A DNA stretch of 64,000 nucleotides from Vreelandella titanicae BH1 (GTDB lineage Bacteria; Pseudomonadota; Gammaproteobacteria; Pseudomonadales; Halomonadaceae). The notes beneath the pieces are model-generated. The model was given only the letters and a program-made list of their open reading frames with translations. It was not told where the DNA came from and made no database searches. Shown here one piece after another: positions 1 through 64,000 of the stretch. Each line of letters starts with the position of its first letter. Positions within the stretch are counted from its first letter, which is position 1. Where the stretch lies: the NCBI RefSeq assembly GCF_000336575.1, contig NZ_AOPO01000002.1, forward strand, positions 496,006 to 560,005, given 5' to 3'. The position numbers were made by a program, and so were the translations under genes.

Positions 1-41
1 CGCACAATGCAAATCCAAGTAATTCAGTGGGGTATTATGCT

Positions 42-1253
42 ATGCCAACCATCACCTCTTCCCAGCCTGCCTCCAAGCTCAAGCAACTACCGTTGCTGCG
101 TCTGGCTTTTCGGCCCTTTTTCCTGTTGGCCGCGCTGTTCAGTATTTTATCTCTACTGGTATGGCTGGGCTTTTGGCATGGCAATATTTTGCTGCGCCCT
201 TATGGCGGCCTGGTGTTCTGGCATCAGCATGAAATGTTGTTTGGTTTTGCCGCAGCAGTGATCGGAGGGTTTTTGCTTACCGCTGTACGAAACTGGACAG
301 GCTTGCCGAGCTTAAACGGCGGGCCGCTATTGGGACTGGTGGTGTTATGGCTATTGGGTAGAGTGCTGATGGCTTTTCCCATGGATTTGCCAGGATGGCT
401 GCTGCTGGCGGTTGACCTTGCATTTCTTCCAGTGGTCGCCATTACTATGGCGCGTCTGGTTATTACCGCAAAGCGTTGGCGCAACTTGATCTTTATACCT
501 GTGCTGTTGCTGTTTGCCACGGCTAACCTGGCGATGCACTTAGGGGTGATGCAGGGTGACGCCGAGCTGATCCGCCAAGCCGCCTACTTGGCCGTACTGT
601 TAATCACACTGATGATGACAGTCGTTGGCGGACGTGTGATTGCCATGTTCACTGCCAATCGTTTGGGCCGCACCAAACCTGAACCTATTGCTTTGCTCGA
701 AGGAGTGACGCTGGTGAGTACGGCTGGCGTAGTCGTGCTGCAGCTGGTCATCATGTTGGGGGTTGCCATTCCTGCTTTATTAATGGGGGGAGTGATGCTC
801 TTGGCGGCGTTGGCCAACACTGTTCGCATGGCGCGTTGGGGTGGGTTGCATAGCTGGCGTGAACCTTTACTTTGGGGGCTGCACGGCAGCTACGCCTGCA
901 TTCCGCTAGGGCTTGTCATGTGGGTCTTGGCACTCATGGGGCTGATGCGCGTTGAACTTGCCGTGCACGCCCTGACCATTGGTGGCATGGGCACCATGAT
1001 GCTGGCCATGATGGCCAGAGTTTCGCTAGGTCATACGGGCCGCCCCATACGCACTTTGCCCGGTATTGGTGTGGCGCTGGGCTTAATGCTAATAGCCGCC
1101 TTGGTGCGCTCACCCGTCTTGGCGTTATTTCCCCAGATCACCCACTGGACCTATACGCTGAGCATCATCTTCTGGTGCGTTGCCTACGCAATATTCGTCG
1201 TGCACTACACTTGGCCGTTGATGCAGGCGCGAGTCGATGATCAGGATGGCTGA
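42..1253 (+). CDS. nnrS: NnrS family haem-copper membrane protein
   Basis: A 403-residue, almost entirely hydrophobic protein with about 12 predicted membrane segments. It matches the NnrS family, which carries haem and copper and protects denitrifying bacteria against nitric oxide. A GTG at 27 in the same frame could start it five codons earlier. I prefer the ATG at 42 because GTGGGG (27-32) sits at ribosome-binding distance before it. The neighbouring nsrR gene and NsrR operator support a role in NO stress. The promoter lies outside the window, so I cannot say whether this copy is itself under NsrR. It ends at a strong hairpin facing a convergent gene. Confidence 0.9.
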   Translation: MPTITSSQPASKLKQLPLLRLAFRPFFLLAALFSILSLLVWLGFWHGNILLRPYGGLVFWHQHEMLFGFAAAVIGGFLLTAVRNWTGLPSLNGGPLLGLVVLWLLGRVLMAFPMDLPGWLLLAVDLAFLPVVAITMARLVITAKRWRNLIFIPVLLLFATANLAMHLGVMQGDAELIRQAAYLAVLLITLMMTVVGGRVIAMFTANRLGRTKPEPIALLEGVTLVSTAGVVVLQLVIMLGVAIPALLMGGVMLLAALANTVRMARWGGLHSWREPLLWGLHGSYACIPLGLVMWVLALMGLMRVELAVHALTIGGMGTMMLAMMARVSLGHTGRPIRTLPGIGVALGLMLIAALVRSPVLALFPQITHWTYTLSIIFWCVAYAIFVVHYTWPLMQARVDDQDG

Positions 1254-1268
1254 ACGAATAATAGATGG

Positions 1269-1300
1269 CGCCTGCATCCGTCCGGATGCAGGCGTATTAA
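1269..1300. terminator. Hairpin between convergent nnrS and the COG3671-like gene
   Basis: CGCCTGCATCCG (1269-1280) pairs perfectly with CGGATGCAGGCG (1283-1294). It starts 15 bases after the nnrS stop and 31 bases beyond the stop of the opposing gene. The following run is only TATTAAAA, so termination may be partial in either direction. Confidence 0.6.
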
Positions 1301-1325
1301 AACCATTGAGGTATTCAAACGCTCA

Positions 1326-1802
1326 TTAGCGATCAGCCAGGGTGACCCGGGCACCGCCAAAGGCAAGACTGCGTGGGTTAGCCACTGGACGGTTGTTGGT
1401 GAGGCGGGTAATGCCTACCCCGCAACGGCCCACCATCCAGATCAGGCAGGCTGTAAAATAGAGGTAGCCTAGAGCCCAGGGGGCTACGGCGGGTAGCCCG
1501 ATCCAGCCCAGTAGATGCCAAATGGCAGTGAACAGCACCCCGCCTAATAGCCCTAACCAAAACGTTCTAATCTGAAACTGCAAATGGGAAGCGACCCACT
1601 CCTCGGCATCGTTTCTTTTCATGTGGGCAATGAGTACCCCTATGGGGGCGGTGACCACCGCTAATACGCTACCCAGAAAGAGCATATAGACAACGATAGC
1701 CGCGCCACGCCCGCGGCTTTTCTTAAACGTATTAGAGGAAGTCGACGTTGAAGTGGCCGCGGAGTGAGATGCGGAGGGCATGGATGATGGGGAGATAGCC
1801 AT
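1326..1802 (-). CDS. COG3671-like small membrane protein, putative NsrR target
   Basis: A 158-residue protein with a serine/threonine-rich N-terminus, then about three hydrophobic segments. The motifs HLQFQIRTFWLGLL and a preceding IGVLIAHMKRNDAEEW resemble the uncharacterised membrane family COG3671/DUF4870. An ATG at 1814 is possible. The ATG at 1802 is chosen because GAGG lies six bases before it. A near-perfect NsrR operator lies 44 bases upstream, so expression is probably released by nitric oxide. It is transcribed in the same direction as nsrR, 127 bases downstream of it. Biochemical function is unknown. Its position between nnrS and nsrR suggests a part in NO or nitrite stress, which is inference. 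Confidence 0.75.
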   Translation of the reverse strand: MAISPSSMPSASHSAATSTSTSSNTFKKSRGRGAAIVVYMLFLGSVLAVVTAPIGVLIAHMKRNDAEEWVASHLQFQIRTFWLGLLGGVLFTAIWHLLGWIGLPAVAPWALGYLYFTACLIWMVGRCGVGITRLTNNRPVANPRSLAFGGARVTLADR

Positions 1803-1845
1803 AGAAAACCTCATTCGGCAAAGTGGGAATCATTAATAGCGCGTT

Positions 1846-1868
1846 AAAATGCATTTTTAATGCATTTA
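1846..1868 (-). promoter_or_regulatory. NsrR operator
   Basis: The inverted pair AAAATGCATTT (1846-1856) and TAATGCATTTA (1858-1868) is separated by one base. This is the 11-1-11 layout of the gammaproteobacterial NsrR site, consensus AAGATGYATTT and its complement. It lies upstream of the 158-residue membrane protein gene on the minus strand, and a regulator with NsrR cysteines is encoded next door. Both facts support the call. Confidence 0.85.
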
Positions 1869-1929
1869 TTGTAGAGCAACTATGCAGAATTTCCTTAGCT
1901 GAAATTAATAGGGTTGTTTCTAGTGATCG

Positions 1930-2376
1930 TCAGACATTGACGGTGGGGATACGCATTAGTCCTGCCAACTGCGGGTAACGATTGGACAACACATCTGCCA
2001 AAGTATAGCGGTCAAGCACCTCCAGAAACGCTGACAAGGCTTCGTTTAGAATGGGCTGGAGCCGACACGAGGGAGTAATGATGCAGTTGTTATCGCTATG
2101 AAAGCACTCGACTAGCTCCATGCCATGTTCCATTTCGCGCACGAGTTTACCCAGCACGATAGTAGCGGGGTCTCGCGTGAGCAATAGGCCACCGTTCTTG
2201 CCCCGAATAGCGGTAACGTAGTTCTTCTGGCTAAGCTCCTGAACGACTTTCATCAGGTGATTGCGAGAAATATCAAAGGTCTCTGCGATCTCATTGATAG
2301 TAGAACGCTCTTCGCCTTTCACGGCGAGGAAGATCAACACGCGTATTGAATAATCGGTGAATCGAGTGAGATGCAT
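1930..2376 (-). CDS. nsrR: Nitric oxide-sensing Rrf2-family repressor NsrR
   Basis: A 148-residue Rrf2 protein. The N-terminus MHLTRFTDYSIRVLIFLAV is the usual NsrR opening, so I use the ATG at 2376 rather than an in-frame start 24 codons earlier. A winged helix-turn-helix occupies residues 2-70. Three cysteines at 91, 98 and 104 (CFHSDNNC, then ITPSC) match the iron-sulphur ligands of NsrR. In this family NO destroys the [2Fe-2S] or [4Fe-4S] cluster and releases DNA. The NsrR operator 60 bases downstream of its stop is the obvious target. An Anr-like box lies 95 bases upstream of the start. Confidence 0.92.
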   Translation of the reverse strand: MHLTRFTDYSIRVLIFLAVKGEERSTINEIAETFDISRNHLMKVVQELSQKNYVTAIRGKNGGLLLTRDPATIVLGKLVREMEHGMELVECFHSDNNCIITPSCRLQPILNEALSAFLEVLDRYTLADVLSNRYPQLAGLMRIPTVNV

Positions 2377-2470
2377 GGAGTGTGCTTTGCTCCGAGAGTA
2401 ATCCAACTGTAAAAGAAACATGTTGTATGAACGTTCAGTAAGTTGCAATCAGAACATGGGGGTACTAATG

Positions 2471-2484
2471 CTGACCTGAGTCAA
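2471..2484 (-). promoter_or_regulatory. Candidate Anr/FNR box upstream of nsrR
   Basis: CTGAC-CTGA-GTCAA matches the TTGAY-N4-RTCAA consensus at 9 of 10 defined positions. It lies in the 119-base gap between the nrdG stop and the nsrR start. The base run at the expected -10 position is poor, so activation of nsrR from here is less secure than at nrdD or hemN. Confidence 0.5.
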
Positions 2485-2495
2485 GAAGGAAAGCG

Positions 2496-3245
2496 TTATT
2501 GCCTTAGCTCAAGCTGGTCAAAGTACGGTTTCAAACGGCTTACCAGCGCATTCATCTGAGCTGTAGATGGAGTATTGGCAACTGGCTGAGAATAGGTGGG
2601 ATCGAAGCATTGCTCGCTGCGGGCCACCTGCAGCGCATAGTGGCGTACCCCACAGTCGGCAAGACTCAGTGCCAGGCGTTCCACATCGGTAAGCTGAAAA
2701 TCTTTCCAGTGAATGGTGGTACGGCACTCGAAATTGAGTCCGCTGTCGAGCAAAGCCTCCAAGCTACGGGCATGCAACTGCCAGATGCCGGGACGGCCGC
2801 AGATGCGGTCAAACTCTTTTCCGCGTCCTTTTACATCCAGCCCCACCCAGTCAAGGTGCGGTAATAGCTGGGTGAGGCGGTCAGGATAAGGGCCGGCGGT
2901 ATGTAGTCCCACCTTAAAGCCCAATGCTTTCACTTCCTTTACTGCATCGGACAAACCGGCATTCAGGGTGGGCTCACCACCGCTGAAAACCACCGCTTCC
3001 AGCAGGCCTTGCCTGGTGCTCAGGAATTCCCGTATCGCTTGCCACTCCTGGGGTTCACCTCGGCGCGACGGGATCATGTTGGGATTGTGGCAGTAGCCGC
3101 AGCGTAGCGGGCAGCCTTGGAGAAAGACAACACACGCCAGATGATCGGGATAATCCAGTGTGGTCATGGGCACAAGGCCGGCAGTCGGCAGCCGAACCGA
3201 AGATAATTTAGTTGTGATGTCGTCAAGTGTCGTCTGCATAGCCAT
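2496..3245 (-). CDS. nrdG: Anaerobic ribonucleotide reductase activase (radical SAM)
   Basis: A 249-residue radical SAM protein. It generates the glycyl radical on class III ribonucleotide reductase using S-adenosylmethionine and a [4Fe-4S] cluster. The cluster motif is CPLRCGYC, with cysteines at 45, 49 and 52. FSGGEPTLN is the SAM-contact GGEP motif. This length and the split partner gene point to the longer activase type rather than the short E. coli NrdG. GGGGGA about nine bases ahead supports the ATG at 3245. It follows the glycyl-radical peptide gene by 70 bases and is probably cotranscribed with nrdD. Confidence 0.9.
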   Translation of the reverse strand: MAMQTTLDDITTKLSSVRLPTAGLVPMTTLDYPDHLACVVFLQGCPLRCGYCHNPNMIPSRRGEPQEWQAIREFLSTRQGLLEAVVFSGGEPTLNAGLSDAVKEVKALGFKVGLHTAGPYPDRLTQLLPHLDWVGLDVKGRGKEFDRICGRPGIWQLHARSLEALLDSGLNFECRTTIHWKDFQLTDVERLALSLADCGVRHYALQVARSEQCFDPTYSQPVANTPSTAQMNALVSRLKPYFDQLELRQ

Positions 3246-3315
3246 AGTGATATCCCCCTGCTGGGGCGCCTGTAGCCAGACCCCCCAGCTGTCGTTAGAG
3301 AAAAGTGAGGGCTAG

Positions 3316-3480
3316 CTACCGAGAGGCGGCGGCTTCAGTAAAATGGCGTCGCTCCTGGTGTTCGGCACGTTTGCCGATATTGAACTGACTTACCGGGCGG
3401 TGGTAGCCCATGACGCGGGTCCAGACTTCGCAGCGCTGGCGCTGCTCAGTGGGCAAGCTAGCATATTGAGAGGTTTGCAT
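3316..3480 (-). CDS. Separately encoded glycyl-radical C-terminal segment of NrdD
   Basis: A 54-residue peptide. RCEVWTRVMGYHRPVSQFN (residues 16-34) and the following IGKRAEHQERRHF match the extreme C-terminus of class III ribonucleotide reductases. The radical-bearing glycine is Gly25 in RVMGY. It lies in the -1 frame relative to nrdD and begins 44 bases after the nrdD stop. AAGGAA sits about nine bases before its own ATG, so it looks independently translated. The open frame continues upstream to 3582, but that part overlaps nrdD and reads as noise. Either the reductase works as two polypeptides or a whole gene has been split; the good ribosome-binding site favours the first. Confidence 0.8.
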   Translation of the reverse strand: MQTSQYASLPTEQRQRCEVWTRVMGYHRPVSQFNIGKRAEHQERRHFTEAAASR

Positions 3481-3524
3481 TAGCGTGTTCCTTAAACGAG
3501 TTGAGAAAAAGTGAGGCAAATGCC

Positions 3525-5267
3525 TCAAGCCGTGGCGGCGTCGATTGCGCTCGCCGTTTTTGCCCAAAGTGCTTCGTCGCACTTGGGGCAGAACTCATGT
3601 TCACCCGACAGGTAGCCATGCACCGGGCAGATCGAAAAGGTGGGTGTGACTGTGAGGTAGGGTAAGCGAAAGTGAGAGAGCGCCGTTTTAACCAGCTTGC
3701 GACAGGCGGTGGCCGAGGTAATCCGTTCGCGCATATAGAGATGCAATACCGTGCCACCGGTATAGCGAGTCTGTAAGGGGTCTTGATGGCTCAGTGCCTC
3801 AAAGGGATCATCGGTATGATCCACCGGCAATTGGCTGGAATTGGTGTAGTAGGGCGCCTCGGGTGTACCGGCCTGAAGAATGTCAGGAAAGCGAGTCAGA
3901 TCCTCCCGGGCAAAGCGGTGAGTGGTGCCCTCTGCAGGAGTAGCTTCAAGGTTATACATATGGCCGGTCTGTTCTTGAAATTCGCGCATCCGCTCCCGGA
4001 CGTGGTCAAGAAGATCCAGCGCCAGCTGCAGCCCTTGGGCGTCGGCTATATCGCAGCGATCCCCAGTAAAGTTGCGCACCATTTCGTTAAGCCCATTCAC
4101 ACCCAGAGTAGAGAAATGATTACGTAACGTGCCCAGGTAGCGCTGGGTAAAGGGGTAGAGCCCCTGATCCATTAGTTGCTGAATGCGCTCGCGCTTGAGT
4201 TCGAGGCTATCGCGCCCGAGCGACAGTAGGCGATCCAGCTCGCTGAACAGCCCGGCCCGGTCGCCGGCAAAGCGGTAACCCAGCCGGGCGCAGTTGATCG
4301 TCACTACTCCCAACGATCCGGTTTGCTCCGCGCTGCCGAACAGACCGTTGCCGCGTTTGAGCAGTTCACTTAAATCAAGCTGCAGGCGGCAGCACATGGA
4401 GCGCACCATGTGGGGTTCCAGATCCGAATTTAGAAAGTTTTGAAAGTAGGGCAGGCCGTACTTGGCGGTCAGTGCGAAGAGCCGCTCGGCGTTGTCGCTT
4501 TCCCAGTCGAAATCATGGGTGATGTTATAAGTGGGTATCGGGAAGGTGAACACACGCCCGTGGCGATCCCCGGCCTCCATCACTTCCAAATAGGCCCGGT
4601 TGATTAAGTCCATTTCAACCTGTAGTTCGCCGTAACTGAACGGCTGCTCCTCTCCACCGATAACCGGTGCCTGTTGGCGCAAGTCGTCGGGGCAAACCCA
4701 GTCGAAGGTTAGGTTGGTGAAGGGCGTCTGACTACCCCAGCGCGAAGGTACATTGAGATTGTAGATGAATTCCTGAAGCGCCTGCTTAACCTGCGCGTAG
4801 GTCAGGCCGTCCTTGCGTACGTAGGGTGCCAGATAGGTATCGAAAGAGCTGAAGGCTTGTGCCCCGGCCCACTCGTTCTGCAAGGTGCCAAGAAAATTAA
4901 CCATTTGCCCGAGGGCACTTGAAAGGTGGCGGGGCGGGTGGCTTTCCGCCCGTCCCGGCACCCCATTGAATCCCTCTAAAAGCAAAGTACGTAGCGACCA
5001 GCCGGCGCAATAGCCGCACAGCATATCCAGGTCGTGAATATGCAAATCACCTTCCCTATGAGCTTCCCCCACGGCGTGGGGGTAAATCTCATCGAGCCAG
5101 TAGTTGGCTATCAACTTGCCTGAGACGTTGAGGATTAAACCGCCCAATGAATACCCCTGGTTGGCATTGGCGTGAACACGCCAGTCGGCGCGTTGGAGGT
5201 ACTCATTGACCGTCGAGGCGACGTCAATATGATGCTTTGCTACCTGAACGCTTGTGGAGCTTTTCAC
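3525..5267 (-). CDS. nrdD: Anaerobic (class III) ribonucleoside-triphosphate reductase, large part
   Basis: A 580-residue protein that reduces ribonucleoside triphosphates to dNTPs without oxygen. The active-site cysteine contexts are visible (MLCGYCAGWS and MVRSMCCRLQ). A zinc-site ending follows at residues 547-563: CPVH, then CPKC. The frame stops 17 residues after the last zinc cysteine, before the glycyl-radical loop, which is encoded by the next small gene. The usual N-terminal ATP-cone is absent, so dATP inhibition may be missing. GTG at 5276 is possible; GTG at 5267 is preferred because AGGTGA lies five bases before it. An Anr box and paired NrdR-like boxes lie upstream. Confidence 0.88.
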   Translation of the reverse strand: MKSSTSVQVAKHHIDVASTVNEYLQRADWRVHANANQGYSLGGLILNVSGKLIANYWLDEIYPHAVGEAHREGDLHIHDLDMLCGYCAGWSLRTLLLEGFNGVPGRAESHPPRHLSSALGQMVNFLGTLQNEWAGAQAFSSFDTYLAPYVRKDGLTYAQVKQALQEFIYNLNVPSRWGSQTPFTNLTFDWVCPDDLRQQAPVIGGEEQPFSYGELQVEMDLINRAYLEVMEAGDRHGRVFTFPIPTYNITHDFDWESDNAERLFALTAKYGLPYFQNFLNSDLEPHMVRSMCCRLQLDLSELLKRGNGLFGSAEQTGSLGVVTINCARLGYRFAGDRAGLFSELDRLLSLGRDSLELKRERIQQLMDQGLYPFTQRYLGTLRNHFSTLGVNGLNEMVRNFTGDRCDIADAQGLQLALDLLDHVRERMREFQEQTGHMYNLEATPAEGTTHRFAREDLTRFPDILQAGTPEAPYYTNSSQLPVDHTDDPFEALSHQDPLQTRYTGGTVLHLYMRERITSATACRKLVKTALSHFRLPYLTVTPTFSICPVHGYLSGEHEFCPKCDEALWAKTASAIDAATA

Positions 5268-5273
5268 CCAATT

Positions 5274-5320
5274 CACCTATATATGCTAGATTTAATAAAA
5301 ATAAATACTATATGTGGTGT
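5274..5320 (-). promoter_or_regulatory. Candidate NrdR box pair at the nrdD promoter
   Basis: On the minus strand ACACCACATATAGTAT (5305-5320) matches the NrdR box acaCwAtATaTwGtgt at 13 of 16 positions. A second, weaker site at 5274-5289 keeps the eight-base core ATATATAG and abuts the start codon. The centres are 31 bases apart, the usual spacing of NrdR box pairs. NrdR is the dATP/ATP-sensing repressor of ribonucleotide reductase genes; its own gene is not in this window. Confidence 0.55.
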
Positions 5321-5351
5321 TGAAGGGTAAGCGTTCAGGATTTTGCAATAA

Positions 5352-5365
5352 ATGATCCAGGTCAA
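5352..5365 (-). promoter_or_regulatory. Anr/FNR box upstream of nrdD
   Basis: On the minus strand this reads TTGAC-CTGG-ATCAT, matching TTGAY-N4-RTCAA at 9 of 10 positions. With the centre at 5358.5 a class II promoter would start near 5317, and a TACCCT -10-like hexamer lies at 5324-5329. This fits oxygen-controlled expression of nrdD and nrdG. Confidence 0.7.
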
Positions 5366-5413
5366 AAATGGTGGGGAAAAATAGTAAGGCGTGGTGGCGC
5401 CTAGGCTATGGCT

Positions 5414-6361
5414 TTAGCCAATCATCGTGCGGGTGTTATCCATACCCGGTCGGCCATACCAGTAACCGTCGCAGATTTCAGCATCCACCAGCGCCAAAGG
5501 ATCGGGCGTAGCTAACCTGCCGTGGCGGGCCTGGTCGAAAGCCGTGACCACCTCGGCCATGCCTTCCGCCCGTGGGCTGAGACGCGCCACTGATACCCCC
5601 ATATCCGCCATGCACGTCAGTTCATGGCGCAGATCCTGGCAGGCGCTGGAAAGGGTTTGAATACCGTTCAGGGTAAAAACATCCCGGGACTCTTGTGAAC
5701 GTAGCACCAAGCCTTCGGGGTATTTTTGGCAGACGAACTTGCAGCGGTCTTTGGGTGTTTGGTGACGCCGGGCGGTAAAACAGCGTGACGACCAGGCCAA
5801 GGGGAGATGCCCGTAGGCGAATACTTCGCATGGGTGGGGAACGCCTGCCTGGTGGCAATCGTTAATAAGCTTGGCTAAGTCTTGCTGTGACATTTCCACC
5901 GGGGCTTGCCAACGCCGCATGCCGGCACGGGCCATAACGCCCAGTGTCGCCGGGTTGTAGAGGTTGAGCGCAGCACCGGCGATAAACGGCAGTCCGGCAC
6001 TGGAGAGGCGCTGCAGGGCACTTTGGTCATTGGCCTCGACGATAAAATCACCGTTGTCACACAGCTTGCGCAAGTCACGCAAGTCGGCTTCGGACTCGAT
6101 CAAGGTCTGGCTGGCGAGTACCACCTGCTTGCCCGCCTGGGTGAGCTCGCGCCCAATGCCTAGCCAGTCGTCCAGTTTCATATCGCGGCGCCGCGAGCAG
6201 ACGGTTTCGCCCAGGGTTATAATCTCTACCGGCCAGTCGGCCGCCTCGCGGTAGAAGTCGGCGTAGCGTTGCCGAGTCCAGTAAAAAAGCACCGGCCCGA
6301 GGGAGAGTTGCAGAGGGCCGGTTGATAAGGTCGGTGATAGGGGAGGTGTAGTGTTCGGCAT
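5414..6361 (-). CDS. ubiV: Oxygen-independent ubiquinone hydroxylation protein UbiV (U32 family)
   Basis: A 315-residue U32-family protein. With UbiU it supports the hydroxylation steps of ubiquinone synthesis without oxygen. Four cysteines at 55, 194, 207 and 211 have the spacing of the [4Fe-4S] ligands of E. coli UbiV (39, 180, 193, 197); the contexts are GETVCSRRR, SSRCFTARR and DRCKFVC. A TAGGAG ribosome-binding site precedes the ATG, which comes nine bases after the ubiU stop, so the two are one operon. ubiT, which often accompanies them, is not adjacent. Annotation as a peptidase, common for U32 proteins, would be misleading. Confidence 0.92.
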   Translation of the reverse strand: MPNTTPPLSPTLSTGPLQLSLGPVLFYWTRQRYADFYREAADWPVEIITLGETVCSRRRDMKLDDWLGIGRELTQAGKQVVLASQTLIESEADLRDLRKLCDNGDFIVEANDQSALQRLSSAGLPFIAGAALNLYNPATLGVMARAGMRRWQAPVEMSQQDLAKLINDCHQAGVPHPCEVFAYGHLPLAWSSRCFTARRHQTPKDRCKFVCQKYPEGLVLRSQESRDVFTLNGIQTLSSACQDLRHELTCMADMGVSVARLSPRAEGMAEVVTAFDQARHGRLATPDPLALVDAEICDGYWYGRPGMDNTRTMIG

Positions 6362-6370
6362 AGTAGGCTC

Positions 6371-7366
6371 CTATTTCCAGCGGCGCTCGTAGGCGCCTAG
6401 GGTAGTGATGGCACCTTCGGAAAGCTCGGCAAGGCCTGCCATCCAGGCGGGTTCTGGATCAAAGCGCTCAGGCTGAGCCTCTAGGCGGTTGAGCGCCTGA
6501 CGCCAGATCCCGGCCACTTTAGAGACATAGGCGGGGCTGCGCTGACGACCTTCAATTTTGACGGCGCTAATACCCAGGTCGCGTAGTTCCGGCAATAGCT
6601 CCAGAGTATTGAGGCTGGTGGGTTCCTCAATGGCGTGATAGGTCTCGCCCGTTACCTCGAAGCGACCCTTGCATAGGGTGGGGTAGCCTGCGCGCTCGCC
6701 TTCGGCGTAGCGGTCGATAAGAACATTGTTAAGGCGTGACTCTAAGCCCTCAGGCGTTTCTTCCCAGCGGACATGAGCCGCTGGCGAGCAGACGCCCCGG
6801 GTATTGGGCGATTCGCCGGTCAGGTAGGAGGAGAGATAGCAGCGTCCTTCGGCCATGATGCACAGGCTGCCGAAAGCGAACACCTCCAGTTCTACCGGTG
6901 TTTGCTTGGCCAGGTCGCGTACCTGAGTGATTGACAGCACCCGTGGAAGTACGGCGCGCTTGATGCCGAAATGCTGGTGGTAAAAGCGTAGCGCTTCATG
7001 GCTGGTCGCCGAACCCTGCACTGAAAGGTGCCGCGAGATCTCGGGGTGATGGCGAGTCGCGTAGTCGAGCAGTCCCATATCGGCGAGAATCAGCGCATCC
7101 ACGCCCAGTTCGGCGGCCTGATCCACGGCCCGAGTCCAGTGTTCCCAGCCATCGGGCTGGGGATAGGTATTAATGGCGCAAAAAACGCGTTTGCCATGTC
7201 GGTGGGCGTAATCGATCCCCTCGCGGGCACGTTTGTCGGTAAAGTTTAGCCCGGCGAATTGCCGTGCGTTGGTGATGTTCTGGAAGCCAAAATAGATGGC
7301 GTCGGCACCTTCATCTACAGCGCGCTTTAGGGCGGGCAGGTTGCCAGCGGGACATACAAGCTCCAT
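6371..7366 (-). CDS. ubiU: Oxygen-independent ubiquinone hydroxylation protein UbiU (U32 family)
   Basis: A 331-residue U32-family protein opening with MELVCPAGNLPALKRAVD. Cysteines 169, 176, 193 and 232 fall at exactly the positions of the [4Fe-4S] ligands of E. coli UbiU. It forms a complex with UbiV that hydroxylates the quinone ring under anoxia. It is the first gene of ubiUV, transcribed away from hemN. A shared Anr box lies 59 bases upstream, with a TAAAAT -10 element at 7397-7402, exactly where a class II promoter needs it. Confidence 0.93.
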   Translation of the reverse strand: MELVCPAGNLPALKRAVDEGADAIYFGFQNITNARQFAGLNFTDKRAREGIDYAHRHGKRVFCAINTYPQPDGWEHWTRAVDQAAELGVDALILADMGLLDYATRHHPEISRHLSVQGSATSHEALRFYHQHFGIKRAVLPRVLSITQVRDLAKQTPVELEVFAFGSLCIMAEGRCYLSSYLTGESPNTRGVCSPAAHVRWEETPEGLESRLNNVLIDRYAEGERAGYPTLCKGRFEVTGETYHAIEEPTSLNTLELLPELRDLGISAVKIEGRQRSPAYVSKVAGIWRQALNRLEAQPERFDPEPAWMAGLAELSEGAITTLGAYERRWK

Positions 7367-7396
7367 AGCGAGACTCCTTGCGGGGAAAGTCCGAGC

Positions 7397-7466
7397 ATTT
7401 TAGTCACCTATTTTTTGTCGGCTTTTGACACAGGTCATATCGGGGTGGCTTTCAAAAGAGGATAAC
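7397..7466. promoter_or_regulatory. Divergent ubiU/hemN promoter with one Anr/FNR box
   Basis: The box TTGAC-ACAG-GTCAT (7425-7438) matches TTGAY-N4-RTCAA at 9 of 10 positions. Its centre is 7431.5. Toward ubiU a TAAAAT -10 lies at 7402-7397 on the minus strand. Toward hemN a GATAAC -10 lies at 7461-7466. Both are placed for a start about 41.5 bases from the box centre, the class II geometry. One regulator dimer may therefore serve both directions. Confidence 0.7.
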
Positions 7467-7562
7467 GCTGCAGAGGAGGCAAGCTGGATGCAGGCAGTTT
7501 TTAAAACGTATATTGTATGAATATTAACCAATGCTTGCTGCACCCACTTCCAGAGTTCCATT

Positions 7563-7613
7563 TCAGAGACCTCTTTTAGAGCCCCTTTTCAGAGACCTAC
7601 TCCTCAGAGACCT
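7563..7613 (+). repeat. Three direct copies of TCAGAGACCT in the hemN leader
   Basis: Exact ten-base copies start at 7563, 7589 and 7604, ending ten bases before the hemN ATG. They lie downstream of the predicted promoter, so they would be transcribed. No known operator matches. They may be a leader element or leftovers of local slippage. Confidence 0.6.
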
Positions 7614-7622
7614 ATTCCAATC

Positions 7623-9008
7623 ATGCAAGATAAACTGCTCTTCAATCGTCCCCTGGTAGAGAAATATGACCGCCCAGGCCCGCGGTACACTTCTTATCCC
7701 ACTGCGCCCCAGTTTCATGCCGCGTTTGCCGAGGATGATTACCGTAGCGCCGCCGAGCGCAGTAATCGGGTCGCAGTACCCAAGCCGCTTTCGGTCTATG
7801 TGCATATCCCGTTCTGCAAAAGCCTTTGCTACTACTGCGCCTGCAACAAAATCATTACTCATAATACCGAGCGAGCTGCCGAATACCTCCAGTGGTTAAA
7901 ACAGGAGATACGTGTTCAGGGAGCGCTGTTCGATACCACCCGCCAAATGACCCAACTGCATCTGGGCGGCGGCACCCCAACCTACTTAAGCAATGCCCAG
8001 CTACGCGAACTGATGGCGGCGCTGGACGAAGCCTTTCACTTCGCCGCACCTGAAGAGCGTGAATTCTCGCTGGAGGTAGACCCTCGCACCGTGACACCCG
8101 AACAGGTGTACGAGCTCTACGCGCTGGGCTTCAATCGGTTGAGCTTCGGTGTGCAGGATTTCGATCACGACGTGCAGCAAGCTGTCAATCGCGTCCAGAG
8201 CGAAGAGCAGGTGGTATCCCTGGTCAAGGCTGCCCGCGAGGCGGGGTTTGAATCGGTCAGCGTTGACCTGATCTACGGTTTACCGCTGCAGACAGTGGCG
8301 AGTTTCGATACGACGCTAACCAAGATTATTGACCTGCAACCGGATCGCATTGCCGCTTATAGCTACGCCCATCTGCCCGAACTGTTTAAAGCTCAGCGGC
8401 TAATTCGCCCCGAAGACATGCCGCCACCCGAGCGCAAGCTGGAGCTGCTGGAGCTTACGATTAACCGCCTGACGTCTGCAGGATATGTCTACATCGGCAT
8501 GGATCACTTCGCCCTTCCGAATGACGAGCTGAGCCTGGCCCGTGAAAATGGCACTCTGCAGCGCAATTTTCAGGGCTACTCTACCCACGCCGACTGCGAC
8601 ATGATTGGGCTGGGCATTACTTCGATTGGCAAGGTGGGCGATACCTACAGCCAAAACGTCAAGGAAACTGCCCAGTATCAGCATCGTTTGGATGAAGGGC
8701 GTTTACCGGTCTTCCGTGGCTATCGCCTTAGCGATGACGACCGCCTGCGCCGCGATGTCATTAATACCCTGATGTGTCACGGCCGACTTGAATTTTCCGC
8801 TATTGAAGCCCGGCACAATGTCGATTTTCGCAGCTACTTCGCGAGTGCCTTGGCGAGCCTCGAAGAGATGGCGGACGACGGGTTAATTGCTTTGCGCGAC
8901 CATGAAATCGAGGTGCTGCCTTCAGGGAGGTTGATGATCCGCAACCTGGCCATGGCGTTCGACGCCTACCTGAAACCAACGGAAAACCGTTATTCGCGCA
9001 CGGTGTAA
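7623..9008 (+). CDS. hemN: Oxygen-independent coproporphyrinogen III dehydrogenase
   Basis: A 461-residue radical SAM enzyme that converts coproporphyrinogen III to protoporphyrinogen IX without oxygen, giving haem for anaerobic respiration. The cluster motif is HIPFCKSLCYYCACNK, with cysteines at 65, 69, 72 and 74. The RPGPRYTSYPTAPQF opening and GGGTPTYL are typical of true HemN rather than the HemW-type relatives. It is divergent from ubiUV and shares an Anr box with it. narG begins 174 bases downstream on the same strand and may be partly served by readthrough. Confidence 0.95.
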   Translation: MQDKLLFNRPLVEKYDRPGPRYTSYPTAPQFHAAFAEDDYRSAAERSNRVAVPKPLSVYVHIPFCKSLCYYCACNKIITHNTERAAEYLQWLKQEIRVQGALFDTTRQMTQLHLGGGTPTYLSNAQLRELMAALDEAFHFAAPEEREFSLEVDPRTVTPEQVYELYALGFNRLSFGVQDFDHDVQQAVNRVQSEEQVVSLVKAAREAGFESVSVDLIYGLPLQTVASFDTTLTKIIDLQPDRIAAYSYAHLPELFKAQRLIRPEDMPPPERKLELLELTINRLTSAGYVYIGMDHFALPNDELSLARENGTLQRNFQGYSTHADCDMIGLGITSIGKVGDTYSQNVKETAQYQHRLDEGRLPVFRGYRLSDDDRLRRDVINTLMCHGRLEFSAIEARHNVDFRSYFASALASLEEMADDGLIALRDHEIEVLPSGRLMIRNLAMAFDAYLKPTENRYSRTV

Positions 9009-9182
9009 TTTCAACAGTGCCAACCGTCTATTCCTTTACGTTGGCCGCTCTATCACCTTGGGGGTAGGCAGGGTGTATATGGAGGTAATCACGCAGTAAT
9101 TCGCTTGTCGATCACGCAGAATCCACTCCATGGAACCCGCACTGTCGGGTATGCAAATTTCCGAGGAGCCTGGAGATCGACC

Positions 9183-12100
9183 ATGAGTCACTTCATAGAT
9201 CGGCTGAATTTCTTCCGCAAGTCCCGCGAGCCTTTTGCCAACGAACACGGTGAGCTACGCAGCGAATCCCGCCAGTGGGAAGATAGTTATCGTGCCCGCT
9301 GGCAGCACGACAAAGTAGTACGCAGCACCCACGGGGTGAACTGCACCGGCTCCTGTAGCTGGAAGATCTACGTTAAGAACGGTTTAGTTACCTGGGAAAC
9401 CCAGCAGACTGACTACCCCCGTACCCGTCCCGACCTGCCTAACCATGAGCCGCGTGGCTGCCCCCGCGGCGCCAGCTACTCCTGGTATCTGTACAGCGCT
9501 AACCGCCTCAAGTACCCGTTGATCCGCAAGCCGTTGCTGGCGCTATGGCGCGAAGCGCTCAAGGCTAACCCAGATCCGGTCGACGCCTGGGCGTCTATTG
9601 TCGAAGACCCCGCCAAGACCAAACAGTACAAGCGTGCTCGCGGCATGGGCGGCTTCGTTCGCGGTAACTGGGACGAGCTCAACGAGCTGGTCGCTGCTTC
9701 TAACGTTTACACCGCCAAGCAGTACGGCCCCGACCGTATTCTCGGCTTCTCGCCGATTCCTGCCATGTCCATGGTCAGTTACGCCGCAGGTAGTCGCTAC
9801 CTCTCGCTGATTGGTGGCGTCTGCATGAGCTTCTACGACTGGTACTGCGATTTGCCGCCGGCGTCACCGATGACCTGGGGCGAGCAGACCGACGTACCTG
9901 AGTCCGCTGACTGGTACAACTCCGGCTACATTATTGCCTGGGGCTCCAACGTGCCCCAGACGCGTACCCCGGATGCCCACTTCTTTACCGAAGTACGTTA
10001 CAAGGGCACCAAGACGGTTTCGATCACCCCGGATTATGCCGAGGTTTCCAAACTCACCGACGAATGGCTCTCCGCCAAGCAGGGCACCGATGCCGCCCTG
10101 GCGATGGCCATGGGCCATGTCATCCTCAAAGAGTTCCACCTCGATAACCCGAGTGCTTACTTCACTGACTATGTGCGGCGCTATACCGACATGCCGTTCC
10201 TGGTGGAACTGGAAGTGCGTGAAGATGGCAGCTTCGCACCGGGCCGCCAACTGCGTGCCAGTGATTTTGATGCTGCCCTGGGCCAGGAAAACAATCCCGA
10301 GTGGAAAACCGTTGCCTGGGATGAAACCCGTGACCAGCTGGTGGTGCCACGCGGTTCCATCGGTTTCCGCTGGGGCGAAACCGGCGACGAAGTGGGCAAG
10401 TGGAACCTGGAATCGCTGGACGCCGCAGGCACTGAAATCAAGCCGTTACTCAGTTTGGTCAACCACCACGATAGCGTTGCGCGCGTAGCGTTTCCTTACT
10501 TTGGTGGCATTGAGCACGAGCACTTTGAGCACGTAAAAGGGGCCGGTGTTGGTGCTGCTGACGACCTGCTGTTCCACAATTTGCCCGCCAAACGCTTGAA
10601 GAGAGCCGATGGCAGCGAAATGCTGGCGGTCACCGTTTTTGATCTGATGTGTGCCAATTATGGTATCGACCGTGGTTTTGTCGGCGACGGCGAAGATGAT
10701 GGCGCGACCTCGTTTGATCAGATTCGTCCCTATACCCCCGCGTGGCAGGAGAAAATTACCGGTGTCCCAGCAGAGCAGTGCACCCGCATTGCCCGTGAAT
10801 TTGCCGATAATGCCAATAAAACCAACGGCCGTAGCATGATCATCGTTGGTGCCGGTATGAACCACTGGTACCACATGGACATGAACTACCGCGGCCTGAT
10901 TAACATGCTGGTCATGTGTGGTTGTATCGGTCAGAGCGGTGGCGGTTGGGCCCACTATGTTGGTCAGGAAAAACTGCGTCCGCAGACTGGCTGGACGCCT
11001 TTGGCCTTTGGCCTCGACTGGCAGCGCCCGCCGCGCCATATGAACTCTACTTCCTTCTTCTATAGTCACTCCTCCCAGTGGCGCTACGAGAAGCTTGAGA
11101 TTAAAGAAATTCTTTCGCCGTTGGCCAAGGCCGAGGATTACCCCGGTAGCCTGATTGACTTTAACGTGCGTGCTGAGCGCATGGGCTGGTTGCCGTCAGC
11201 ACCACAACTGGACACTAACCCGCTACGCCTGGCGAAAAAAGCCGAAGCCGCGGGTATGTCGACAGCCGACTATGCTGTTCAGCAGCTCAAGAGCGGTGAA
11301 CTGCGATTTGCAGCGGAAGACCCGGATGCGCCAGAGAACTTCCCGCGTAATATGTTCATCTGGCGCTCCAACCTGCTGGGTAGCTCCGGTAAGGGCCATG
11401 AGTACATGCTCAAGTACCTGCTGGGTACTCGCCACGGTATTCAGGGTAAAGACCTGGGTGACTTCGGCGGCCAGAAGCCCGAAGAAGTCGTATGGCGTGA
11501 CGAGGCGCCGGAAGGCAAGCTCGACCTGCTGGTGACGCTGGATTTCCGCATGTCCACCACCTGCCTCTACTCGGATATCGTGCTGCCTACGGCGACCTGG
11601 TATGAGAAGGACGACCTTAACACTTCTGACATGCACCCCTTTATTCACCCGTTGACTGCCGCCACCGACCCGGCCTGGGAATCGCGCAGCGACTGGGATA
11701 TTTACAAGGGCATTGCCAAGGCTTTCTCCAAGGTGTGTGTAGGCCACCTAGGCGAAGAGACCGACCTGGTCACTCTGCCGATGCAGCACGACTCGCCAGG
11801 AGAGTTGGCCCAACCGGCGGTGATGGATTGGAAGAAGGGCGAATGCGCGCCGATTCCCGGCAAGACCATGCCATCGCTGATTGAGGTTAAGCGCAACTAT
11901 CCCGAAACCTATGAGCGCTTCACTTCTGTTGGGCCGCTGCTGGAAAGCATCGGTAACGGCGGCAAGGGCATCGCCTGGAATACCGATGCTGAAGTCGAGC
12001 TGCTGGGAAAACTCAACCATCGCAAACTGGATGGCCCGCATAAAGGGCGGCCGTTGATCGACAGCGCTATTGATGCTGCCGAGATGATTCTGACCCTGGC

Positions 12101-12965
12101 ACCGGAAACCAACGGCGCCGTGGCAGTAAAAGCGTGGGATGCACTCTCCAAAATTACCGGGCGTGACCATACCCACCTGGCAAGGCCCAAACATGACGAA
12201 AAAATCCGCTTTCGCGATGTCGTCGCCCAGCCGCGTAAGATTATCTCCAGCCCGACCTGGTCCGGCCTCGAGGATGAACATGTCTCCTATAACGCCGGCT
12301 ACACCAACGTTCACGAGCTGATTCCCTGGCGCACCGTGAGTGGCCGTCAGCAGTTCTATCAGGATCACGCCTGGATGCGCGCTTTCGGCGAAAGCCTGCT
12401 GGTCTATCGTCCGCCCATCGATACCAAGGCGGCCAAAGGCTTCCAGCTTCCCGCCGACAACGGCTTCAAGAGCAAGGCGCTGAACTTTCTCACGCCGCAC
12501 CAGAAGTGGGGCATCCACTCCACTTACTCGGACAACCTGCTGATGTTGACGCTTAACCGAGGCGGCCCGGTGGTGTGGCTCTCCGAGGCGGACGCGGCTG
12601 AGATCGATATCGAGGACAACGACTGGATCGAGGTCTACAACGCCAACGGCTCGATTGCCGCGCGGGCAGTGGTCAGCCAGCGGGTCAAGGCGGGCATGGT
12701 GATGATGTACCACGCCCAGGAGCGCAACGTGAACGTCCCTGGCTCTGAGGTCACCGGTACGCGGGGCGGTATTCACAACTCGGTCACCCGTGTCTGCCCC
12801 AAGCCAACCCATATGATCGGCGGCTACGCGCAGCTCTCTTACAGTTTTAATTACTACGGCACCGTCGGCTCAAATCGCGATGAGTTCGTGTTAGTGCGCA
12901 AGATGAAACACGTTGACTGGCTGGATGGTGAAGGCAATGACAGCGTTCAGGAGGCCGTGAAATGA
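9183..12965 (+). CDS. narG: Respiratory nitrate reductase alpha subunit
   Basis: A 1260-residue molybdenum catalytic subunit that reduces nitrate to nitrite on the cytoplasmic face of the membrane. His50, Cys54, Cys58 and Cys93 match the FS0 cluster ligands of E. coli NarG, and the molybdenum-ligand aspartate sits in YCDLPP near residue 223. I start at the ATG at 9183, giving MSHFIDRLNFF, with GGAG upstream; a TTG at 9105 would add 26 unlikely residues. The 174-base gap after hemN holds no convincing Anr box. No narK or narXL is in the window. The narH start overlaps the stop. Confidence 0.97.
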   Translation: MSHFIDRLNFFRKSREPFANEHGELRSESRQWEDSYRARWQHDKVVRSTHGVNCTGSCSWKIYVKNGLVTWETQQTDYPRTRPDLPNHEPRGCPRGASYSWYLYSANRLKYPLIRKPLLALWREALKANPDPVDAWASIVEDPAKTKQYKRARGMGGFVRGNWDELNELVAASNVYTAKQYGPDRILGFSPIPAMSMVSYAAGSRYLSLIGGVCMSFYDWYCDLPPASPMTWGEQTDVPESADWYNSGYIIAWGSNVPQTRTPDAHFFTEVRYKGTKTVSITPDYAEVSKLTDEWLSAKQGTDAALAMAMGHVILKEFHLDNPSAYFTDYVRRYTDMPFLVELEVREDGSFAPGRQLRASDFDAALGQENNPEWKTVAWDETRDQLVVPRGSIGFRWGETGDEVGKWNLESLDAAGTEIKPLLSLVNHHDSVARVAFPYFGGIEHEHFEHVKGAGVGAADDLLFHNLPAKRLKRADGSEMLAVTVFDLMCANYGIDRGFVGDGEDDGATSFDQIRPYTPAWQEKITGVPAEQCTRIAREFADNANKTNGRSMIIVGAGMNHWYHMDMNYRGLINMLVMCGCIGQSGGGWAHYVGQEKLRPQTGWTPLAFGLDWQRPPRHMNSTSFFYSHSSQWRYEKLEIKEILSPLAKAEDYPGSLIDFNVRAERMGWLPSAPQLDTNPLRLAKKAEAAGMSTADYAVQQLKSGELRFAAEDPDAPENFPRNMFIWRSNLLGSSGKGHEYMLKYLLGTRHGIQGKDLGDFGGQKPEEVVWRDEAPEGKLDLLVTLDFRMSTTCLYSDIVLPTATWYEKDDLNTSDMHPFIHPLTAATDPAWESRSDWDIYKGIAKAFSKVCVGHLGEETDLVTLPMQHDSPGELAQPAVMDWKKGECAPIPGKTMPSLIEVKRNYPETYERFTSVGPLLESIGNGGKGIAWNTDAEVELLGKLNHRKLDGPHKGRPLIDSAIDAAEMILTLAPETNGAVAVKAWDALSKITGRDHTHLARPKHDEKIRFRDVVAQPRKIISSPTWSGLEDEHVSYNAGYTNVHELIPWRTVSGRQQFYQDHAWMRAFGESLLVYRPPIDTKAAKGFQLPADNGFKSKALNFLTPHQKWGIHSTYSDNLLMLTLNRGGPVVWLSEADAAEIDIEDNDWIEVYNANGSIAARAVVSQRVKAGMVMMYHAQERNVNVPGSEVTGTRGGIHNSVTRVCPKPTHMIGGYAQLSYSFNYYGTVGSNRDEFVLVRKMKHVDWLDGEGNDSVQEAVK

Positions 12966-14524
12966 AAATTCGTTCCCAGGTAGGCATGGTTCTCAACCTT
13001 GATAAGTGTATTGGTTGCCACACCTGTTCAGTGACCTGCAAAAATGTCTGGACCAGTCGCGAAGGTATGGAGTACGCCTGGTTCAACAATGTCGAGACCA
13101 AGCCCGGTATCGGCTATCCCAAAGAGTGGGAGAACCAGGCCAAGTGGAAGGGCGGCTGGATGCGCCGTAACGATGGTCGGATTGAACCGCGTATTGGTGG
13201 CAAATGGCGGGTGCTGGCGAACATTTTCGCCAACCCCGACCTGCCCGAGATGGATGACTACTATGAGCCGTTCACTTTCGACTACCAACACCTGCATACC
13301 GCCAAGATCGGTGAGCACCAGCCGGTGGCGCGTCCGCGCTCGCTGATTTCCGGTCAGCGTATGAAAAAGATCGAATGGGGCCCGAACTGGGAAGAGATTC
13401 TTGGCACCGAGTTCGCCAAGCGGCGCAAAGACGCCAACTTCGACAAGGTGCAGGCAGATATTTACGGCCAGTTCGAAAACACCTTCATGATGTATCTGCC
13501 GCGCCTGTGCGAGCACTGCTTGAACCCAACCTGTGTAGCGGCTTGCCCCAGTGGTGCGATCTACAAGCGGGAAGAGGACGGTATCGTTCTAATCGACCAG
13601 GACAAGTGCCGTGGCTGGCGTATGTGTATCTCCGGCTGCCCCTACAAGAAGATCTACTACAACTGGAAAAGCGGTAAGTCCGAGAAGTGTATTTTCTGCT
13701 ACCCGCGTATCGAGGCCGGTCAGCCGACCATCTGCTCCGAGACCTGTGTGGGCCGCATTCGCTATCTCGGCGTGCTGCTGTATGACGCTGATCGGATCGA
13801 GGAAGTGGCAAGCTCCCCTGACGAGCGTGATCTCTACCACCGCCAGTGCGAGATTTTCCTAGATCCCAACGATCCGGAAGTGATTGCCCAGGCCAAGCGG
13901 GATGGCATCCAGGATAACGTCATCAAAGCCGCCCAGGCCTCACCGGTTTACAAGATGGCTATCGACTGGGGATTGGCGCTGCCGCTGCACCCGGAATACC
14001 GCACGCTGCCGATGGTGTGGTACGTGCCGCCGCTGTCGCCGATTCAGTCCGCCGCTGAGGCGGGGCATGTAGAGTTCGATGGCATCCTGCCCAAGATCGA
14101 ATCACTGCGTATCCCGGTGAAGTACCTGGCTAACCTGTTGACAGCCGGTGAAGAGGAGCCCGTGGTATTGGCACTCAAGCGCTTGATGGCGATGCGTGTC
14201 TACATGCGCGGCAAGCACGTGGATGGCGCCCCTAATGCCGAGGTGCTCGACGCCGTAGGTCTGAGCGTAGCCCAGGTGGAAGAAATGTACCGCTACCTGG
14301 CCATTGCCAACTACGAGGATCGTTTCGTGATCCCCACCAGCCATCGTGAGATGGCAACCGAAGCCTTCCCCGAGCGGGGTGGATGTGGCTTTACCTTTGG
14401 TGATGGTTGCCACGGTGAGAGCCAGCCCAACCTATTTAACGGCCGTAAGCAGACCAGCGTTTTGGTAAAACCGGTAGAGGTCTTCGACCCACAGCCACAA
14501 CTTGAGGAGTCTCGTCATGACTGA
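12962..14524 (+). CDS. narH: Respiratory nitrate reductase beta subunit
   Basis: A 520-residue electron-transfer subunit carrying three [4Fe-4S] clusters and one [3Fe-4S] cluster between NarI and NarG. The first ligand run is CIGCHTCSVTC at residues 16-26. Further runs include CEHCLNPTCVAAC and CRGWRMCISGC, where tryptophan replaces the fourth cysteine and gives the [3Fe-4S] site. The ATG overlaps the narG stop as ATGA, a sign of translational coupling. It overlaps narJ by eight bases. Confidence 0.97.
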   Translation: MKIRSQVGMVLNLDKCIGCHTCSVTCKNVWTSREGMEYAWFNNVETKPGIGYPKEWENQAKWKGGWMRRNDGRIEPRIGGKWRVLANIFANPDLPEMDDYYEPFTFDYQHLHTAKIGEHQPVARPRSLISGQRMKKIEWGPNWEEILGTEFAKRRKDANFDKVQADIYGQFENTFMMYLPRLCEHCLNPTCVAACPSGAIYKREEDGIVLIDQDKCRGWRMCISGCPYKKIYYNWKSGKSEKCIFCYPRIEAGQPTICSETCVGRIRYLGVLLYDADRIEEVASSPDERDLYHRQCEIFLDPNDPEVIAQAKRDGIQDNVIKAAQASPVYKMAIDWGLALPLHPEYRTLPMVWYVPPLSPIQSAAEAGHVEFDGILPKIESLRIPVKYLANLLTAGEEEPVVLALKRLMAMRVYMRGKHVDGAPNAEVLDAVGLSVAQVEEMYRYLAIANYEDRFVIPTSHREMATEAFPERGGCGFTFGDGCHGESQPNLFNGRKQTSVLVKPVEVFDPQPQLEESRHD

Positions 14525-15329
14525 AGCCGCTACCCAATCGCCGACCCCGGTAGAGCCGTCGTTCGAACCGCTACAGGGTATGCGTAGCCTACGCGTACTG
14601 GCCCGCCTGCTCGATTACCCGACCCAGGAACTGCAGGATGCCAGCGGCGAGCTCATCGAAATTCTCAATGCCGAACGCCGCCTGGGGGCGGCTCTCAAAT
14701 CGTCGCTAATGGAGTGGTGTCAGCGTCTCCAAGAGGGCGACCTGCTTGAGCTGCAGGCCGAGTACGTCGCCATGTTCGATAAGGGGCGGGCTACGTCGCT
14801 GCTGCTATTCGAGCACGTTCACGGTGAATCCCGCGATCGTGGTCAGGCCATGGTCGATCTTATGGCCGAATATAGCGCGGCCGGTTTCGAACTGGATGCC
14901 CGGGAGCTGCCGGACCATATACCGGTATTTCTTGAATACCTTTCGATGTGCGACGACGCCGAGATCGGCCGTTGGTTGGGCGAAATACGTCATATCCTGG
15001 CGCTGCTCACCGCGCGGCTGGAGGAGCGCGGAGCGGATCACGCCCTGGTGCCGCTATCACTCTTGGCGTTAATTGGGGCCGAGGGCGATGTCGAAGAGCA
15101 TCGGCCCCAGGTCAAAAAAGAAGCGCCTGATAACACCCCCGAAGCCTTGGACGCCGTATGGGAAGAAGAAGCGGTGCGTTTCTCGGCAACCTCTGACGAA
15201 GACTGCGCGCTGCAGTCTGCCGAAGGCCGCCGCTTGGCCGAGCGCAAACACACCGTTCAGAGCCAGCCGGTACGCATTATGCCTGCTCCGTCTTTAAATG
15301 CCTCTTCCGCTCCTTCCGCCGATCGTTAA
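14517..15329 (+). CDS. narJ: Nitrate reductase molybdenum cofactor assembly chaperone
   Basis: A 270-residue NarJ chaperone. It binds apo-NarG during cofactor insertion and membrane docking and is not part of the mature enzyme. LARLLDYPTQEL and EYVAMFDKGRATSLLLFEHV are family signatures. An upstream TTG (14502) is open, but the ATG at 14517, with GAGGAG before it and overlapping the narH stop, is preferred. The polar tail after residue 195 is longer than in E. coli NarJ (236 residues in total) and probably disordered. Confidence 0.95.
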   Translation: MTEAATQSPTPVEPSFEPLQGMRSLRVLARLLDYPTQELQDASGELIEILNAERRLGAALKSSLMEWCQRLQEGDLLELQAEYVAMFDKGRATSLLLFEHVHGESRDRGQAMVDLMAEYSAAGFELDARELPDHIPVFLEYLSMCDDAEIGRWLGEIRHILALLTARLEERGADHALVPLSLLALIGAEGDVEEHRPQVKKEAPDNTPEALDAVWEEEAVRFSATSDEDCALQSAEGRRLAERKHTVQSQPVRIMPAPSLNASSAPSADR

Positions 15330-15342
15330 TAGGAGAATCACC

Positions 15343-16035
15343 ATGTATGACGCGATTGCGCATTACTTAACCCATCTGATCTACGGTTACTACCCCTATC
15401 TCGCGGGCACGGTGTTTCTGCTTGGCAGCCTGCTCCGTTTTGATCATGGTCAGTACACCTGGAAGACCGGTTCTAGCCAGATGCTCTCTTCAAAGAATAT
15501 GCGCCTGGGCAGCAACCTGTTTCATATCGGTATTATCGTGATTTTCTTCGGCCATCTGGTGGGCATGCTCACACCGCACTGGGTCTATGAACCGTTCCTG
15601 CACGCCGGTACTAAACAGCTAGTGGCTATCGTGGTGGGCGGTATTGCCGGTGCCATGTGCGTGGTGGGCGGCGCCATGTTGCTCTATCGCCGCTTGGCCA
15701 ACCCACGCGTAAAGGCGTCGTCGAGCATGATGGATACCTTGATCCTGGGCTTGATCGTCTTACAGGCGTGCCTGGGTATGGTGACCATCATCTTCTCGTT
15801 GGGCCATATGGACGGCGAGATGATGCTGACACTCTCCAGCTGGGCGCAGTCGATTGTCTTCTTCAGCGGCGGTGCGGCGGACTACATGCAGGAAGTGTCA
15901 TGGATCTACAAACTGCATATCTTTATCGGCTTAACCATCATCCTGCTGTTCCCGTTTTCGCGGCTGGTGCATGTGTGGAGCGCGCCGTTCGGCTATGTAA
16001 CCCGGCGCTATCAGCTTGTCCGCCGTCGTGGCTAA
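15343..16035 (+). CDS. narI: Respiratory nitrate reductase gamma subunit (cytochrome b)
   Basis: A 230-residue integral membrane dihaem cytochrome that oxidises quinol and passes electrons to NarH. Five hydrophobic segments are visible. His61 and His71 (ten apart) and His192 and His210 (eighteen apart) reproduce the spacing of the haem ligands of E. coli NarI (56/66 and 187/205). The frame is open from 15298, but the ATG at 15343 follows GGAG and gives the expected N-terminus MYDAIAHYLT. It starts 13 bases after narJ. Confidence 0.96.
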   Translation: MYDAIAHYLTHLIYGYYPYLAGTVFLLGSLLRFDHGQYTWKTGSSQMLSSKNMRLGSNLFHIGIIVIFFGHLVGMLTPHWVYEPFLHAGTKQLVAIVVGGIAGAMCVVGGAMLLYRRLANPRVKASSSMMDTLILGLIVLQACLGMVTIIFSLGHMDGEMMLTLSSWAQSIVFFSGGAADYMQEVSWIYKLHIFIGLTIILLFPFSRLVHVWSAPFGYVTRRYQLVRRRG

Positions 16036-16075
16036 AAACTGGCTTGTGCTCGGCCAGGCCTAGAGGAGAAATAAC

Positions 16076-16897
16076 ATGCAGATGATTGATATCGAACAGC
16101 TACCTGGGGGCGTCGCTGCGCCTCCGGTACGTGTCGGTGACACCCCTATCGATGAAGCAACGATTGCGTTGGAGATGCAGTACCACCCCGCCGAAACGTC
16201 GGGGGAGGCCCAGCTTCAGGCGGCCCGCGCCCTGGTGGTCAGGGAACTGCTGCGCCAGCGAGCCAACGTCCTGGGCCTACTGTCGAGGCAGGAAACTAAC
16301 GAAGCACAGGAAGATGCGGCGATTGCTGCCTTGCTCGAACAGGAGCTTGAGGTGCCGGAACCGGGGGAAACAGATTGCCAGCGCTTTTTTGAGACCCACC
16401 GCGAGCGCTTCAGCGAACCAGTGCAGTTACGCGTTCGGCATATCCTGCTCGCGGCCGCACCCGATGACTCCCAGGGTCGCGACGACGCTTACCAGCTTGG
16501 TGAAAAGCTACTCGAACAGCTTAAGCAGATACCCGAACGGTTTGCCGAATTTGCTCAACACCACTCCGCGTGCCCTTCAAAAGAGCTGGATGGTGATTTG
16601 GGCTGGCTGGTGCCAGGGCAGACTGTTCCGGAGTTGGATCGCGCTTTGCAGCACTTACCCGAAGGTCTACACGAGCGCCCCTTGGCGTCTCGCTATGGTT
16701 GGCATGTGGTGAGTATTGACGAGCGGCGAGACGGTAGGGCGTTACCTTTCGATCAAGTGATTGACCGGGTGCGCCATAGCCTACGGGAACAGGCAACTCG
16801 ACGTGCGCTGCGTCACTATTTGCTGGCGTTAGAGAGCGAAATAGGCGTCGAAGGGATTGTTCTGGATGACGATGCTGGCGGCAGCTTGATGCAATAG
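16076..16897 (+). CDS. Parvulin-type peptidyl-prolyl isomerase of the nar operon
   Basis: A 273-residue protein with a PpiC/parvulin domain at about residues 115-220. LRVRHILLAA opens the domain and LGWLVPGQTVPELDRAL and RYGWHVVSIDER close it. An N-terminal helical region of about 110 residues precedes it, as in SurA/NifM-like proteins. No signal peptide is seen, so it should act in the cytoplasm. A similar gene follows narI in Pseudomonas nar operons. A role in folding NarGH or NarJ clients is inferred from position only. AGAGGAG precedes the ATG. Confidence 0.85.
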   Translation: MQMIDIEQLPGGVAAPPVRVGDTPIDEATIALEMQYHPAETSGEAQLQAARALVVRELLRQRANVLGLLSRQETNEAQEDAAIAALLEQELEVPEPGETDCQRFFETHRERFSEPVQLRVRHILLAAAPDDSQGRDDAYQLGEKLLEQLKQIPERFAEFAQHHSACPSKELDGDLGWLVPGQTVPELDRALQHLPEGLHERPLASRYGWHVVSIDERRDGRALPFDQVIDRVRHSLREQATRRALRHYLLALESEIGVEGIVLDDDAGGSLMQ

Positions 16898-16932
16898 CTT
16901 GAAGCAATAGCAAAGCTAATAGGAGAGGCTTG

Positions 16933-17511
16933 ATGTCCCATGTTCCTGTAGATGCTCTTTTCACTCCGCTCGGCATCGCGGTGCTAACGGTTTCCGATAC
17001 CCGTGGTTTCGACGAGGATGGTAGCGGTGACCTGCTGGTTGAACATCTGAGCGAAAGCGGCCATATCCTGGTCGAGAGGCGCATCGTTTCTGATGATATC
17101 TACCAGGTTCGTGCCGTGGTCTCGGAGTGGATTGCTCGAACGGATGTCCACGCGATTCTGGTTAATGGCGGCACTGGCTTTACCGCCCGGGATACCACTC
17201 CCGAGGCGTTGATACCGCTGTTCGACAAAGCGATTGAGGGGTATGGCGAGCTGTTCCGCCACTACTCCCTGAAAACAATCGGCACAGCGACGATCCAGTC
17301 TCGCGCCGTAGCGGGGGTGGCCAACCGAACGATGATATTTGCGATGCCCGGTTCGCCCAAAGCGTGTGCCTTGGCGTGGGACAGGATTATTGCTTTGCAG
17401 CTGGACTCCCGCACTCGGCCCTGCAACTTCGCCGCCATGGTGATGCCTTCAGCGACCCCGTGTAGTGGACGTCACACAGCGACTTCTTCCAATGAGGTGG
17501 AGCGCTTATGA
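16933..17511 (+). CDS. moaB: Molybdenum cofactor biosynthesis protein MoaB
   Basis: A 192-residue MoaB/MogA-fold protein that binds or adenylylates molybdopterin before metal insertion. VLTVSDTRGFDEDGSG and NGGTGFTARDTTPEAL are the family motifs. The C-terminal 25 residues look variable. The ATG at 16933 follows AGGAGAGG; the TTG one codon earlier is less likely. It ends in an ATGA overlap with moeA, so the two are translationally coupled and expressed with nitrate reductase. Confidence 0.92.
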   Translation: MSHVPVDALFTPLGIAVLTVSDTRGFDEDGSGDLLVEHLSESGHILVERRIVSDDIYQVRAVVSEWIARTDVHAILVNGGTGFTARDTTPEALIPLFDKAIEGYGELFRHYSLKTIGTATIQSRAVAGVANRTMIFAMPGSPKACALAWDRIIALQLDSRTRPCNFAAMVMPSATPCSGRHTATSSNEVERL

Positions 17512-18770
17512 ACTGTCACTGCGCAGAAATAGTCACGCCCGGCTTGTTAGATCTGTTTGATGCGCGCCAACGGCTTATCGACGCAGCCACGCCCATTAAT
17601 GCAGTAGAAACCATCACCCTAGAACAATCGACAGGGCGAGTGCTGGCAGAAACGCTGGTCGCTCCTCTCGATATGCCGGGCGTGGACAATAGCGCTATGG
17701 ATGGTTACGCGCTGTGTCTGGCTGATTACCAAGCGGCACCTCGCGGCGCAGGCTTACCCATTCTCCAACGCGTACCAGCTGGCGCAGGCGTCATGCTGCT
17801 ACCGGAAGGAGGCTGCGCGCGTATTTTTACCGGCGCGCCGGTGCCCATGGGGGCAGATATTGTGGTGCCTCAAGAGCGGGTGACTCTTGATCCGCGCGGG
17901 CATATACACCTCGAGGGTAGCTTGGTGCTAGGCGCTAACATTCGTCGCCAAGGCGAGGAGACTCGCATAGGCACCCCGCTGCTCGCTGCGGGTAAGCTTC
18001 TTGATGCCGCGTCGATTGCGCTGCTGGCAAGCCATGGAATCAATGCCGTGACTGTCAAACGGCGTCTGAGGGTGGCGCTGCTTTCCACCGGCGATGAGCT
18101 GATTGCCCCAGGTACAGTGCGATCACCGGGACAGGTATACGACAGCAACCGCGCCATGCTTAACGTACTGCTAGCGCAAGCTCAGTGCGACGTGCTGGAT
18201 TTGGGCATCATCGCTGATTCACCGCAGTCATTGCATCAGGCCTTTGAGCACGCACAAACCGTTGCGGATGTGGTGATGTGCACCGGGGGCGTTTCGGTAG
18301 GCGAGGAGGATCATGTACGCCCAGTGATCGAGCAGCGCGGTGGCTTACATTTTCATGGTGTCGCCATGAAGCCAGGGAAGCCCTTTGCGTTCGGTTATCT
18401 GGGCGCGGAGCCTGCCTCTTCCACACCGTTAATGGCGCTGCCGGGTAATCCTGTGGCCTCCCTGGTGGGCTGGCAGCTGCTGGCGCTGCCGTTTATCCAT
18501 GCCATGCAAGGTAGAGCCGTAGCGGCTCTACAGCGTTATCCGGTAAAAGCGGGCTTTTCTCAGCGTGGCCCCCAGGGGCGCTGCGAGCTACTACGGGTGG
18601 TGATGGATTGGTCACAGGGGGCTCCCGTGGCGCAGCTAGCGGGCGGGCAGGGCTCACATATGCTCAGCGCGGCTAGCCAGGCCCATGGTTATTTAATGAT
18701 TAACCCCGCCACGGAGGTAACTGAAGGGGCCACCTATCACTATTACCCCATCAATCAGTTCGCCGCTTGA
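17508..18770 (+). CDS. moeA: Molybdopterin molybdenumtransferase
   Basis: A 420-residue MoeA that inserts molybdate into adenylylated molybdopterin. PGVDNSAMDGYAL (about residues 57-69), STGDELIAPG and TGGVSVGEEDHV mark the MoeA domains. Length is close to E. coli MoeA (411). The start overlaps the moaB stop. Its place in the nar unit couples cofactor supply to NarG production. A second moeA elsewhere in the genome is possible but cannot be judged here. Confidence 0.95.
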   Translation: MNCHCAEIVTPGLLDLFDARQRLIDAATPINAVETITLEQSTGRVLAETLVAPLDMPGVDNSAMDGYALCLADYQAAPRGAGLPILQRVPAGAGVMLLPEGGCARIFTGAPVPMGADIVVPQERVTLDPRGHIHLEGSLVLGANIRRQGEETRIGTPLLAAGKLLDAASIALLASHGINAVTVKRRLRVALLSTGDELIAPGTVRSPGQVYDSNRAMLNVLLAQAQCDVLDLGIIADSPQSLHQAFEHAQTVADVVMCTGGVSVGEEDHVRPVIEQRGGLHFHGVAMKPGKPFAFGYLGAEPASSTPLMALPGNPVASLVGWQLLALPFIHAMQGRAVAALQRYPVKAGFSQRGPQGRCELLRVVMDWSQGAPVAQLAGGQGSHMLSAASQAHGYLMINPATEVTEGATYHYYPINQFAA

Positions 18771-18822
18771 ACAGCTTTTCCTATCGTGGCCACTGACCTC
18801 GTTTTTTTTCATAGGAGAGGGT

Positions 18823-19227
18823 ATGTCTTCACAACACAAACCCCGCACACTGATTTATGCCTGCTCCGGCTGCTCTGATGTGGCGCAACTTGCCAATAGC
18901 GTTGCCCTGCGTCTTGACCATGCAGGAGAGGCAGAAATGTCCTGCATTGCTGGTGTGGGCGGTGGTGTGCCCGGTCTGGTGCGCATTGCCCGCTCAGGGC
19001 GCCCTATTGTAGCCATTGACGGGTGCCAGATGCACTGCGCCAGCCACTGTCTCGCCAAAGCGGATGTGATACCCACAGAGCACGTAAAGCTATATGAAAA
19101 CGGCCTGCGCAAGCGGCGGGGCCAGTTTTATGATGAGCAAACAATCATCGACGTCACCGCAGAAGTAAAAGAACTCATTGCACGGCTGCCCGTTAATGCC
19201 AATACCCAAGAGGAACCCATGGAATGA
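18823..19227 (+). CDS. DGC-domain putative zinc-binding protein
   Basis: A 134-residue cysteine-rich protein. [15 protein letters not shown] near the start and [14 protein letters not shown] (about residues 63-76) match the DGC family (PF08859), named for its Asp-Gly-Cys motif and proposed to bind zinc. There is no signal peptide. GGAGAGG precedes the ATG, and its stop overlaps the moaA ATG, so it is coupled to molybdenum cofactor synthesis. The family has no assigned reaction that I know of. A metal-handling role for the molybdoenzyme is inference. Confidence 0.85.
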
Positions 19228-20213
19228 GTGCGCTAGTCGATGGGTATGGCCGTACGGTGCGTTACCTGCGTATATCGGTAACTGATCGTTGTGATTTTCG
19301 CTGTGTGTACTGCATGGCTGAGGAAATGACCTTTCTGCCACGCGCCCAACTGCTTACCCTTGAGGAGATAGCCGCGCTTTCACAGGCATTTGTCGAGCTG
19401 GGTGTGGAGAAAATCCGTCTAACTGGCGGTGAGCCGCTGGTACGCCAGGGCGTACTCACGCTAGTGCAAAAACTCGGTGCATTGGAAGGTCTGCGCGAGC
19501 TGGCGATGACCACCAACGGCTCAGGGTTGGTCAAGCATGCCAATGCTTTGCGGCAAGGCGGGCTACATCGGCTCAATATTAGCCTCGACTCGCTCAAGCC
19601 CGAACGCTTTAAAGCATTAACCCGGACGGGGGATCTTGATCAGGTGATCGCGGGTATCCGTGCAGCGCGCCGCGCTGGCTTTCAGTCGATTAAGCTCAAC
19701 GCCGTATTGCTCAAGGGGCGCAATGACGACGAAATTATCGACTTGGTTAACTTTGCCCGGGATGAACAAGTCGATATAAGCTTTATTGAGGAGATGCCGC
19801 TGGGCGCTATCAGCGAGCATAACCGTGGTGAAACCTTTCTTTCCACCGATGCGGTACGCGAGACCATAGAAAACCACTATCAACTCTTACCCACCACCGA
19901 GACCACCCTAGGGCCATCCCGTTATTACCGCATGGTAGACAGCCAGTCGAGGATTGGCTTTATTTCTCCCCATAGCCACAATTTCTGCGCTGCCTGTAAT
20001 CGTGTTCGGGTGACGGCTGAAGGGCGACTACTCCTTTGCTTGGGCAATGAGCACTCGGTAGATTTACGCGCCGTAATGCGACGTTATCCGGGTGATACCC
20101 AGCGGCTTAAATCGAGCATTGTGGCGGCAATGAAGAAAAAACCTGAGCGCCATCACTTTACGACGGATGGTGAAGTTCAAATAGTGAGGTTTATGAATGC
20201 AACAGGCGGGTAA
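19224..20213 (+). CDS. moaA: GTP 3',8-cyclase
   Basis: A 329-residue radical SAM enzyme for the first step of molybdenum cofactor synthesis. The N-terminal cluster motif is CDFRCVYC (cysteines 23, 27, 30). The C-terminal cluster motif is [18 protein letters not shown]. The protein ends in Gly-Gly, the conserved MoaA tail needed for activity. It starts inside the end of the DGC gene (ATGA overlap) and is the last gene of the nar-moa unit. Confidence 0.96.
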
Positions 20214-20317
20214 TACGATTCGGTCAGCGTTCAAAGCTAGCAGGGGCTAGTGGTGAATAGCGCTTTCCGTTAAGCTCCTCGACAATTTTTTATTTTTGGT
20301 TGCGTTGAGGTGATTGT

Positions 20318-21154
20318 ATGTGGAGCCTGCTAAGGCTGTCTGCAATATCACTATCAGTACTCATGATAGCTGGTTGCTCAGATCCCAAAATTGATACTAG
20401 CTCCATGCCTGCGTCGGTTGTCTCGGTTGAGAAAGTGCGTAACTCCTTGCCCACCTACAAGCGCGATGAGTTTGATCAAGGCTTGATCATTATCGCCACG
20501 TCGACGTCGTTTAGTGGTATCGATATTCTCAACCCCCACCGCATGAATGCCGCCGAGATTGCCGAAACTGCCAATGTGCAAATGCATGGGTTAACGGGGG
20601 ATCAGGTGATTCAGCGTGCCGATCAAATTCTGCGCGAGCGTCGGGCACGCGAACGCGAACAGGCTATTCGCACCTTAAAGCGGCTGGAAGAGAAGCGTGC
20701 AAAAGCCACCAGTGATCAGCAGCAGTTAGCGCGGTTTACCATTGACAGTGCTCGCTATTACATTGGCTCAAGCCCTTATGGCGCTCCGGAACCTGTGATT
20801 GATCTTACAGTGACCAATGACACGGATCAGGCCATTTCTGAGCTTCTGTTGAGGGGCGTGGTGACGAGCCCTGATCACTCAGCAGCTTGGGTAGACGAAA
20901 CGTTTTACTACGTTGTTCCTGGTGGCATTGAGCCTGGTGAAACACTGGAGTGGAGCCTTGCGCCTAACCGCTTTGGCCCATGGGGGAATGCTCAAATACC
21001 CAGCGATGCAGAGCTGACGGTCACCTTGCAAGGGTTGAAAGGGCTTGATGAGCAGCCATTATGGGACTCCCCTGAGCTAACGGAACACGAACTGGCCAGG
21101 CTTGAGCAACTGCAGAAGGAGTATGGTGGCATTGCTTTCTCCCGTTTGGAGTGA
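20318..21154 (+). CDS. DUF6694-like lipoprotein
   Basis: A 278-residue predicted lipoprotein. A hydrophobic signal of about 18 residues ends in the lipobox IAGC, so the mature protein starts at the cysteine. EKVRNSLPTYKRDEFDQGL after the lipobox resembles the DUF6694 lipoprotein family. Residues about 105-135 are charged and helical (RERRARERE and following). The C-terminal half looks like a beta-sandwich of the kind that describes late-embryogenesis or DUF domains. It stands alone, with its own 104-base upstream gap after moaA. Function unknown. Confidence 0.7.
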   Translation: MWSLLRLSAISLSVLMIAGCSDPKIDTSSMPASVVSVEKVRNSLPTYKRDEFDQGLIIIATSTSFSGIDILNPHRMNAAEIAETANVQMHGLTGDQVIQRADQILRERRAREREQAIRTLKRLEEKRAKATSDQQQLARFTIDSARYYIGSSPYGAPEPVIDLTVTNDTDQAISELLLRGVVTSPDHSAAWVDETFYYVVPGGIEPGETLEWSLAPNRFGPWGNAQIPSDAELTVTLQGLKGLDEQPLWDSPELTEHELARLEQLQKEYGGIAFSRLE

Positions 21155-21192
21155 GTCTCGTGTGGACTAAGCTCTTTGTGGGGTAAACGGTG

Positions 21193-21231
21193 CAAAAACC
21201 ACAGCGCCCTAGCGGTTATCCGATAGGGCGC
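21193..21231 (-). terminator. Terminator for the 66-residue minus-strand gene
   Basis: GCGCCCTA (21204-21211) pairs with TAGGGCGC (21224-21231). On the minus strand the stem is followed by GGTTTTTG. It lies 40 bases past the stop of the 66-residue gene. Confidence 0.6.
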
Positions 21232-21271
21232 AAACATTTCTACCAATTATCTTTTCGCCAAACGGGGTTAC

Positions 21272-21472
21272 TTACTCTTTGGCTTCATGGTCGGCGAGGG
21301 CGGCAACAATTGCCTCTTCCCACTGCCCTTCGGTTAACCCCCAATGCTCCATTTCTGACTGATCGGCGCTGCCTGCCGACGCCTCTCGTAGTTTATCGAC
21401 GCTGCTGCTTTCATAGCAGTGCTTGGCGAAATCTTTGGTTTTGACATCTTTTAGCTGATTAATCATCGACAT
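21272..21472 (-). CDS. Small acidic protein of unknown function
   Basis: A 66-residue protein, acidic and mostly helical, without a membrane segment or cysteine pair. I do not recognise the family. AAAGGAA eight bases before the ATG and a terminator just beyond the stop support a real gene on this strand rather than the overlapping plus-strand frame. LTEGQWEEAIVAALADHE near the C-terminus could be a short helix-turn-helix or an interaction helix; this is speculation. Confidence 0.6.
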   Translation of the reverse strand: MSMINQLKDVKTKDFAKHCYESSSVDKLREASAGSADQSEMEHWGLTEGQWEEAIVAALADHEAKE

Positions 21473-21606
21473 GTTGAGTTCCTTTCAAGGTCAATAGTGA
21501 GGTAATGCTCACTCAGTGTAGCTATTCTGGCCGCTTTTACCTGACTTGGTTCTCAACACTGCTTAGCTGAAGTGAGAAAAAAAGCGTAGAAAAGGTTTTC
21601 CGTGGG

Positions 21607-22341
21607 CTAGCCAGCCATCAGCGTATCGATAAAAATTTTACCGGCGATACTTGCCAGCAACAGCATAACCAAATTATCAAACCAGCGGTGGGGCAGCCGA
21701 TTGCCCAGGCGGGCGCCTAGGGGCATGGCGGCGAGTATCACCACAAGGGCAAGAATACTAAACAAAAAGCGTTCCAGAGTTAAAATGCCCGCGTTTAAAA
21801 GCGCCGGTATTTGAACACTGGTAATAGCGACGAAGAAGACCGAGATGGAGCCAATAAATACGCTTCGTTTCAACTGCATCGCATTGAGAAACGTAACCGA
21901 GGCTGGCGCCGACATGCCTGCAGCGCCTTGAAGCACGCCAGCGAGTAGGCCAATAGGGATCACTAGTCGCGCAGCGATATTAAAAGGCAGGGCGATACGA
22001 CGTTTCATCACTTTGATGATCAGGTAAAGCACGATCACACCCGCGACACCCAGTGACAGTATTTCGGGAGATAAAACGACTAATCCCCAAGTGCCCAGAA
22101 CGATGCCTAGCCCGCCAGCAATGGAGAAAGCTGCCAAGAAGCGCAAGGGTAGTAGGTGGCGTCGATATTGCCATACCTGTAAAGCATTACTAAATAGGTT
22201 AGGCGCGACTAATAGAGCGATAGCGAGTTGAACGTCGTACAGCATGGTGAGAATGGGTACGACAATAACCGGGACACCTGAACCGATGGCGCCTTTGACG
22301 ATACCTGCAACGAGTAGCGCTATAAACGCAATTAACAGCAT
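21607..22341 (-). CDS. TauE/SafE family sulfite or anion exporter
   Basis: A 244-residue membrane protein with about seven to eight hydrophobic segments and the repeated glycine-rich half motif of the TauE/SafE (DUF81) family (KGAIGSGVPVIVVPIL near the start, LQGAAGMSAPASVTFLNA in the second half). Members export sulfite, sulfoacetate or other organosulfur anions. The substrate here cannot be told. The open frame runs upstream to 22458 into a palindromic element, but the ATG at 22341 gives the normal N-terminus. Confidence 0.82.
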   Translation of the reverse strand: MLLIAFIALLVAGIVKGAIGSGVPVIVVPILTMLYDVQLAIALLVAPNLFSNALQVWQYRRHLLPLRFLAAFSIAGGLGIVLGTWGLVVLSPEILSLGVAGVIVLYLIIKVMKRRIALPFNIAARLVIPIGLLAGVLQGAAGMSAPASVTFLNAMQLKRSVFIGSISVFFVAITSVQIPALLNAGILTLERFLFSILALVVILAAMPLGARLGNRLPHRWFDNLVMLLLASIAGKIFIDTLMAG

Positions 22342-22412
22342 AAGGTTACCGGCCCTTTTTAGCGCACAGCCGCCACGCAACCGGCAGCTGTGCGTATTGA
22401 TTTTCTTCAGGA

Positions 22413-22559
22413 TTAGGTTTTGTCTGAAAAGTCGGCGAGCGAAGGCCAGACAAGGCAAAAATCGGCGAAAAGACGGAGTTTACGTTGTGTAAATGAGTAC
22501 TTTGAGCCGATTTTTAACGCCGTATGGTCGAGCGCAGCCAGTTTTCAGGCAGAGCCTAA
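22413..22559. repeat. 147-bp imperfect palindrome (MITE/IRU-like intergenic element)
   Basis: The left end TTAGGTTTTGTCTGAAAA (22413-22430) and the complement of the right end, TTAGGCTCTGCCTGAAAA (22559-22542), match at 15 of 18 positions. Inside, AAAAATCGGC occurs in both arms (left about 22457-22465, right complement at 22506-22515), giving a second stem. The centre is a less paired segment of about 40 bases. It lies between the ppnN stop and the tauE start. It encodes no protein. Only one copy is in the window. Confidence 0.75.
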
Positions 22560-22565
22560 ACGCTG

Positions 22566-23948
22566 TTATTTCAGCACATAGCAGGGCACATAGTGCTGGC
22601 CGTCGAGTTTCATGCGCCCTTGGGCTACAAAAGAGGTGAGTAGCTCGTCAAGGCGTTGCATTAGTTCGGGCTCTGCGGTCAGTACAAAGGGGCCATGAGC
22701 TTCAATGGCTCGAATGCCAGCCTCTTTGACGTTGCCTGCGACGATCCCCGAGAAAGCGCGGCGCAGATTAGCAGCGAGCTCATGGGTAGGCTGCTGGCGG
22801 TGGAGCGCTAAGCCACGCATGGCGTCGTGTGTCGGTTCAAAGGTTGCCTGGAAGTCGCGCGCAATGGTCAATCGCCAGTTGTAGTAGAAAGCATCCTGAT
22901 GGGTGCGCCGGAATTCAGCGATCTCATCGATGCCGTGGCGCATGGTGCGTGCAACCGAGACCGGATCGCCGGTAATGATGGTGTAGTAACGGCGGATATC
23001 CTCACCGAGGGTATAGACCAGAAATTCATCAATTTTCTGAAAGTAGGCCGCAGAATCAGCAGGGCCAGTGAAAATTAACGGAAAAGGAATATCCTGGTTG
23101 CTGGGGTGCAGCAGAATGCCCAGCAGATAGAGAATCTCTTCTGCGGTGCCCACCCCGCCAGGAAACACAATAATGCCATGGCCCAGGCGCACAAAGGCTT
23201 CCAAGCGTTTTTCAATGTCTGGCATGACAACCAGTTCATTGACGATGGGGTTAGGCGCTTCGGCAGCGATAATGCCGGGCTCTGAAACACCCAAATAGCG
23301 GCCTTCTTTACGCCGCTGCTTGGCATGGGCAACGTTCGCGCCTTTCATGGGGCCTTTCATTGCGCCAGGGCCACAGCCGGTACAAATATCTAAATCGCGC
23401 AGACCCAAGTGATAGCCCACATCTTTGGTATATTCGTACTCTTCCCGGGAGATAGAGTGACCGCCCCAGCACACCACCAGGCTAGGGTCGCGGCCGGGTT
23501 TGAGCGTGCCCGCTTTGCGCAGAATATGGAAGACCGCATTGGTGGTGCCTTCTCCCGTACTCAGGTCAAAACGATTGTGGTGCTGAATCTCATTGTAGAC
23601 GTAAACGATGTCGCGAATGATCGAGGATAGATGCTCGCGGATACCGCGAATCATGCGGCCATCTACAAAGGCTTCGGCGGGGGCGTTAGTGAGCTTTAAG
23701 CGAATGCCGCGGTCTTGCTGCAGCACTTCAATATCGAAATCTTTATAGGCTTCTAAAATCGCCAGGCTATCGTCGCTGGGATTACCGCAATTGAGTACTG
23801 CCAACGCACAGCGCCGAAGAAGGTCGTGTAGACCGCTTTGAGAAGTTTTATGCAGTCGATTAACTTCATGCTGAGAGAGTACTTCGAGGCTCCCCTCGGG
23901 GGAAATGATGCTGGAAAGAGTGGCGCGAGGTTGAACGTTTTCGGTCAT
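22566..23948 (-). CDS. ppnN: Nucleotide 5'-monophosphate nucleosidase (LOG family)
   Basis: A 460-residue PpnN (YgdH) protein that cleaves purine and pyrimidine nucleoside monophosphates to base and ribose 5-phosphate. It is known in E. coli as a (p)ppGpp-responsive enzyme. FPGGVGTAEEILYLLG is the LOG-family PGGxGTxxE motif and CTGCGPGAMKGPMKGA the phosphate-binding loop. E. coli PpnN is 454 residues, so the ATG at 23948 fits better than the upstream frame opening at 24074. It is divergent from a LysR gene. Confidence 0.92.
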   Translation of the reverse strand: MTENVQPRATLSSIISPEGSLEVLSQHEVNRLHKTSQSGLHDLLRRCALAVLNCGNPSDDSLAILEAYKDFDIEVLQQDRGIRLKLTNAPAEAFVDGRMIRGIREHLSSIIRDIVYVYNEIQHHNRFDLSTGEGTTNAVFHILRKAGTLKPGRDPSLVVCWGGHSISREEYEYTKDVGYHLGLRDLDICTGCGPGAMKGPMKGANVAHAKQRRKEGRYLGVSEPGIIAAEAPNPIVNELVVMPDIEKRLEAFVRLGHGIIVFPGGVGTAEEILYLLGILLHPSNQDIPFPLIFTGPADSAAYFQKIDEFLVYTLGEDIRRYYTIITGDPVSVARTMRHGIDEIAEFRRTHQDAFYYNWRLTIARDFQATFEPTHDAMRGLALHRQQPTHELAANLRRAFSGIVAGNVKEAGIRAIEAHGPFVLTAEPELMQRLDELLTSFVAQGRMKLDGQHYVPCYVLK

Positions 23949-24166
23949 TAGCGGGGCTGTCCCTAATCGTTTGATGTCTCTTGGCATATTACCACGCCCA
24001 AGCGGTGGGTACAGCGCAGCGGCTGGCTCGCCGGGGTGTGCTATTATGAGGTCTATTTTATAGGGCGGCGGCAATAGCGTTTTTTGTTAGTTACTAAACT
24101 GTTGCCTAAAGCGGGTTCTCAAAGAGAGCTGCTAAAGACCGTTATCAAAGACCATGGCGCTTCACT

Positions 24167-25072
24167 ATGTTCAATGCCCACTATTTTCGTACCTTTATTA
24201 CGCTTGTTGAAACAGGCAGTTTTACCCGTACGGCGCAACGTTTAGAAATGACCCAGCCGGGCGTAAGCCAGCATGTACGCAAGTTAGAAGACTATTTAAA
24301 TAAAGAGCTGCTAGAGCGCAAGGGGCGTAGCTTTACATTAACCGAATCGGGGCGGCGTGCTTACGATTACGCTTTAAAGTTATTTGCTGAGCATGAACAG
24401 TTCCGTCACGGGCTAGACGATGACTCTTTGGATAGCGGTGACTGCCGCATTGCCTCGCCGGGTAGCGTTGGCCTGATGTTCTATCCGTATATATTGGGGC
24501 AGCAGCAAATGCACCCCAATTTAACGGTCAACTATAGCTTTGCGTTCAACCACGAAATCGTCAATGACCTGCTTGAAGGGCGTTATGACATCGGGATAGT
24601 CACCGAGGCAATGCGACACCCTGAGCTTAGCTGCAGCATTTGGCATGAAGAGCCGCTCTGCTTGGTGGTGCCTGCAGATTTTGCGGGCAGCACGCTATCA
24701 GATTTAATGGGCATCGGCTTTCTCAATTATTACGACGGCATTAACCATGCCAATGCACTGCTGCGAGCCAATTACCCCGACGAGTTTCGCTCAATGACCC
24801 ATTTCCGCCATCAAGGCTTTACCAATGAAGTCAGCATGGTGCTGGATGCAGTGGCCAGGGGATTGGGCTTTAGCGTGGTATCGCGATTGGTATTGGAAAC
24901 TTCGCCTTGGCAGCGCCAGGTAAAAGCGTTGAACCTGCCCAATGCGGTCAATGAAGTGCTCTATTTGCTGCGCCGCCGCGACTCGGTGCTGCCTAAGCGC
25001 TACGCGAAGCTGTTAGACGGTTTTCACGCTCAGCGTCTGCAAGAAAAAACGCCCTTGATGCCGTCTAATTGA
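24167..25072 (+). CDS. LysR-family transcriptional regulator
   Basis: A 301-residue regulator. The N-terminal winged helix-turn-helix (FRTFITLVETGSFTRTAQRL, then MTQPGVSQHVRKLE) is followed by an effector-binding domain from about residue 90. It is divergent from ppnN with 218 bases between. TTAGT-T-ACTAA at 24087-24097 in that gap is a possible operator. The regulated genes and effector are unknown. Its last codons form one arm of a terminator. Confidence 0.88.
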   Translation: MFNAHYFRTFITLVETGSFTRTAQRLEMTQPGVSQHVRKLEDYLNKELLERKGRSFTLTESGRRAYDYALKLFAEHEQFRHGLDDDSLDSGDCRIASPGSVGLMFYPYILGQQQMHPNLTVNYSFAFNHEIVNDLLEGRYDIGIVTEAMRHPELSCSIWHEEPLCLVVPADFAGSTLSDLMGIGFLNYYDGINHANALLRANYPDEFRSMTHFRHQGFTNEVSMVLDAVARGLGFSVVSRLVLETSPWQRQVKALNLPNAVNEVLYLLRRRDSVLPKRYAKLLDGFHAQRLQEKTPLMPSN

Positions 25073-25092
25073 TTAGGCACCAAGGGCGTTTT
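25046..25092. terminator. Bidirectional terminator overlapping the LysR stop codon
   Basis: AAAACGCCCTTG (25046-25057) pairs with CAAGGGCGTTTT (25081-25092). An inner CTAAT/ATTAG pairing extends the hairpin. A-rich and T-rich flanks serve both directions, ending the LysR transcript and the convergent gcvP transcript. Confidence 0.85.
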
Positions 25093-25136
25093 CGTTACTT
25101 AGAGCGCTATCGCTTCACATCTTGCCAGCTTTGCCG

Positions 25137-28031
25137 CTAGTTGCGATATTCGTCGATGCTAGGGCAGGAGCAGATTAACTGACGGTCACCGAAAACGTTA
25201 TCGACGCGGTTAACGGCGGGCCAGTATTTAGCGGCTTGAACAGCCGCGGTCGGGAAGGCGGCCAACTGGCGGTCATAAGGCCGCTGCCAGTCGCTATCCA
25301 TTAGATCCGCCTGGGTATGTGGCGCATTGACCAGCGGATTATTATCCAACGGCCATTCGCCGCTCTCCACTCGGGCGATCTCGTCACGAATGGCAATCAT
25401 CGCATCGCAGAAACGGTCGATTTCATACAGCGACTCAGACTCAGTCGGCTCGATCATCAGCGTGCCCGGCACTGGGAACGACATGGTTGGTGCGTGAAAA
25501 CCGTAATCCATCAAACGCTTGGCAATATCCTCCTCGCTAATCCCAGAGGCCGCTTTGAGCGGACGAATATCGATTATGCATTCGTGGGCAACGGTACCGT
25601 TCTGACCGCGGTATAGAATCGGGAATGCCGCTTCCAATCGTTTGGCAATGTAATTGGCGTTTAGGATGGCAAGCTCGGTAGCTTCCCGCAGCCCGCGGGC
25701 ACCCATCATCTTAATGTAGGCCCAGGAAATGGGCAGAATGGAAGCACTGCCGAAGGCAGCCGCGGAGACTGCACCGCTATCAGTGTTGACGCCGTTGATA
25801 GGTGTTACCACATGGTTTGAAACGTAGGGCACCAAGTGGGCTTTCACGCCGATAGGGCCCATGCCCGGGCCGCCGCCACCGTGGGGAATACAGAACGTTT
25901 TGTGCAGGTTAAGGTGAGACACATCGCCGCCAAAATCGCCAGGACGGGTTAACCCTACCTGGGCGTTCATATTGGCGCCATCGATATACACCTGACCACC
26001 GTTGTCGTGAACGATCTTGCACGCTTCGCGTACGCTGGTTTCAAACACCCCGTGTGTGGATGGGTAGGTCAGCATAATGGCGGAGAGCTTATCGCTATGC
26101 TGTTCAGTTTTAGCGCGTAAATCCGCTATGTCGATATTGCCGTTTTGATCGCACTCGACCACCACCACCTTCATTTGCACCATGGCTGCCGAGGCAGGGT
26201 TGGTACCGTGGGCAGAGCTTGGAATCAAGCAGACATCGCGATGACCTTCGCCTTGGGCCGCTTGGTAACGACGAATTGCCACAAGGCCAGCATATTCACC
26301 CTGAGCGCCGGAGTTAGGCTGCATCGAGAGGTGATCGTAACCGGTGACTTCGACCAGGAAGGCCGAGAGCTCGTCGATCATTTGATGATAGCCAGCCACC
26401 TGGTCGCGAGGTGCAAAGGGGTGAAGGTGCGCAAACGAGGGCCAGGAGACGGGGATCATTTCGCTGGTGGCGTTGAGCTTCATGGTGCAGGAGCCGAGCG
26501 GGATCATTGCATGGGCAAGCGACAGATCCTTATTCTCCAGACGCTTTAAGTAGCGCAGCATTTCGGTTTCGCTGCGGTAGCGGTTAAAGGTGGGATGGCT
26601 CAAGAAGTCGCTTTCGCGCTGGCATGCCGTGGGAATGCCGGAAGCGCCGCTAGCTACCACTTGCTCGTCCAATACTGCAACGGCAAGGCCGTGCTCATCG
26701 CCCAGCAGCACATCAAACAATGTGGCTACATCGTGGGCGGTGGTGGTTTCATCCAGGCTAATACCGACATCGCCATTGCCGAAGTAGTGCAGATTAATAT
26801 CATGGGTCATGGCTCGGCCATGGATTTTACCTGCATCAACACCTGTCAGACGTAGCGTATCAAACCAGCTGTCATGAGCGAGCGATACGCCTGCCTGCTT
26901 AAGGCCTTCGGCAAGCAGGGTGGCTAGGCGATGAACGCGGCCGGCAATTTTGCGCAACCCTTCTGCACCGTGATAGGTGGCATAAAAGCCTGCGATGTTG
27001 GCCAGAAGCGCCTGGGCGGTACAGATATTGGACGTCGCTTTCTCGCGGCGGATATGCTGCTCGCGGGTCTGCATTGCCATGCGCAGGGCGGTGTTACCAC
27101 GGCTATCTTTTGATACGCCGATGATACGCCCAGGAATCGAGCGCTTGAGCTTGTCGGATGTAGCAAAGAACGCCGCGTGAGGGCCACCAAAGCCCATGGG
27201 TACGCCAAAGCGTTGGGAGTTGCCCACCACAATATCCGCGCCGAGCTGGCCGGGTTCTTTAAGCAGCACCAGACTCAAAAGATCGCTGGCCACGCAGGTC
27301 ATTATATTGCGCTCAGCCGCGGCGCTTAATAGCGGTGCCAGATCGCGCACTTCACCACTGGCAGAGGGGTACTGAACCAGGGCTCCAAACACATCGTGGC
27401 TGGCCAACTCTTCTGCAGGGCCGGTGATCAGCTCAAAGCCAAAGAACTCGGCACGGGTTTTAACGACATCCAGCGTTTGCGGGAAAACATCGTCGGCGAC
27501 GAAAAAAGCGTTGGATTTGCTTTTCTTATTACCACGCTTACAAAGCGCCATGGCTTCGGCGGCAGCGGTGGCTTCGTCGAGCAGCGACGCATTAGCCAGC
27601 TCCATGCCGGTTAAATCCATGACCACCTGCTGGAAGTTAAGCAAGCCTTCCAGGCGTCCTTGAGAAATCTCCGGCTGGTAGGGGGTGTAGGCCGTGTACC
27701 AGCCTGGGTTTTCCAATACGTTGCGCTGAATCACCGCGGGCATATGGGTGCCGTAATAGCCCTGGCCAATATAGCTCTTAGCCACGCGGTTCTGGCGCGC
27801 GAGCTGCGCTAGGTACTCTAGCGCCTCTGATTCGCTGCGCGGTTCATCAAGCGCTAGCTCATGGCCAAGACGGATATCGCTCGGCACGGTCTGTTCAATC
27901 AGATCTTCCATGTGCTGCATGTTGAGCGCTTTTAACATGGTGGCCACGTCATCTTGACTTGGACCATTATGACGTTTGATAAAAGCATCGTGATCGGCCA
28001 GCTCGGCCAGACGGCGTGTTTCAAGAGACAT
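25137..28031 (-). CDS. gcvP: Glycine dehydrogenase (aminomethyl-transferring), P protein
   Basis: A 964-residue pyridoxal phosphate enzyme that decarboxylates glycine and transfers the aminomethyl group to Gcv[17 protein letters not shown] holds the cofactor lysine and the glycine loop. Both halves of the fused P protein are present; length is close to E. coli GcvP (957). The ATG at 28031 gives [17 protein letters not shown], a better start than the in-frame 28091. gcvH lies 103 bases upstream on the same strand. gcvT is on the other strand beyond agcS, so the genes do not form one operon. Confidence 0.96.
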
Positions 28032-28134
28032 GAAGAAGATTCCGGACGTTAAGAGAGAACCGTGCAGGGCGTTAAGCGAAGAGCCTGCCATAAAGGATAA
28101 AGGCAGGCCCTAATATATGATTCAGCTACCGCCT

Positions 28135-28524
28135 TTAGTCGTCGGCGCTTAGCGTTGCTTGATAGGCATCTGCGTCGAGCAGGCCATCAAGTGAGTCGCT
28201 GTCTAAACGCACTTTCATAATCCAGCCGCCTTCGTAAGGCGCTTCATTGACTGTTTCAGGGGCGTCTTCAAGAGCGTCATTGACCTCAATGACTTCGCCA
28301 ACAACCGGTGAGTAGAGATCAGAAGCAGCTTTTACCGATTCGATAACGCCAAACTCTTGCCCTTTGTTCAGCGCTGTTCCCACTTCAGGCAGTTCAACAA
28401 ACACGACATCGCCGAGCGCCTGCTGGGCGTGATCAGTTATACCCACGGTCACGGTGCCGTCCTTATTATCCAGCACCCACTCGTGGCTTTCTGCGTAACG
28501 AAGATTGGTAGGAAGATTGCTCAT
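28135..28524 (-). CDS. gcvH: Glycine cleavage system H protein
   Basis: A 129-residue lipoyl carrier that shuttles the aminomethyl intermediate between GcvP, GcvT and the L protein. The lipoylated lysine is Lys65 in IESVKAASDL. Length is the same as E. coli GcvH (129). It leads the gcvHP unit, transcribed away from agcS. Confidence 0.96.
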   Translation of the reverse strand: MSNLPTNLRYAESHEWVLDNKDGTVTVGITDHAQQALGDVVFVELPEVGTALNKGQEFGVIESVKAASDLYSPVVGEVIEVNDALEDAPETVNEAPYEGGWIMKVRLDSDSLDGLLDADAYQATLSADD

Positions 28525-28914
28525 GGTGTTTTCCTATATGAAACAGTTTTCTGGGCCCGAGCATACTAGCGGTTGCCGTTCGCCTTGGCGACTAGTGACT
28601 GGGGTAGATCGAGCGAATAAGCAAGCATGTTAACGTGTTTCCAATCGGAAACAAATTTCTTCGTTGCTTCAAAGCTTGCTTGGTAGCGTTATCGGTTCAG
28701 CTACTTTTCGCCGGGTTTGTGCAGAAGATCGGGTTATGAAAAAAGCGGTATCCTCTATGCACAAGCGACATCACCCTAGATGCTAGCTAAGTTTATGGTG
28801 TAAAACATTCAAATCGTGCGCTAACCAACAATAGCGTCGTTAGGACTAGCCCGTAATCGCAACAAGCCAATAATACACACCAATATTGCATACCAACAAA
28901 GCGAGGAGATGAAC
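28525..28914. other. 390-base divergent region between gcvH and agcS
   Basis: No credible gene was found. It should hold the promoters of gcvH and agcS. A perfect seven-base inverted repeat lies at 28636-28653, listed separately. I looked for a glycine riboswitch and saw no matching pattern. GAGGAG just before agcS is its ribosome-binding site. Confidence 0.6.
28636..28653. promoter_or_regulatory. Palindromic operator-like site between gcvH and agcS
   Basis: TGTTTCC-AATC-GGAAACA is a perfect seven-base inverted repeat with a four-base spacer. It lies 112 bases from the gcvH start and 262 from agcS. The size suits a dimeric repressor or activator, but I cannot name one. A transcribed hairpin is the alternative; no T-run follows. 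Confidence 0.45.
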
Positions 28915-30324
28915 ATGGAAGCATTAACTAGCCTCTTAGGGGCGATCAACGGCGTGGTCTGGGGGCCCGTCATGTTGATTCTGCTACTCGGTGTGGGGAT
29001 CTACCTGCAGCTTGGCTTGAAACTGATGCCGATTAGAAAGCTCGGCATGGGCTTCAAGCTAATGTGGGCGGGGCGTGATGCGAAACCTGGGGTGGGTAAA
29101 GCGGCAGCTGCCAAAGAGGGAGACGAAGGGGAAATATCTCCTTTTAATGCCTTGATGACCGCACTCTCTGCGACCATCGGTACCGGTAATATTGCCGGTG
29201 TCGCCACAGCCATTGCGTTAGGTGGCCCTGGCGCTGTGTTTTGGATGTGGATTACCGCACTGGTGGGTATGGCCACTAAATTTGCTGAAGCGGTGCTGGC
29301 CGTGCGCTATCGTGAAACCGATAGCACTGGCTACCACGTGGGCGGGCCGATGTTTTACATCAAGAATGGCCTGGGTAAAAAGTGGCTATGGTTGGGCGGC
29401 CTGTTCTCATTTTTTGGCGCTGTCGCAGCCTTCGGGATCGGCAATACCGTTCAGTCCAACTCCGTTGCTGACGCCATGGACGCCACCTTCGGCGTGCCGC
29501 ACTGGCTCACGGGGGTGGTCATTATGGTGCTGGCTGGCGCGGTGATTCTGGGCGGTATCAAGCGTATTGCTAAAGTGGCGGGCAAGTTGGTGCCGATTAT
29601 GGGCATTGCCTACGTAGTGGCTGGCTTGTTGGTATTGATCGTCAATGCCGGGCAGATCGGTGAAGCTTTTGGTTTGATCTTCTACTATGCCTTCAACCCC
29701 ATGGCGGCCGCAGGTGGTTTCGCGGGCGCCGCCGTCATGGCGGCGATTCGTTTTGGTGTGGCACGCGGGATCTTCTCCAACGAAGCGGGTTTGGGTAGTG
29801 CGCCGATCGCGCACGCGGCGGCCAAAACCAAAAATCCAGTGCGCCAAGGCTTAATCGCGATGTTGGGCACTTTTATCGATACCATTCTTGTGTGCACGAT
29901 TACCGCGTTGGTGATTTTGACCTCAACGGTTTGGCAAGAAGGTGAAGCGGGGGCGTCGCTGACCGCGCTTTCGTTTGACGCTGCACTGCCTGGCTTTGGG
30001 AATCAGATCGTCGCCATTGCGTTGGCGATTTTTGCCTTTACCACCATCCTAGGCTGGTCATTTTACGGTGAGAAGTGCTGCCAGTTCCTGTTTGGCACTC
30101 GCTCCATTATGATCTATCGGGTGCTGTTCGTACTGGCTATCCCGCTGGGCGCCATCGCTCAACTGGGCTTTATCTGGCTCATGGCGGATACCTTCAACGC
30201 CATGATGGCGATCCCGAACCTGATTGCCTTGGCACTGCTTTCGCCGGTAGTCTTTAAGCTAACCAAGGACTATTTCGACGGCAAAGACGTATTGCCGGGT
30301 GAAGCACTGGATCACGACCAATAA
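28915..30324 (+). CDS. AgcS-type sodium:alanine/glycine symporter
   Basis: A 469-residue membrane transporter with about ten to eleven hydrophobic segments. ALSATIGTGNIAGVATAIALGGPGAV (split here as ALSATIGTGNIAGVATAIAL and GGPGAV), GGPMFYIKNGLG and FSNEAGLGSAPIAHAAA are signatures of the alanine or glycine:cation symporter family. GAGGAG directly abuts an ATG at 28909, so the ATG at 28915 is the better start. Placement between gcvH and gcvT suggests glycine as a substrate, feeding the cleavage system. That is inference. Confidence 0.9.
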   Translation: MEALTSLLGAINGVVWGPVMLILLLGVGIYLQLGLKLMPIRKLGMGFKLMWAGRDAKPGVGKAAAAKEGDEGEISPFNALMTALSATIGTGNIAGVATAIALGGPGAVFWMWITALVGMATKFAEAVLAVRYRETDSTGYHVGGPMFYIKNGLGKKWLWLGGLFSFFGAVAAFGIGNTVQSNSVADAMDATFGVPHWLTGVVIMVLAGAVILGGIKRIAKVAGKLVPIMGIAYVVAGLLVLIVNAGQIGEAFGLIFYYAFNPMAAAGGFAGAAVMAAIRFGVARGIFSNEAGLGSAPIAHAAAKTKNPVRQGLIAMLGTFIDTILVCTITALVILTSTVWQEGEAGASLTALSFDAALPGFGNQIVAIALAIFAFTTILGWSFYGEKCCQFLFGTRSIMIYRVLFVLAIPLGAIAQLGFIWLMADTFNAMMAIPNLIALALLSPVVFKLTKDYFDGKDVLPGEALDHDQ

Positions 30325-30370
30325 TACCCGCAGCGCGTTCATCGGCGCTGTAGGTGAACGTGAATAACAG

Positions 30371-30416
30371 GAGAGTCGGGAAGGCACTTAATCAGTGGCT
30401 TCCCGTTCTCTTTTTT
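30371..30416 (+). terminator. Terminator between agcS and gcvT
   Basis: GAGAGTCGGGAAGGCACT (30371-30388) pairs with AGTGGCTTCCCGTTCTC (30394-30410) with few mismatches, followed by six T bases. It ends only 31 bases before the gcvT ATG, so it is either the agcS terminator or a conditional stop controlling gcvT. Confidence 0.8.
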
Positions 30417-30447
30417 GAGCGAACACTTTTAAGTGAGGAAAGCCCCT

Positions 30448-31560
30448 ATGTCTGAATTAAAGCAAACGCCACTGCATGCGCTGCACCTCAAGCTAGGCGC
30501 CAAGATGGTACCTTTTGCTGGCTACGATATGCCGGTGCAGTATCCGCTGGGGGTCAAAAAAGAACATGAACACACCCGTCAAAAGTGCGGGCTGTTCGAT
30601 GTCTCCCATATGGGGCAAATCAGCGTTTCCGGTGACGGCGTGGCCGAAGCCCTGGAAACCTTGATTCCTGCCGATTTGATGAGCCTTGAGAAAGGTGCCC
30701 AACGTTACGGGCTGTTCACCAACACAGAAGGCGGCATTATTGACGACCTGATGGTGGTCAATGCGGGTGATCACTTCTATCTGGTAGTGAATGCCGCCTG
30801 TAAAGATCAGGACTTGACTCACCTGCGCCTCAATTTGGCGTCAACCCATACAATTGAACCTTTGGATCGTGGCTTACTGGCGCTCCAAGGGCCTCAGGCG
30901 CGGGATGTCATGCAGCGGCTTTGCCCTGAAGCCTGTGAGCTTGTGTTTATGCAGCATGGCCGCTTCACCATTGCTGGGCAGGAGGTTTGGGTGAGCCGCA
31001 GCGGCTATACCGGTGAAGATGGTTTTGAAATTTCCGTCGCCGCCGATGCTTGCGAAGCCTTCGCTGAGCAACTGCTAGCTGAGCCTGAAGTCGAAGCGAT
31101 TGGCCTGGGAGCGCGGGACTCGCTGCGTTTGGAAGCGGGTTTATGCCTGTATGGCCACGATATGGATGAGCAAACCACCCCGATAGAAGCAGGTCTAATT
31201 TGGGCGATTGGCAAGCCCCGTCGTCGTGGCGGTGATCGGCCGGGAGGTTTTCCAGGCGCCGATGTGATTCTTCATCAGGTCGATGCCAAAGATCACACCC
31301 GCAAGCGTGTTGGGCTGTTAGCTGAAGGTCGCGCGCCGGTGCGTGAGGGTGCGCCGCTTGTGGATGAGGCAGGCAATGAGATTGGAATCGTTACCTCCGG
31401 CAGCTTTGGTCCCAGCGTCGGTAAGCCTGTGGCGATGGGTTATGTCACTCGCGAGCAGGAAGCACCGCAAAGCACTGTACTCGCGGTGGTACGCGGTAAA
31501 CAGTTACCTATGGTGGTAACTCCCACGCCGTTTGTAAAGCCGGGCTACTATCGCGGCTAG
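30448..31560 (+). CDS. gcvT: Aminomethyltransferase (glycine cleavage T protein)
   Basis: A 370-residue T protein that moves the methylene group from GcvH to tetrahydrofolate and releases ammonia. PFAGYDMPVQYPLGVKKEH, DVSHMGQISVSG and SRSGYTGEDGFEI are family motifs. E. coli GcvT is 364 residues. The ATG at 30448 follows GAGGAAA; an in-frame GTG at 30433 is less likely. A terminator hairpin sits just upstream, and CACTT-TT-AAGTG (30424-30435) lies directly before the ribosome-binding site. Confidence 0.95.
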   Translation: MSELKQTPLHALHLKLGAKMVPFAGYDMPVQYPLGVKKEHEHTRQKCGLFDVSHMGQISVSGDGVAEALETLIPADLMSLEKGAQRYGLFTNTEGGIIDDLMVVNAGDHFYLVVNAACKDQDLTHLRLNLASTHTIEPLDRGLLALQGPQARDVMQRLCPEACELVFMQHGRFTIAGQEVWVSRSGYTGEDGFEISVAADACEAFAEQLLAEPEVEAIGLGARDSLRLEAGLCLYGHDMDEQTTPIEAGLIWAIGKPRRRGGDRPGGFPGADVILHQVDAKDHTRKRVGLLAEGRAPVREGAPLVDEAGNEIGIVTSGSFGPSVGKPVAMGYVTREQEAPQSTVLAVVRGKQLPMVVTPTPFVKPGYYRG

Positions 31561-31579
31561 AAGCGTGTCCATCTACCCG

Positions 31580-31609
31580 CGGCCCCTGCTTAAGCTAGGG
31601 GCCGTTGCT
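31580..31609 (+). terminator. Terminator after gcvT
   Basis: CGGCCCCT (31580-31587) pairs with AGGGGCCG (31597-31604), followed by TTGCTTT. It starts 20 bases after the gcvT stop. Confidence 0.8.
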
Positions 31610-31652
31610 TTATAAAGGACAGTATTACGAGGGATGGTTTCAAGCGAGTGTT

Positions 31653-32630
31653 TTAGCGCAGAACCTGCTTGGGATCGATGGGTTTGCCGCCTTGGCGCAG
31701 ATCAAAGAGTAGATCATAGCGTTGGGTGGCACTGCTTTGACCTACCTCACAAAGTGGGTCTCCCGCGCTAACCTGTTTGCCTACCTCGACCAAAATGCGC
31801 TCGCAAAGGGCGTATACGGTTTGGAGGTTATTGGCATGGTGCACAATCACCACTTCACCCAACTGACGCATACCGTCGGCAAAGCGTACTTCGCCAGGGG
31901 CGACGGCTTTAGCCTGAGCGCCAGCTTGAGTAGCCAGCAGCATGGGCTGCAGGGTGCCTCGGCTGTCTGGCCCGAAGCGGCGAACCACTCGATAATCCTC
32001 CAGCGGCCAGGGCCAGCGCCTGGCTGATGAGGGTAGCGCCTGACTGGGAGCGCTGCTGGTAGGTGCAGCGGCAGGCTTGTTAGCGCTTGAAGAGCTGCTA
32101 CTGTTTGCTGAGCTTCTAGATGAACTTCGCGCCGCTGAACTGCTAAGGGGGAGGCTGACTATTTGGCCAATTCTCAAATTAGTGGGAGAGGCACTAGGGT
32201 TGGCACTCTGAATGCGGCCACTGGTAGTGCCAAAATGTCGGGCGATGCTCGAGAACGTATCACCAGGACGGATTTGATAGCGGTAGGGGCCACCTGAAGG
32301 TGCCCGCTCCTGCTGGGTAGGAATTAATAGACGTTGCCCAATTTCCAGGCGCCGCGTATCGGCACCTGGGTTAAAGCGCTCCAAGCGTTCCAGTGGCACG
32401 TTAGCCCGGGCCGCCAGCTTACCCAGCGTGTCGCCACGCTGTACTTGCACCCAGTTGCCACTGATCTGGCTGGCGCTAGGAGCGGCTGCTCGCTGGGATG
32501 ACGATGGAGGAGCGCTGGAACAGCCGGTCAGTAGTCCCGCTAACAGCCAAACAGTGAGCCAGCCGGCTAGGCGTGATCGGTTCGGCTGTCCAGCATGCCA
32601 TCTTTTTCCAACCAGAGTGCATTGATCCAT
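31653..32630 (-). CDS. Lipoprotein with two LysM repeats and a degenerate LytM (M23) domain
   Basis: A 325-residue outer-membrane-type lipoprotein with lipobox LTGC near residue 37. Two LysM peptidoglycan-binding repeats follow (QRGDTLGKLAARANV and RPGDTFSSIARHFGT), then a serine-rich linker and an M23 fold from about residue 200. The catalytic histidines are gone: YALCERI stands where YAHL is expected and YDLLFDL where HLHFE is expected. It should therefore be an NlpD/EnvC-like amidase activator, not a peptidase. Its start overlaps the upstream acyltransferase by 64 bases, so the two are coupled. Confidence 0.85.
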   Translation of the reverse strand: MDQCTLVGKRWHAGQPNRSRLAGWLTVWLLAGLLTGCSSAPPSSSQRAAAPSASQISGNWVQVQRGDTLGKLAARANVPLERLERFNPGADTRRLEIGQRLLIPTQQERAPSGGPYRYQIRPGDTFSSIARHFGTTSGRIQSANPSASPTNLRIGQIVSLPLSSSAARSSSRSSANSSSSSSANKPAAAPTSSAPSQALPSSARRWPWPLEDYRVVRRFGPDSRGTLQPMLLATQAGAQAKAVAPGEVRFADGMRQLGEVVIVHHANNLQTVYALCERILVEVGKQVSAGDPLCEVGQSSATQRYDLLFDLRQGGKPIDPKQVLR

Positions 32631-33448
32631 GTGTGGAAGCGTTCCTTATGCTGCTTTTCTTCGTGGTTTTCTGATGCGTACATCCACTCAGGAAGGCTGA
32701 GTTGCCGTGCCTGTAATGTTATGGGCGCTTCCCTGCCGCATAAAAAGCCCCAAAACGTCGGCGAGGGGTTAGCGTAGCTGATCGTCACATCCAGGATACC
32801 ATCCAATTGGTTGCCTAGCAGACTAAGTACTTGGGCAATGCCGCCCGCTTTAGGGCGTAATAAGTGGCGGTAGGGGCTCTGCTGGGCATCGCGTTTGGCA
32901 ACCGAAAAGCGGGTGCCCTCGACAAAATTAAAAATCGCAATGGGCGAGAGCCTTGCCTGCTGGCACATCCGTTCGGTAGCTGCTCGATCAATGGTGGCCA
33001 GCTTAGGATTTTTAGCGACTTGTTCGCGGCTAAAGCGGCGCATAAAAGGAAATTCTAGCGCCCAAAAAGCCAACCCTACGATGGGGATCCAGATCAATTG
33101 ACGTTTTAAGAAAAAACGTGGCATGGGGATACGCCGATGCAACGCCATCAACAGCATAAAGATATCCGTCCAACTGCGGTGGTTGGATATCACCAACCAC
33201 CACTGCTGTGGACTCAAATTATCAGGTACGCTGGCGTGTAGCACGGGTTTGAGCCAGTGCCGCATCCACCAAAGATTAACGCCTATCCAGTTAAGCGCAA
33301 CGCCATTCAGCCCCTGCAACACTAACTGTTTAAGCCGCTGCCCTGGGGCAATGACTTTAAGTAGCGTCAGCAGAATGAGAGGTACGCCCCAGAACAGCGT
33401 GTTGAGCGTTAGCAGCAGAGCGCTAATCAGCCCCTTTAAAATAGGCAT
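32567..33448 (-). CDS. YihG-like lysophospholipid acyltransferase
   Basis: A 293-residue membrane-anchored acyltransferase. An N-terminal hydrophobic segment of about 28 residues precedes the catalytic NHRSWTD (NHx4D) motif and the EGTR substrate-binding motif. Overall it resembles E. coli YihG, a second 1-acyl-glycerol-3-phosphate acyltransferase. The reaction adds the sn-2 acyl chain to lysophosphatidate. Its 3' end overlaps the LysM lipoprotein gene. Confidence 0.87.
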   Translation of the reverse strand: MPILKGLISALLLTLNTLFWGVPLILLTLLKVIAPGQRLKQLVLQGLNGVALNWIGVNLWWMRHWLKPVLHASVPDNLSPQQWWLVISNHRSWTDIFMLLMALHRRIPMPRFFLKRQLIWIPIVGLAFWALEFPFMRRFSREQVAKNPKLATIDRAATERMCQQARLSPIAIFNFVEGTRFSVAKRDAQQSPYRHLLRPKAGGIAQVLSLLGNQLDGILDVTISYANPSPTFWGFLCGREAPITLQARQLSLPEWMYASENHEEKQHKERFHTWINALWLEKDGMLDSRTDHA

Positions 33449-33554
33449 ACCACGTTTCCTTACCGTCAGACCAATAACGTAATACTGAATGCTAAATGAT
33501 CCTAGCCACGCTGCCCAGCAGAAACCTACAGCAATTCATTAGCTTGATGATGTT

Positions 33555-34451
33555 TTAGACGAGCGGCAGTGAAGGGGCTTGGACGGTGTTCAAGAGAACG
33601 GTGCGCAGTGCATGGGCGGCTACGGAGAGCTCTTGGTGAGTCAAAATGCCGACCCGGCAGGAGATAGCGGGCGCTGTCAGCGGTATGCAGCGAGCGCCCA
33701 GTTCATGCATTTGACGAATGCACATGGAAGGCACAGCGCTGACGCCCAGGCCGTCGGCAACCATCCGCCCCACGGTGGAGAGCTGGTGGCTTTCAAAGGC
33801 CACAGTGAGCTCCATATCCTGTTTGCTCAGCTCCTGTTCCAATAAACGACGTACCATGGAGGGGCGCTGAAGAGTAATGAAATCGTGGCTTAGCAGCGTC
33901 GACCAGGCGAGCTGGGTGCTCTGGGTTAACGGAGAGCCAGTCGGCACGACCGCCACAAAATGGTCTTCAAACAGCGGCGTAAAGAGCAGGCTGCCGGTAC
34001 CCTCCGGAGAAAAAGCGATCCCCATCTCTACCTGTCGGGAGCGCACCATGGCGGTAACCTCCTCGTTGATGACATCGTGCACGGTTATGTTGATTTTGGG
34101 GTACTGTTGGCGAAATTTAACCAGCGCCGCAGGGAGTAAGTTACCGGCAAAGGCGGGCATCGCCGCCACGCTAAGGCGCCCCAGCTGGAGGGTGAAGCGC
34201 TGGCGCAAACGCTCCTCGGTATTGTCCCACTGGGCCAGCAGATGTTTGGCTAGCGGTAGTAGCGACTCGCCTTCTGGGGTTAATCTGACGCTGCGGGTGC
34301 TACGAATCAGCAGTTTGCCACCCAGGGACTCTTCCAGGCCTTTAATCGCCAGGCTTAGCGCTGGTTGGGATAAATGCAGGCGCTCGCAGGCTTGAGTAAA
34401 GCTGAGGGTTTGGGCGACCGCCAGAAAGGCGCGCAGCTGTTTGACGGTCAT
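33555..34451 (-). CDS. LysR-family regulator divergent from scoAB
   Basis: A 298-residue LysR protein with the opening MTVKQLRAFLAVAQTLSF and the helix-turn-helix LSQPALSLAIKGLEESLG. It is divergent from the CoA-transferase genes with a 164-base AT-rich gap, the usual arrangement for a local activator. The likely target is scoAB; the effector is unknown, perhaps a ketone-body or acyl-CoA signal. Confidence 0.88.
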   Translation of the reverse strand: MTVKQLRAFLAVAQTLSFTQACERLHLSQPALSLAIKGLEESLGGKLLIRSTRSVRLTPEGESLLPLAKHLLAQWDNTEERLRQRFTLQLGRLSVAAMPAFAGNLLPAALVKFRQQYPKINITVHDVINEEVTAMVRSRQVEMGIAFSPEGTGSLLFTPLFEDHFVAVVPTGSPLTQSTQLAWSTLLSHDFITLQRPSMVRRLLEQELSKQDMELTVAFESHQLSTVGRMVADGLGVSAVPSMCIRQMHELGARCIPLTAPAISCRVGILTHQELSVAAHALRTVLLNTVQAPSLPLV

Positions 34452-34615
34452 AAAGTACCTTTTATAAGTTTAAAAAATAAATTGATAAGAAAAACAAACT
34501 TAACAAATATATCATCTCGCACAACACTGGCACTATCGTAAGCTTCAGTTCGCGAATTTTTGACAGCACTCATCTACGATAATACTGATCATCAACAACA
34601 ATGTGAGGCACAACA

Positions 34616-35314
34616 ATGGCAGGATTCGATAAGCGTGTAGCTTCCTACGAAGAGGCTATGGAAGGCATCGAAAGCGGTATGACCGTCATCGCCGGTGGCT
34701 TCGGGCTCTGCGGTATTCCCGAAAACCTGATTGCCGAGATCAAGCGACGTGGCGTCACTGACCTTACCGTGGTATCCAATAATTGCGGTGTCGATGGTTT
34801 TGGCTTGGGAATACTGCTTGAAGACCGCCAAATCAGTAAGATTCTGGCCTCTTACGTAGGTGAGAATGCCCTGTTTGAGAAGCAAATGCTCAACGATGAG
34901 ATTGAAGTGGTGTTAACGCCTCAAGGCACATTGGCGGAAAAAATGCGCGCAGGCGGCGCTGGTATTCCCGCCTTTTACACCGCTACCGGTTACGGCACGC
35001 CGATTGGTGAGGGGAAAGAGGTTCGCGAGTTTAATGGCCGACACTGTATTTTAGAAGAAGCCATTGTAGGTGATTTTGCCATAGTGAAAGGCTGGAAGGC
35101 GGATCGCTATGGCAATGTAATGTATCGCCATACGGCGCAGAATTTTAACCCCATGGCCGCCACGGCGGGGAAAATTACCGTGGTGGAAGTTGAAGAGATC
35201 GTTGAACCGGGTGAGCTTGAGCCTAGCCAGATCCATACCCCAGGAATTTATGTGGATCGGATTATTCAAGGCACGTTTGAAAAGCGGATAGAGAAACGCA
35301 CGGTGCGCAGTTAA
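34616..35314 (+). CDS. scoA: 3-oxoacid CoA-transferase subunit A
   Basis: A 232-residue alpha subunit of a succinyl-CoA:3-ketoacid CoA-transferase. [13 protein letters not shown] near residue 28 is the family glycine motif for CoA binding. The enzyme activates acetoacetate with succinyl-CoA. It pairs with scoB 63 bases downstream. With bdhA nearby it completes use of 3-hydroxybutyrate. Confidence 0.92.
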
Positions 35315-35377
35315 TACGCCGCGCCTTCAAACGCAACACTTGCTTCTCATTTAACGATTCAACAAGAGGAAGTCACC

Positions 35378-36043
35378 ATGGCTTTAACACGAGAACAGAT
35401 GGCTCAGCGTGTCGCCCGCGAACTTCAAGATGGTTTTTACGTCAACCTGGGCATTGGTATTCCCACCCTGGTTGCCAACTATATTCCGGATGGCATCGAT
35501 GTCATGCTGCAATCCGAGAACGGTCTGCTGGGGATGGGCCGCTACCCCAGCGAAGACGAACTTGATCCAGATATGATTAATGCGGGTAAAGAGACGGTGA
35601 CGGCTCGCCCAGGCGCAGCGATTTTTTCTTCCGCAGAATCATTTGCGATGATTCGTGGTGGCCACGTGGATCTCACCGTGCTGGGGGCTTTCGAGGTGGA
35701 TCAGCAGGGCAATATCGCGTCCTGGATGATTCCAGGGAAGTTGATCAAAGGCATGGGCGGTGCCATGGATCTCGTTGCCGGTGCCGACAATATCATTTGC
35801 ACTATGACCCATGCCTCTAAGCACGGCGAATCCAAGCTATTGGAAAAATGCGAACTGCCGCTGACCGGCGCAGGCTGCATTAACCGCGTGTTGACAGATT
35901 TAGCTTATCTTGAAATCAAAGACGGTGCCTTTATTCTCAAGGAGCGCGCTCCGGGCGTAAGCGTTGAGGAAATCGTCGAGAAGACGGCGGGCAAGCTGAT
36001 TGTACCTGACCATGTTCCCGAAATGACGTTTGATGCCGAGTAA
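35378..36043 (+). CDS. scoB: 3-oxoacid CoA-transferase subunit B
   Basis: A 221-residue beta subunit. The catalytic glutamate that forms the covalent CoA thioester is Glu47 in QSENGLLGMG. Its ATG is preceded by AAGAGGAAG. It forms the heteromeric transferase with ScoA. A long hairpin 64 bases downstream separates it from the convergent DUF1338-like gene. Confidence 0.93.
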   Translation: MALTREQMAQRVARELQDGFYVNLGIGIPTLVANYIPDGIDVMLQSENGLLGMGRYPSEDELDPDMINAGKETVTARPGAAIFSSAESFAMIRGGHVDLTVLGAFEVDQQGNIASWMIPGKLIKGMGGAMDLVAGADNIICTMTHASKHGESKLLEKCELPLTGAGCINRVLTDLAYLEIKDGAFILKERAPGVSVEEIVEKTAGKLIVPDHVPEMTFDAE

Positions 36044-36106
36044 GTACGCTCCCATTAGCCCGAATGATAAACAGCCGAAGGTTAGAGGGTTAAATAAACT
36101 GCACAG

Positions 36107-36139
36107 TGAGACGCTAGCGCCATTACTGCTAGCGTCTCA
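36107..36139. terminator. Hairpin between convergent scoB and the DUF1338-like gene
   Basis: TGAGACGCTAGC (36107-36118) pairs perfectly with GCTAGCGTCTCA (36128-36139). The right arm includes the stop codon of the minus-strand gene. No T-run is present, so it may act as a transcript 3' end or a boundary rather than a strong terminator. Confidence 0.55.
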
Positions 36140-36904
36140 GGCCATTTCACAGCGCGTATGGTGGGGTAGCAGTAAATCGGCAATACGTTCGTGATTATCT
36201 TCAACGTGCTTTTGGGCTAACGCCAAGCCGCCTAGGCAGAGGCGATGTTCATCGCCATTGGCGAAGACTGTTTTCTGTGGTGTGGTGGGGTAGAAGCGGT
36301 GATCAAGCAGTGATGATACCGTGAAAACACCGTTTTGCTGGCCCTCAAGGCTTGGCATGCCCACTTCACTTAGGCGTTGATCCAGCGTTTTCAAGGGCTC
36401 CCCCAACTGCCCACAATCAAAGCCAGCGTGATGCAATCGAGGGCCCATCACCGCTATCCAGGCAGCCAAGGGGTGAGCTTGCTGTAGCTGTTGATAAAGC
36501 GCCCAGCTAGGCATCGGCCAGGGGCGACCGCGGCAGAGCAAATTATGCCCCTTGCAATCCTGAGGGTGAGATTGTTGCACCAGCCCTTCAATGGCTTCCC
36601 GGGGCGCCTTGGACAATGTGCCTATTTGCAGTTCTGCCAGCACCAGCCAACTACTGCCGTCGCTTGGCGCGAGTAGTTGCACTAATAGGCCTTTATCGGC
36701 CATGGCGTAATGGCCCATGACGCGATAGCCCATATGAGCTAAATTGCCGGTAAGCGCGGCAGCGGCAAAGGGCCCGTAATTGAGCGTTACCAGCGTTAAA
36801 TATTCAGCCGCCGTTGATAGTGGCCAAAGTCTAAGGGCGCCGATGTCGGGATGGGTATGTACATAGTCAAGCCACAGCTGCTGAACGAACTCCTGACGCT
36901 GCAT
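36137..36904 (-). CDS. DUF1338-like protein
   Basis: A 255-residue soluble protein. LWLDYVHTHPDI near the start, LVLAELQIGTLS in the middle and PRLHHAGFDCGQL followed by a C-terminal fold of matching order resemble the DUF1338 family, whose best known members are 2-oxoadipate dioxygenase/decarboxylases. The expected first metal-ligand histidine context (NDHIALR) is not clear here; LVTLNYGPF takes its place, so activity may differ. AAGGAG precedes the ATG at 36904; the upstream frame to 36991 is probably not translated. The family call is moderate. Confidence 0.55.
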   Translation of the reverse strand: MQRQEFVQQLWLDYVHTHPDIGALRLWPLSTAAEYLTLVTLNYGPFAAAALTGNLAHMGYRVMGHYAMADKGLLVQLLAPSDGSSWLVLAELQIGTLSKAPREAIEGLVQQSHPQDCKGHNLLCRGRPWPMPSWALYQQLQQAHPLAAWIAVMGPRLHHAGFDCGQLGEPLKTLDQRLSEVGMPSLEGQQNGVFTVSSLLDHRFYPTTPQKTVFANGDEHRLCLGGLALAQKHVEDNHERIADLLLPHHTRCEMA

Positions 36905-37008
36905 GGTGAACTCCTTGCCTAAAGTGGCACACCTAGCGTGAGCCATTAAATAACTGCTCAGTATAGGCAAGCGGGGTAAGCAAGGGTTCAACGGCTATTA
37001 ACGAGCGG

Positions 37009-37272
37009 TTAAACGGCAAGTAGCTGTTGATCGCGGACAAACTGATCAAATTCAGTAAAGCCGCCTACATGGGTTTGATCGACAAATACCTGCGGGACAG
37101 TGTGAATGGGTTTACCCGCTGTTTTGGCGATATCTTCTTTAGTGACGCCTTCAGAGGGCATATCCACATAGCGATAGCCTTCAATTTTTCCGACTTTTTC
37201 CAAATGCTCGGCCAGCTGTTTTGCGCGTACGCAGAAAGGACATGACATCCGACCAAAAATAACCACGAACAT
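37009..37272 (-). CDS. grxA: Glutaredoxin 1
   Basis: An 87-residue glutaredoxin with the dithiol active site CPFC (Cys11, Cys14) and the TVPQVFVD cis-proline motif. Length is close to E. coli GrxA (85). It reduces disulfides with glutathione and can supply electrons to class I ribonucleotide reductase. AAAGGAG precedes the ATG at 37272; the frame is open farther upstream, but that part is not plausible protein. Confidence 0.94.
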   Translation of the reverse strand: MFVVIFGRMSCPFCVRAKQLAEHLEKVGKIEGYRYVDMPSEGVTKEDIAKTAGKPIHTVPQVFVDQTHVGGFTEFDQFVRDQQLLAV

Positions 37273-37455
37273 AGGTGGTGCTCCTTTACGATAAACTGAG
37301 TAAGTTATCAGGTAGACAGTAACTGAAGGGTAAATAGCCGTTTGGCTAAGCGATAAATTCGCGCCCATTGTGGCTGAGCAGAGCTCGTTTCGCCAATAGT
37401 AGCTCGCTACACGAACCATTAATGTCCGTTATCACCTGGGAAAACCAACAAGCCT

Positions 37456-37881
37456 ATGCAAACGCTCACCGCTGACGAATACACCTTTCTTACTGATCTG
37501 TCGAAAGCGTACCGAGATAGGCACTTGCCATCCATTAAACGAAAAAGTGACTGGAACCCGCGTTTAGGGGTTGATGCGCTATGCTTCCAGCATCATGGCG
37601 CTAAGCACATGGTGGGGGCGTTGATTACGCCCTGCGAGCTGTGGCTGGTTGCAGTGCCTGACCACTCCCTGCTGACCGAGACTCTGGCGGATACGCTTAC
37701 GCTTTCTCTGCCTTCAGGCACATACCCACTATCTTTTGAGCGCTTGCCAGGCGGCTACGGACTCTATAAGCGCGCCATTTTGCGAGATTTAAGCGAGCTG
37801 GAGAGCATGCAGGAGGCCGCGAGGCTGGCGCAGCAAATGATGACGCGTTTAATGCAACCCGATGAAGAGCTCAACGCCTAA
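37456..37881 (+). CDS. Orphan HybE-like protein
   Basis: A 141-residue protein resembling the HybE/HupJ family of [NiFe]-hydrogenase assembly chaperones (PF11939). NPRLGVDALCFQ, VGALITPCELWLVAVP and LPSGTYPLSFE follow the family order (NPxLxVxA, LxTPWxMNL, PSGxY). No hydrogenase or maturation genes are in the window, and the TPW motif reads TPC. It may have another role in this host. It is divergent from grxA and 73 bases before bdhA. Confidence 0.65.
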   Translation: MQTLTADEYTFLTDLSKAYRDRHLPSIKRKSDWNPRLGVDALCFQHHGAKHMVGALITPCELWLVAVPDHSLLTETLADTLTLSLPSGTYPLSFERLPGGYGLYKRAILRDLSELESMQEAARLAQQMMTRLMQPDEELNA

Positions 37882-37954
37882 GTGCAGCCAGCTATACTGT
37901 CAGGATTTCTACAAACAGTATCTTCCATCCACGCAGTGAAAAAGGAAATTACCC

Positions 37955-38728
37955 ATGACTTCCCAAGCCGTTACAACACCGCGAGTTGCGCTGGTAACCG
38001 GTACTAGCAGCGGGATCGGTGCCGCTGTGGTTAAGCACTTTTGCGAATTAGGTCATCAAGTGCTTGCCGTCGATTTTAATCCGGCGGGTAAGGCGGTCGC
38101 TGAAAAATCCGGCGCGGCGTTCTTTGAGGCGGATCTAACCGATCCCGACGCCTGCCGTGCGGCGGTGGCGGATGCGGTCAAGCGCTTTGGCGGTGTTGAT
38201 ATATTGGTCAATAACGCTGGGATTCAGCACGTTGCCCCGATTGAGACCTTCCCCGAGGAAAAGTGGCGTCAGATTATGGACTTGATGCTAACGGCGCCTT
38301 TCTTACTAACACAGGCGGCTTGGCCGCGTATGCGTGAAAAGGGTTGGGGACGCATCGTTAACGTGGCCTCGATACACGCTCAGGTGGCTTCACCAGGGAA
38401 GGCGGCGTACATCAGTGCCAAACACGGCATGATTGGTTTGACCAAAACGGCGGCGCTAGAGGGCGGTGAACAAGGCATCACCGCGAATGCGGTATGTCCT
38501 GCCTATGTGAAAACCCCGTTAGTGGACAACCAAATCGCCGACCAGGCTAAATTGCACGGTATGGATGAGCAGGAGGTCATCGAGAAAGTCATGCTCAAAC
38601 AGGCGGCCATCAAGCGCTTGATCGAACCTGAAGAGGTGGCGCAATTAGTCGCTTATCTGGCATCCGACGCAGCCGGTGCTGTGACTGGCTCAAGCTTTAA
38701 TATCGATTTAGGCTGGACGGCGCATTAA
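37955..38728 (+). CDS. bdhA: 3-hydroxybutyrate dehydrogenase
   Basis: A 257-residue short-chain dehydrogenase. TGTSSGIG binds NAD, NNAG is the structural motif and YISAK holds the catalytic tyrosine and lysine. IHAQVASPGKAAY and the DNQIADQA lid region fit 3-hydroxybutyrate dehydrogenases of the PHB cycle. It oxidises 3-hydroxybutyrate to acetoacetate, which ScoAB would activate. AAAAGGAAA precedes the ATG. A terminator follows. Confidence 0.9.
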   Translation: MTSQAVTTPRVALVTGTSSGIGAAVVKHFCELGHQVLAVDFNPAGKAVAEKSGAAFFEADLTDPDACRAAVADAVKRFGGVDILVNNAGIQHVAPIETFPEEKWRQIMDLMLTAPFLLTQAAWPRMREKGWGRIVNVASIHAQVASPGKAAYISAKHGMIGLTKTAALEGGEQGITANAVCPAYVKTPLVDNQIADQAKLHGMDEQEVIEKVMLKQAAIKRLIEPEEVAQLVAYLASDAAGAVTGSSFNIDLGWTAH

Positions 38729-38741
38729 TTAATCAGTTTGG

Positions 38742-38778
38742 CCCCGCCAGTGACCTTGATGTGGTTGGCGGGGTGCTT
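38742..38778 (+). terminator. Terminator after bdhA
   Basis: CCCCGCCA (38742-38749) pairs with TGGCGGGG (38766-38773), followed by TGCTTTGTT. It lies between the convergent bdhA and roxR genes. Confidence 0.75.
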
Positions 38779-38789
38779 TGTTGCAGGCT

Positions 38790-39329
38790 TTAACGACGTA
38801 CGGGGCGTTTTTGTAGTTTGCGCTGCAGGGTGCGGCGGTGCATGCCCAGCGCTCGTGCGGTGGCGGATATATTGCCGTCGTGCTCCTGCAGCACTTTCTG
38901 AATATGCTCCCAGGTGATGCGGTTAATCGATGGCGGATTGTCTGCAAGCTCAATATCCGGGTCACCGCTTTGGCGCTCGAATGCGGTTAATACATCGTCG
39001 GCATCCACCGGCTTACACAGGTAGTTAACCGCGCCGAGCTTAATCGCCTCCACTGCGGTGGCAATGCTGGAGTAGCCGGTCAGCACCACAATGCGACACT
39101 GGGGCACGGTGGCAAGCAGCTCCGGAAGCAGTTTTAAACCTGAGCTGTTTTCCAGTTTTAAATCAAGGGTCGCCATGGTGGGTGAATGCTGCGCGGCCAT
39201 GGTCAGGGCCTGCTCGGCATCGTGGGCAACTATAACGTCGTAACCGCGGCGCGTAAGGGCACGGTTCAGCACATGACAAAACATTTCATCGTCATCTATG
39301 ATTAGCAGGCGTTGCTCTCGCGTTTGCAT
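38790..39329 (-). CDS. roxR: RoxR/RegA-family response regulator
   Basis: A 179-residue redox response regulator. The receiver domain has Asp12-14, phospho-acceptor Asp56, Thr84 and Lys106. A C-terminal Fis-type helix-turn-helix (GNISATARALGMHRRTLQRK) is almost invariant in RegA/PrrA/RoxR proteins. In Pseudomonas RoxR controls alternative oxidase and respiratory genes. It lies 43 bases after the kinase gene, in one operon. It may connect oxygen status to the respiratory genes at the left of the window, which is inference. Confidence 0.92.
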   Translation of the reverse strand: MQTREQRLLIIDDDEMFCHVLNRALTRRGYDVIVAHDAEQALTMAAQHSPTMATLDLKLENSSGLKLLPELLATVPQCRIVVLTGYSSIATAVEAIKLGAVNYLCKPVDADDVLTAFERQSGDPDIELADNPPSINRITWEHIQKVLQEHDGNISATARALGMHRRTLQRKLQKRPVRR

Positions 39330-39372
39330 GTTGTCCTCAATCCATAACTGGCGGTGCTTGGGGCGGGCGCGA

Positions 39373-40644
39373 TTAAGTTGGCGCTGCGCAGCGGGGCAGC
39401 GTGACTTCCGTTAGCGTACCCCCTTCCGGGTGATTATACAGGCTTACACCACCACCAAAGCGATTGATGGTGGCATGGGTTAAAAACAAGCCGATGCCCA
39501 TGCCTTTGCTTTTAGTCGAAATAAACGTCTCACCCAACTGGTCGGCGATCGACATGGCGACACCTGGGCCATGGTCACGAATATCGATCACCACGCTCTC
39601 ACTCTGCCAGTCTAAGCGTATGGCAATGTGCTCAGGATTGGCGTCAGCGGCGTTATTGAGCAAATTGGTCAATGCTTGGTCGAGCGTGGCATCGACGGCC
39701 AGCCAAGGTCTTCCGCGTTTCTCTGCCACATCGAACTGATGGCTCACATCAGGACGGAGCACCAACCAGCGCTGAACAACCCCCGCTAACCACACTTCTG
39801 CATCGAGCACTTCGGGTTCTGCCATACGCCGCCGGTCAGCGTTGGAGACCAAATTTTGTAGACGTGATTTGCATACGTCGACCTGCTGGCGCAATAAGTT
39901 AATGTCCTGATCAAGCGTCGAATCGGCGGGGGCATCGGCCTGCATCTCTTTGAGGAGGACTGCCATGGTAGAGAGTGGTGTGCCCAGTTCGTGGGCAGTG
40001 CCCGCGGCCTGGGTTGCGACCGCCAACACCTGCTCATTGCGCAGGGCCGCTTCCCGAGTGCGGGAGAGCGCCTGATCACGGCTACGCAGCGCGTGAGCCA
40101 TTTTGTAGATAAAAAAGGTTACCAGCCCCGCAGAGAGGCCAAAGTTAAGCCACATGCCTAGTATATGCAGGCTCAAGGGGCTATCACTGTTGATATGGCC
40201 CAGTTGCGGGATGGGGTGGTAGGAGAACATTAAAAAGGTATAGCCCGCCATGGAGCATGCGGCGATGATCCAGGCATGGCGCCAGGGCAGGGTGGCGGCG
40301 GCGATGGTAACCGGCACCAGGTAGTAGGTAATAAAAGGGTTGGTGGAACCGCCCGAGAAATAGAACAGTAGTGTTAAGCCGGTGATATCGGCAAGTAAAT
40401 GCAGCAAATACTCAAGGTGCGTCACCGCGCGGGGACGGCCCAGGCGCCACCAAGTGGCAATATTGAGTACGCCCATTGAAATGACCACGCTCACCACGGC
40501 GGTCACCGGTAAATCGAAGGCGAGCAGTTCAACGCCCACCACAATCGCCAGTAAAAAACCCGTCCAGGTGATGCCGCGCACAATAGTCAGTCGCACCAAG
40601 TTACGGTTGGGTGTAGAAAGCGGGAGGGGTAGGGCAGTCGGCAT
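39373..40644 (-). CDS. roxS: RoxS/RegB-family redox sensor histidine kinase
   Basis: A 423-residue kinase. About six membrane segments fill residues 25-180; they contain GGSTNPF, the conserved quinone-sensing motif of RegB. The phospho-acceptor His sits in AGTAHELGTPLSTMAVLL. A cysteine in QQVDVCKSRLQ matches the redox cysteine region of RegB. The ATPase boxes NLLNNAADANP and DHGPGV follow. ATG at 40677 (434 residues, overlapping the upstream gene) is an alternative to 40644; neither has a strong ribosome-binding site. Confidence 0.9.
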   Translation of the reverse strand: MPTALPLPLSTPNRNLVRLTIVRGITWTGFLLAIVVGVELLAFDLPVTAVVSVVISMGVLNIATWWRLGRPRAVTHLEYLLHLLADITGLTLLFYFSGGSTNPFITYYLVPVTIAAATLPWRHAWIIAACSMAGYTFLMFSYHPIPQLGHINSDSPLSLHILGMWLNFGLSAGLVTFFIYKMAHALRSRDQALSRTREAALRNEQVLAVATQAAGTAHELGTPLSTMAVLLKEMQADAPADSTLDQDINLLRQQVDVCKSRLQNLVSNADRRRMAEPEVLDAEVWLAGVVQRWLVLRPDVSHQFDVAEKRGRPWLAVDATLDQALTNLLNNAADANPEHIAIRLDWQSESVVIDIRDHGPGVAMSIADQLGETFISTKSKGMGIGLFLTHATINRFGGGVSLYNHPEGGTLTEVTLPRCAAPT

Positions 40645-40651
40645 GATGGGC

Positions 40652-41068
40652 TTACTTGGTTTTGGCTTTAAAGCCATGAATGACAGATTTAATCAACAGG
40701 GTCATCACGTAGGTTGTCCAGCCAGCCGACGCCAATATATTGAACAGCAGCATTTTAGGCGGCAACCAGGCGCTACCCAATAACGCTTCAAGCATGATGT
40801 GGAGGAACATCGCCAGCAGCAACGGCAGAGCCAGGGTATGGATCCACATATCGGTGCGTCGCTTGCGAATATGGTAGCGGCGCAACAGGTAACGCAGTGG
40901 CCGATGAGCCCAGCAGAAAACCACTAGAGCACCAATCACCAATAAGCTAGCAAGAGTGGGTTCTGTGCTGCCGATATGAACGGAGAGCGAAATCGACCAA
41001 GCGAGGCTTAGCCACATCAATCCTTCCAGGCTGGCAATAATATCCGCATAGCGGCGCACGTTCTGCAT
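40652..41068 (-). CDS. Membrane protein of unknown function upstream of roxS
   Basis: A 138-residue protein with about four hydrophobic segments and a basic loop (RRYHIRKRRTD). I do not recognise a family. TTG starts at 41074 or 41092 are possible; AAGGA lies before both 41074 and 41068. It ends within eight bases of, or overlapping, roxS, so it is probably the first gene of the roxSR operon. It might be an accessory membrane partner of RoxS, but there is only positional support for that. Confidence 0.6.
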   Translation of the reverse strand: MQNVRRYADIIASLEGLMWLSLAWSISLSVHIGSTEPTLASLLVIGALVVFCWAHRPLRYLLRRYHIRKRRTDMWIHTLALPLLLAMFLHIMLEALLGSAWLPPKMLLFNILASAGWTTYVMTLLIKSVIHGFKAKTK

Positions 41069-41292
41069 AAACAACCGAATCCTTAGCGTCAAAAACTAAC
41101 TTTTATAAACGACTGCAAAAACTAACCGTTAGATCTGGATCTTGAAAGAGCTGTGTCTCTAAAACAGCGCCGCCATAATACGATACTTGGGCTGGGGTGT
41201 GGGCACTTGAGGAGCGGATTTATCCCATCGCGCAATTGCGTATACTGTACATGGCGTATTTTACCCGACTTAACACCACTACAGGACATGCC

Positions 41293-42330
41293 GTGGACAC
41301 TGTAACACTGACCCGCCCCGATGACTGGCACCTTCACTTGCGCGACGATGAGGCGCTCAACGCGGTGGTAGGCCATACCGCAGCGCAGATGGGGCGGGCG
41401 ATCATTATGCCCAATCTCACCCCGCCGGTTACCACTACGGCTCAGGCGCTTGAGTATCGTCAGCGTATTCTTGCTGCCTTGCCAGCGGGCAGTACCTTCG
41501 AGCCCTTAATGGTGCTCTATCTCACCGATACAACTCCACCGGAAGAGATCGAGCGCGCGGCACAAAGTGGCATTGTCAAAGCGGTGAAGCTTTACCCGGC
41601 GGGTGCCACGACTAACTCCGATTCAGGGGTGACCGATTTGGCCCACTGTGACGCCACTATCGAAATGATGGCTAAGGTTGGCATGCCACTTTTGGTGCAC
41701 GGTGAAGTCACCCATGCTGAGATCGATATTTTTGATCGCGAAGCGGTGTTTATTGAAACAGTGCTAAAACCGCTGCTGGAACGCCATCCGGCGCTGAGAG
41801 TAGTGTGTGAGCATATCACCACCCAGCAAGCCGCAGAGTTTGTTGCCCAGGCACCGGATAATGTGGCCGCCACCATTACTGCGCATCACCTGCTGTTTAA
41901 CCGCAATAAGATGCTGGTGGGTGGGATTCGTCCTCACTACTACTGCCTGCCCATTCTAAAGCGTGAGCAGCATCGCCAGGCGCTGCTTAAAGCAGCCACC
42001 AGCGGTAGCCATAAGTTCTTTTTGGGCACCGATAGCGCGCCCCACTCCCAGGGGGCTAAAGAGTCAAGCTGCGGCTGTGCCGGTGCCTATACTGCCCCCG
42101 CGGCCATTGAGCTTTACGCCACCGCCTTCGATGAAATGGGTGCCCTGGATAAGTTGGAAGCCTTCGCCAGCCTGAATGGGCCGCGTTTTTATGGGTTATC
42201 GGCTAACGCAGACACCATTACGCTAGAGCGACGGGGTTGGACACTGCCGGAGAGTTATCCTTACGCTCAGGGAGAGAACATTATTCCATTGCTGGCGGGG
42301 GAGACGCTTAACTGGGCGGTTAGGTCTTAA
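41293..42330 (+). CDS. pyrC: Dihydroorotase
   Basis: A 345-residue type II dihydroorotase that closes carbamoyl-aspartate to dihydroorotate in pyrimidine synthesis. The zinc ligands are in DWHLHLRDD (His13, His15) and the carbamylated lysine in [15 protein letters not shown]. coli PyrC is 348 residues. GTG at 41293 with AGGA upstream gives the expected start [12 protein letters not shown]; an ATG at 41251 would add 14 residues. A TATACT -10-like hexamer lies at 41241-41246. Confidence 0.94.
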
Positions 42331-42351
42331 CAAGCCAGGTCTTAACAAGAA

Positions 42352-42376
42352 CCGTCGACGCTTTAACGGTCGACGG
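42352..42376. terminator. Hairpin between convergent pyrC and mtnN
   Basis: CCGTCGAC (42352-42359) pairs with GTCGACGG (42369-42376). No T-run follows. It is preceded by a tandem 13-base copy of AGGTCTTAACAAG (42322-42334 and 42337-42349), the first of which contains the pyrC stop codon. Confidence 0.5.
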
Positions 42377-42399
42377 CTCCAAGCGCTTAGTAAGCCCTG

Positions 42400-43107
42400 T
42401 TAGACGTTGCCAAGTTGCTTAAGCATTTGGTCAACCATGCGCGATGAGTGGTCGGCGGCCACTTCCAGAAATTCATCGAAGGAGAGGTGGTTGTCGCCAC
42501 TGCCAGGAATGTCAGAGAGCGCGCGGATCACCACGAAGGGGCACTGGTAGAGGTGGCACGTTTGAGCAATGGCTGCGCCCTCCATCTCTACCGCAAGCAT
42601 GCTAGGGAACTGGGCACGGGTAGCGTCTACCCTTGCAGGGTCAGCCATAAAGGCGTCACCGGTGGCGATCAAGCCTTCGCGTACCTGGACTTCACCTAAC
42701 GAGGCGATGGCATTACGCGCCACCTCTCGCAGCGATTTGTCGGCCAAGTAGGCGGCGGGCATCCCTGGCACTTGGCCTATCTCGTAGCCAAATACCACGG
42801 CGTCGACGTCGTGATGGCGTACTTCGTCTGAAATGATTACATCGCCAATGGCTAAATCGGCGGCAAAGCCACCGGCGGAACCGGTATTGATAATGGCATC
42901 GGGCTGATGGCGCTCTAATAAAATAGCCGTGCCTACTGCGGCATTGACCTTACCAATCCCTGACTGCAGCACAATGACCTCAAGGCCGTAACGCGTGCCG
43001 GTATGGAAGACAAAACCCGCGTGCTCGTAGCGTTGGGGATTGTCCAACTGACTCACCAAGGTGCTCACTTCCTGCGCCATTGCGCCAATAATACCAATAC
43101 GCTTCAC
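42400..43107 (-). CDS. mtnN: 5'-methylthioadenosine/S-adenosylhomocysteine nucleosidase
   Basis: A 235-residue nucleosidase that clears methylthioadenosine and S-adenosylhomocysteine, and also the 5'-deoxyadenosine left by radical SAM enzymes such as those at the left of this window. IGIIGAMAQEV holds the catalytic glutamate, EMEGAAIAQ the ribose-binding loop and RALSDIPG the catalytic aspartate. It lies 38 bases downstream of folD on the same strand and is probably cotranscribed. Confidence 0.95.
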   Translation of the reverse strand: MKRIGIIGAMAQEVSTLVSQLDNPQRYEHAGFVFHTGTRYGLEVIVLQSGIGKVNAAVGTAILLERHQPDAIINTGSAGGFAADLAIGDVIISDEVRHHDVDAVVFGYEIGQVPGMPAAYLADKSLREVARNAIASLGEVQVREGLIATGDAFMADPARVDATRAQFPSMLAVEMEGAAIAQTCHLYQCPFVVIRALSDIPGSGDNHLSFDEFLEVAADHSSRMVDQMLKQLGNV

Positions 43108-43145
43108 TGCGCCATGCTCCTACATTAAAAGTGGTGTTGTTTAAC

Positions 43146-44018
43146 TCAGGCGTGCTCTAGGGGAGCTAAATCGTGCTTCTCGGCGGCTTCAAGGGTATTT
43201 TCCAGCAGAGTAGCTACGGTCATCGGCCCCACGCCGCCAGGTACGGGGGTGATAAAGCTGGCGCGTTCGGCGGCGGTGGCAAAATCAAGATCGCCTTTTA
43301 ACGTGCCATCCTCCTGACGATTGATGCCTACGTCGATCACGATAGCGCCCGGCTTAATCCATTCGCCTTTCACGATACCCGGCTTGCCGACGGCCACGAC
43401 CAGGATGTCGGCGCGGCTTACGTGATCTTCAAGGTTGCGGGTAAAACGGTGACATACGGTGGTGGTACAGCCTGCCAGCATCAGCTCCAGCGCCATAGGG
43501 CGGCCTACAATGTTAGAGGCGCCCACAACGGTGGCATCTAAGCCGCGTAGCGCAATATCGCTCTGTGCCAGTAGGGTCATGATTCCTTTCGGCGTGCAGG
43601 GGCGTAGGGCGGGCATACGCTGCGCTAAGCGGCCAATGTTGTAGGGGTGAAACCCATCGACGTCTTTGCCAGGCAGAATACGCTCTAAAATGGGCTCGGC
43701 ATCGAGATGCTTGGGCAGTGGCAGTTGAACCAAGATGCCATCAACGGTCGGGTCGCTGTTGAGCTGATCAACCAGGGCTTCCAGTTCATGCTGTGAGGTT
43801 GTAGCGGGTAGGGCATGCTGAAAGGAGAGAATGCCAGCTTGTTCGCAGGCGCGGTGCTTATTGCTGACATACACATGAGAGGCGGGATCGTCCCCGACCA
43901 CAACCACGGCTAGTCCCGGTGCCCGTCCGCCGGTTTGACGGCGTGCAGCGATCTTTTCGGCAACCTGTTGGCGGACAGTAGCAGCGATGGCTTTGCCATC
44001 GATTAGTTGGGCGGTCAT
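43146..44018 (-). CDS. folD: Bifunctional methylenetetrahydrofolate dehydrogenase/cyclohydrolase
   Basis: A 290-residue FolD interconverting methylene-, methenyl- and formyl-tetrahydrofolate. [12 protein letters not shown] holds the catalytic lysine, [10 protein letters not shown] and [18 protein letters not shown] are the family signatures, and [14 protein letters not shown] binds NADP. It complements the glycine cleavage genes in one-carbon metabolism. It is divergent from the tRNA cluster. Confidence 0.96.
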
Positions 44019-44150
44019 GTAATGGAGTCCCTGTGAATGTTAAAAATAGCCTAGGCTTTAAAGCGCTCAAGCCACAGCGCTTTAAAGGCGGTAATTTTCG
44101 CACGCTGGAGCATCCAGGCAAAGCGCCTTCACGAACAATCACTTTAATGG

Positions 44151-44178
44151 TTGACTTTAAAATTAAAAATAGTAATAT
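44151..44178 (+). promoter_or_regulatory. Promoter of the tRNA cluster
   Basis: TTGACT (44151-44156) and TAATAT (44173-44178) are separated by 16 bases. A GC-rich stretch (GCCTCGC) follows at 44181-44187, as expected for a growth-rate-regulated stable RNA promoter. It lies 50 bases before tRNA-Pro. Confidence 0.7.
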
Positions 44179-44227
44179 ATGCCTCGCTTGAGACGGGCAG
44201 CACGGTAGCGTCTAAGGTGATAAAAAT

Positions 44228-44304
44228 CGGGATGTAGCGCAGTCTGGTAGCGCGCCTGCTTTGGGAGCAGGATGTCGGGGGTTCGAATCCCTCCATCCCG
44301 ACCA
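44228..44304 (+). tRNA. tRNA-Pro (TGG anticodon)
   Basis: A 77-base cloverleaf with acceptor CGGGATG/CATCCCG, anticodon stem CCTGC/GCAGG and loop TTTGGGA giving anticodon TGG, T-arm GGGGGTTCGAATCCCTC, discriminator A and encoded CCA. It is first in the cluster. Confidence 0.96.
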
Positions 44305-44396
44305 ATCACTTAGCATGAAAGGTAGTAGTTTGCTTTTCCAAGCTGCAGTTGTGGTCTAGTGCTCATCGGTATTCGTATTATATGAATACTATATGT

Positions 44397-44473
44397 GCGC
44401 CCATAGCTCAACCGGATAGAGCAACGGCCTTCTAAGCCGTAGGTTGCGGGTTCGATTCCTGCTGGGCGTGCCA
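44397..44473 (+). tRNA. tRNA-Arg (TCT anticodon)
   Basis: A 77-base cloverleaf with acceptor GCGCCCA/TGGGCGT, anticodon stem ACGGC/GCCGT and loop CTTCTAA giving anticodon TCT, T-arm GCGGGTTCGATTCCTGC, and encoded CCA. It reads the AGA codon. Confidence 0.96.
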
Positions 44474-44548
44474 CCTAATTCAGTGGTAACAACCTGTCAG
44501 AATCATATCTTCAAGCGCATGCTATTTGTTCTACGTAAGATTGTCTTT

Positions 44549-44624
44549 GGTGGGTGTAGCTCAGGGGTAGAGCCCCGGATTGTGACTCCGGTGGTCGTGG
44601 GTTCAAATCCCATCATCCACCCCA
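44549..44624 (+). tRNA. tRNA-His (GTG anticodon), copy 1
   Basis: A cloverleaf with the extra 5' G (44549) opposite C73, acceptor GTGGGTG/CATCCAC, anticodon stem CCGGA/TCCGG and loop TTGTGAC giving GTG, and encoded CCA. Confidence 0.95.
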
Positions 44625-44657
44625 GTGACAATATTTGCGTTTCCAGTTTTAGGTTGT

Positions 44658-44733
44658 GGTGGGTGTAGCTCAGTGGTAGAGCCCCGGATTGTGACTCCGG
44701 TGGTCGTGGGTTCAAGTCCCATCATCCACCCCA
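44658..44733 (+). tRNA. tRNA-His (GTG anticodon), copy 2
   Basis: Nearly identical to copy 1, differing only in the D-loop (CAGTGG instead of CAGGGG) and one T-loop base (TTCAAG instead of TTCAAA). It has the extra 5' G at 44658 and an encoded CCA. A recent local duplication is likely. Confidence 0.95.
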
Positions 44734-44856
44734 TTACCCCAGCATATATCGCTTCTGCTATTTTTAATTTCCTTTTAGTTTACCCCTTCTTTTAGAGAGT
44801 ATGCCCTTAACTGGGGTTTTTGTGTTTCTGGCTTTTAGACTCCCCCTTTATTGTAG

Positions 44857-47800
44857 CTAGCGCGGCATCACCTTAATGCGGTTACCCGCCATATGGGTGA
44901 GCGGCTCAGGCCTGCCCAGCAAATACCCCTGCGCGTAGTTGATTCCCATGTGGTGCAAAATATCCAGCGTTGCCTGGGTTTCCACAAATTCAGCAATGGT
45001 TTCAATTCCTAACGCCTTGCCGACGGCATGAATCGCCTCAACCATAGCGCGATCAATCGGATCCTGATGCACATTGCGGATAAAATTACCGTCAATTTTC
45101 AAATAATCGACGGGCAACTGCTTCAAATAACTAAAAGAGGAGAGGCCGGTACCAAAGTCATCCAGTGCAAAGCGACAGCCGTACTCTTTAAGGGTGACAA
45201 TTATTTCACTCACGCTTGAGAGTTGGGCAATGGCGGTGCTTTCGGTAATTTCAAAGCAGAGCGTGCCGTGGGGCAGGCCTGCCATGGCGACCTGAGTAAT
45301 AAGGTCGTGACAAAAATCCGCATCGGAAAGCGACGCACCTGAAAGATTGATCCCCCATAAGCTGTGAGGTGGCAGCGTCGCATGGCGGTTTTGATCCCCT
45401 AGCCAGGCTAGGGTGTTACGAATCACCCAGCGGTCAATGCGCTCCATAAAGTGATAACGCTCGGCAGCGGGTAGAAAGCTACCTGGCGCGATGATCTCTC
45501 CATGCTCTTCAAGTCGCAGCAGAATTTCCCGGTAGCCAGGGCCAGTGGCGCAAATGGCTGCAATGGGTTGGGCGAAAAGACGGAAGGTGTCGTTATCCAA
45601 GCCATTTTGCAAGCGTTGTACCCACTGCAGTTCGCCGTGTTTCTCCAGTAATGCATGATCGTCAGGCTGATAGCAGTGGATGCGATTGCGGCCTGCCTCT
45701 TTCGCGGCGTAGCACGCAGCGTCAGAGGCGTGGAGAGCCTGGCTCAACTGCATGGGCTGAGCGGCGTTGAGTTCAACCAAACCAATGCTTACGCCGATAC
45801 CAAAGGTATGGCCCTGCCAAGAAAAACGATACTGCTCAATATCGCAGCGTAACGCTTCCGCAATCGTCAATGCTCGCTCTATACCGCAATCGGGTAGCAA
45901 CAAAGCGAATTCATCGCCACCCAGGCGGGCGGCGATATCGCTGCTGCGCACATGGTCTTTAAATTTTAACGCCAATTGGCGCAGCAGCTCATCTCCAGCG
46001 AGATGGCCGCAGGTGTCATTGACGATTTTGAACTGATCGAGATCCAGGTAACACAGCACATGGTGGCCATCGTCGCGATTAAGTAGCGCAGTCAGTGCTG
46101 ATTCGAAGGCGCGGCGGTTGAGCAGGTCGGTCAGGTTGTCATGGCTGACCTGATAGCTCAGCTGTTCGGTCAACTGGCGAGTGAGGCTAACATCCTGAAA
46201 AACGACCACTGCACCTAAGGTAATGCCGCTGCGCGAACGTATTGGTGAAGCGCTGTGTTGGATGGGGGTATGCGAGTGATCACGACTGACCAGTAGGCAG
46301 TGCTCGGTGGAGTGCACCGGAGTTAGTTGAGTGAGCACTTGCCGGGCCGGGTTGTTTAGCGGTTGGCCACTGGCTTCATCGAGTAGTTGATACACCACGT
46401 AAATGGGTTTATCCATGGCCTCTTCGAGTGTCCATCCGGTCAAGCGCTTAGCTTCCGCATTGATAAACGTTACGTTGCCACTAGCGTCGCAGGTAATAAC
46501 GCCATCACCGATCGATGCCAGGGTAGTACGGGCAAGGTCGCGTTCGCGGTTTAACTGCTCCTGCAGCTGTTTGCGCTCGGTAATATCGCGCACCATCCCT
46601 GAGCGCTCTGACGCGGAACCGCTGGCTCCTTCGCTGACTTGTATTTCCAGGTGGCGCACCTGCATATCTGCGCAGCGGCGTTTAATTTCATGGCGTGCTC
46701 CGGGGCTGAGGGAGCGGGTTGGCAATAGCTGCGAGACAGGTTGGCCAATAATCTGTTTGGCGTCGACCTCGAAGAGTTGCTCCGCTCCAGGGTTAAGGCT
46801 GGTCAGGGTGCCGTCTGCCTGCCAGGTAATCACGCCATCGCGGAGATTGCGAAGCATCACGCGGGTATGTCCAACGGCGCTTTCAAGGGCAGCGGTTACG
46901 CGATTATAGCTCGCCGCTATTTCGCCCACTTCGGTAAACGGGTCGGCGTCAATTCGCTGGCGCATATCACCCTGCTGTTCATGCTGGCGCATATGCTCAA
47001 GCAGTTGGTTCAACTCATTTTTGGCGCCATGCTCGGCGAGATTGAGGCCCATCTTTTCTGCTTCAGGTGAGACGCGTATGGGCAGGAAGCGCCGGGTAAT
47101 GCGGAACAGTAGCCAGGCGCTGCCAAAGCTCCAAACGCCGCACACCACAACACCGATCAACTGAACGCCAAACTGAGCGGATCGCGACAAGCCACTATCC
47201 ATCAGTGTTAAGTCAGCGACCCAGGGCAGTGCTAGCGTACCCCATACGCCCGCGACGAGGTGCGAGGGTATGGCGCTGACTGCATCATCAATATGTTTGC
47301 TTATCAGCCATTCGCTGGTCAGTACCATCAGTACGCCACTAACTGCACCCAGCCCAAATGCCGCCGATAAGGAGATCACATGAGCGCTGGCGGTGACGGC
47401 GACCAAGCCCGCAATGGCGCCATTAATCGCATACATAACGTCGGCGTAGCGCCGAGTGCGTAGCCCCATCAGCATGCCCGAAAGGATGCCGCCGACGGCG
47501 CCCAAAACAGTATTGGCTATTATGCTGGGTATTTGCTCGGTAACGGCCAGGGTGCTACCGCCGTTAAAGCCAAACCAGCCTAAGATCATAAACAGTGCGC
47601 CTAACATGGCGAGGGGTAAGTTGCCTGAAGGGAAGGCAGTAGGTGGTTTACCGTGGCTGAAGCGTCCGCTGCGTGGCCCAATACACAGTACCGCTGCCAG
47701 GGCGACCCAACCGCCTACGCTATGTACGACCGTGGAGCCCGCAAAGTCGACAAACCCTAGCGCCCCTAACCAGCCTTCCGCGCCATCCAAAAGCCCGCCC

Positions 47801-48237
47801 CATGCCCAATGACCAAAAACCGGATAGATAACCAAGGCTATCCAGAGGGCCGTCCAGGTAGAGGCTAAAAAGGGCATACGTTCTGCCACTGCGCCCGACA
47901 CAATGGTAGCGGCGGTGGCGCAGAACATTGCTTGGAAAATAAAAACGGTAATCACCCAGTGGCTGGAGGCTTCTAATTGCCAACCAAACAGCGTTGTGCC
48001 GATTAAGCCGTGGTGAGAGTCGCCAAACATGAGACCAAAACCGACTAACCAAAAAATACTGACGGCAATGGCAAAGTCCGCTACGTTTTTCATAGCGACG
48101 TTGATAGCATTCTTGGTGCGCGTAGTGCCCGCTTCCAGGCAGAGAAAGCCAGCTTGCATCACAAATACCAGAGCAGCGGCCCAGAGCACCCAGAGCATAT
48201 CGAGCAACGAGCTGTCCAAATTTAGCGTGGCAGGCAT
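44857..48237 (-). CDS. Ammonium channel (Amt) fused to PAS, GGDEF and EAL domains
   Basis: An 1126-residue fusion. Residues 1-385 form a full Amt with about 11 membrane segments. The pore twin histidines are His172 (VVHSVGG) and His326 (SHLVAG), and the gating Phe contexts FQAMF and WFGFNGG are present. The Amt tail RVSPEAEKMGLNLAEHGA (389-406) passes into a HAMP-like segment (to about 455). Two PAS-like regions (about 455-555 and 565-690) follow. GGDEF is 773-777 with an inhibitory RxxD at 764-767. EAL residues include E904-I-L, N964, E996, DDFG (1026-1029), K1047 and E1083. Both cyclase and phosphodiesterase sites look intact. The ATG at 48237 has AAGGAAAA upstream. Confidence 0.93.
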   Translation of the reverse strand: MPATLNLDSSLLDMLWVLWAAALVFVMQAGFLCLEAGTTRTKNAINVAMKNVADFAIAVSIFWLVGFGLMFGDSHHGLIGTTLFGWQLEASSHWVITVFIFQAMFCATAATIVSGAVAERMPFLASTWTALWIALVIYPVFGHWAWGGLLDGAEGWLGALGFVDFAGSTVVHSVGGWVALAAVLCIGPRSGRFSHGKPPTAFPSGNLPLAMLGALFMILGWFGFNGGSTLAVTEQIPSIIANTVLGAVGGILSGMLMGLRTRRYADVMYAINGAIAGLVAVTASAHVISLSAAFGLGAVSGVLMVLTSEWLISKHIDDAVSAIPSHLVAGVWGTLALPWVADLTLMDSGLSRSAQFGVQLIGVVVCGVWSFGSAWLLFRITRRFLPIRVSPEAEKMGLNLAEHGAKNELNQLLEHMRQHEQQGDMRQRIDADPFTEVGEIAASYNRVTAALESAVGHTRVMLRNLRDGVITWQADGTLTSLNPGAEQLFEVDAKQIIGQPVSQLLPTRSLSPGARHEIKRRCADMQVRHLEIQVSEGASGSASERSGMVRDITERKQLQEQLNRERDLARTTLASIGDGVITCDASGNVTFINAEAKRLTGWTLEEAMDKPIYVVYQLLDEASGQPLNNPARQVLTQLTPVHSTEHCLLVSRDHSHTPIQHSASPIRSRSGITLGAVVVFQDVSLTRQLTEQLSYQVSHDNLTDLLNRRAFESALTALLNRDDGHHVLCYLDLDQFKIVNDTCGHLAGDELLRQLALKFKDHVRSSDIAARLGGDEFALLLPDCGIERALTIAEALRCDIEQYRFSWQGHTFGIGVSIGLVELNAAQPMQLSQALHASDAACYAAKEAGRNRIHCYQPDDHALLEKHGELQWVQRLQNGLDNDTFRLFAQPIAAICATGPGYREILLRLEEHGEIIAPGSFLPAAERYHFMERIDRWVIRNTLAWLGDQNRHATLPPHSLWGINLSGASLSDADFCHDLITQVAMAGLPHGTLCFEITESTAIAQLSSVSEIIVTLKEYGCRFALDDFGTGLSSFSYLKQLPVDYLKIDGNFIRNVHQDPIDRAMVEAIHAVGKALGIETIAEFVETQATLDILHHMGINYAQGYLLGRPEPLTHMAGNRIKVMPR

Positions 48238-48550
48238 GGTGTTTTCCTTAGTATCTTTTGGTGCAAGTGCGCTTCTTTTTGGTGCTTTGTTTGTTTTAAG
48301 CGGAAGGAGGGGGAACCGTTGCACCGGTGCTAACCGACTGCCATTCAGGTTTCCTAATAGAAACTAAGCAATTGTTATGCCGCTAATAGTGAAGTCATCC
48401 TTTTTAACGCTTATGACAGCATTAATTACTGATTTTTAGAAATAAAATAGCGTTTTCTACTGTGTTAATGCGCATTGATTGGTGATATTTTTCAATTAGT
48501 TATAGGTCTTCAATTGTGGTTCATAAACGCTGAAAAGGGAGTGCATCAAA
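48238..48550. other. 313-base divergent region upstream of the Amt fusion gene
   Basis: No gene is seen. It should hold the promoters of the Amt fusion (minus) and the DadA-like gene (plus). GCACCGGTGC at 48321-48330 is a perfect ten-base palindrome. I searched for a sigma-54 element, common before nitrogen-controlled amt genes, and found none with correct spacing. Confidence 0.55.
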
Positions 48551-49792
48551 ATGGCGCGTCAAACGGTAGTTTTGGGAGCAGGCATGGTCGGTGTCAGCAT
48601 TGCCTGGCATCTGCGCCAGCGTGGGCATGAGGTGACCCTGGTAGATCGCCTTCAGCCTGGCCGCGAAACCTCGTTTGGCAATGCGGGTATCATTCAGCGG
48701 GAAGCGGTAAGGCCTTACCCTTTTCCCCGCGACGTTAAAACGCTCCTCAGCGTTTTACCTAACCGTCGGGTAGATATTCGTTACCGCCCCGCGGGTATGG
48801 TCAACGCCGCCTCCCCGCTATTGCGCTACTGGATGAACTCAGCGCCGAAGACTTACCAGAAAATCGTGCCGGAATACGCCTCACTGATTCAGCTTTCGCT
48901 AAAAACCCACGGCCCGATGATTGAAGCCGCAGGCGCTGAGCACTTGGTGCGCAGGCAGGGATGGCTTGAGCTATATCGCACGCCTGAAAAACTTGCTGCG
49001 CGGATAACCGAGGCCGAAGAAGCACGGCGCCTTTATGGCGTGCAGTTTGAGCAACTGGATAAGGCGGCTCTTGCGCAGAAAGAGCCCTCTTTGAGTGACA
49101 CCATTATCGGCGCAATTCACTGGCTTGATCCCTGGACGGTTGCTGATCCAGGTGGGTTGGTCGCGGCTTACGCCCAAGCGTTTAGTAATGATGGCGGGCG
49201 TATTTTGCAGTCGGATATCAAGTCGGTTCAGCAAATGGGTGATCGCTGGCAGGTCAATACCGCTGCTGAAGCGTTAGAAGTAGATGACGTCGTCGTGGCG
49301 CTAGGGCCCTGGGCGGGAAGCTGGCTAAAAGAATTGGGCTACCACTTTCCTACCTTTGTAAAACGTGGCTACCACATGCACTACGCGCCTCAAGCGCCAG
49401 CCAAGCTAAATTTCTGGGTTATGGATGCCGAGGTGGGCTACCTGCTGGCGCCGATGAACGCAGGGGTTCGCTTGACTACCGGCGCTGAGCTGGATCGCTT
49501 GGATGCGCCTGCTGATGTCAATCAACTGGGCGCCGCCGAGAAAGTGGCACGCAGCGTGTTCCCCTTGGGCGAGCGACGCGATGACGCCCCTTGGAAAGGC
49601 GCGCGCCCCTGTTTGCCCGATATGAAGCCAGTGATTGGGCCTGCGCCAAGGCATCCAGGGTTGTGGCTTGCCTTTGGCCATGGCCATCAGGGGTTCACTC
49701 TGGGGCCCGCCACCGGTCATCTAATGGCGGATATGATGGAGGGGCAGCCCACGGCCATCGATATGGCACCATTTCGTGCTGATAGGTTCTAA
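48551..49792 (+). CDS. DadA-like FAD-dependent D-amino acid dehydrogenase
   Basis: A 413-residue flavoprotein of the DAO family. VLGAGMVGVSIAWHLRQRG is the dinucleotide-binding motif at residues 7-25. GLWLAFGHGHQGFTLGPATG near the C-terminus is typical of D-amino acid dehydrogenases. The family deaminates D-amino acids to 2-oxo acids and ammonium, passing electrons to the quinone pool. It lies divergent from the ammonium sensor fusion, which may be coincidence. Exact substrate unknown. Confidence 0.83.
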   Translation: MARQTVVLGAGMVGVSIAWHLRQRGHEVTLVDRLQPGRETSFGNAGIIQREAVRPYPFPRDVKTLLSVLPNRRVDIRYRPAGMVNAASPLLRYWMNSAPKTYQKIVPEYASLIQLSLKTHGPMIEAAGAEHLVRRQGWLELYRTPEKLAARITEAEEARRLYGVQFEQLDKAALAQKEPSLSDTIIGAIHWLDPWTVADPGGLVAAYAQAFSNDGGRILQSDIKSVQQMGDRWQVNTAAEALEVDDVVVALGPWAGSWLKELGYHFPTFVKRGYHMHYAPQAPAKLNFWVMDAEVGYLLAPMNAGVRLTTGAELDRLDAPADVNQLGAAEKVARSVFPLGERRDDAPWKGARPCLPDMKPVIGPAPRHPGLWLAFGHGHQGFTLGPATGHLMADMMEGQPTAIDMAPFRADRF

Positions 49793-49932
49793 CTAGCGCT
49801 TTATTTATTAATGATCAGGCGAGTTAGGCCGATAGTAATAGACGCTAGCACTAGTAATAGAGACGGTATCTTTGCGCGTGATCTAATGCTTTGCTAGTTT
49901 ATAAGTACATTTGCACACCATGAGGTGGATAT

Positions 49933-50142
49933 ATGGATGTAGGCATCAGCAGTTCAGTCAGTGCATCGCTGTATATGAATCAGGCGCAAACCGCCGAACA
50001 GGCTCAAATGCAGGTTTTCAAAGAAGCTTTGGATACGCAAGCTGATCAAGTAACTGAAATAATGGCCTCTGCCGATACTGGCGCGCAGCCAGATCTAGCT
50101 AAAGAGGGCACCCTAGGTACGCAGGTAAATACCTTCGCCTAG
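49933..50142 (+). CDS. YjfB-like small protein
   Basis: A 69-residue protein resembling the YjfB family (PF14070, putative motility protein), with the typical opening MDVGISSSVSASL and a helical middle (MQVFKEALDTQADQVTEIM). The molecular role is not established. GAGGTGG lies before the ATG. A strong terminator follows, so it is probably a single-gene unit. Confidence 0.75.
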   Translation: MDVGISSSVSASLYMNQAQTAEQAQMQVFKEALDTQADQVTEIMASADTGAQPDLAKEGTLGTQVNTFA

Positions 50143-50193
50143 CCCCCGGCTTTGGTGGTGGTTAACATCGGCCTTGTGCCACTTTGTAAGATT

Positions 50194-50222
50194 AAAACGC
50201 TGACTTGTTCAGCGTTTTTTTT
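50194..50222 (+). terminator. Terminator after the yjfB-like gene
   Basis: AAAACGCTGA (50194-50203) pairs with TCAGCGTTTT (50209-50218) and continues in an eight-base T-run. It is a standard intrinsic terminator upstream of prfC. Confidence 0.92.
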
Positions 50223-50380
50223 GGCCTTTTTCAAGAGCGTCACATTTGACGCCACCCGCGACAACAGCCGCCTCCAAGCGTTACAATTGTCGCAATGGAC
50301 ATGGCTCAACGCGCGGTGGCCAGTTAGCGAAAGCTGCTGAGTGAGTGCTGCGAATGAGACCCTATATTTGAAGAGGCACA

Positions 50381-51970
50381 ATGAAAGAGACTCAATTAGC
50401 CCGTGAAGCCGAGCTTCGCAGGACATTCGCTATTATTTCGCACCCCGACGCCGGTAAAACCACCATTACCGAAAAAATGCTGCTATTTGGGAATGCCATC
50501 CAGTTAGCCGGCTCGGTGAAGAGCAAGCGTAACGATCGCCATGCAACGTCAGACTGGATGAAGATGGAGCAGGAGCGGGGGATCTCGGTAACGACCTCGG
50601 TGATGCAGTTCCCCTACGGCGGCCGCATCGTCAATCTGCTGGATACACCGGGTCACGAAGACTTCTCTGAAGATACCTACCGTACGCTCACGGCGGTTGA
50701 TTCTGCCTTGATGGTGATCGACGGCGCCAAAGGTGTTGAGGATCGCACCATTAAATTGATGGAAGTGTGTCGTCTGCGCACCACGCCGATTCTCACCTTT
50801 ATCAACAAAATGGATCGCGATATCCGCGACCCCATTGAGGTGATGGATGAAGTCGAGACCGTCTTAAACATTCAATGTGCGCCGATGACCTGGCCGATCG
50901 GTATGGGTCGCCACTTCAAAGGTGTTTACCACCTCTATAACGACGTGATTCATCTGTATACCCAGGGGCAGGGTAGCCGCATTCCCGAGGATAAGCGCAT
51001 TGAGGGTTTGGATAATCCCGAAGTGGATGCTGTGCTTGGGGAAGATCAGGCCGAAGAGCTGCGTATGGAAGTAGAACTTGTGCGTGGCGCCTCCCATGAA
51101 TTTGATCTGGAGGCTTATCGCCGGGGTGAGCTTTCGCCGGTCTATTTCGGTACCGCCATGGGTAACTTTGGGGTGCGCGAGATGATGGATGGCTTTGTCG
51201 AGTACGCACCGCCGCCCAAGGCCCACGAAACCGATACTCGGGTAGTTACATCTGATGATGAGCGTTTCACCGGCTTCGTGTTTAAAATCCAGGCCAATAT
51301 GGATCCCAATCACCGCGACCGCATCGCTTTTTTGCGCGTCTGCTCGGGTAAGTACGAAAAGAACATGAAGATGCGCCATGTGCGTATCGGCAAGGACGTT
51401 AAAATTGCCGACGCCTTGACCTTTATGGCCTCCGACCGCTCCCAGGTAGAAGAGGCTTGGCCCGGCGATATTATTGGCCTGCATAATCACGGCACGATTC
51501 AGATCGGCGATACCTTTACCGTGGGCGAAGATATGCGCTTTACCGGCATACCCCACTTTGCCCCCGAGCTATTTAAGCGCGTACGGCTTAAAGATCCACT
51601 TAAGATGAAGGCGCTACAAAAAGGCTTGCAGCAGCTTTCCGAAGAGGGGGCTACCCAGGTCTTTATGCCGATGGACAACAACGATCTGATTCTCGGCGCC
51701 GTAGGTACCCTGCAGTTCGATGTGGTCGCCCACCGTCTCAAGGAGGAGTACAAGGTCGACTGCCTCTATGAAGGTGTCAATGTCCAGACAGCTCGCTGGG
51801 TCTACTGTGAAGATGCCAAAAAGCTGGAAGAGTTCAAGCGCAAGGCCAGCGCCAACCTGGCGATCGATGGCGGTGGTTATCTCACCTACATTGCGCCTAC
51901 CCGGGTGAACCTGCAGATGACTCAGGAGCGTTGGCCGGATATTCGCTTCCAGCCTACCCGCGAGCACTAA
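50381..51970 (+). CDS. prfC: Peptide chain release factor 3
   Basis: A 529-residue translational GTPase that recycles RF1 and RF2 from the ribosome after termination. SHPDAGKTT (G1), [11 protein letters not shown] (G3) and NKMDRD (G4) are intact. E. coli RF3 is also 529 residues. It is followed after 22 bases by a TatD-type gene on the same strand. Confidence 0.97.
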
Positions 51971-51992
51971 TCCCTATATGTCAGGCGTTCCC

Positions 51993-52760
51993 ATGCTGAT
52001 AGATGCTCATTGCCATCTCGATTTTACCCAGTTCGATGATGATCGGGCTGAGGTGTTCGAGTCCGCTAAGGCAGTGGGTGTCGTGCACTTTGTGGTACCG
52101 GGGACGACCCGTTCGCGCTGGCAGCAGGTGCTGGCGCTCGGCGAGCGGCCGGATACGTCGGTATGCTTGGGCTTGCACCCTTACTTTGTCGATGAGCATC
52201 AAGCGTCGGATATCAACGCGCTTGATCATTTGCTCGCTGAGCACCCTGAGATAGTAGCAGTGGGCGAGTGCGGTATTGATGGTCGCTTTACCGACACGCT
52301 TGAAGCGCAGTGGCACTACTTTGATGTCCAGCTGAAGCTAGCGAAACAGCATTCTCTGCCGGTAGTGGTGCACTGTGTCCACGCCAACGATAAGGTCGCC
52401 AAGCGCCTACGCCAGCTTGCGCTTCCAGAGGCAGGGCTGATTCACGCCTTCTCAGGCTCCATTGAGCAAGCAACCAAGTTTCTCGATCTGGGCTTCAAGC
52501 TGGGGTTGGGCGGCGCAGTCACCTATGAACGCGCCAGGCGGTTACGGCGAACCGTTGAGGGACTGCCTGACGATGCCTTTGTGCTGGAAACCGACAGCCC
52601 CGATATGCCGCTTAGCGGCTACCAGGGCATGCGTAATGAGCCATGTCGAGTGGCTGAGGTATGCAGCGTTGTTGCCGCACTGCGCGGGCAAACAGAGGAG
52701 CAGGTCGCAGCTCAGAGCAGTAATACCGCCGCGACGCTGTTTGGCTTGCCTTCAACCTAG
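51993..52760 (+). CDS. TatD-family metal-dependent hydrolase
   Basis: A 255-residue TatD-like nuclease. Metal-ligand motifs are DAHCHLDF, GECGID, VHCVHAND, HAFSGS and ETDSP. Family members have 3'-exonuclease or D-aminoacyl-tRNA-related activities; which one applies here cannot be told. The ATG at 51993 has AGG seven bases upstream; the ATG at 51978 would add five residues. Confidence 0.88.
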   Translation: MLIDAHCHLDFTQFDDDRAEVFESAKAVGVVHFVVPGTTRSRWQQVLALGERPDTSVCLGLHPYFVDEHQASDINALDHLLAEHPEIVAVGECGIDGRFTDTLEAQWHYFDVQLKLAKQHSLPVVVHCVHANDKVAKRLRQLALPEAGLIHAFSGSIEQATKFLDLGFKLGLGGAVTYERARRLRRTVEGLPDDAFVLETDSPDMPLSGYQGMRNEPCRVAEVCSVVAALRGQTEEQVAAQSSNTAATLFGLPST

Positions 52761-52767
52761 AGTAAGC

Positions 52768-53739
52768 CTAGCCGTTAAGGCTAACTGCCAGCTGTTCAGG
52801 GTCAACGCGTTCAATCGTATAGGGTAACGTGAGAAGTGTCGCTGGCACCCCATCTAAATAAAGTTGCATAGTTTCTTCGGCGACTTTGGTGCTCATGACT
52901 GCCAGTAATTCGACGCCGCCTTGATGATTAAACGCACTGACCACCACTTCACCTACCGCTTTATCGTCACTATTAACCACGCTAGCACCTGCTGCGGGCA
53001 GTGAGTCGGCTTCTAAGCTAATACGCATCAAGCGCTTTTTCACCTGACCTCGGAAGTGTGCTCGGGCGACGACTTCCTGGCCGGTGTAACAGCCTTTTTT
53101 AAAGCTAATGCCGCCCAGCGCTTCCCAGTTCAGCATTTGGGGCAGGAAGTGATCCTGTTGGGTATCGGTTAGCCACGCCAAACCGCTACGAATATCCTCA
53201 AGCTGCCAAGCGTTACGGCCCGCTTGGTCATCCTGAGCCGACGCTAAATCGACCTTGCTGTCGTTTGCGAAACACAATAGCCAGCGCGGTGTCTCACCAG
53301 GGTAGCGGATTGCGCAGGCCTGATCGTTGCTAGTATGGGTGCCTACTTGATCAGCTAGCGTCAGGCCCAGCTGATTCGCAAGCGATTGGGCCTCATCGCT
53401 GGCACCAATGAATACTAGGTCGCGTTGGCTGGTTAGTTCAGCACGGTAAAAAGCGGCGAATTTTTTAAGATGACTCTCTAGGCTATCCAATAGGGTATTA
53501 CTGAGCAGTAGCCGATAATGCTCTTCGCCCAAGCGCATTAGCTGGGCGTTGGCCAGCATGCGGCCCTTAGGCGTGCAGAAACAGGTGAGCGGCGCAAAGT
53601 GCCCGTCGGCCAAGCTGACTTGGGCGCTGGTCTGGCCCTGTAGGAACTTTTCTGCATCCGCCCCCTTCACATCCAGCGCGGCTAAGTGGTTAAGGCGGAC
53701 GCTGCCAAGGGCGGGGGTGCTAGCGGTAACGGTCGCCAT
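52768..53739 (-). CDS. ygfZ: Folate-binding protein YgfZ
   Basis: A 323-residue relative of GcvT that helps maintain or repair certain [4Fe-4S] proteins. KGCYTGQEVVARAHFRG contains the essential cysteine motif. It is convergent with the tatD-type gene, seven bases apart. Many iron-sulphur enzymes in this window (NarH, MoaA, NrdG, HemN, class I fumarase) could be clients, which is inference. Confidence 0.92.
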   Translation of the reverse strand: MATVTASTPALGSVRLNHLAALDVKGADAEKFLQGQTSAQVSLADGHFAPLTCFCTPKGRMLANAQLMRLGEEHYRLLLSNTLLDSLESHLKKFAAFYRAELTSQRDLVFIGASDEAQSLANQLGLTLADQVGTHTSNDQACAIRYPGETPRWLLCFANDSKVDLASAQDDQAGRNAWQLEDIRSGLAWLTDTQQDHFLPQMLNWEALGGISFKKGCYTGQEVVARAHFRGQVKKRLMRISLEADSLPAAGASVVNSDDKAVGEVVVSAFNHQGGVELLAVMSTKVAEETMQLYLDGVPATLLTLPYTIERVDPEQLAVSLNG

Positions 53740-53915
53740 AAAAACTCCTGCAAAAGTGGGAAAGCGTTCGATAGTGATGCATTCAGTACGTAAAAGTAAA
53801 AGTGCCTTGAATGCTATTAGGTGTGGGCAGTCGTCACTGATTGCAAGGCACCATTAGCGTGCTAGACTCTTTCTCTTGTATCAGTTTTGCACAGGGCAAC
53901 AGGTAGGGAAACGCT

Positions 53916-54113
53916 ATGGCACAGCAGTCGTTGACATTCCAGGGTGTTAAATCGGTCGATCAGGTGAACAAAATCACCACTGCACTCATGATGCTTGATG
54001 GCGTTGATAGTGCCGAAGTGGGGCGCCATGGTGCCGATGTGGACGGCCGGGCAAAACGCGAGACGCTGATTAATGCCATTGAAAAACTCAAGCTAGGCGT
54101 AAAGGTATCCTAA
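53916..54113 (+). CDS. Small HMA-fold-like protein without metal cysteines
   Basis: A 65-residue protein with the beta-alpha-beta pattern of heavy-metal-associated domains (LTFQGVKSVDQVNKITTAL, then LDGVDSAEVGRHGADVDG). The CxxC metal-binding motif is missing, so metal transport is unlikely. Its stop overlaps the start of the OsmC-family gene by one base (TAATG). The tight coupling suggests that the two proteins work together. Confidence 0.65.
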   Translation: MAQQSLTFQGVKSVDQVNKITTALMMLDGVDSAEVGRHGADVDGRAKRETLINAIEKLKLGVKVS

Positions 54114-54520
54114 TGCACCCTCCCATTACCGTGATCAGTGAACGCAACCATGTCTTTAGGCAGCGAGTTGAAGTCAATGGTTTGGAAGATCTATATGCCG
54201 ATGTGCCACCGATAGTAGGTGGCGAGGGCAGTGCCCCTGATCCCCACGACTATTTCGATATTGCTCTGGGTACCTGCAAGGCGGTTACCGTGCAGATGTA
54301 CGCCAAGCGTAAAGAGTGGCCGCTTGAGGGCATTACCGTCACCGTGCAGCGGGACGATAGTCAGGAAAAAAAGGGCATCTACAAGCTAGACGTGGCATTA
54401 ACACTGCACGGTATTGAAGACCCCGAACAGCGCGCCCGGCTGGAAGATATTAGCCACCGCTGCCCGATTCAACGCCTGATGACCCAGTCTACGGTCGAGA
54501 TCGCCACCCGGTTAGTTTAA
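54113..54520 (+). CDS. OsmC-family protein
   Basis: A 135-residue OsmC/Ohr-fold protein. Two cysteine contexts, LGTCKAVTVQMYAKRK and HRCPIQRLM, match the redox pair of OsmC-like peroxidases that reduce organic hydroperoxides. It starts within the stop of the HMA-like gene. uvrB follows after 24 bases on the same strand. Confidence 0.88.
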   Translation: MHPPITVISERNHVFRQRVEVNGLEDLYADVPPIVGGEGSAPDPHDYFDIALGTCKAVTVQMYAKRKEWPLEGITVTVQRDDSQEKKGIYKLDVALTLHGIEDPEQRARLEDISHRCPIQRLMTQSTVEIATRLV

Positions 54521-54544
54521 ATTATATCTTTTATAGGAGCACCG

Positions 54545-56569
54545 ATGAGCAAAGCCTTTCGATTGCAGTCAAAATTTCAGCCCGCTGGCGACCAGCCTGC
54601 TGCTATTAAAGGGCTGATTAGTGGCCTGGAATCTGGGCTTGCTCACCAAACGCTGCTTGGCGTGACCGGGTCGGGCAAAACCTTTACCATGGCCAATGTT
54701 GTGGAACAACAGCAGCGCCCGACCATCGTGATGGCGCCGAATAAGACCCTGGCTGCCCAGTTGTATGGCGAATTCAAGGCGTTTTTCCCGGATAACGCCG
54801 TAGAGTATTTCGTCTCCTACTACGACTACTACCAGCCGGAAGCCTATGTGCCTTCCTCGGATACCTTTATCGAGAAAGATGCCTCGATAAACGACCATAT
54901 CGAGCAGATGCGGCTTTCGGCCACCAAGGCACTGCTAGAAAGGCGCGATGCGCTGATTGTGGTATCAGTGTCAGCGATTTACGGCTTGGGTGACCCCGAC
55001 CAATACTTAAAGATGCGTCTGCACTTCACTCGCGGCGAGTTGATTGACCAGCGCGCTTTCCTGCGGCGCTTGGCCGAGCTTCAGTACACTCGTAATGATA
55101 TGGATTTCCGCCGCGGTACTTACCGGGTGCGCGGCGATGTGATCGATATCTTTCCTGCCGACTCTGACGAGGAGGCGGTGCGGGTAGAGCTGTTTGACAG
55201 CGAAATCGACACTATCCGACTGTTTGATCCGCTCACCGGCGCTGTCCGCGGGGAGGTGCCAAGGATGACTATCTATCCAAAATCGCACTACGTCACCCCC
55301 CGGGAAACGATTCTGGGCGCCATTGATGCCATTAAAGAGGAGCTCAAAGAGCGACTGGAGTGGATGCGTAAGCATGAACGGCTGGTAGAAGCACAGCGTC
55401 TTGAGCAGCGCACACTTTACGATATTGAGATGATGCTGGAGCTGGGTTACTGCAACGGTATCGAAAACTACTCCCGCTACCTCTCTGGGCGTGCCCCCGG
55501 CGAGCCACCGCCTACTTTCTTTGATTACCTGCCCGATGACGCACTGCTATTTATCGACGAGTCCCACGTCAGCGTGCCCCAGGTAGGTGGTATGTACAAA
55601 GGGGACCGTTCGCGTAAAGAGACCCTAGTCGAGTATGGTTTCCGGTTGCCTTCGGCGTTGGATAACCGGCCCATGAAGTTTGAAGAGTGGGAGGCCATTT
55701 CACCACAAACCATCTTTGTTTCCGCAACCCCAGGCCGCTATGAGGGGGAGCACGCAAGCCAGACCGTTGAGCAGGTGGTGCGTCCCACCGGGCTGCTGGA
55801 TCCCGAAATCGAAGTGCGTCCGGCCAGTACCCAGGTCGACGATCTGCTTTCGGAAATCGGCTTGCGCACTGCGGTAGGCGAGCGAGTACTGGTGACCACG
55901 CTAACCAAGCGTATGGCGGAAGACCTGACCGAGTATTTTGATGAGCACGGCATTCGGGTGCGCTACTTACATTCGGATATCGACACCGTCGAGCGGGTTG
56001 AGATTATTCGCGATTTACGCCTGGGCAAATTTGATGTGTTGGTGGGTATCAACCTGCTGCGCGAAGGCCTGGATATTCCCGAAGTGTCGCTGGTGGCGAT
56101 TCTCGACGCCGATAAAGAGGGCTTTCTGCGTGCCGAACGCTCGCTGATACAGACCATTGGCCGCGCTGCCCGTAACGCCCACGGCAAGGCGATTCTTTAC
56201 GGTGATCGGATTACTGACTCGATGCGCAAGGCGATTGATGAAACCGAGCGTCGTCGCGCCAAGCAGACCGAACACAACCTAGAACACGGTATTACGCCAA
56301 CAACGGTTACCCGCTCAGTGGCCGATATCCTTGAAGCCGCCCAGGCGCCGGGCAAGAAGAACAGCCGTCGGCGTGGTAATGAGCGCAAGGTGGCGGAAAG
56401 CGCCGCCGAGTATGATGTCACCACGATGAGCAAGCATGATCTGTTGGGCGCCATCAGCAAGCTCGAAGACGCCATGTTTGAGGCAGCACAAAATCTGGAG
56501 TTCGAAGAGGCGGCTCGGCTTCGCGACCAGCTCCATCAAATGAAAGACAAACAGCTGGCGCTGGGCTAG
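54545..56569 (+). CDS. uvrB: Excinuclease ABC subunit B
   Basis: A 674-residue nucleotide excision repair helicase. [14 protein letters not shown] is the Walker [12 protein letters not shown] belongs to the DNA-clamping beta-hairpin, DESHV is the Walker B and the C-terminal UVR motif lies in [14 protein letters not shown]. coli UvrB is 673 residues. nei begins four bases after the stop, so two repair genes are coupled. Confidence 0.98.
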
Positions 56570-56573
56570 CGGT

Positions 56574-57395
56574 ATGCCAGAAGGCCCAGAAATTCGCCGC
56601 GCGGCGGATCGTATTGAGCAGCAGATAGGTGGACGGGTGATCGACGATGCCTGGTTCGCCTTTCCAGAACTTGCCGAGCAGGCAGCCTCATTTATTGGTG
56701 TTCGAGTTGCCCGAGTAGATACCTGGGGTAAAGCAATGCTGGTCCGGTTTGCCGATCAGCGCGTGCTTTATTCCCACAACCAACTTTATGGTGTTTGGAA
56801 GCTGCATAGCGAGGATAAGCCGCCTAATACCAAGCGAGCGCTGCGGGTTCGATTGAGCGCAGAAGGGCACTGCGCCAGCCTCTATAGCGCCTCCGATATT
56901 TCCCTCTGGCACGCAGAAACTCTCACCGAGCATCCTTTCTTAGCCCGCCTAGGCCCTGATTTGTTGAGTCAAGACGTGGCTCCCTCCGATGTGCAGCAGC
57001 GGCTGAATTTAAAGCAGTTTCATAAACGCAGCCTGGGGGCACTGCTGCTCGATCAGGGGTTGGTCGCCGGGCTGGGCAACTATTTGCGCTCTGAAATCCT
57101 TTTTTTCTCCCAGCTTCCGCCAAGCGCTCGACCGGTGGATTTAACCCCAGAACAGCAGCAAACTCTGGCTGACTGCATCATTGATGTTACCCGGCAAGCC
57201 TACCAAGCCGCAGGTGTTACTAATCGTGAGGCCTGGATTGCTCAGGCTAAAGCAGCGGGTGAGCCGCGCAGGCAGTGGCGTTTTGCGGTTTTCGAGCGAG
57301 CAGGGCTAGAGTGCCACCGCTGTGGAACGGTGATCGAGCGCAAAAGGGTCGGGGCGCGCAGGCTTTATTTATGCCCATATTGTCAGTCGGCGTGA
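56574..57395 (+). CDS. nei: Endonuclease VIII (DNA glycosylase/AP lyase)
   Basis: A 273-residue Fpg/Nei-family glycosylase that removes oxidised pyrimidines. PEGPEIRRAAD at the N-terminus supplies the catalytic Pro2 and Glu3. LGNYLRSEILFF is the helix-two-turn-helix region. The C-terminal zinc finger is CHRC, then CPYC. E. coli Nei is 263 residues. It is coupled to uvrB. Confidence 0.94.
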   Translation: MPEGPEIRRAADRIEQQIGGRVIDDAWFAFPELAEQAASFIGVRVARVDTWGKAMLVRFADQRVLYSHNQLYGVWKLHSEDKPPNTKRALRVRLSAEGHCASLYSASDISLWHAETLTEHPFLARLGPDLLSQDVAPSDVQQRLNLKQFHKRSLGALLLDQGLVAGLGNYLRSEILFFSQLPPSARPVDLTPEQQQTLADCIIDVTRQAYQAAGVTNREAWIAQAKAAGEPRRQWRFAVFERAGLECHRCGTVIERKRVGARRLYLCPYCQSA

Positions 57396-57526
57396 GTAGG
57401 GTTATACCGTTATCTTGCTTAAGAGATACCATCGACTAAAGCCCTAACCATAGTAGTCATATAGGTGCCAGGGATTGCTGCTGCGTAAGTGCCAATACGG
57501 TATACTGGTAGCACGCTAAGACGGCA

Positions 57527-57544
57527 CCTCCGCGGGCGCGGAGG
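57527..57544 (+). other. GC-rich hairpin in the fumarase leader
   Basis: CCTCCGC-GGGC-GCGGAGG is a perfect seven-base stem 41 bases before the fumarase ATG. A TATACT -10-like hexamer lies at 57501-57506, so the hairpin would sit near the transcript 5' end. It may stabilise the mRNA; there is no T-run. Confidence 0.45.
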
Positions 57545-57585
57545 GGAAGCCGCTGACTAGACGATAACCTAGGAGCTATTAGTCC

Positions 57586-59091
57586 ATGACCGTGATTCGC
57601 CAGGACGACGTTATTCAAAGCGTTGCCGATGCTCTGCAGTACATCTCTTACTACCATCCTAAAGATTTCATCGACGCCATGGCCGCCGCCTATGAGCGCG
57701 AAGAGAACCCTGCCGCCAAAGACGCCATCGCACAGATTTTGATTAACTCACGCATGTGCGCCACCGGGCACCGTCCAATCTGTCAGGACACTGGCATCGT
57801 CACCGTATTCGTTCACGTGGGCATGAACGTTACCTGGGAAGCGGACATGAGCCTGGACGACATGATTAACGAAGGTGTTCGTCGCGCTTATTTGCTCCCC
57901 GATAATATCCTGCGCGCCTCGGTGCTGGCGGATCCCGACGGCAAGCGTGCCAATACCAAAGACAACACCCCGGCGATTATTCACCACTCGATTGTGCCCG
58001 GCGATACGGTCGATATTCACGTAGCGGCGAAGGGCGGTGGTAGCGAAGCAAAATCCAAGTTCGCCATGCTGAATCCCTCCGACAGTGTGGTTGATTGGGT
58101 GATGGAGCAGCTTCCGAAGATGGGCGCTGGCTGGTGTCCACCCGGGATGCTGGGGATTGGCATCGGCGGCACCGCCGAAAAGGCCATGCTGATTGCCAAA
58201 GAAGCGCTACTCGATCCTATCAATATTCAGGATCTACAGGCCCGTGGCCCCAGCAACCGTGCCGAAGAGCTGCGTTTAGAACTGTTTGACAAGGTCAACA
58301 AGAGCGGTATCGGTGCCCAGGGGTTAGGCGGCTTAACCACCGTGCTGGATATTAAAGTCAAAGACTATCCAACCCATGCGGCCAACAAGCCCGTCGCGAT
58401 TATTCCCAACTGCGCGGCGACCCGTCATGCCCATTTCACGCTTGACGGCTCTGGCCCCGCGGTACTTGAGCCGCCGAAGCTTGAGGATTGGCCGGAAATC
58501 ACTCGCGAGGCGGGTGAAAACGTCAAACGTGTCAATCTTGATACGGTGACGCCTGAGGAGGTTAAAACCTGGCAGCCTGGTGATACGCTGCTGTTGAACG
58601 GTAAGCTGCTCACGGGGCGCGATGCTGCTCATAAGCGCATGGTCGATATGCTGGCCAAAGGCGATCCGCTGCCCGTGGATATGAAAGGTCGCTTTATCTA
58701 CTACGTGGGCCCGGTTGATCCCATTGGTGACGAAGTCGTTGGCCCCGCTGGCCCAACGACCGCCACGCGGATGGATAAATTTACCCGCACTATGCTGGAA
58801 GAGACTGGCCTATTAGGTATGGTCGGCAAAGCAGAGCGTGGCCAAGCCGCTATTGATGCTATCCGTGACAATGAAGCGGTGTACTTAATGGCGGTCGGTG
58901 GGTCGGCATATCTGGTCGCTCAAGCGATTAAAAAATCGCGGGTAGTGGGCTTCGAAGACTTAGGTATGGAAGCAATCTATGAATTTGAGGTTGAAGATAT
59001 GCCGGTGACCGTCGCCGTTGATAGCCTGGGCACATCGGTACATCAAACCGGGCCTGCAAAGTGGAAAGAGATTATTGCCCAATCGGCGTAA
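57586..59091 (+). CDS. Class I (iron-sulphur) fumarate hydratase
   Basis: A 501-residue fumarase interconverting fumarate and malate in the citric acid cycle. The three [4Fe-4S]-binding cysteine contexts are HRPICQDTG, GWCPPGM and IPNCAATRH. Length is slightly below E. coli FumA (548). The enzyme class is oxygen-sensitive, which fits the facultatively anaerobic picture. AGGAGCT precedes the ATG. Confidence 0.95.
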   Translation: MTVIRQDDVIQSVADALQYISYYHPKDFIDAMAAAYEREENPAAKDAIAQILINSRMCATGHRPICQDTGIVTVFVHVGMNVTWEADMSLDDMINEGVRRAYLLPDNILRASVLADPDGKRANTKDNTPAIIHHSIVPGDTVDIHVAAKGGGSEAKSKFAMLNPSDSVVDWVMEQLPKMGAGWCPPGMLGIGIGGTAEKAMLIAKEALLDPINIQDLQARGPSNRAEELRLELFDKVNKSGIGAQGLGGLTTVLDIKVKDYPTHAANKPVAIIPNCAATRHAHFTLDGSGPAVLEPPKLEDWPEITREAGENVKRVNLDTVTPEEVKTWQPGDTLLLNGKLLTGRDAAHKRMVDMLAKGDPLPVDMKGRFIYYVGPVDPIGDEVVGPAGPTTATRMDKFTRTMLEETGLLGMVGKAERGQAAIDAIRDNEAVYLMAVGGSAYLVAQAIKKSRVVGFEDLGMEAIYEFEVEDMPVTVAVDSLGTSVHQTGPAKWKEIIAQSA

Positions 59092-59125
59092 TGGAGTGGT
59101 AAGGTTGATTAGGCTTTAGACGCAT

Positions 59126-59155
59126 AAGGGCCTCGCTGACGGCGAGGCCTTGTTC
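59126..59155 (+). terminator. Terminator after the fumarase gene
   Basis: GGCCTCGC (59129-59136) pairs with GCGAGGCC (59142-59149) around a TGACG loop, followed by TTGTTCT. It is 37 bases beyond the stop. Confidence 0.8.
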
Positions 59156-59183
59156 TATGTGAGGGCTTTATAAGGACGTGACT

Positions 59184-60605
59184 ATGACCTCCTGGTTGCT
59201 AGGGACCAGCATCTTACTGATACACCTGCTTGGCATCGTTTCAGCCATTATGGCGCTGATGTCCAGTCGCACCTCCCAGGGTGCCGTGGCATGGATCATC
59301 TCGCTGCTGACCTTCCCTTATGTCGCGCTTCCAGCGTACTGGTTTTTCGGGCGGCCAAGGTTTTATGGCTATGTATCTGCCCGCGGTCAGCGGGACACCG
59401 TTCTACGCCGGGTTCTAGTGCGTTACCGGGCTAATGTTCAACCCTACGTTGCGCCCTCTACCAATGCCGATATTCAGGCGGTCGAACAGCTTGCCATGAT
59501 GCCGCTAACCCATGGCAATCAAGCCACACTGCTGATTGATGGGCCAGCAACGTTTGAAAGCCTGTTTGATGGTATTGACCGTGCGGAACAGTATGCGTTG
59601 GTGCAGTTCTTCATTGTTCGTAACGACGCCCTCGGCCAACGTTTGAAGCACCATTTACAGCGCGCTGCCCGGCGCGGCGTGAGGGTCTATTTTCTTTACG
59701 ATGAAGTGGGTAGCCGCAAGTTAGCCGATAGCTACCTCAATGATTTAATCAGCGATGGGGTGGCCGTGAGTGCCTTTCGCTCATCGCGAGGCTTTAAGCA
59801 CCGTTTTCAGCTTAACTTTCGCAACCATCGCAAAATAACGGTAATAGACGGCAAGGAGGGCTGGATAGGGGGCTTTAATATTGGGGTCGAATATCTCGGC
59901 GAGAACCCACGGCACGGGCCTTGGCGTGATACCCATCTCAAGCTTGCAGGACCCAGCGTACTGGGCTTGCAGGAGGCATTTTGGGAGGATTGGCACTGGG
60001 CGACGGATGAAGTGATTAGCCTGAACTGGATGGCCGACACGTCATCCTCTGCCACCGACCATCATGTGGTGATCGTGCCTTCTGGGCCCGCCGACCGTCA
60101 GGACACCGCCAGCCTGCTCGTCCAGCAGGTCATTCATAGTGCCAAGCAGCGCCTGTGGGTGACCAGCCCCTATTTCGTCCCTGACCAGGGAGTTCAGGAT
60201 GCGCTCCGGCTTGCAGCGATGCGCGGCGTCGACGTTCGGGTAATGATTCCAGAGCGCCCCGATCACTTGCTGGTTTTTCTCTCTGCATTCTCATTTCTAC
60301 CCGATATGTTAAGGGCAGGTGTTAAAATATACCGTTATCTCCCTGGTTTTTTACATCAAAAAGTCATGCTGGTAGACAACGAAGCAGCCACGGTAGGGAC
60401 AGTCAATTTGGATAATCGCTCGTTTAGGTTAAATTTTGAGATTACCGCGTTTATTCCAAGTCGTGATTTTGCTACCTGCGTCGAGGCGATGCTGGAAAAA
60501 GACTTTGCTCACTGTCGGCGTGTCACCATCGATGAAATTAACCAGCGCCCGGTATGGATGAAAGTCGTTTCGCGGGCGGCCTATTTAATGGCCCCGGTTC
60601 AATAG
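59184..60605 (+). CDS. cls: Cardiolipin synthase
   Basis: A 473-residue phospholipase D-family synthase that joins two phosphatidylglycerols into cardiolipin in the inner membrane. Two N-terminal membrane segments precede two HKD motifs, HRKITVIDG and HQKVMLVDN. The ATG at 59184 is preferred to GTG at 59178 because AAGGA lies at the right distance. Cardiolipin is important for osmotic adaptation in halophiles, a general point that fits the inferred host. Confidence 0.92.
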   Translation: MTSWLLGTSILLIHLLGIVSAIMALMSSRTSQGAVAWIISLLTFPYVALPAYWFFGRPRFYGYVSARGQRDTVLRRVLVRYRANVQPYVAPSTNADIQAVEQLAMMPLTHGNQATLLIDGPATFESLFDGIDRAEQYALVQFFIVRNDALGQRLKHHLQRAARRGVRVYFLYDEVGSRKLADSYLNDLISDGVAVSAFRSSRGFKHRFQLNFRNHRKITVIDGKEGWIGGFNIGVEYLGENPRHGPWRDTHLKLAGPSVLGLQEAFWEDWHWATDEVISLNWMADTSSSATDHHVVIVPSGPADRQDTASLLVQQVIHSAKQRLWVTSPYFVPDQGVQDALRLAAMRGVDVRVMIPERPDHLLVFLSAFSFLPDMLRAGVKIYRYLPGFLHQKVMLVDNEAATVGTVNLDNRSFRLNFEITAFIPSRDFATCVEAMLEKDFAHCRRVTIDEINQRPVWMKVVSRAAYLMAPVQ

Positions 60606-60667
60606 ATACGTCAGCCTAAAAGGAAAATCGAGATGCTCAAACGCAGGGTGAGACAAGGAGTCATGGG

Positions 60668-61585
60668 GTGAATCTTGAAACAAAATGGCTGGAAGATTTT
60701 GTAGCGCTAGCCAATACGCGCAGCTTCTCTGCGTCAGCACGCCAGCGACACGTGACCCAGCCGGCCTTTAGTCGCCGTATTCGCGCGTTGGAGCAGGCCG
60801 TTGATGTCACCTTGGTAGATCGTTCAACTACCCCCGTCGGGTTAACGCCCGAAGGGCAGCTGTTTTTGGTTACTGCGCGCAATCTGGTCGAACAGTTAAA
60901 CGAATCGCTTAGCCATTTGCGCGGTCTCTCTATCGCCAATGAGGCGCTGGATATTGTCGCGGCGCACTCCCTGGCGTTGAGTTTTTATCCGCCTTGGATC
61001 TCTCGCCTGCAGCAGGGTTTGGGCGAGTTGCCGACCCGCTTGGTGGCCATGAATGTGGGCGAGGCAATACATGTGCTGCGAGAGGGCAACTGTGATCTGA
61101 TGCTCGCCTACTATGACCCTTTTGCGACGATGCAACTGGACGCTGAAGTATTCCCCTCTTTCTCAATTGGTAAGGTCAATATGCTGCCCGTTTCGTTACC
61201 CGACGAGCATGGGAAAGCAAAGTTTTCACTCCAGCACGACACCTCCATTCCCTATCTTTCGTACACCCAGGGGGCCTTTTTAGGGCGCAGTGTGCGCATG
61301 CTGCTGAAAAATGACCCGCTGCGTATGAAGCTGCGTACGGTATATGAAACGGCCATGGCTGAAGGCCTGAAGGGAATGGTATTACAAGGCGTTGGCGTCG
61401 CATGGATCCCCGACTTTTGTATTCGTGAAGAGCTGAAAAGTGGCCGTTTGGTGAGGGCAGGCGACCCTAGCTGGGATATCCCCCTGGAAATCCGCTTATA
61501 TCGCTGCTCGATGGTGCATAAGCCCGGCGTAGAGCGTTTATGGCGGCAGATGATGAAGCTGCCGCGGGATTTCCTACAAGCCTAG
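60668..61585 (+). CDS. HypT-like LysR regulator
   Basis: A 305-residue LysR protein. NLETKWLEDFVALANTRSF and QPAFSRRIRALEQA closely follow E. coli HypT (YjiE), which responds to hypochlorite by methionine oxidation. IVAAHSLALSF, then NVGEAIHVLREG in the effector domain also follow HypT order. Start GTG at 60668 has AAGGAG seven bases upstream. It follows cls by 62 bases. Target genes unknown. Confidence 0.85.
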   Translation: MNLETKWLEDFVALANTRSFSASARQRHVTQPAFSRRIRALEQAVDVTLVDRSTTPVGLTPEGQLFLVTARNLVEQLNESLSHLRGLSIANEALDIVAAHSLALSFYPPWISRLQQGLGELPTRLVAMNVGEAIHVLREGNCDLMLAYYDPFATMQLDAEVFPSFSIGKVNMLPVSLPDEHGKAKFSLQHDTSIPYLSYTQGAFLGRSVRMLLKNDPLRMKLRTVYETAMAEGLKGMVLQGVGVAWIPDFCIREELKSGRLVRAGDPSWDIPLEIRLYRCSMVHKPGVERLWRQMMKLPRDFLQA

Positions 61586-61598
61586 GGCCTGTTGACGT

Positions 61599-62693
61599 TT
61601 AGCTACTGCCAAAATCTGCGGGTAGCCCTAAAAAGTTCTGAATGATGAAGAAGTGATCTTCAAACAGGCTGTCGGGCTCGAGATCTGCAAGTGCTACCCA
61701 GCGCGCATGATCACCGCCTTTAACGGGCTTTAGGCGTGGCAGCTGCTGATCGGGGCGTAGCGCAAAATAGAAAGCTTCCGCCAAGGTGCGCCCGCGCCAG
61801 CTGCGGTGGGGTTCATCAAACAGGCGTTGCCCACGCAGCGAGCCTTTGAGTACAGGCTCAGGAACCTTTAAGCGAATGCGTTCGCGAAGTTCACGCAAGC
61901 AAGCATCCAGCAGCCGTTCATGGGGGTTAATAAACCCTCCCGGCAGGGCATAAAGGCCTTTGCCCGGTGCCGCCGTGCGTCGTACCAGCAGCACATGGCC
62001 TGACTGCACGACCACTGCGTTGACCGTGACAAAAATAGGCGGGTAGGGCGCGTGAGCCCAGGCCTGACGGTACTGATCCAACAACTGCTGCTCTTCGATC
62101 AGGCGCTGATAGGCGCCCTCATTGCAAAAGTGTTTGACGCTCTCCACCACCCCTGGCGGTAAATCGTGGTAAGCGCCGGTACTCAGGTAGTCATTCGTTG
62201 AGCTCGGCGAGCGAAACAGTCGCTCACGTATTTGGCTGGCTGAAATCCCCTCCACCGACTGCACGCTGACAGACTCCCACTGAGGAAACAGTGAAAGGTA
62301 GTAGCTTGACTGGCCGCGGCTGGCTCCGATCAAGCCAATACGTGGTAGGCGAGCATTGGCAGGTGCAGCTAAATCGCGCACTTTGCGTTGCACATCGCGC
62401 ACCCAAACATCGTCGTTATAGAGGGCGTCGAGTAGCGGGGTGATCTCCAAGCGTTGATTATCGGCGTCGTCAAATCCCGCGCGAAGCATGGCTTGTCGTT
62501 CGTCGAATCGCCAGGGGTTACGCAGTGAGCGGGCCTGCCAAGAAGAGCCTACCAACACAATGACCTGTCGTGCGCGTTTGAGCGCTTCACGAATGACCGC
62601 GAGATGCCCCAGATGTGGCGGCTGAAAACGACCAATAAACACCAAACAGTCGAAGTCGCAGGCAGTCGCGGGGCGCGAAGTATCAGTAGCCAT
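61599..62693 (-). CDS. nadM: Bifunctional NMN adenylyltransferase/Nudix hydrolase
   Basis: A 364-residue fusion. Residues 1-180 are a NadM-type nucleotidyltransferase (GRFQPPHLGHL) making NAD from NMN and ATP. Residues about 205-350 are a Nudix domain with GGFINPHERLLDACLRELRE, proposed in this fusion family to hydrolyse ADP-ribose. The Nudix box ends REL-RER rather than the standard REU-xEE, so its activity may be altered. It is convergent with the HypT-like gene. Confidence 0.9.
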   Translation of the reverse strand: MATDTSRPATACDFDCLVFIGRFQPPHLGHLAVIREALKRARQVIVLVGSSWQARSLRNPWRFDERQAMLRAGFDDADNQRLEITPLLDALYNDDVWVRDVQRKVRDLAAPANARLPRIGLIGASRGQSSYYLSLFPQWESVSVQSVEGISASQIRERLFRSPSSTNDYLSTGAYHDLPPGVVESVKHFCNEGAYQRLIEEQQLLDQYRQAWAHAPYPPIFVTVNAVVVQSGHVLLVRRTAAPGKGLYALPGGFINPHERLLDACLRELRERIRLKVPEPVLKGSLRGQRLFDEPHRSWRGRTLAEAFYFALRPDQQLPRLKPVKGGDHARWVALADLEPDSLFEDHFFIIQNFLGLPADFGSS

Positions 62694-62836
62694 TCAAGCT
62701 TCCTTTTGCGTTTGGTGAACTCAGAGATGCAACCTACCAGAAAACTGCGCTAAACGCTGTGGTTAGGTATGCTAGAAAAATAGGATGTTGATAACGCTTA
62801 TAAAAAGCCCCGATACCCAGAGCACAGGGAGTGAAT

Positions 62837-63736
62837 ATGATTAAACGCGCCGCTACCTTTTGGTGGAAAGTAGTCCAAGACGCCACGTCACTATGGTTGG
62901 AGCGTAATGCCTTTAGCTACGCAGGTTCGCTAGCGTTCTATACGCTTTTCTCATTGGCGCCCACGATTATTATTGCAGTCACGGTCATCGGTGTTGTTTT
63001 AGGTGAAGAGGCTGCCCACGGACAAATAGTCGCTCAGTTACAAGGCACGCTAGGAATGGATGCAGCAGTGGCTATCGAACAGGCTGTTGCTCAGTCGAGG
63101 ATTGAAGAGTCCGGTCTACTGCCAACGCTACTAGGTGTTGGGGCATTGGTGATCGGTGCAACAACCGTTTTCGCCCAGATGCAATTTTCGCTCAATACCA
63201 TTTGGGGCGTAACGGCAAAGCCCACTTCTAATAGCGCTTTACGTTTTATTAAAAGCCGGTTGCTATCGTTAACGGTGGTGCTCTCCATCGGATTTATACT
63301 GATGGTATCGCTGGTATTAGGCGTCGTTTTGCGCGGTATGCTCCAGGCCGCCGATAATCTGGTGCCTTATGCCAGCTTACTGACAACGTCAGTTGAGTCG
63401 CTGGTCTCGCTGGCTGTGGTCACCTTACTATTTGCCACCATTTTTAAAGTACTTCCCGACGTTGTGTTGCGCTGGCAAGATGTGTTGATTGGCGCAGTCG
63501 TCACTGCCGTACTGTTTACTATTGGGCGCAGTGTAATCGCGATTTACCTGGCGTATACGGCTACAGCATCTACCTATGGCGCCGCCGGGTCGGTAGTCAT
63601 GATTTTGCTATGGGTCTACTACAGTTCACTAATATTGCTGTTTGGGGCGGCGTTCACCCGCTCATTGCTACTACGCCGTGGCCGCCCGCTGATTCCGCGT
63701 AACAGTGCAGTGATTGTCAAACGTGAGTATGTTTAA
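62837..63736 (+). CDS. YihY/BrkB family membrane protein
   Basis: A 299-residue protein with about six membrane segments. FSYAGSLAFYTLFSLAPTII and YGAAGSVVMILLWVYYSSLI are the YihY/BrkB (formerly RNase BN) signatures. The old ribonuclease name is wrong for this family; a transport or envelope role is assumed. The ATG at 62837 follows GGGAG; the GTG at 62831 is less likely. Confidence 0.87.
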   Translation: MIKRAATFWWKVVQDATSLWLERNAFSYAGSLAFYTLFSLAPTIIIAVTVIGVVLGEEAAHGQIVAQLQGTLGMDAAVAIEQAVAQSRIEESGLLPTLLGVGALVIGATTVFAQMQFSLNTIWGVTAKPTSNSALRFIKSRLLSLTVVLSIGFILMVSLVLGVVLRGMLQAADNLVPYASLLTTSVESLVSLAVVTLLFATIFKVLPDVVLRWQDVLIGAVVTAVLFTIGRSVIAIYLAYTATASTYGAAGSVVMILLWVYYSSLILLFGAAFTRSLLLRRGRPLIPRNSAVIVKREYV

Positions 63737-63772
63737 CACTCCGTTCAGAAGCGCCAAGGTAAGGAGGTAAGT

Positions 63773-64000
63773 ATGAGTGATTGCTGTGTACGTGCCCTTG
63801 TGACCGGTAAGGTGCAGGGGGTCTGGTATCGCCGGGCTACCCAAGAGAAAGCCCTTCAGCACGGTATCACCGGCTATGCCAAAAACTTGCCCGATGGCCG
63901 GGTTGAAGTGTTGATGTGTGGTCACTCCGACGCAGTCAAGCTGCTAAGCGAATGGCTATGGCAGGGCTCAGAAGGTGCACAAGTTACCCACGTGGAGCTC
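63773..64000 (+). CDS. acyP: Acylphosphatase, 3' truncated by the window end
   Basis: The first 76 codons of an acylphosphatase, reading to the last base without a stop. ALVTGKVQGVWYRRATQEKA carries the GxVQGVxxR phosphate-binding motif with its catalytic arginine. KNLPDGRVEVLMCG carries the catalytic asparagine. The family is about 90 residues, so some 14 residues lie beyond the window. AAGGAGG precedes the ATG. It hydrolyses acyl phosphates. Confidence 0.9.
   Translation, partial: MSDCCVRALVTGKVQGVWYRRATQEKALQHGITGYAKNLPDGRVEVLMCGHSDAVKLLSEWLWQGSEGAQVTHVEL

Follow-up and report, generated by a model that had tools for sequence, protein, structure and literature searches.

Class III (anaerobic) ribonucleotide reductases are usually viewed as single chains, in which a cut by oxygen costs the radical glycine together with the whole enzyme. 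The window that we analysed, a stretch of 64,000 nucleotides from Vreelandella titanicae BH1, raises the question of whether such an enzyme can be divided between two genes: Here, the NrdD chain ends before its glycyl-radical loop, and that loop is found on a peptide of its own. We consider it highly probable that the two genes encode one two-subunit class III reductase, made of a NrdD body and a separate 54-residue chain that carries the radical glycine.

The locus and its two chains

All features of the locus lie on the minus strand, in the order nrdD, small gene, nrdG. The large nrdD gene (3525..5267) encodes 580 residues from a GTG at 5267 (583 from an alternative GTG at 5276), comprising the barrel and the zinc knuckle; its stop codon occupies 3527-3525, and its C-terminus, ...CPVHGYLSGEHEFCPKCDEALWAKTASAIDAATA, lies just past the knuckle. 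After a spacer of 44 nt (3481-3524), the small gene (3316..3480) runs in a different frame from an ATG at 3480 to a stop at 3316. Its 54 codons specify a 6.4-kDa glycyl-radical subunit that contains RVMGYHRPVSQFNIGK, with G25 of the peptide in the RVMGYHRP loop, and a Shine-Dalgarno-like AAGGAA can be read upstream of it at 3488..3493. An earlier note had claimed that NrdD terminates after its zinc site and that the RVMGY loop follows 44 bases downstream in another frame with its own AAGGAA and ATG; the open reading frame coordinates hold, and the sequence confirmed both statements.

The gene that follows, nrdG (2496..3245), encodes a 249-aa radical-SAM activase of the NrdG2 type (TIGR02495, E = 5.2e-60, 202.1 bits against a cut-off of 131.15), such that an activase lies nearby, as expected for a class III reductase. 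Upstream of nrdD, we read an Anr/FNR-like box, TTGACCTGGATCAT (5352..5365), for which the consensus is TTGATnnnnATCAA. For P. aeruginosa PAO1, the available part of PMC5645315 gives the Dnr box in the nrdD promoter as CTGACGCAGATCAA and describes restored growth of P. aeruginosa mutants by the nrdDG region. A search of the window's genome gave no second NrdD match. A terminator-like hairpin, TGAGGCATTTGCCTCA followed by CTTTTT (3512..3527), overlaps the large-gene stop; as a conserved attenuator, it was rejected, given a fold z-score of only -1.54 and no general occurrence. A stem search over the split loci yielded four terminator-like cases, three of which are this identical hairpin (window genome, L009, and L010) and one of which (L003) is a different hairpin.

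The two proteins jointly cover a single family model. The large protein matches positions 2-528 of the 562 in Pfam NRDD (PF13597; E = 3e-173) and the small protein matches positions 531-562 (E = 1.8e-8), both exceeding the curated cut-off, with positions 529-530 falling between the two matches. Because both proteins match the same model in this way, the small open reading frame is more than a chance one. With 449.8 bits against TIGR02487 (cut-off 326.35), the large chain is identified as a class III ribonucleotide reductase; its match to NCBIfam PRK08270 covers positions 93-657 of 684, and the beginning of this match only at position 93 indicates that the window's NrdD lacks the N-terminal ATP-cone, which presumably occupies positions 1-92 of that model. 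C547, H550, C560, and C563 of the large chain are invariant in an 18-sequence alignment (A1) and would be the ligands of the C-terminal zinc site. The glycine loop, which a NrdD should hold on the same chain, is absent from the large chain and separately encoded, and the window's enzyme is thus a split form, not a single-chain NrdD. For the small peptide, no Pfam family other than NRDD was found at E up to 1; this includes Gly_radical, the pyruvate formate-lyase glycyl-radical family, and the peptide accordingly falls outside the GrcA/YfiD family.

We located the break by comparison with G277, a fused relative in which the knuckle passes directly into the loop (CPTCGEKTEVWTRVMGYHRP). An AlphaFold2 model of this fused protein, which is not a model of the complex (38-row alignment, mean pLDDT 85, pTM 0.80), placed the zinc-knuckle Cys668 before a strand at 673-678 and then the radical Gly680, and its best Foldseek hits were the class III reductases of P. 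copri and S. thermophilus. According to this order of elements in the model, the break sits in a short link between two structural elements. Split large chains extend 10-39 residues beyond the CPxC motif (median 16; CPxC found in 111 of 113), and the small chain consists of a variable leader followed by ERQxCEVWTRVMGYHRP.

Occurrence, spacing, and evolution of the two-gene form

The two-gene form is common and not peculiar to the window's genome. Within the genus, 8 of 36 other genomes matched; the window's own genome and seven of these carry the split form, and the remaining one (G024) holds a fragment only. A class survey, for which 369 genomes were sampled evenly, gave 38 matches, comprising 28 split (frames read for all 28), 7 fused (G070, G111, G152, G277, G308, G317, and G384, where the call for G317 is based solely on a one-frame match), and 3 fragments that could not be called, i.e., 28 of 35 classifiable genomes were split. 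A phylum survey, which shares several genomes with the class survey, gave 57 matches among 398 genomes, with 13 split, 43 showing one full-length frame, and 1 left without a call; E. coli-type NrdDs were fused in it. G551 belongs to another genus of the order, and 14 of 25 genomes of that genus matched; frame reading found all 14 split. Four genomes (G008, G411, G323, and G551) had been taken for fused after the genome search gave one long frame, but on reading they proved to contain a stop between the parts. G614, with the loop variant RSMGFIRP, has a small gene and was counted as split.

Named examples come from the closest 80 of 592 loci, a selection that is biased toward split forms and from which the class survey is free. 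Among these 80, the closest named relative is Billgrantia montanilacus (Halomonadaceae), and split loci occur in Gamma-, Beta-, and Alphaproteobacteria; they also appear in bins labelled Acidobacteria, Omnitrophota, Elusimicrobia, Thermoflexus, and Actinobacteria, labels that may be wrong. The named Pseudomonas loci L102, L107, L109, L111, L112, L120, and L123 are split. Plasmids of Cupriavidus necator (pHG1), Sulfuricystis, and Bradyrhizobium carry the same gene pair, annotated as "ribonucleoside triphosphate reductase" and "nrdD," such that RefSeq names both genes; in plasmid records of Acidiphilium, Acidithiobacillus, and Actinomyces oris, the small match lies within the large-gene annotation, and these are probably fused. 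The large gene of C. necator pHG1 encodes 676 aa. In Alcaligenes eutrophus H16, nrdD and nrdG of pHG1 are reportedly needed for anaerobic growth (Siedow et al. in 1999), with a reported NrdD mass of 76.2 kDa, which agrees with the 676-aa large gene.

The split is thus the rule in this subfamily, where relatives are mostly not fused. The earlier note had asked for an alignment across Halomonadaceae and Pseudomonas, two groups in which the split was found (the Halomonadaceae genus and the named Pseudomonas loci), and it had named a single fused gene in all close relatives as the finding that would speak against its reading; all eight genus copies with both parts turned out to be split. Its view of the split as real rather than decayed gained support from the split relatives and from purifying selection on the small gene. 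Its phrase "unlike the textbook single chain" stands in comparison with the enzymes whose structures were found solved, but it does not stand as a peculiarity of this genome, given how common the form is.

Spacing and frame vary widely. Across 113 split loci, near relatives counted, the distance from the stop to RVMGY ranged from 31 to 397 nt, and the frame remainder was 1, 2, or 0 in 43, 39, and 31 loci, respectively; all three remainders occurred inside G551's genus, and spacers of sister genomes within the window's genus differed by one base (47 nt versus 46 nt, stop codon counted). In some loci (e.g., L005, L015, L050, L395, L398, L401, L402, and L406), the pieces share a frame with an intervening stop. 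The conserved frame relation and fixed overlap of a programmed frameshift are thus not seen. The small gene is under purifying selection (pooled pN/pS of 0.098 over seven genus members), and AAGGAA before it is kept in seven of the seven closest genus members, with AGGAG-type sequences in three further relatives. In 110 of 113 split loci, the small gene is followed by nrdG, and of the 103 in which the nrdG start was located, 41 overlap the small gene, 26 lie within 30 nt, 30 at 31-150 nt, and 6 further away; the overlaps and short gaps place the small gene with its activase. The same holds in G714, where the small gene directly precedes a gene for an NrdG-like protein (44% identity to the window's NrdG over 188 aa), with the large gene ~9 kb off and opposite-strand open reading frames in between.

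A tree built from 125 large chains (split in 114 cases, fused in 10, and uncalled in 1, L088, later found to be split) needs four state changes, of which the starred branches force only one, and the long branches of L047, L089, and L088 make its deep part unsure. Neither a single origin nor any particular count of re-fusions is forced by the tree. Nested in the split clade are six fused members (L095, L127, L155, L157, L172, and L175), which means that a split can be undone and may be neutral for function. The cysteine before E-[VI]-W is retained by five of them (two Maricaulis, Actinotalea, Cellulomonas, and a Desulfovibrio bin), and RQPCE or EQPCE in the linker by three; these five may be later re-fusions. 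The sixth (G277) has TEVW instead. The cysteine occurs in all 113 split loci and in 76 of 80 viral loci (the best 80 of 184); as a mark specific to split forms, it was rejected upon its presence in the five nested fused proteins and in L025.

Stand-alone radical pieces in viral records

The most surprising part of the data was unexpected: Viral sequences carry the radical piece on its own. When IMG/VR was scanned with the alignment of small subunits, 184 relatives emerged, and the best 80 loci were kept. Among these best 80 of 184, 79 fetched stretches were without an NrdD body, none of the 80 contained NrdG, and in 57 copies, a start with a Shine-Dalgarno sequence in front of it lay 13-56 residues ahead of the loop. 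Forty-two of the 80, picked for their longer contigs, were searched as whole records (14.7-108 kb). The radical piece was the only part in 41 of the 42 (in two, it lay just below the Pfam cut-off), a class I/II reductase barrel was found in none of the 42, and weak hits to the NrdG2 model appeared solely in G815, which was also the sole record with a body. For the E. coli-type radical domain, which served as a control, a body was also present in 63 of 63 viral loci; the control viruses are different ones, such that the control shows that the method detects a body when present, not a comparison with all else equal. The contrast between 1 of 80 and 63 of 63 loci with a body is strong, with the viral records being fragments in which absence is no proof for any one virus.

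The genes around the viral copies include those for terminase, portal, DNA polymerase, endolysin, and replication proteins, and 18 of 20 neighbours scanned had a PHROG match, leaving 2 of 20 without. In one viral group, six distinct sequences gave a pN/pS of 0.115. Matches to phrog_4132, which is listed as "unknown function," were obtained with the window's small protein, three viral ones, and a phage copy in the bacterial genome G323. This copy in G323 is a second small gene on a separate contig of 60.9 kb, where it lies between RecT and SSB genes, and the contig also encodes a YqaJ recombinase, an O-like replication protein, exonuclease V, and an aerobic or B12-type reductase; neither an NrdD body nor NrdG was found in the 60,000 bases of it that were searched. 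Viral large-chain loci (n = 72) comprised 40 fused, 1 probably fused, 19 with a separate radical piece, and 12 uncalled, and a search of INPHARED phages gave just two matches to the small peptide, both weak.

By analogy with GrcA/YfiD, which serves pyruvate formate-lyase, the viral stand-alone pieces suggest an exchangeable "spare part." A fuller proposal, to which we give an even chance, is that the split radical piece is an exchangeable cofactor protein, and that phages would bring only this piece of ~45-100 residues, lacking a body, an NrdG2-family activase, and any reductase themselves, and would use it to capture the anaerobic NrdD of the host or to restore its activity, thus securing dNTPs under low or changing oxygen.

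Alternative readings, mechanism, and known systems

The data can be set against other readings of the locus. Programmed frameshifting or stop-codon readthrough, which would make a single NrdD chain from one gene, fits the window's pieces, 44 nt apart in different frames, and the relatives with in-frame pieces separated by a stop. It is very improbable against the spread of remainders and spacings over the 113 loci, the occurrence of all three remainders in one genus, the one-base spacer indels between sister genomes, the small gene's own start and Shine-Dalgarno sequence, the ~9 kb and opposite-strand open reading frames between the pieces of G714, and the small piece alone in viruses; G714 and the stand-alone viral copies refute it unless they are non-functional. 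That the split reflects an error in assembly or sequencing, or a pseudogene in decay, has in our estimate next to no probability: While a one-base change could in principle join the frames in a single genome, the same arrangement recurs in 28 of 35 classifiable class-sample genomes and in RefSeq plasmids such as C. necator pHG1, in-frame cases still contain a stop, and the pooled pN/pS of the small gene is low. The many independent genomes, with spacers that differ by one base within a genus, exclude a sequencing error.

The large chain might also be active alone, with the small protein serving another role, e.g., that of carrying a radical for a different enzyme of the glycyl radical type. 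Viruses that have the small gene without the large one would agree with this, as would the precedent of GrcA/YfiD, a small protein serving an enzyme encoded elsewhere. We judge it improbable, since the large chain's NRDD match stops before the glycine loop, NrdG follows the small gene in nearly all split loci, NRDD is the sole Pfam match of the small peptide at E up to 1, and the stand-alone viral copies belong to the split-type subfamily, whereas E. coli-type viral copies are accompanied by a body. A reading that deserves more weight, although we lean against it, accepts two chains and takes the split as a neutral accident, the chains staying together permanently as an equivalent of the fused enzyme. 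That fused members occur within the split clade, three of them with [RE]QPCE in the linker, suggests that joining and splitting are tolerated, but the split persists across a broad bacterial range, the small gene and nrdG frequently overlap, and viruses take only the small piece. Persistence, overlap, and viral uptake suggest exchange over a permanent complex, without proving exchange.

For the two-subunit reductase, we infer a mechanism from sequence and from the model of the fused relative, with radical formation on the small chain and docking of that chain in the barrel. The large NrdD chain would provide the barrel, the thiyl-radical cysteine, and the zinc knuckle, and the small chain would dock in this barrel via the contacts that the tethered domain makes in fused relatives. 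By homology, NrdG would act on the small chain while it is bound to NrdD and form the glycyl radical there, and the radical would then move to the cysteine of the active site, as it does when both parts share one chain. In class III enzymes, the glycyl radical is the route by which oxygen cuts the backbone, according to the available parts of PMC2795772 and PMC12288474. If the radical chain of the split reductase is detachable, as we hypothesize, the loss would be limited to 6.4 kDa, and a likely advantage would be that an oxygen-cut small chain could be swapped for a fresh 6-kDa piece, not for a whole new enzyme. Repair logic of this sort is described for YfiD and pyruvate formate-lyase in the available part of PMC8683613. 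Should the mini-subunit prove detachable in a large group of bacteria, cheap repair after oxygen exposure would become directly testable, radical transfer could be studied by mixing two purified parts, of which one is small enough to synthesise, and phrog_4132, now of "unknown function," would gain a concrete hypothesis.

The gene pair itself is already in the annotation; new, as far as our search goes, is its reading as one split enzyme. Neither a class III enzyme in split form nor a stand-alone class III radical domain was described in the literature searched, mostly open-access, and no class III split at the radical domain appears in the available parts of PMC9669993, PMC4390871, PMC9531940, PMC2795772, PMC11226230, PMC8365446, PMC8683613, PMC4860495, PMC5645315, PMC3653736, and PMC12288474. 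By sequence, the closest solved relatives are 4coi and 4u3e, to which the small-subunit profile matches weakly (E = 0.37-0.38), and by the fold of the fused homologue, the closest is 8p23. With the single-chain NrdDs of known structure (phage T4, Thermotoga maritima, Prevotella copri, and Streptococcus thermophilus), the window's enzyme shares the Pfam NRDD match, here over both chains, the succession of zinc knuckle and glycine loop, and an adjoining radical-SAM activase. It differs in that the chain is broken between knuckle and loop with new tails on both sides, the radical glycine has its own gene, and the window protein also lacks the ATP-cone. NrdJa/NrdJb of Pseudomonas aeruginosa is likewise a two-chain reductase (available parts of PMC9669993 and PMC4860495), but this split class II enzyme is cobalamin-dependent, has another break point, and contains no glycyl radical. 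The available part of PMC3653736 lists six phage cases of split nrdD, interrupted by introns, inteins, or homing endonucleases or else fragmented, whereas the break described here falls at the same point of the protein across many bacteria. A further parallel is offered by GrcA/YfiD and T4 Y06I of pyruvate formate-lyase, small separate proteins with a glycyl-radical loop, of which Y06I is also phage-borne; these are the only validated spare parts according to the available part of PMC8683613, where it is noted that further glycyl radical enzymes may have spare parts as well. The small subunit is a candidate for such a spare part of a class III reductase, with the difference that GrcA repairs an enzyme that has a radical domain of its own, whereas here the host enzyme has none.

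Gene neighbourhood of the reductase

The window's nrdD is adjoined by two Peptidase_U32 genes, which we take to be UbiU/UbiV-like, and by a HemN-type radical SAM gene (window 5414-7366 and 7623-9008). These neighbours and the reductase form an anaerobic-metabolism cluster. Similar-looking open reading frames occur in G714, a genome where the large gene lies ~9 kb from the small one. Flanking the reductase cluster are a gene of the NnrS family and one for an Rrf2-type regulator (window 27-1253 and 1930-2448), which points to nitric oxide or denitrification.

Radical pieces in split loci and phages

A Cys lies 8 residues ahead of the radical Gly in the small chains of all 113 split loci, and in 76 of the 80 viral pieces (L177-L256, the best 80 of 184 IMG/VR relatives of the small subunit). 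Stand-alone class III radical-domain genes were observed on phage contigs, namely at L081:2303-2491 (contig C3 of genome G323) and at these 80 loci, and beside them we found neither an NrdD body, with the exception of 1 of the 80, nor an NrdG2-family activase. The G323 copy and three of the viral pieces, like the window's small protein, match phrog_4132, a family that PHROG labels "unknown function". Ten of the 80 (L177, L182, L186, L188, L190, L191, L222, L229, L233 and L244), some near-identical to each other, carry a Cys-rich N-terminal stretch ahead of the loop, perhaps a zinc domain of their own.

Variation in the large chain

The ATP-cone is absent from the window NrdD (N-terminus at 5267) and from its relatives in the same genus, and regulation of activity by dATP should differ in these proteins. 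Open frames are shorter than 640 aa in 23 of the 125 large chains. The NrdD of G191 (L091, G191:C2:195825-198362) has a 1021-aa open frame with a family match interrupted near profile position 157, perhaps by an intein. At L018 (genome G024, same genus as the window), only the first part of nrdD is left, near a contig end; the copy may have decayed, or the assembly may be broken here.

At least two Cys, often as CC, are found in the freed C-terminal tail of NrdD in 13 of 111 split loci; Cys-bearing tails are exemplified by L085, L107, L123, L163 and L395-L407, and the large chains of the G551 genus, another genus of the order, terminate in CC-rich tails. The Cys of these freed tails bring to mind the C-terminal redox Cys pair of class I and II reductases.
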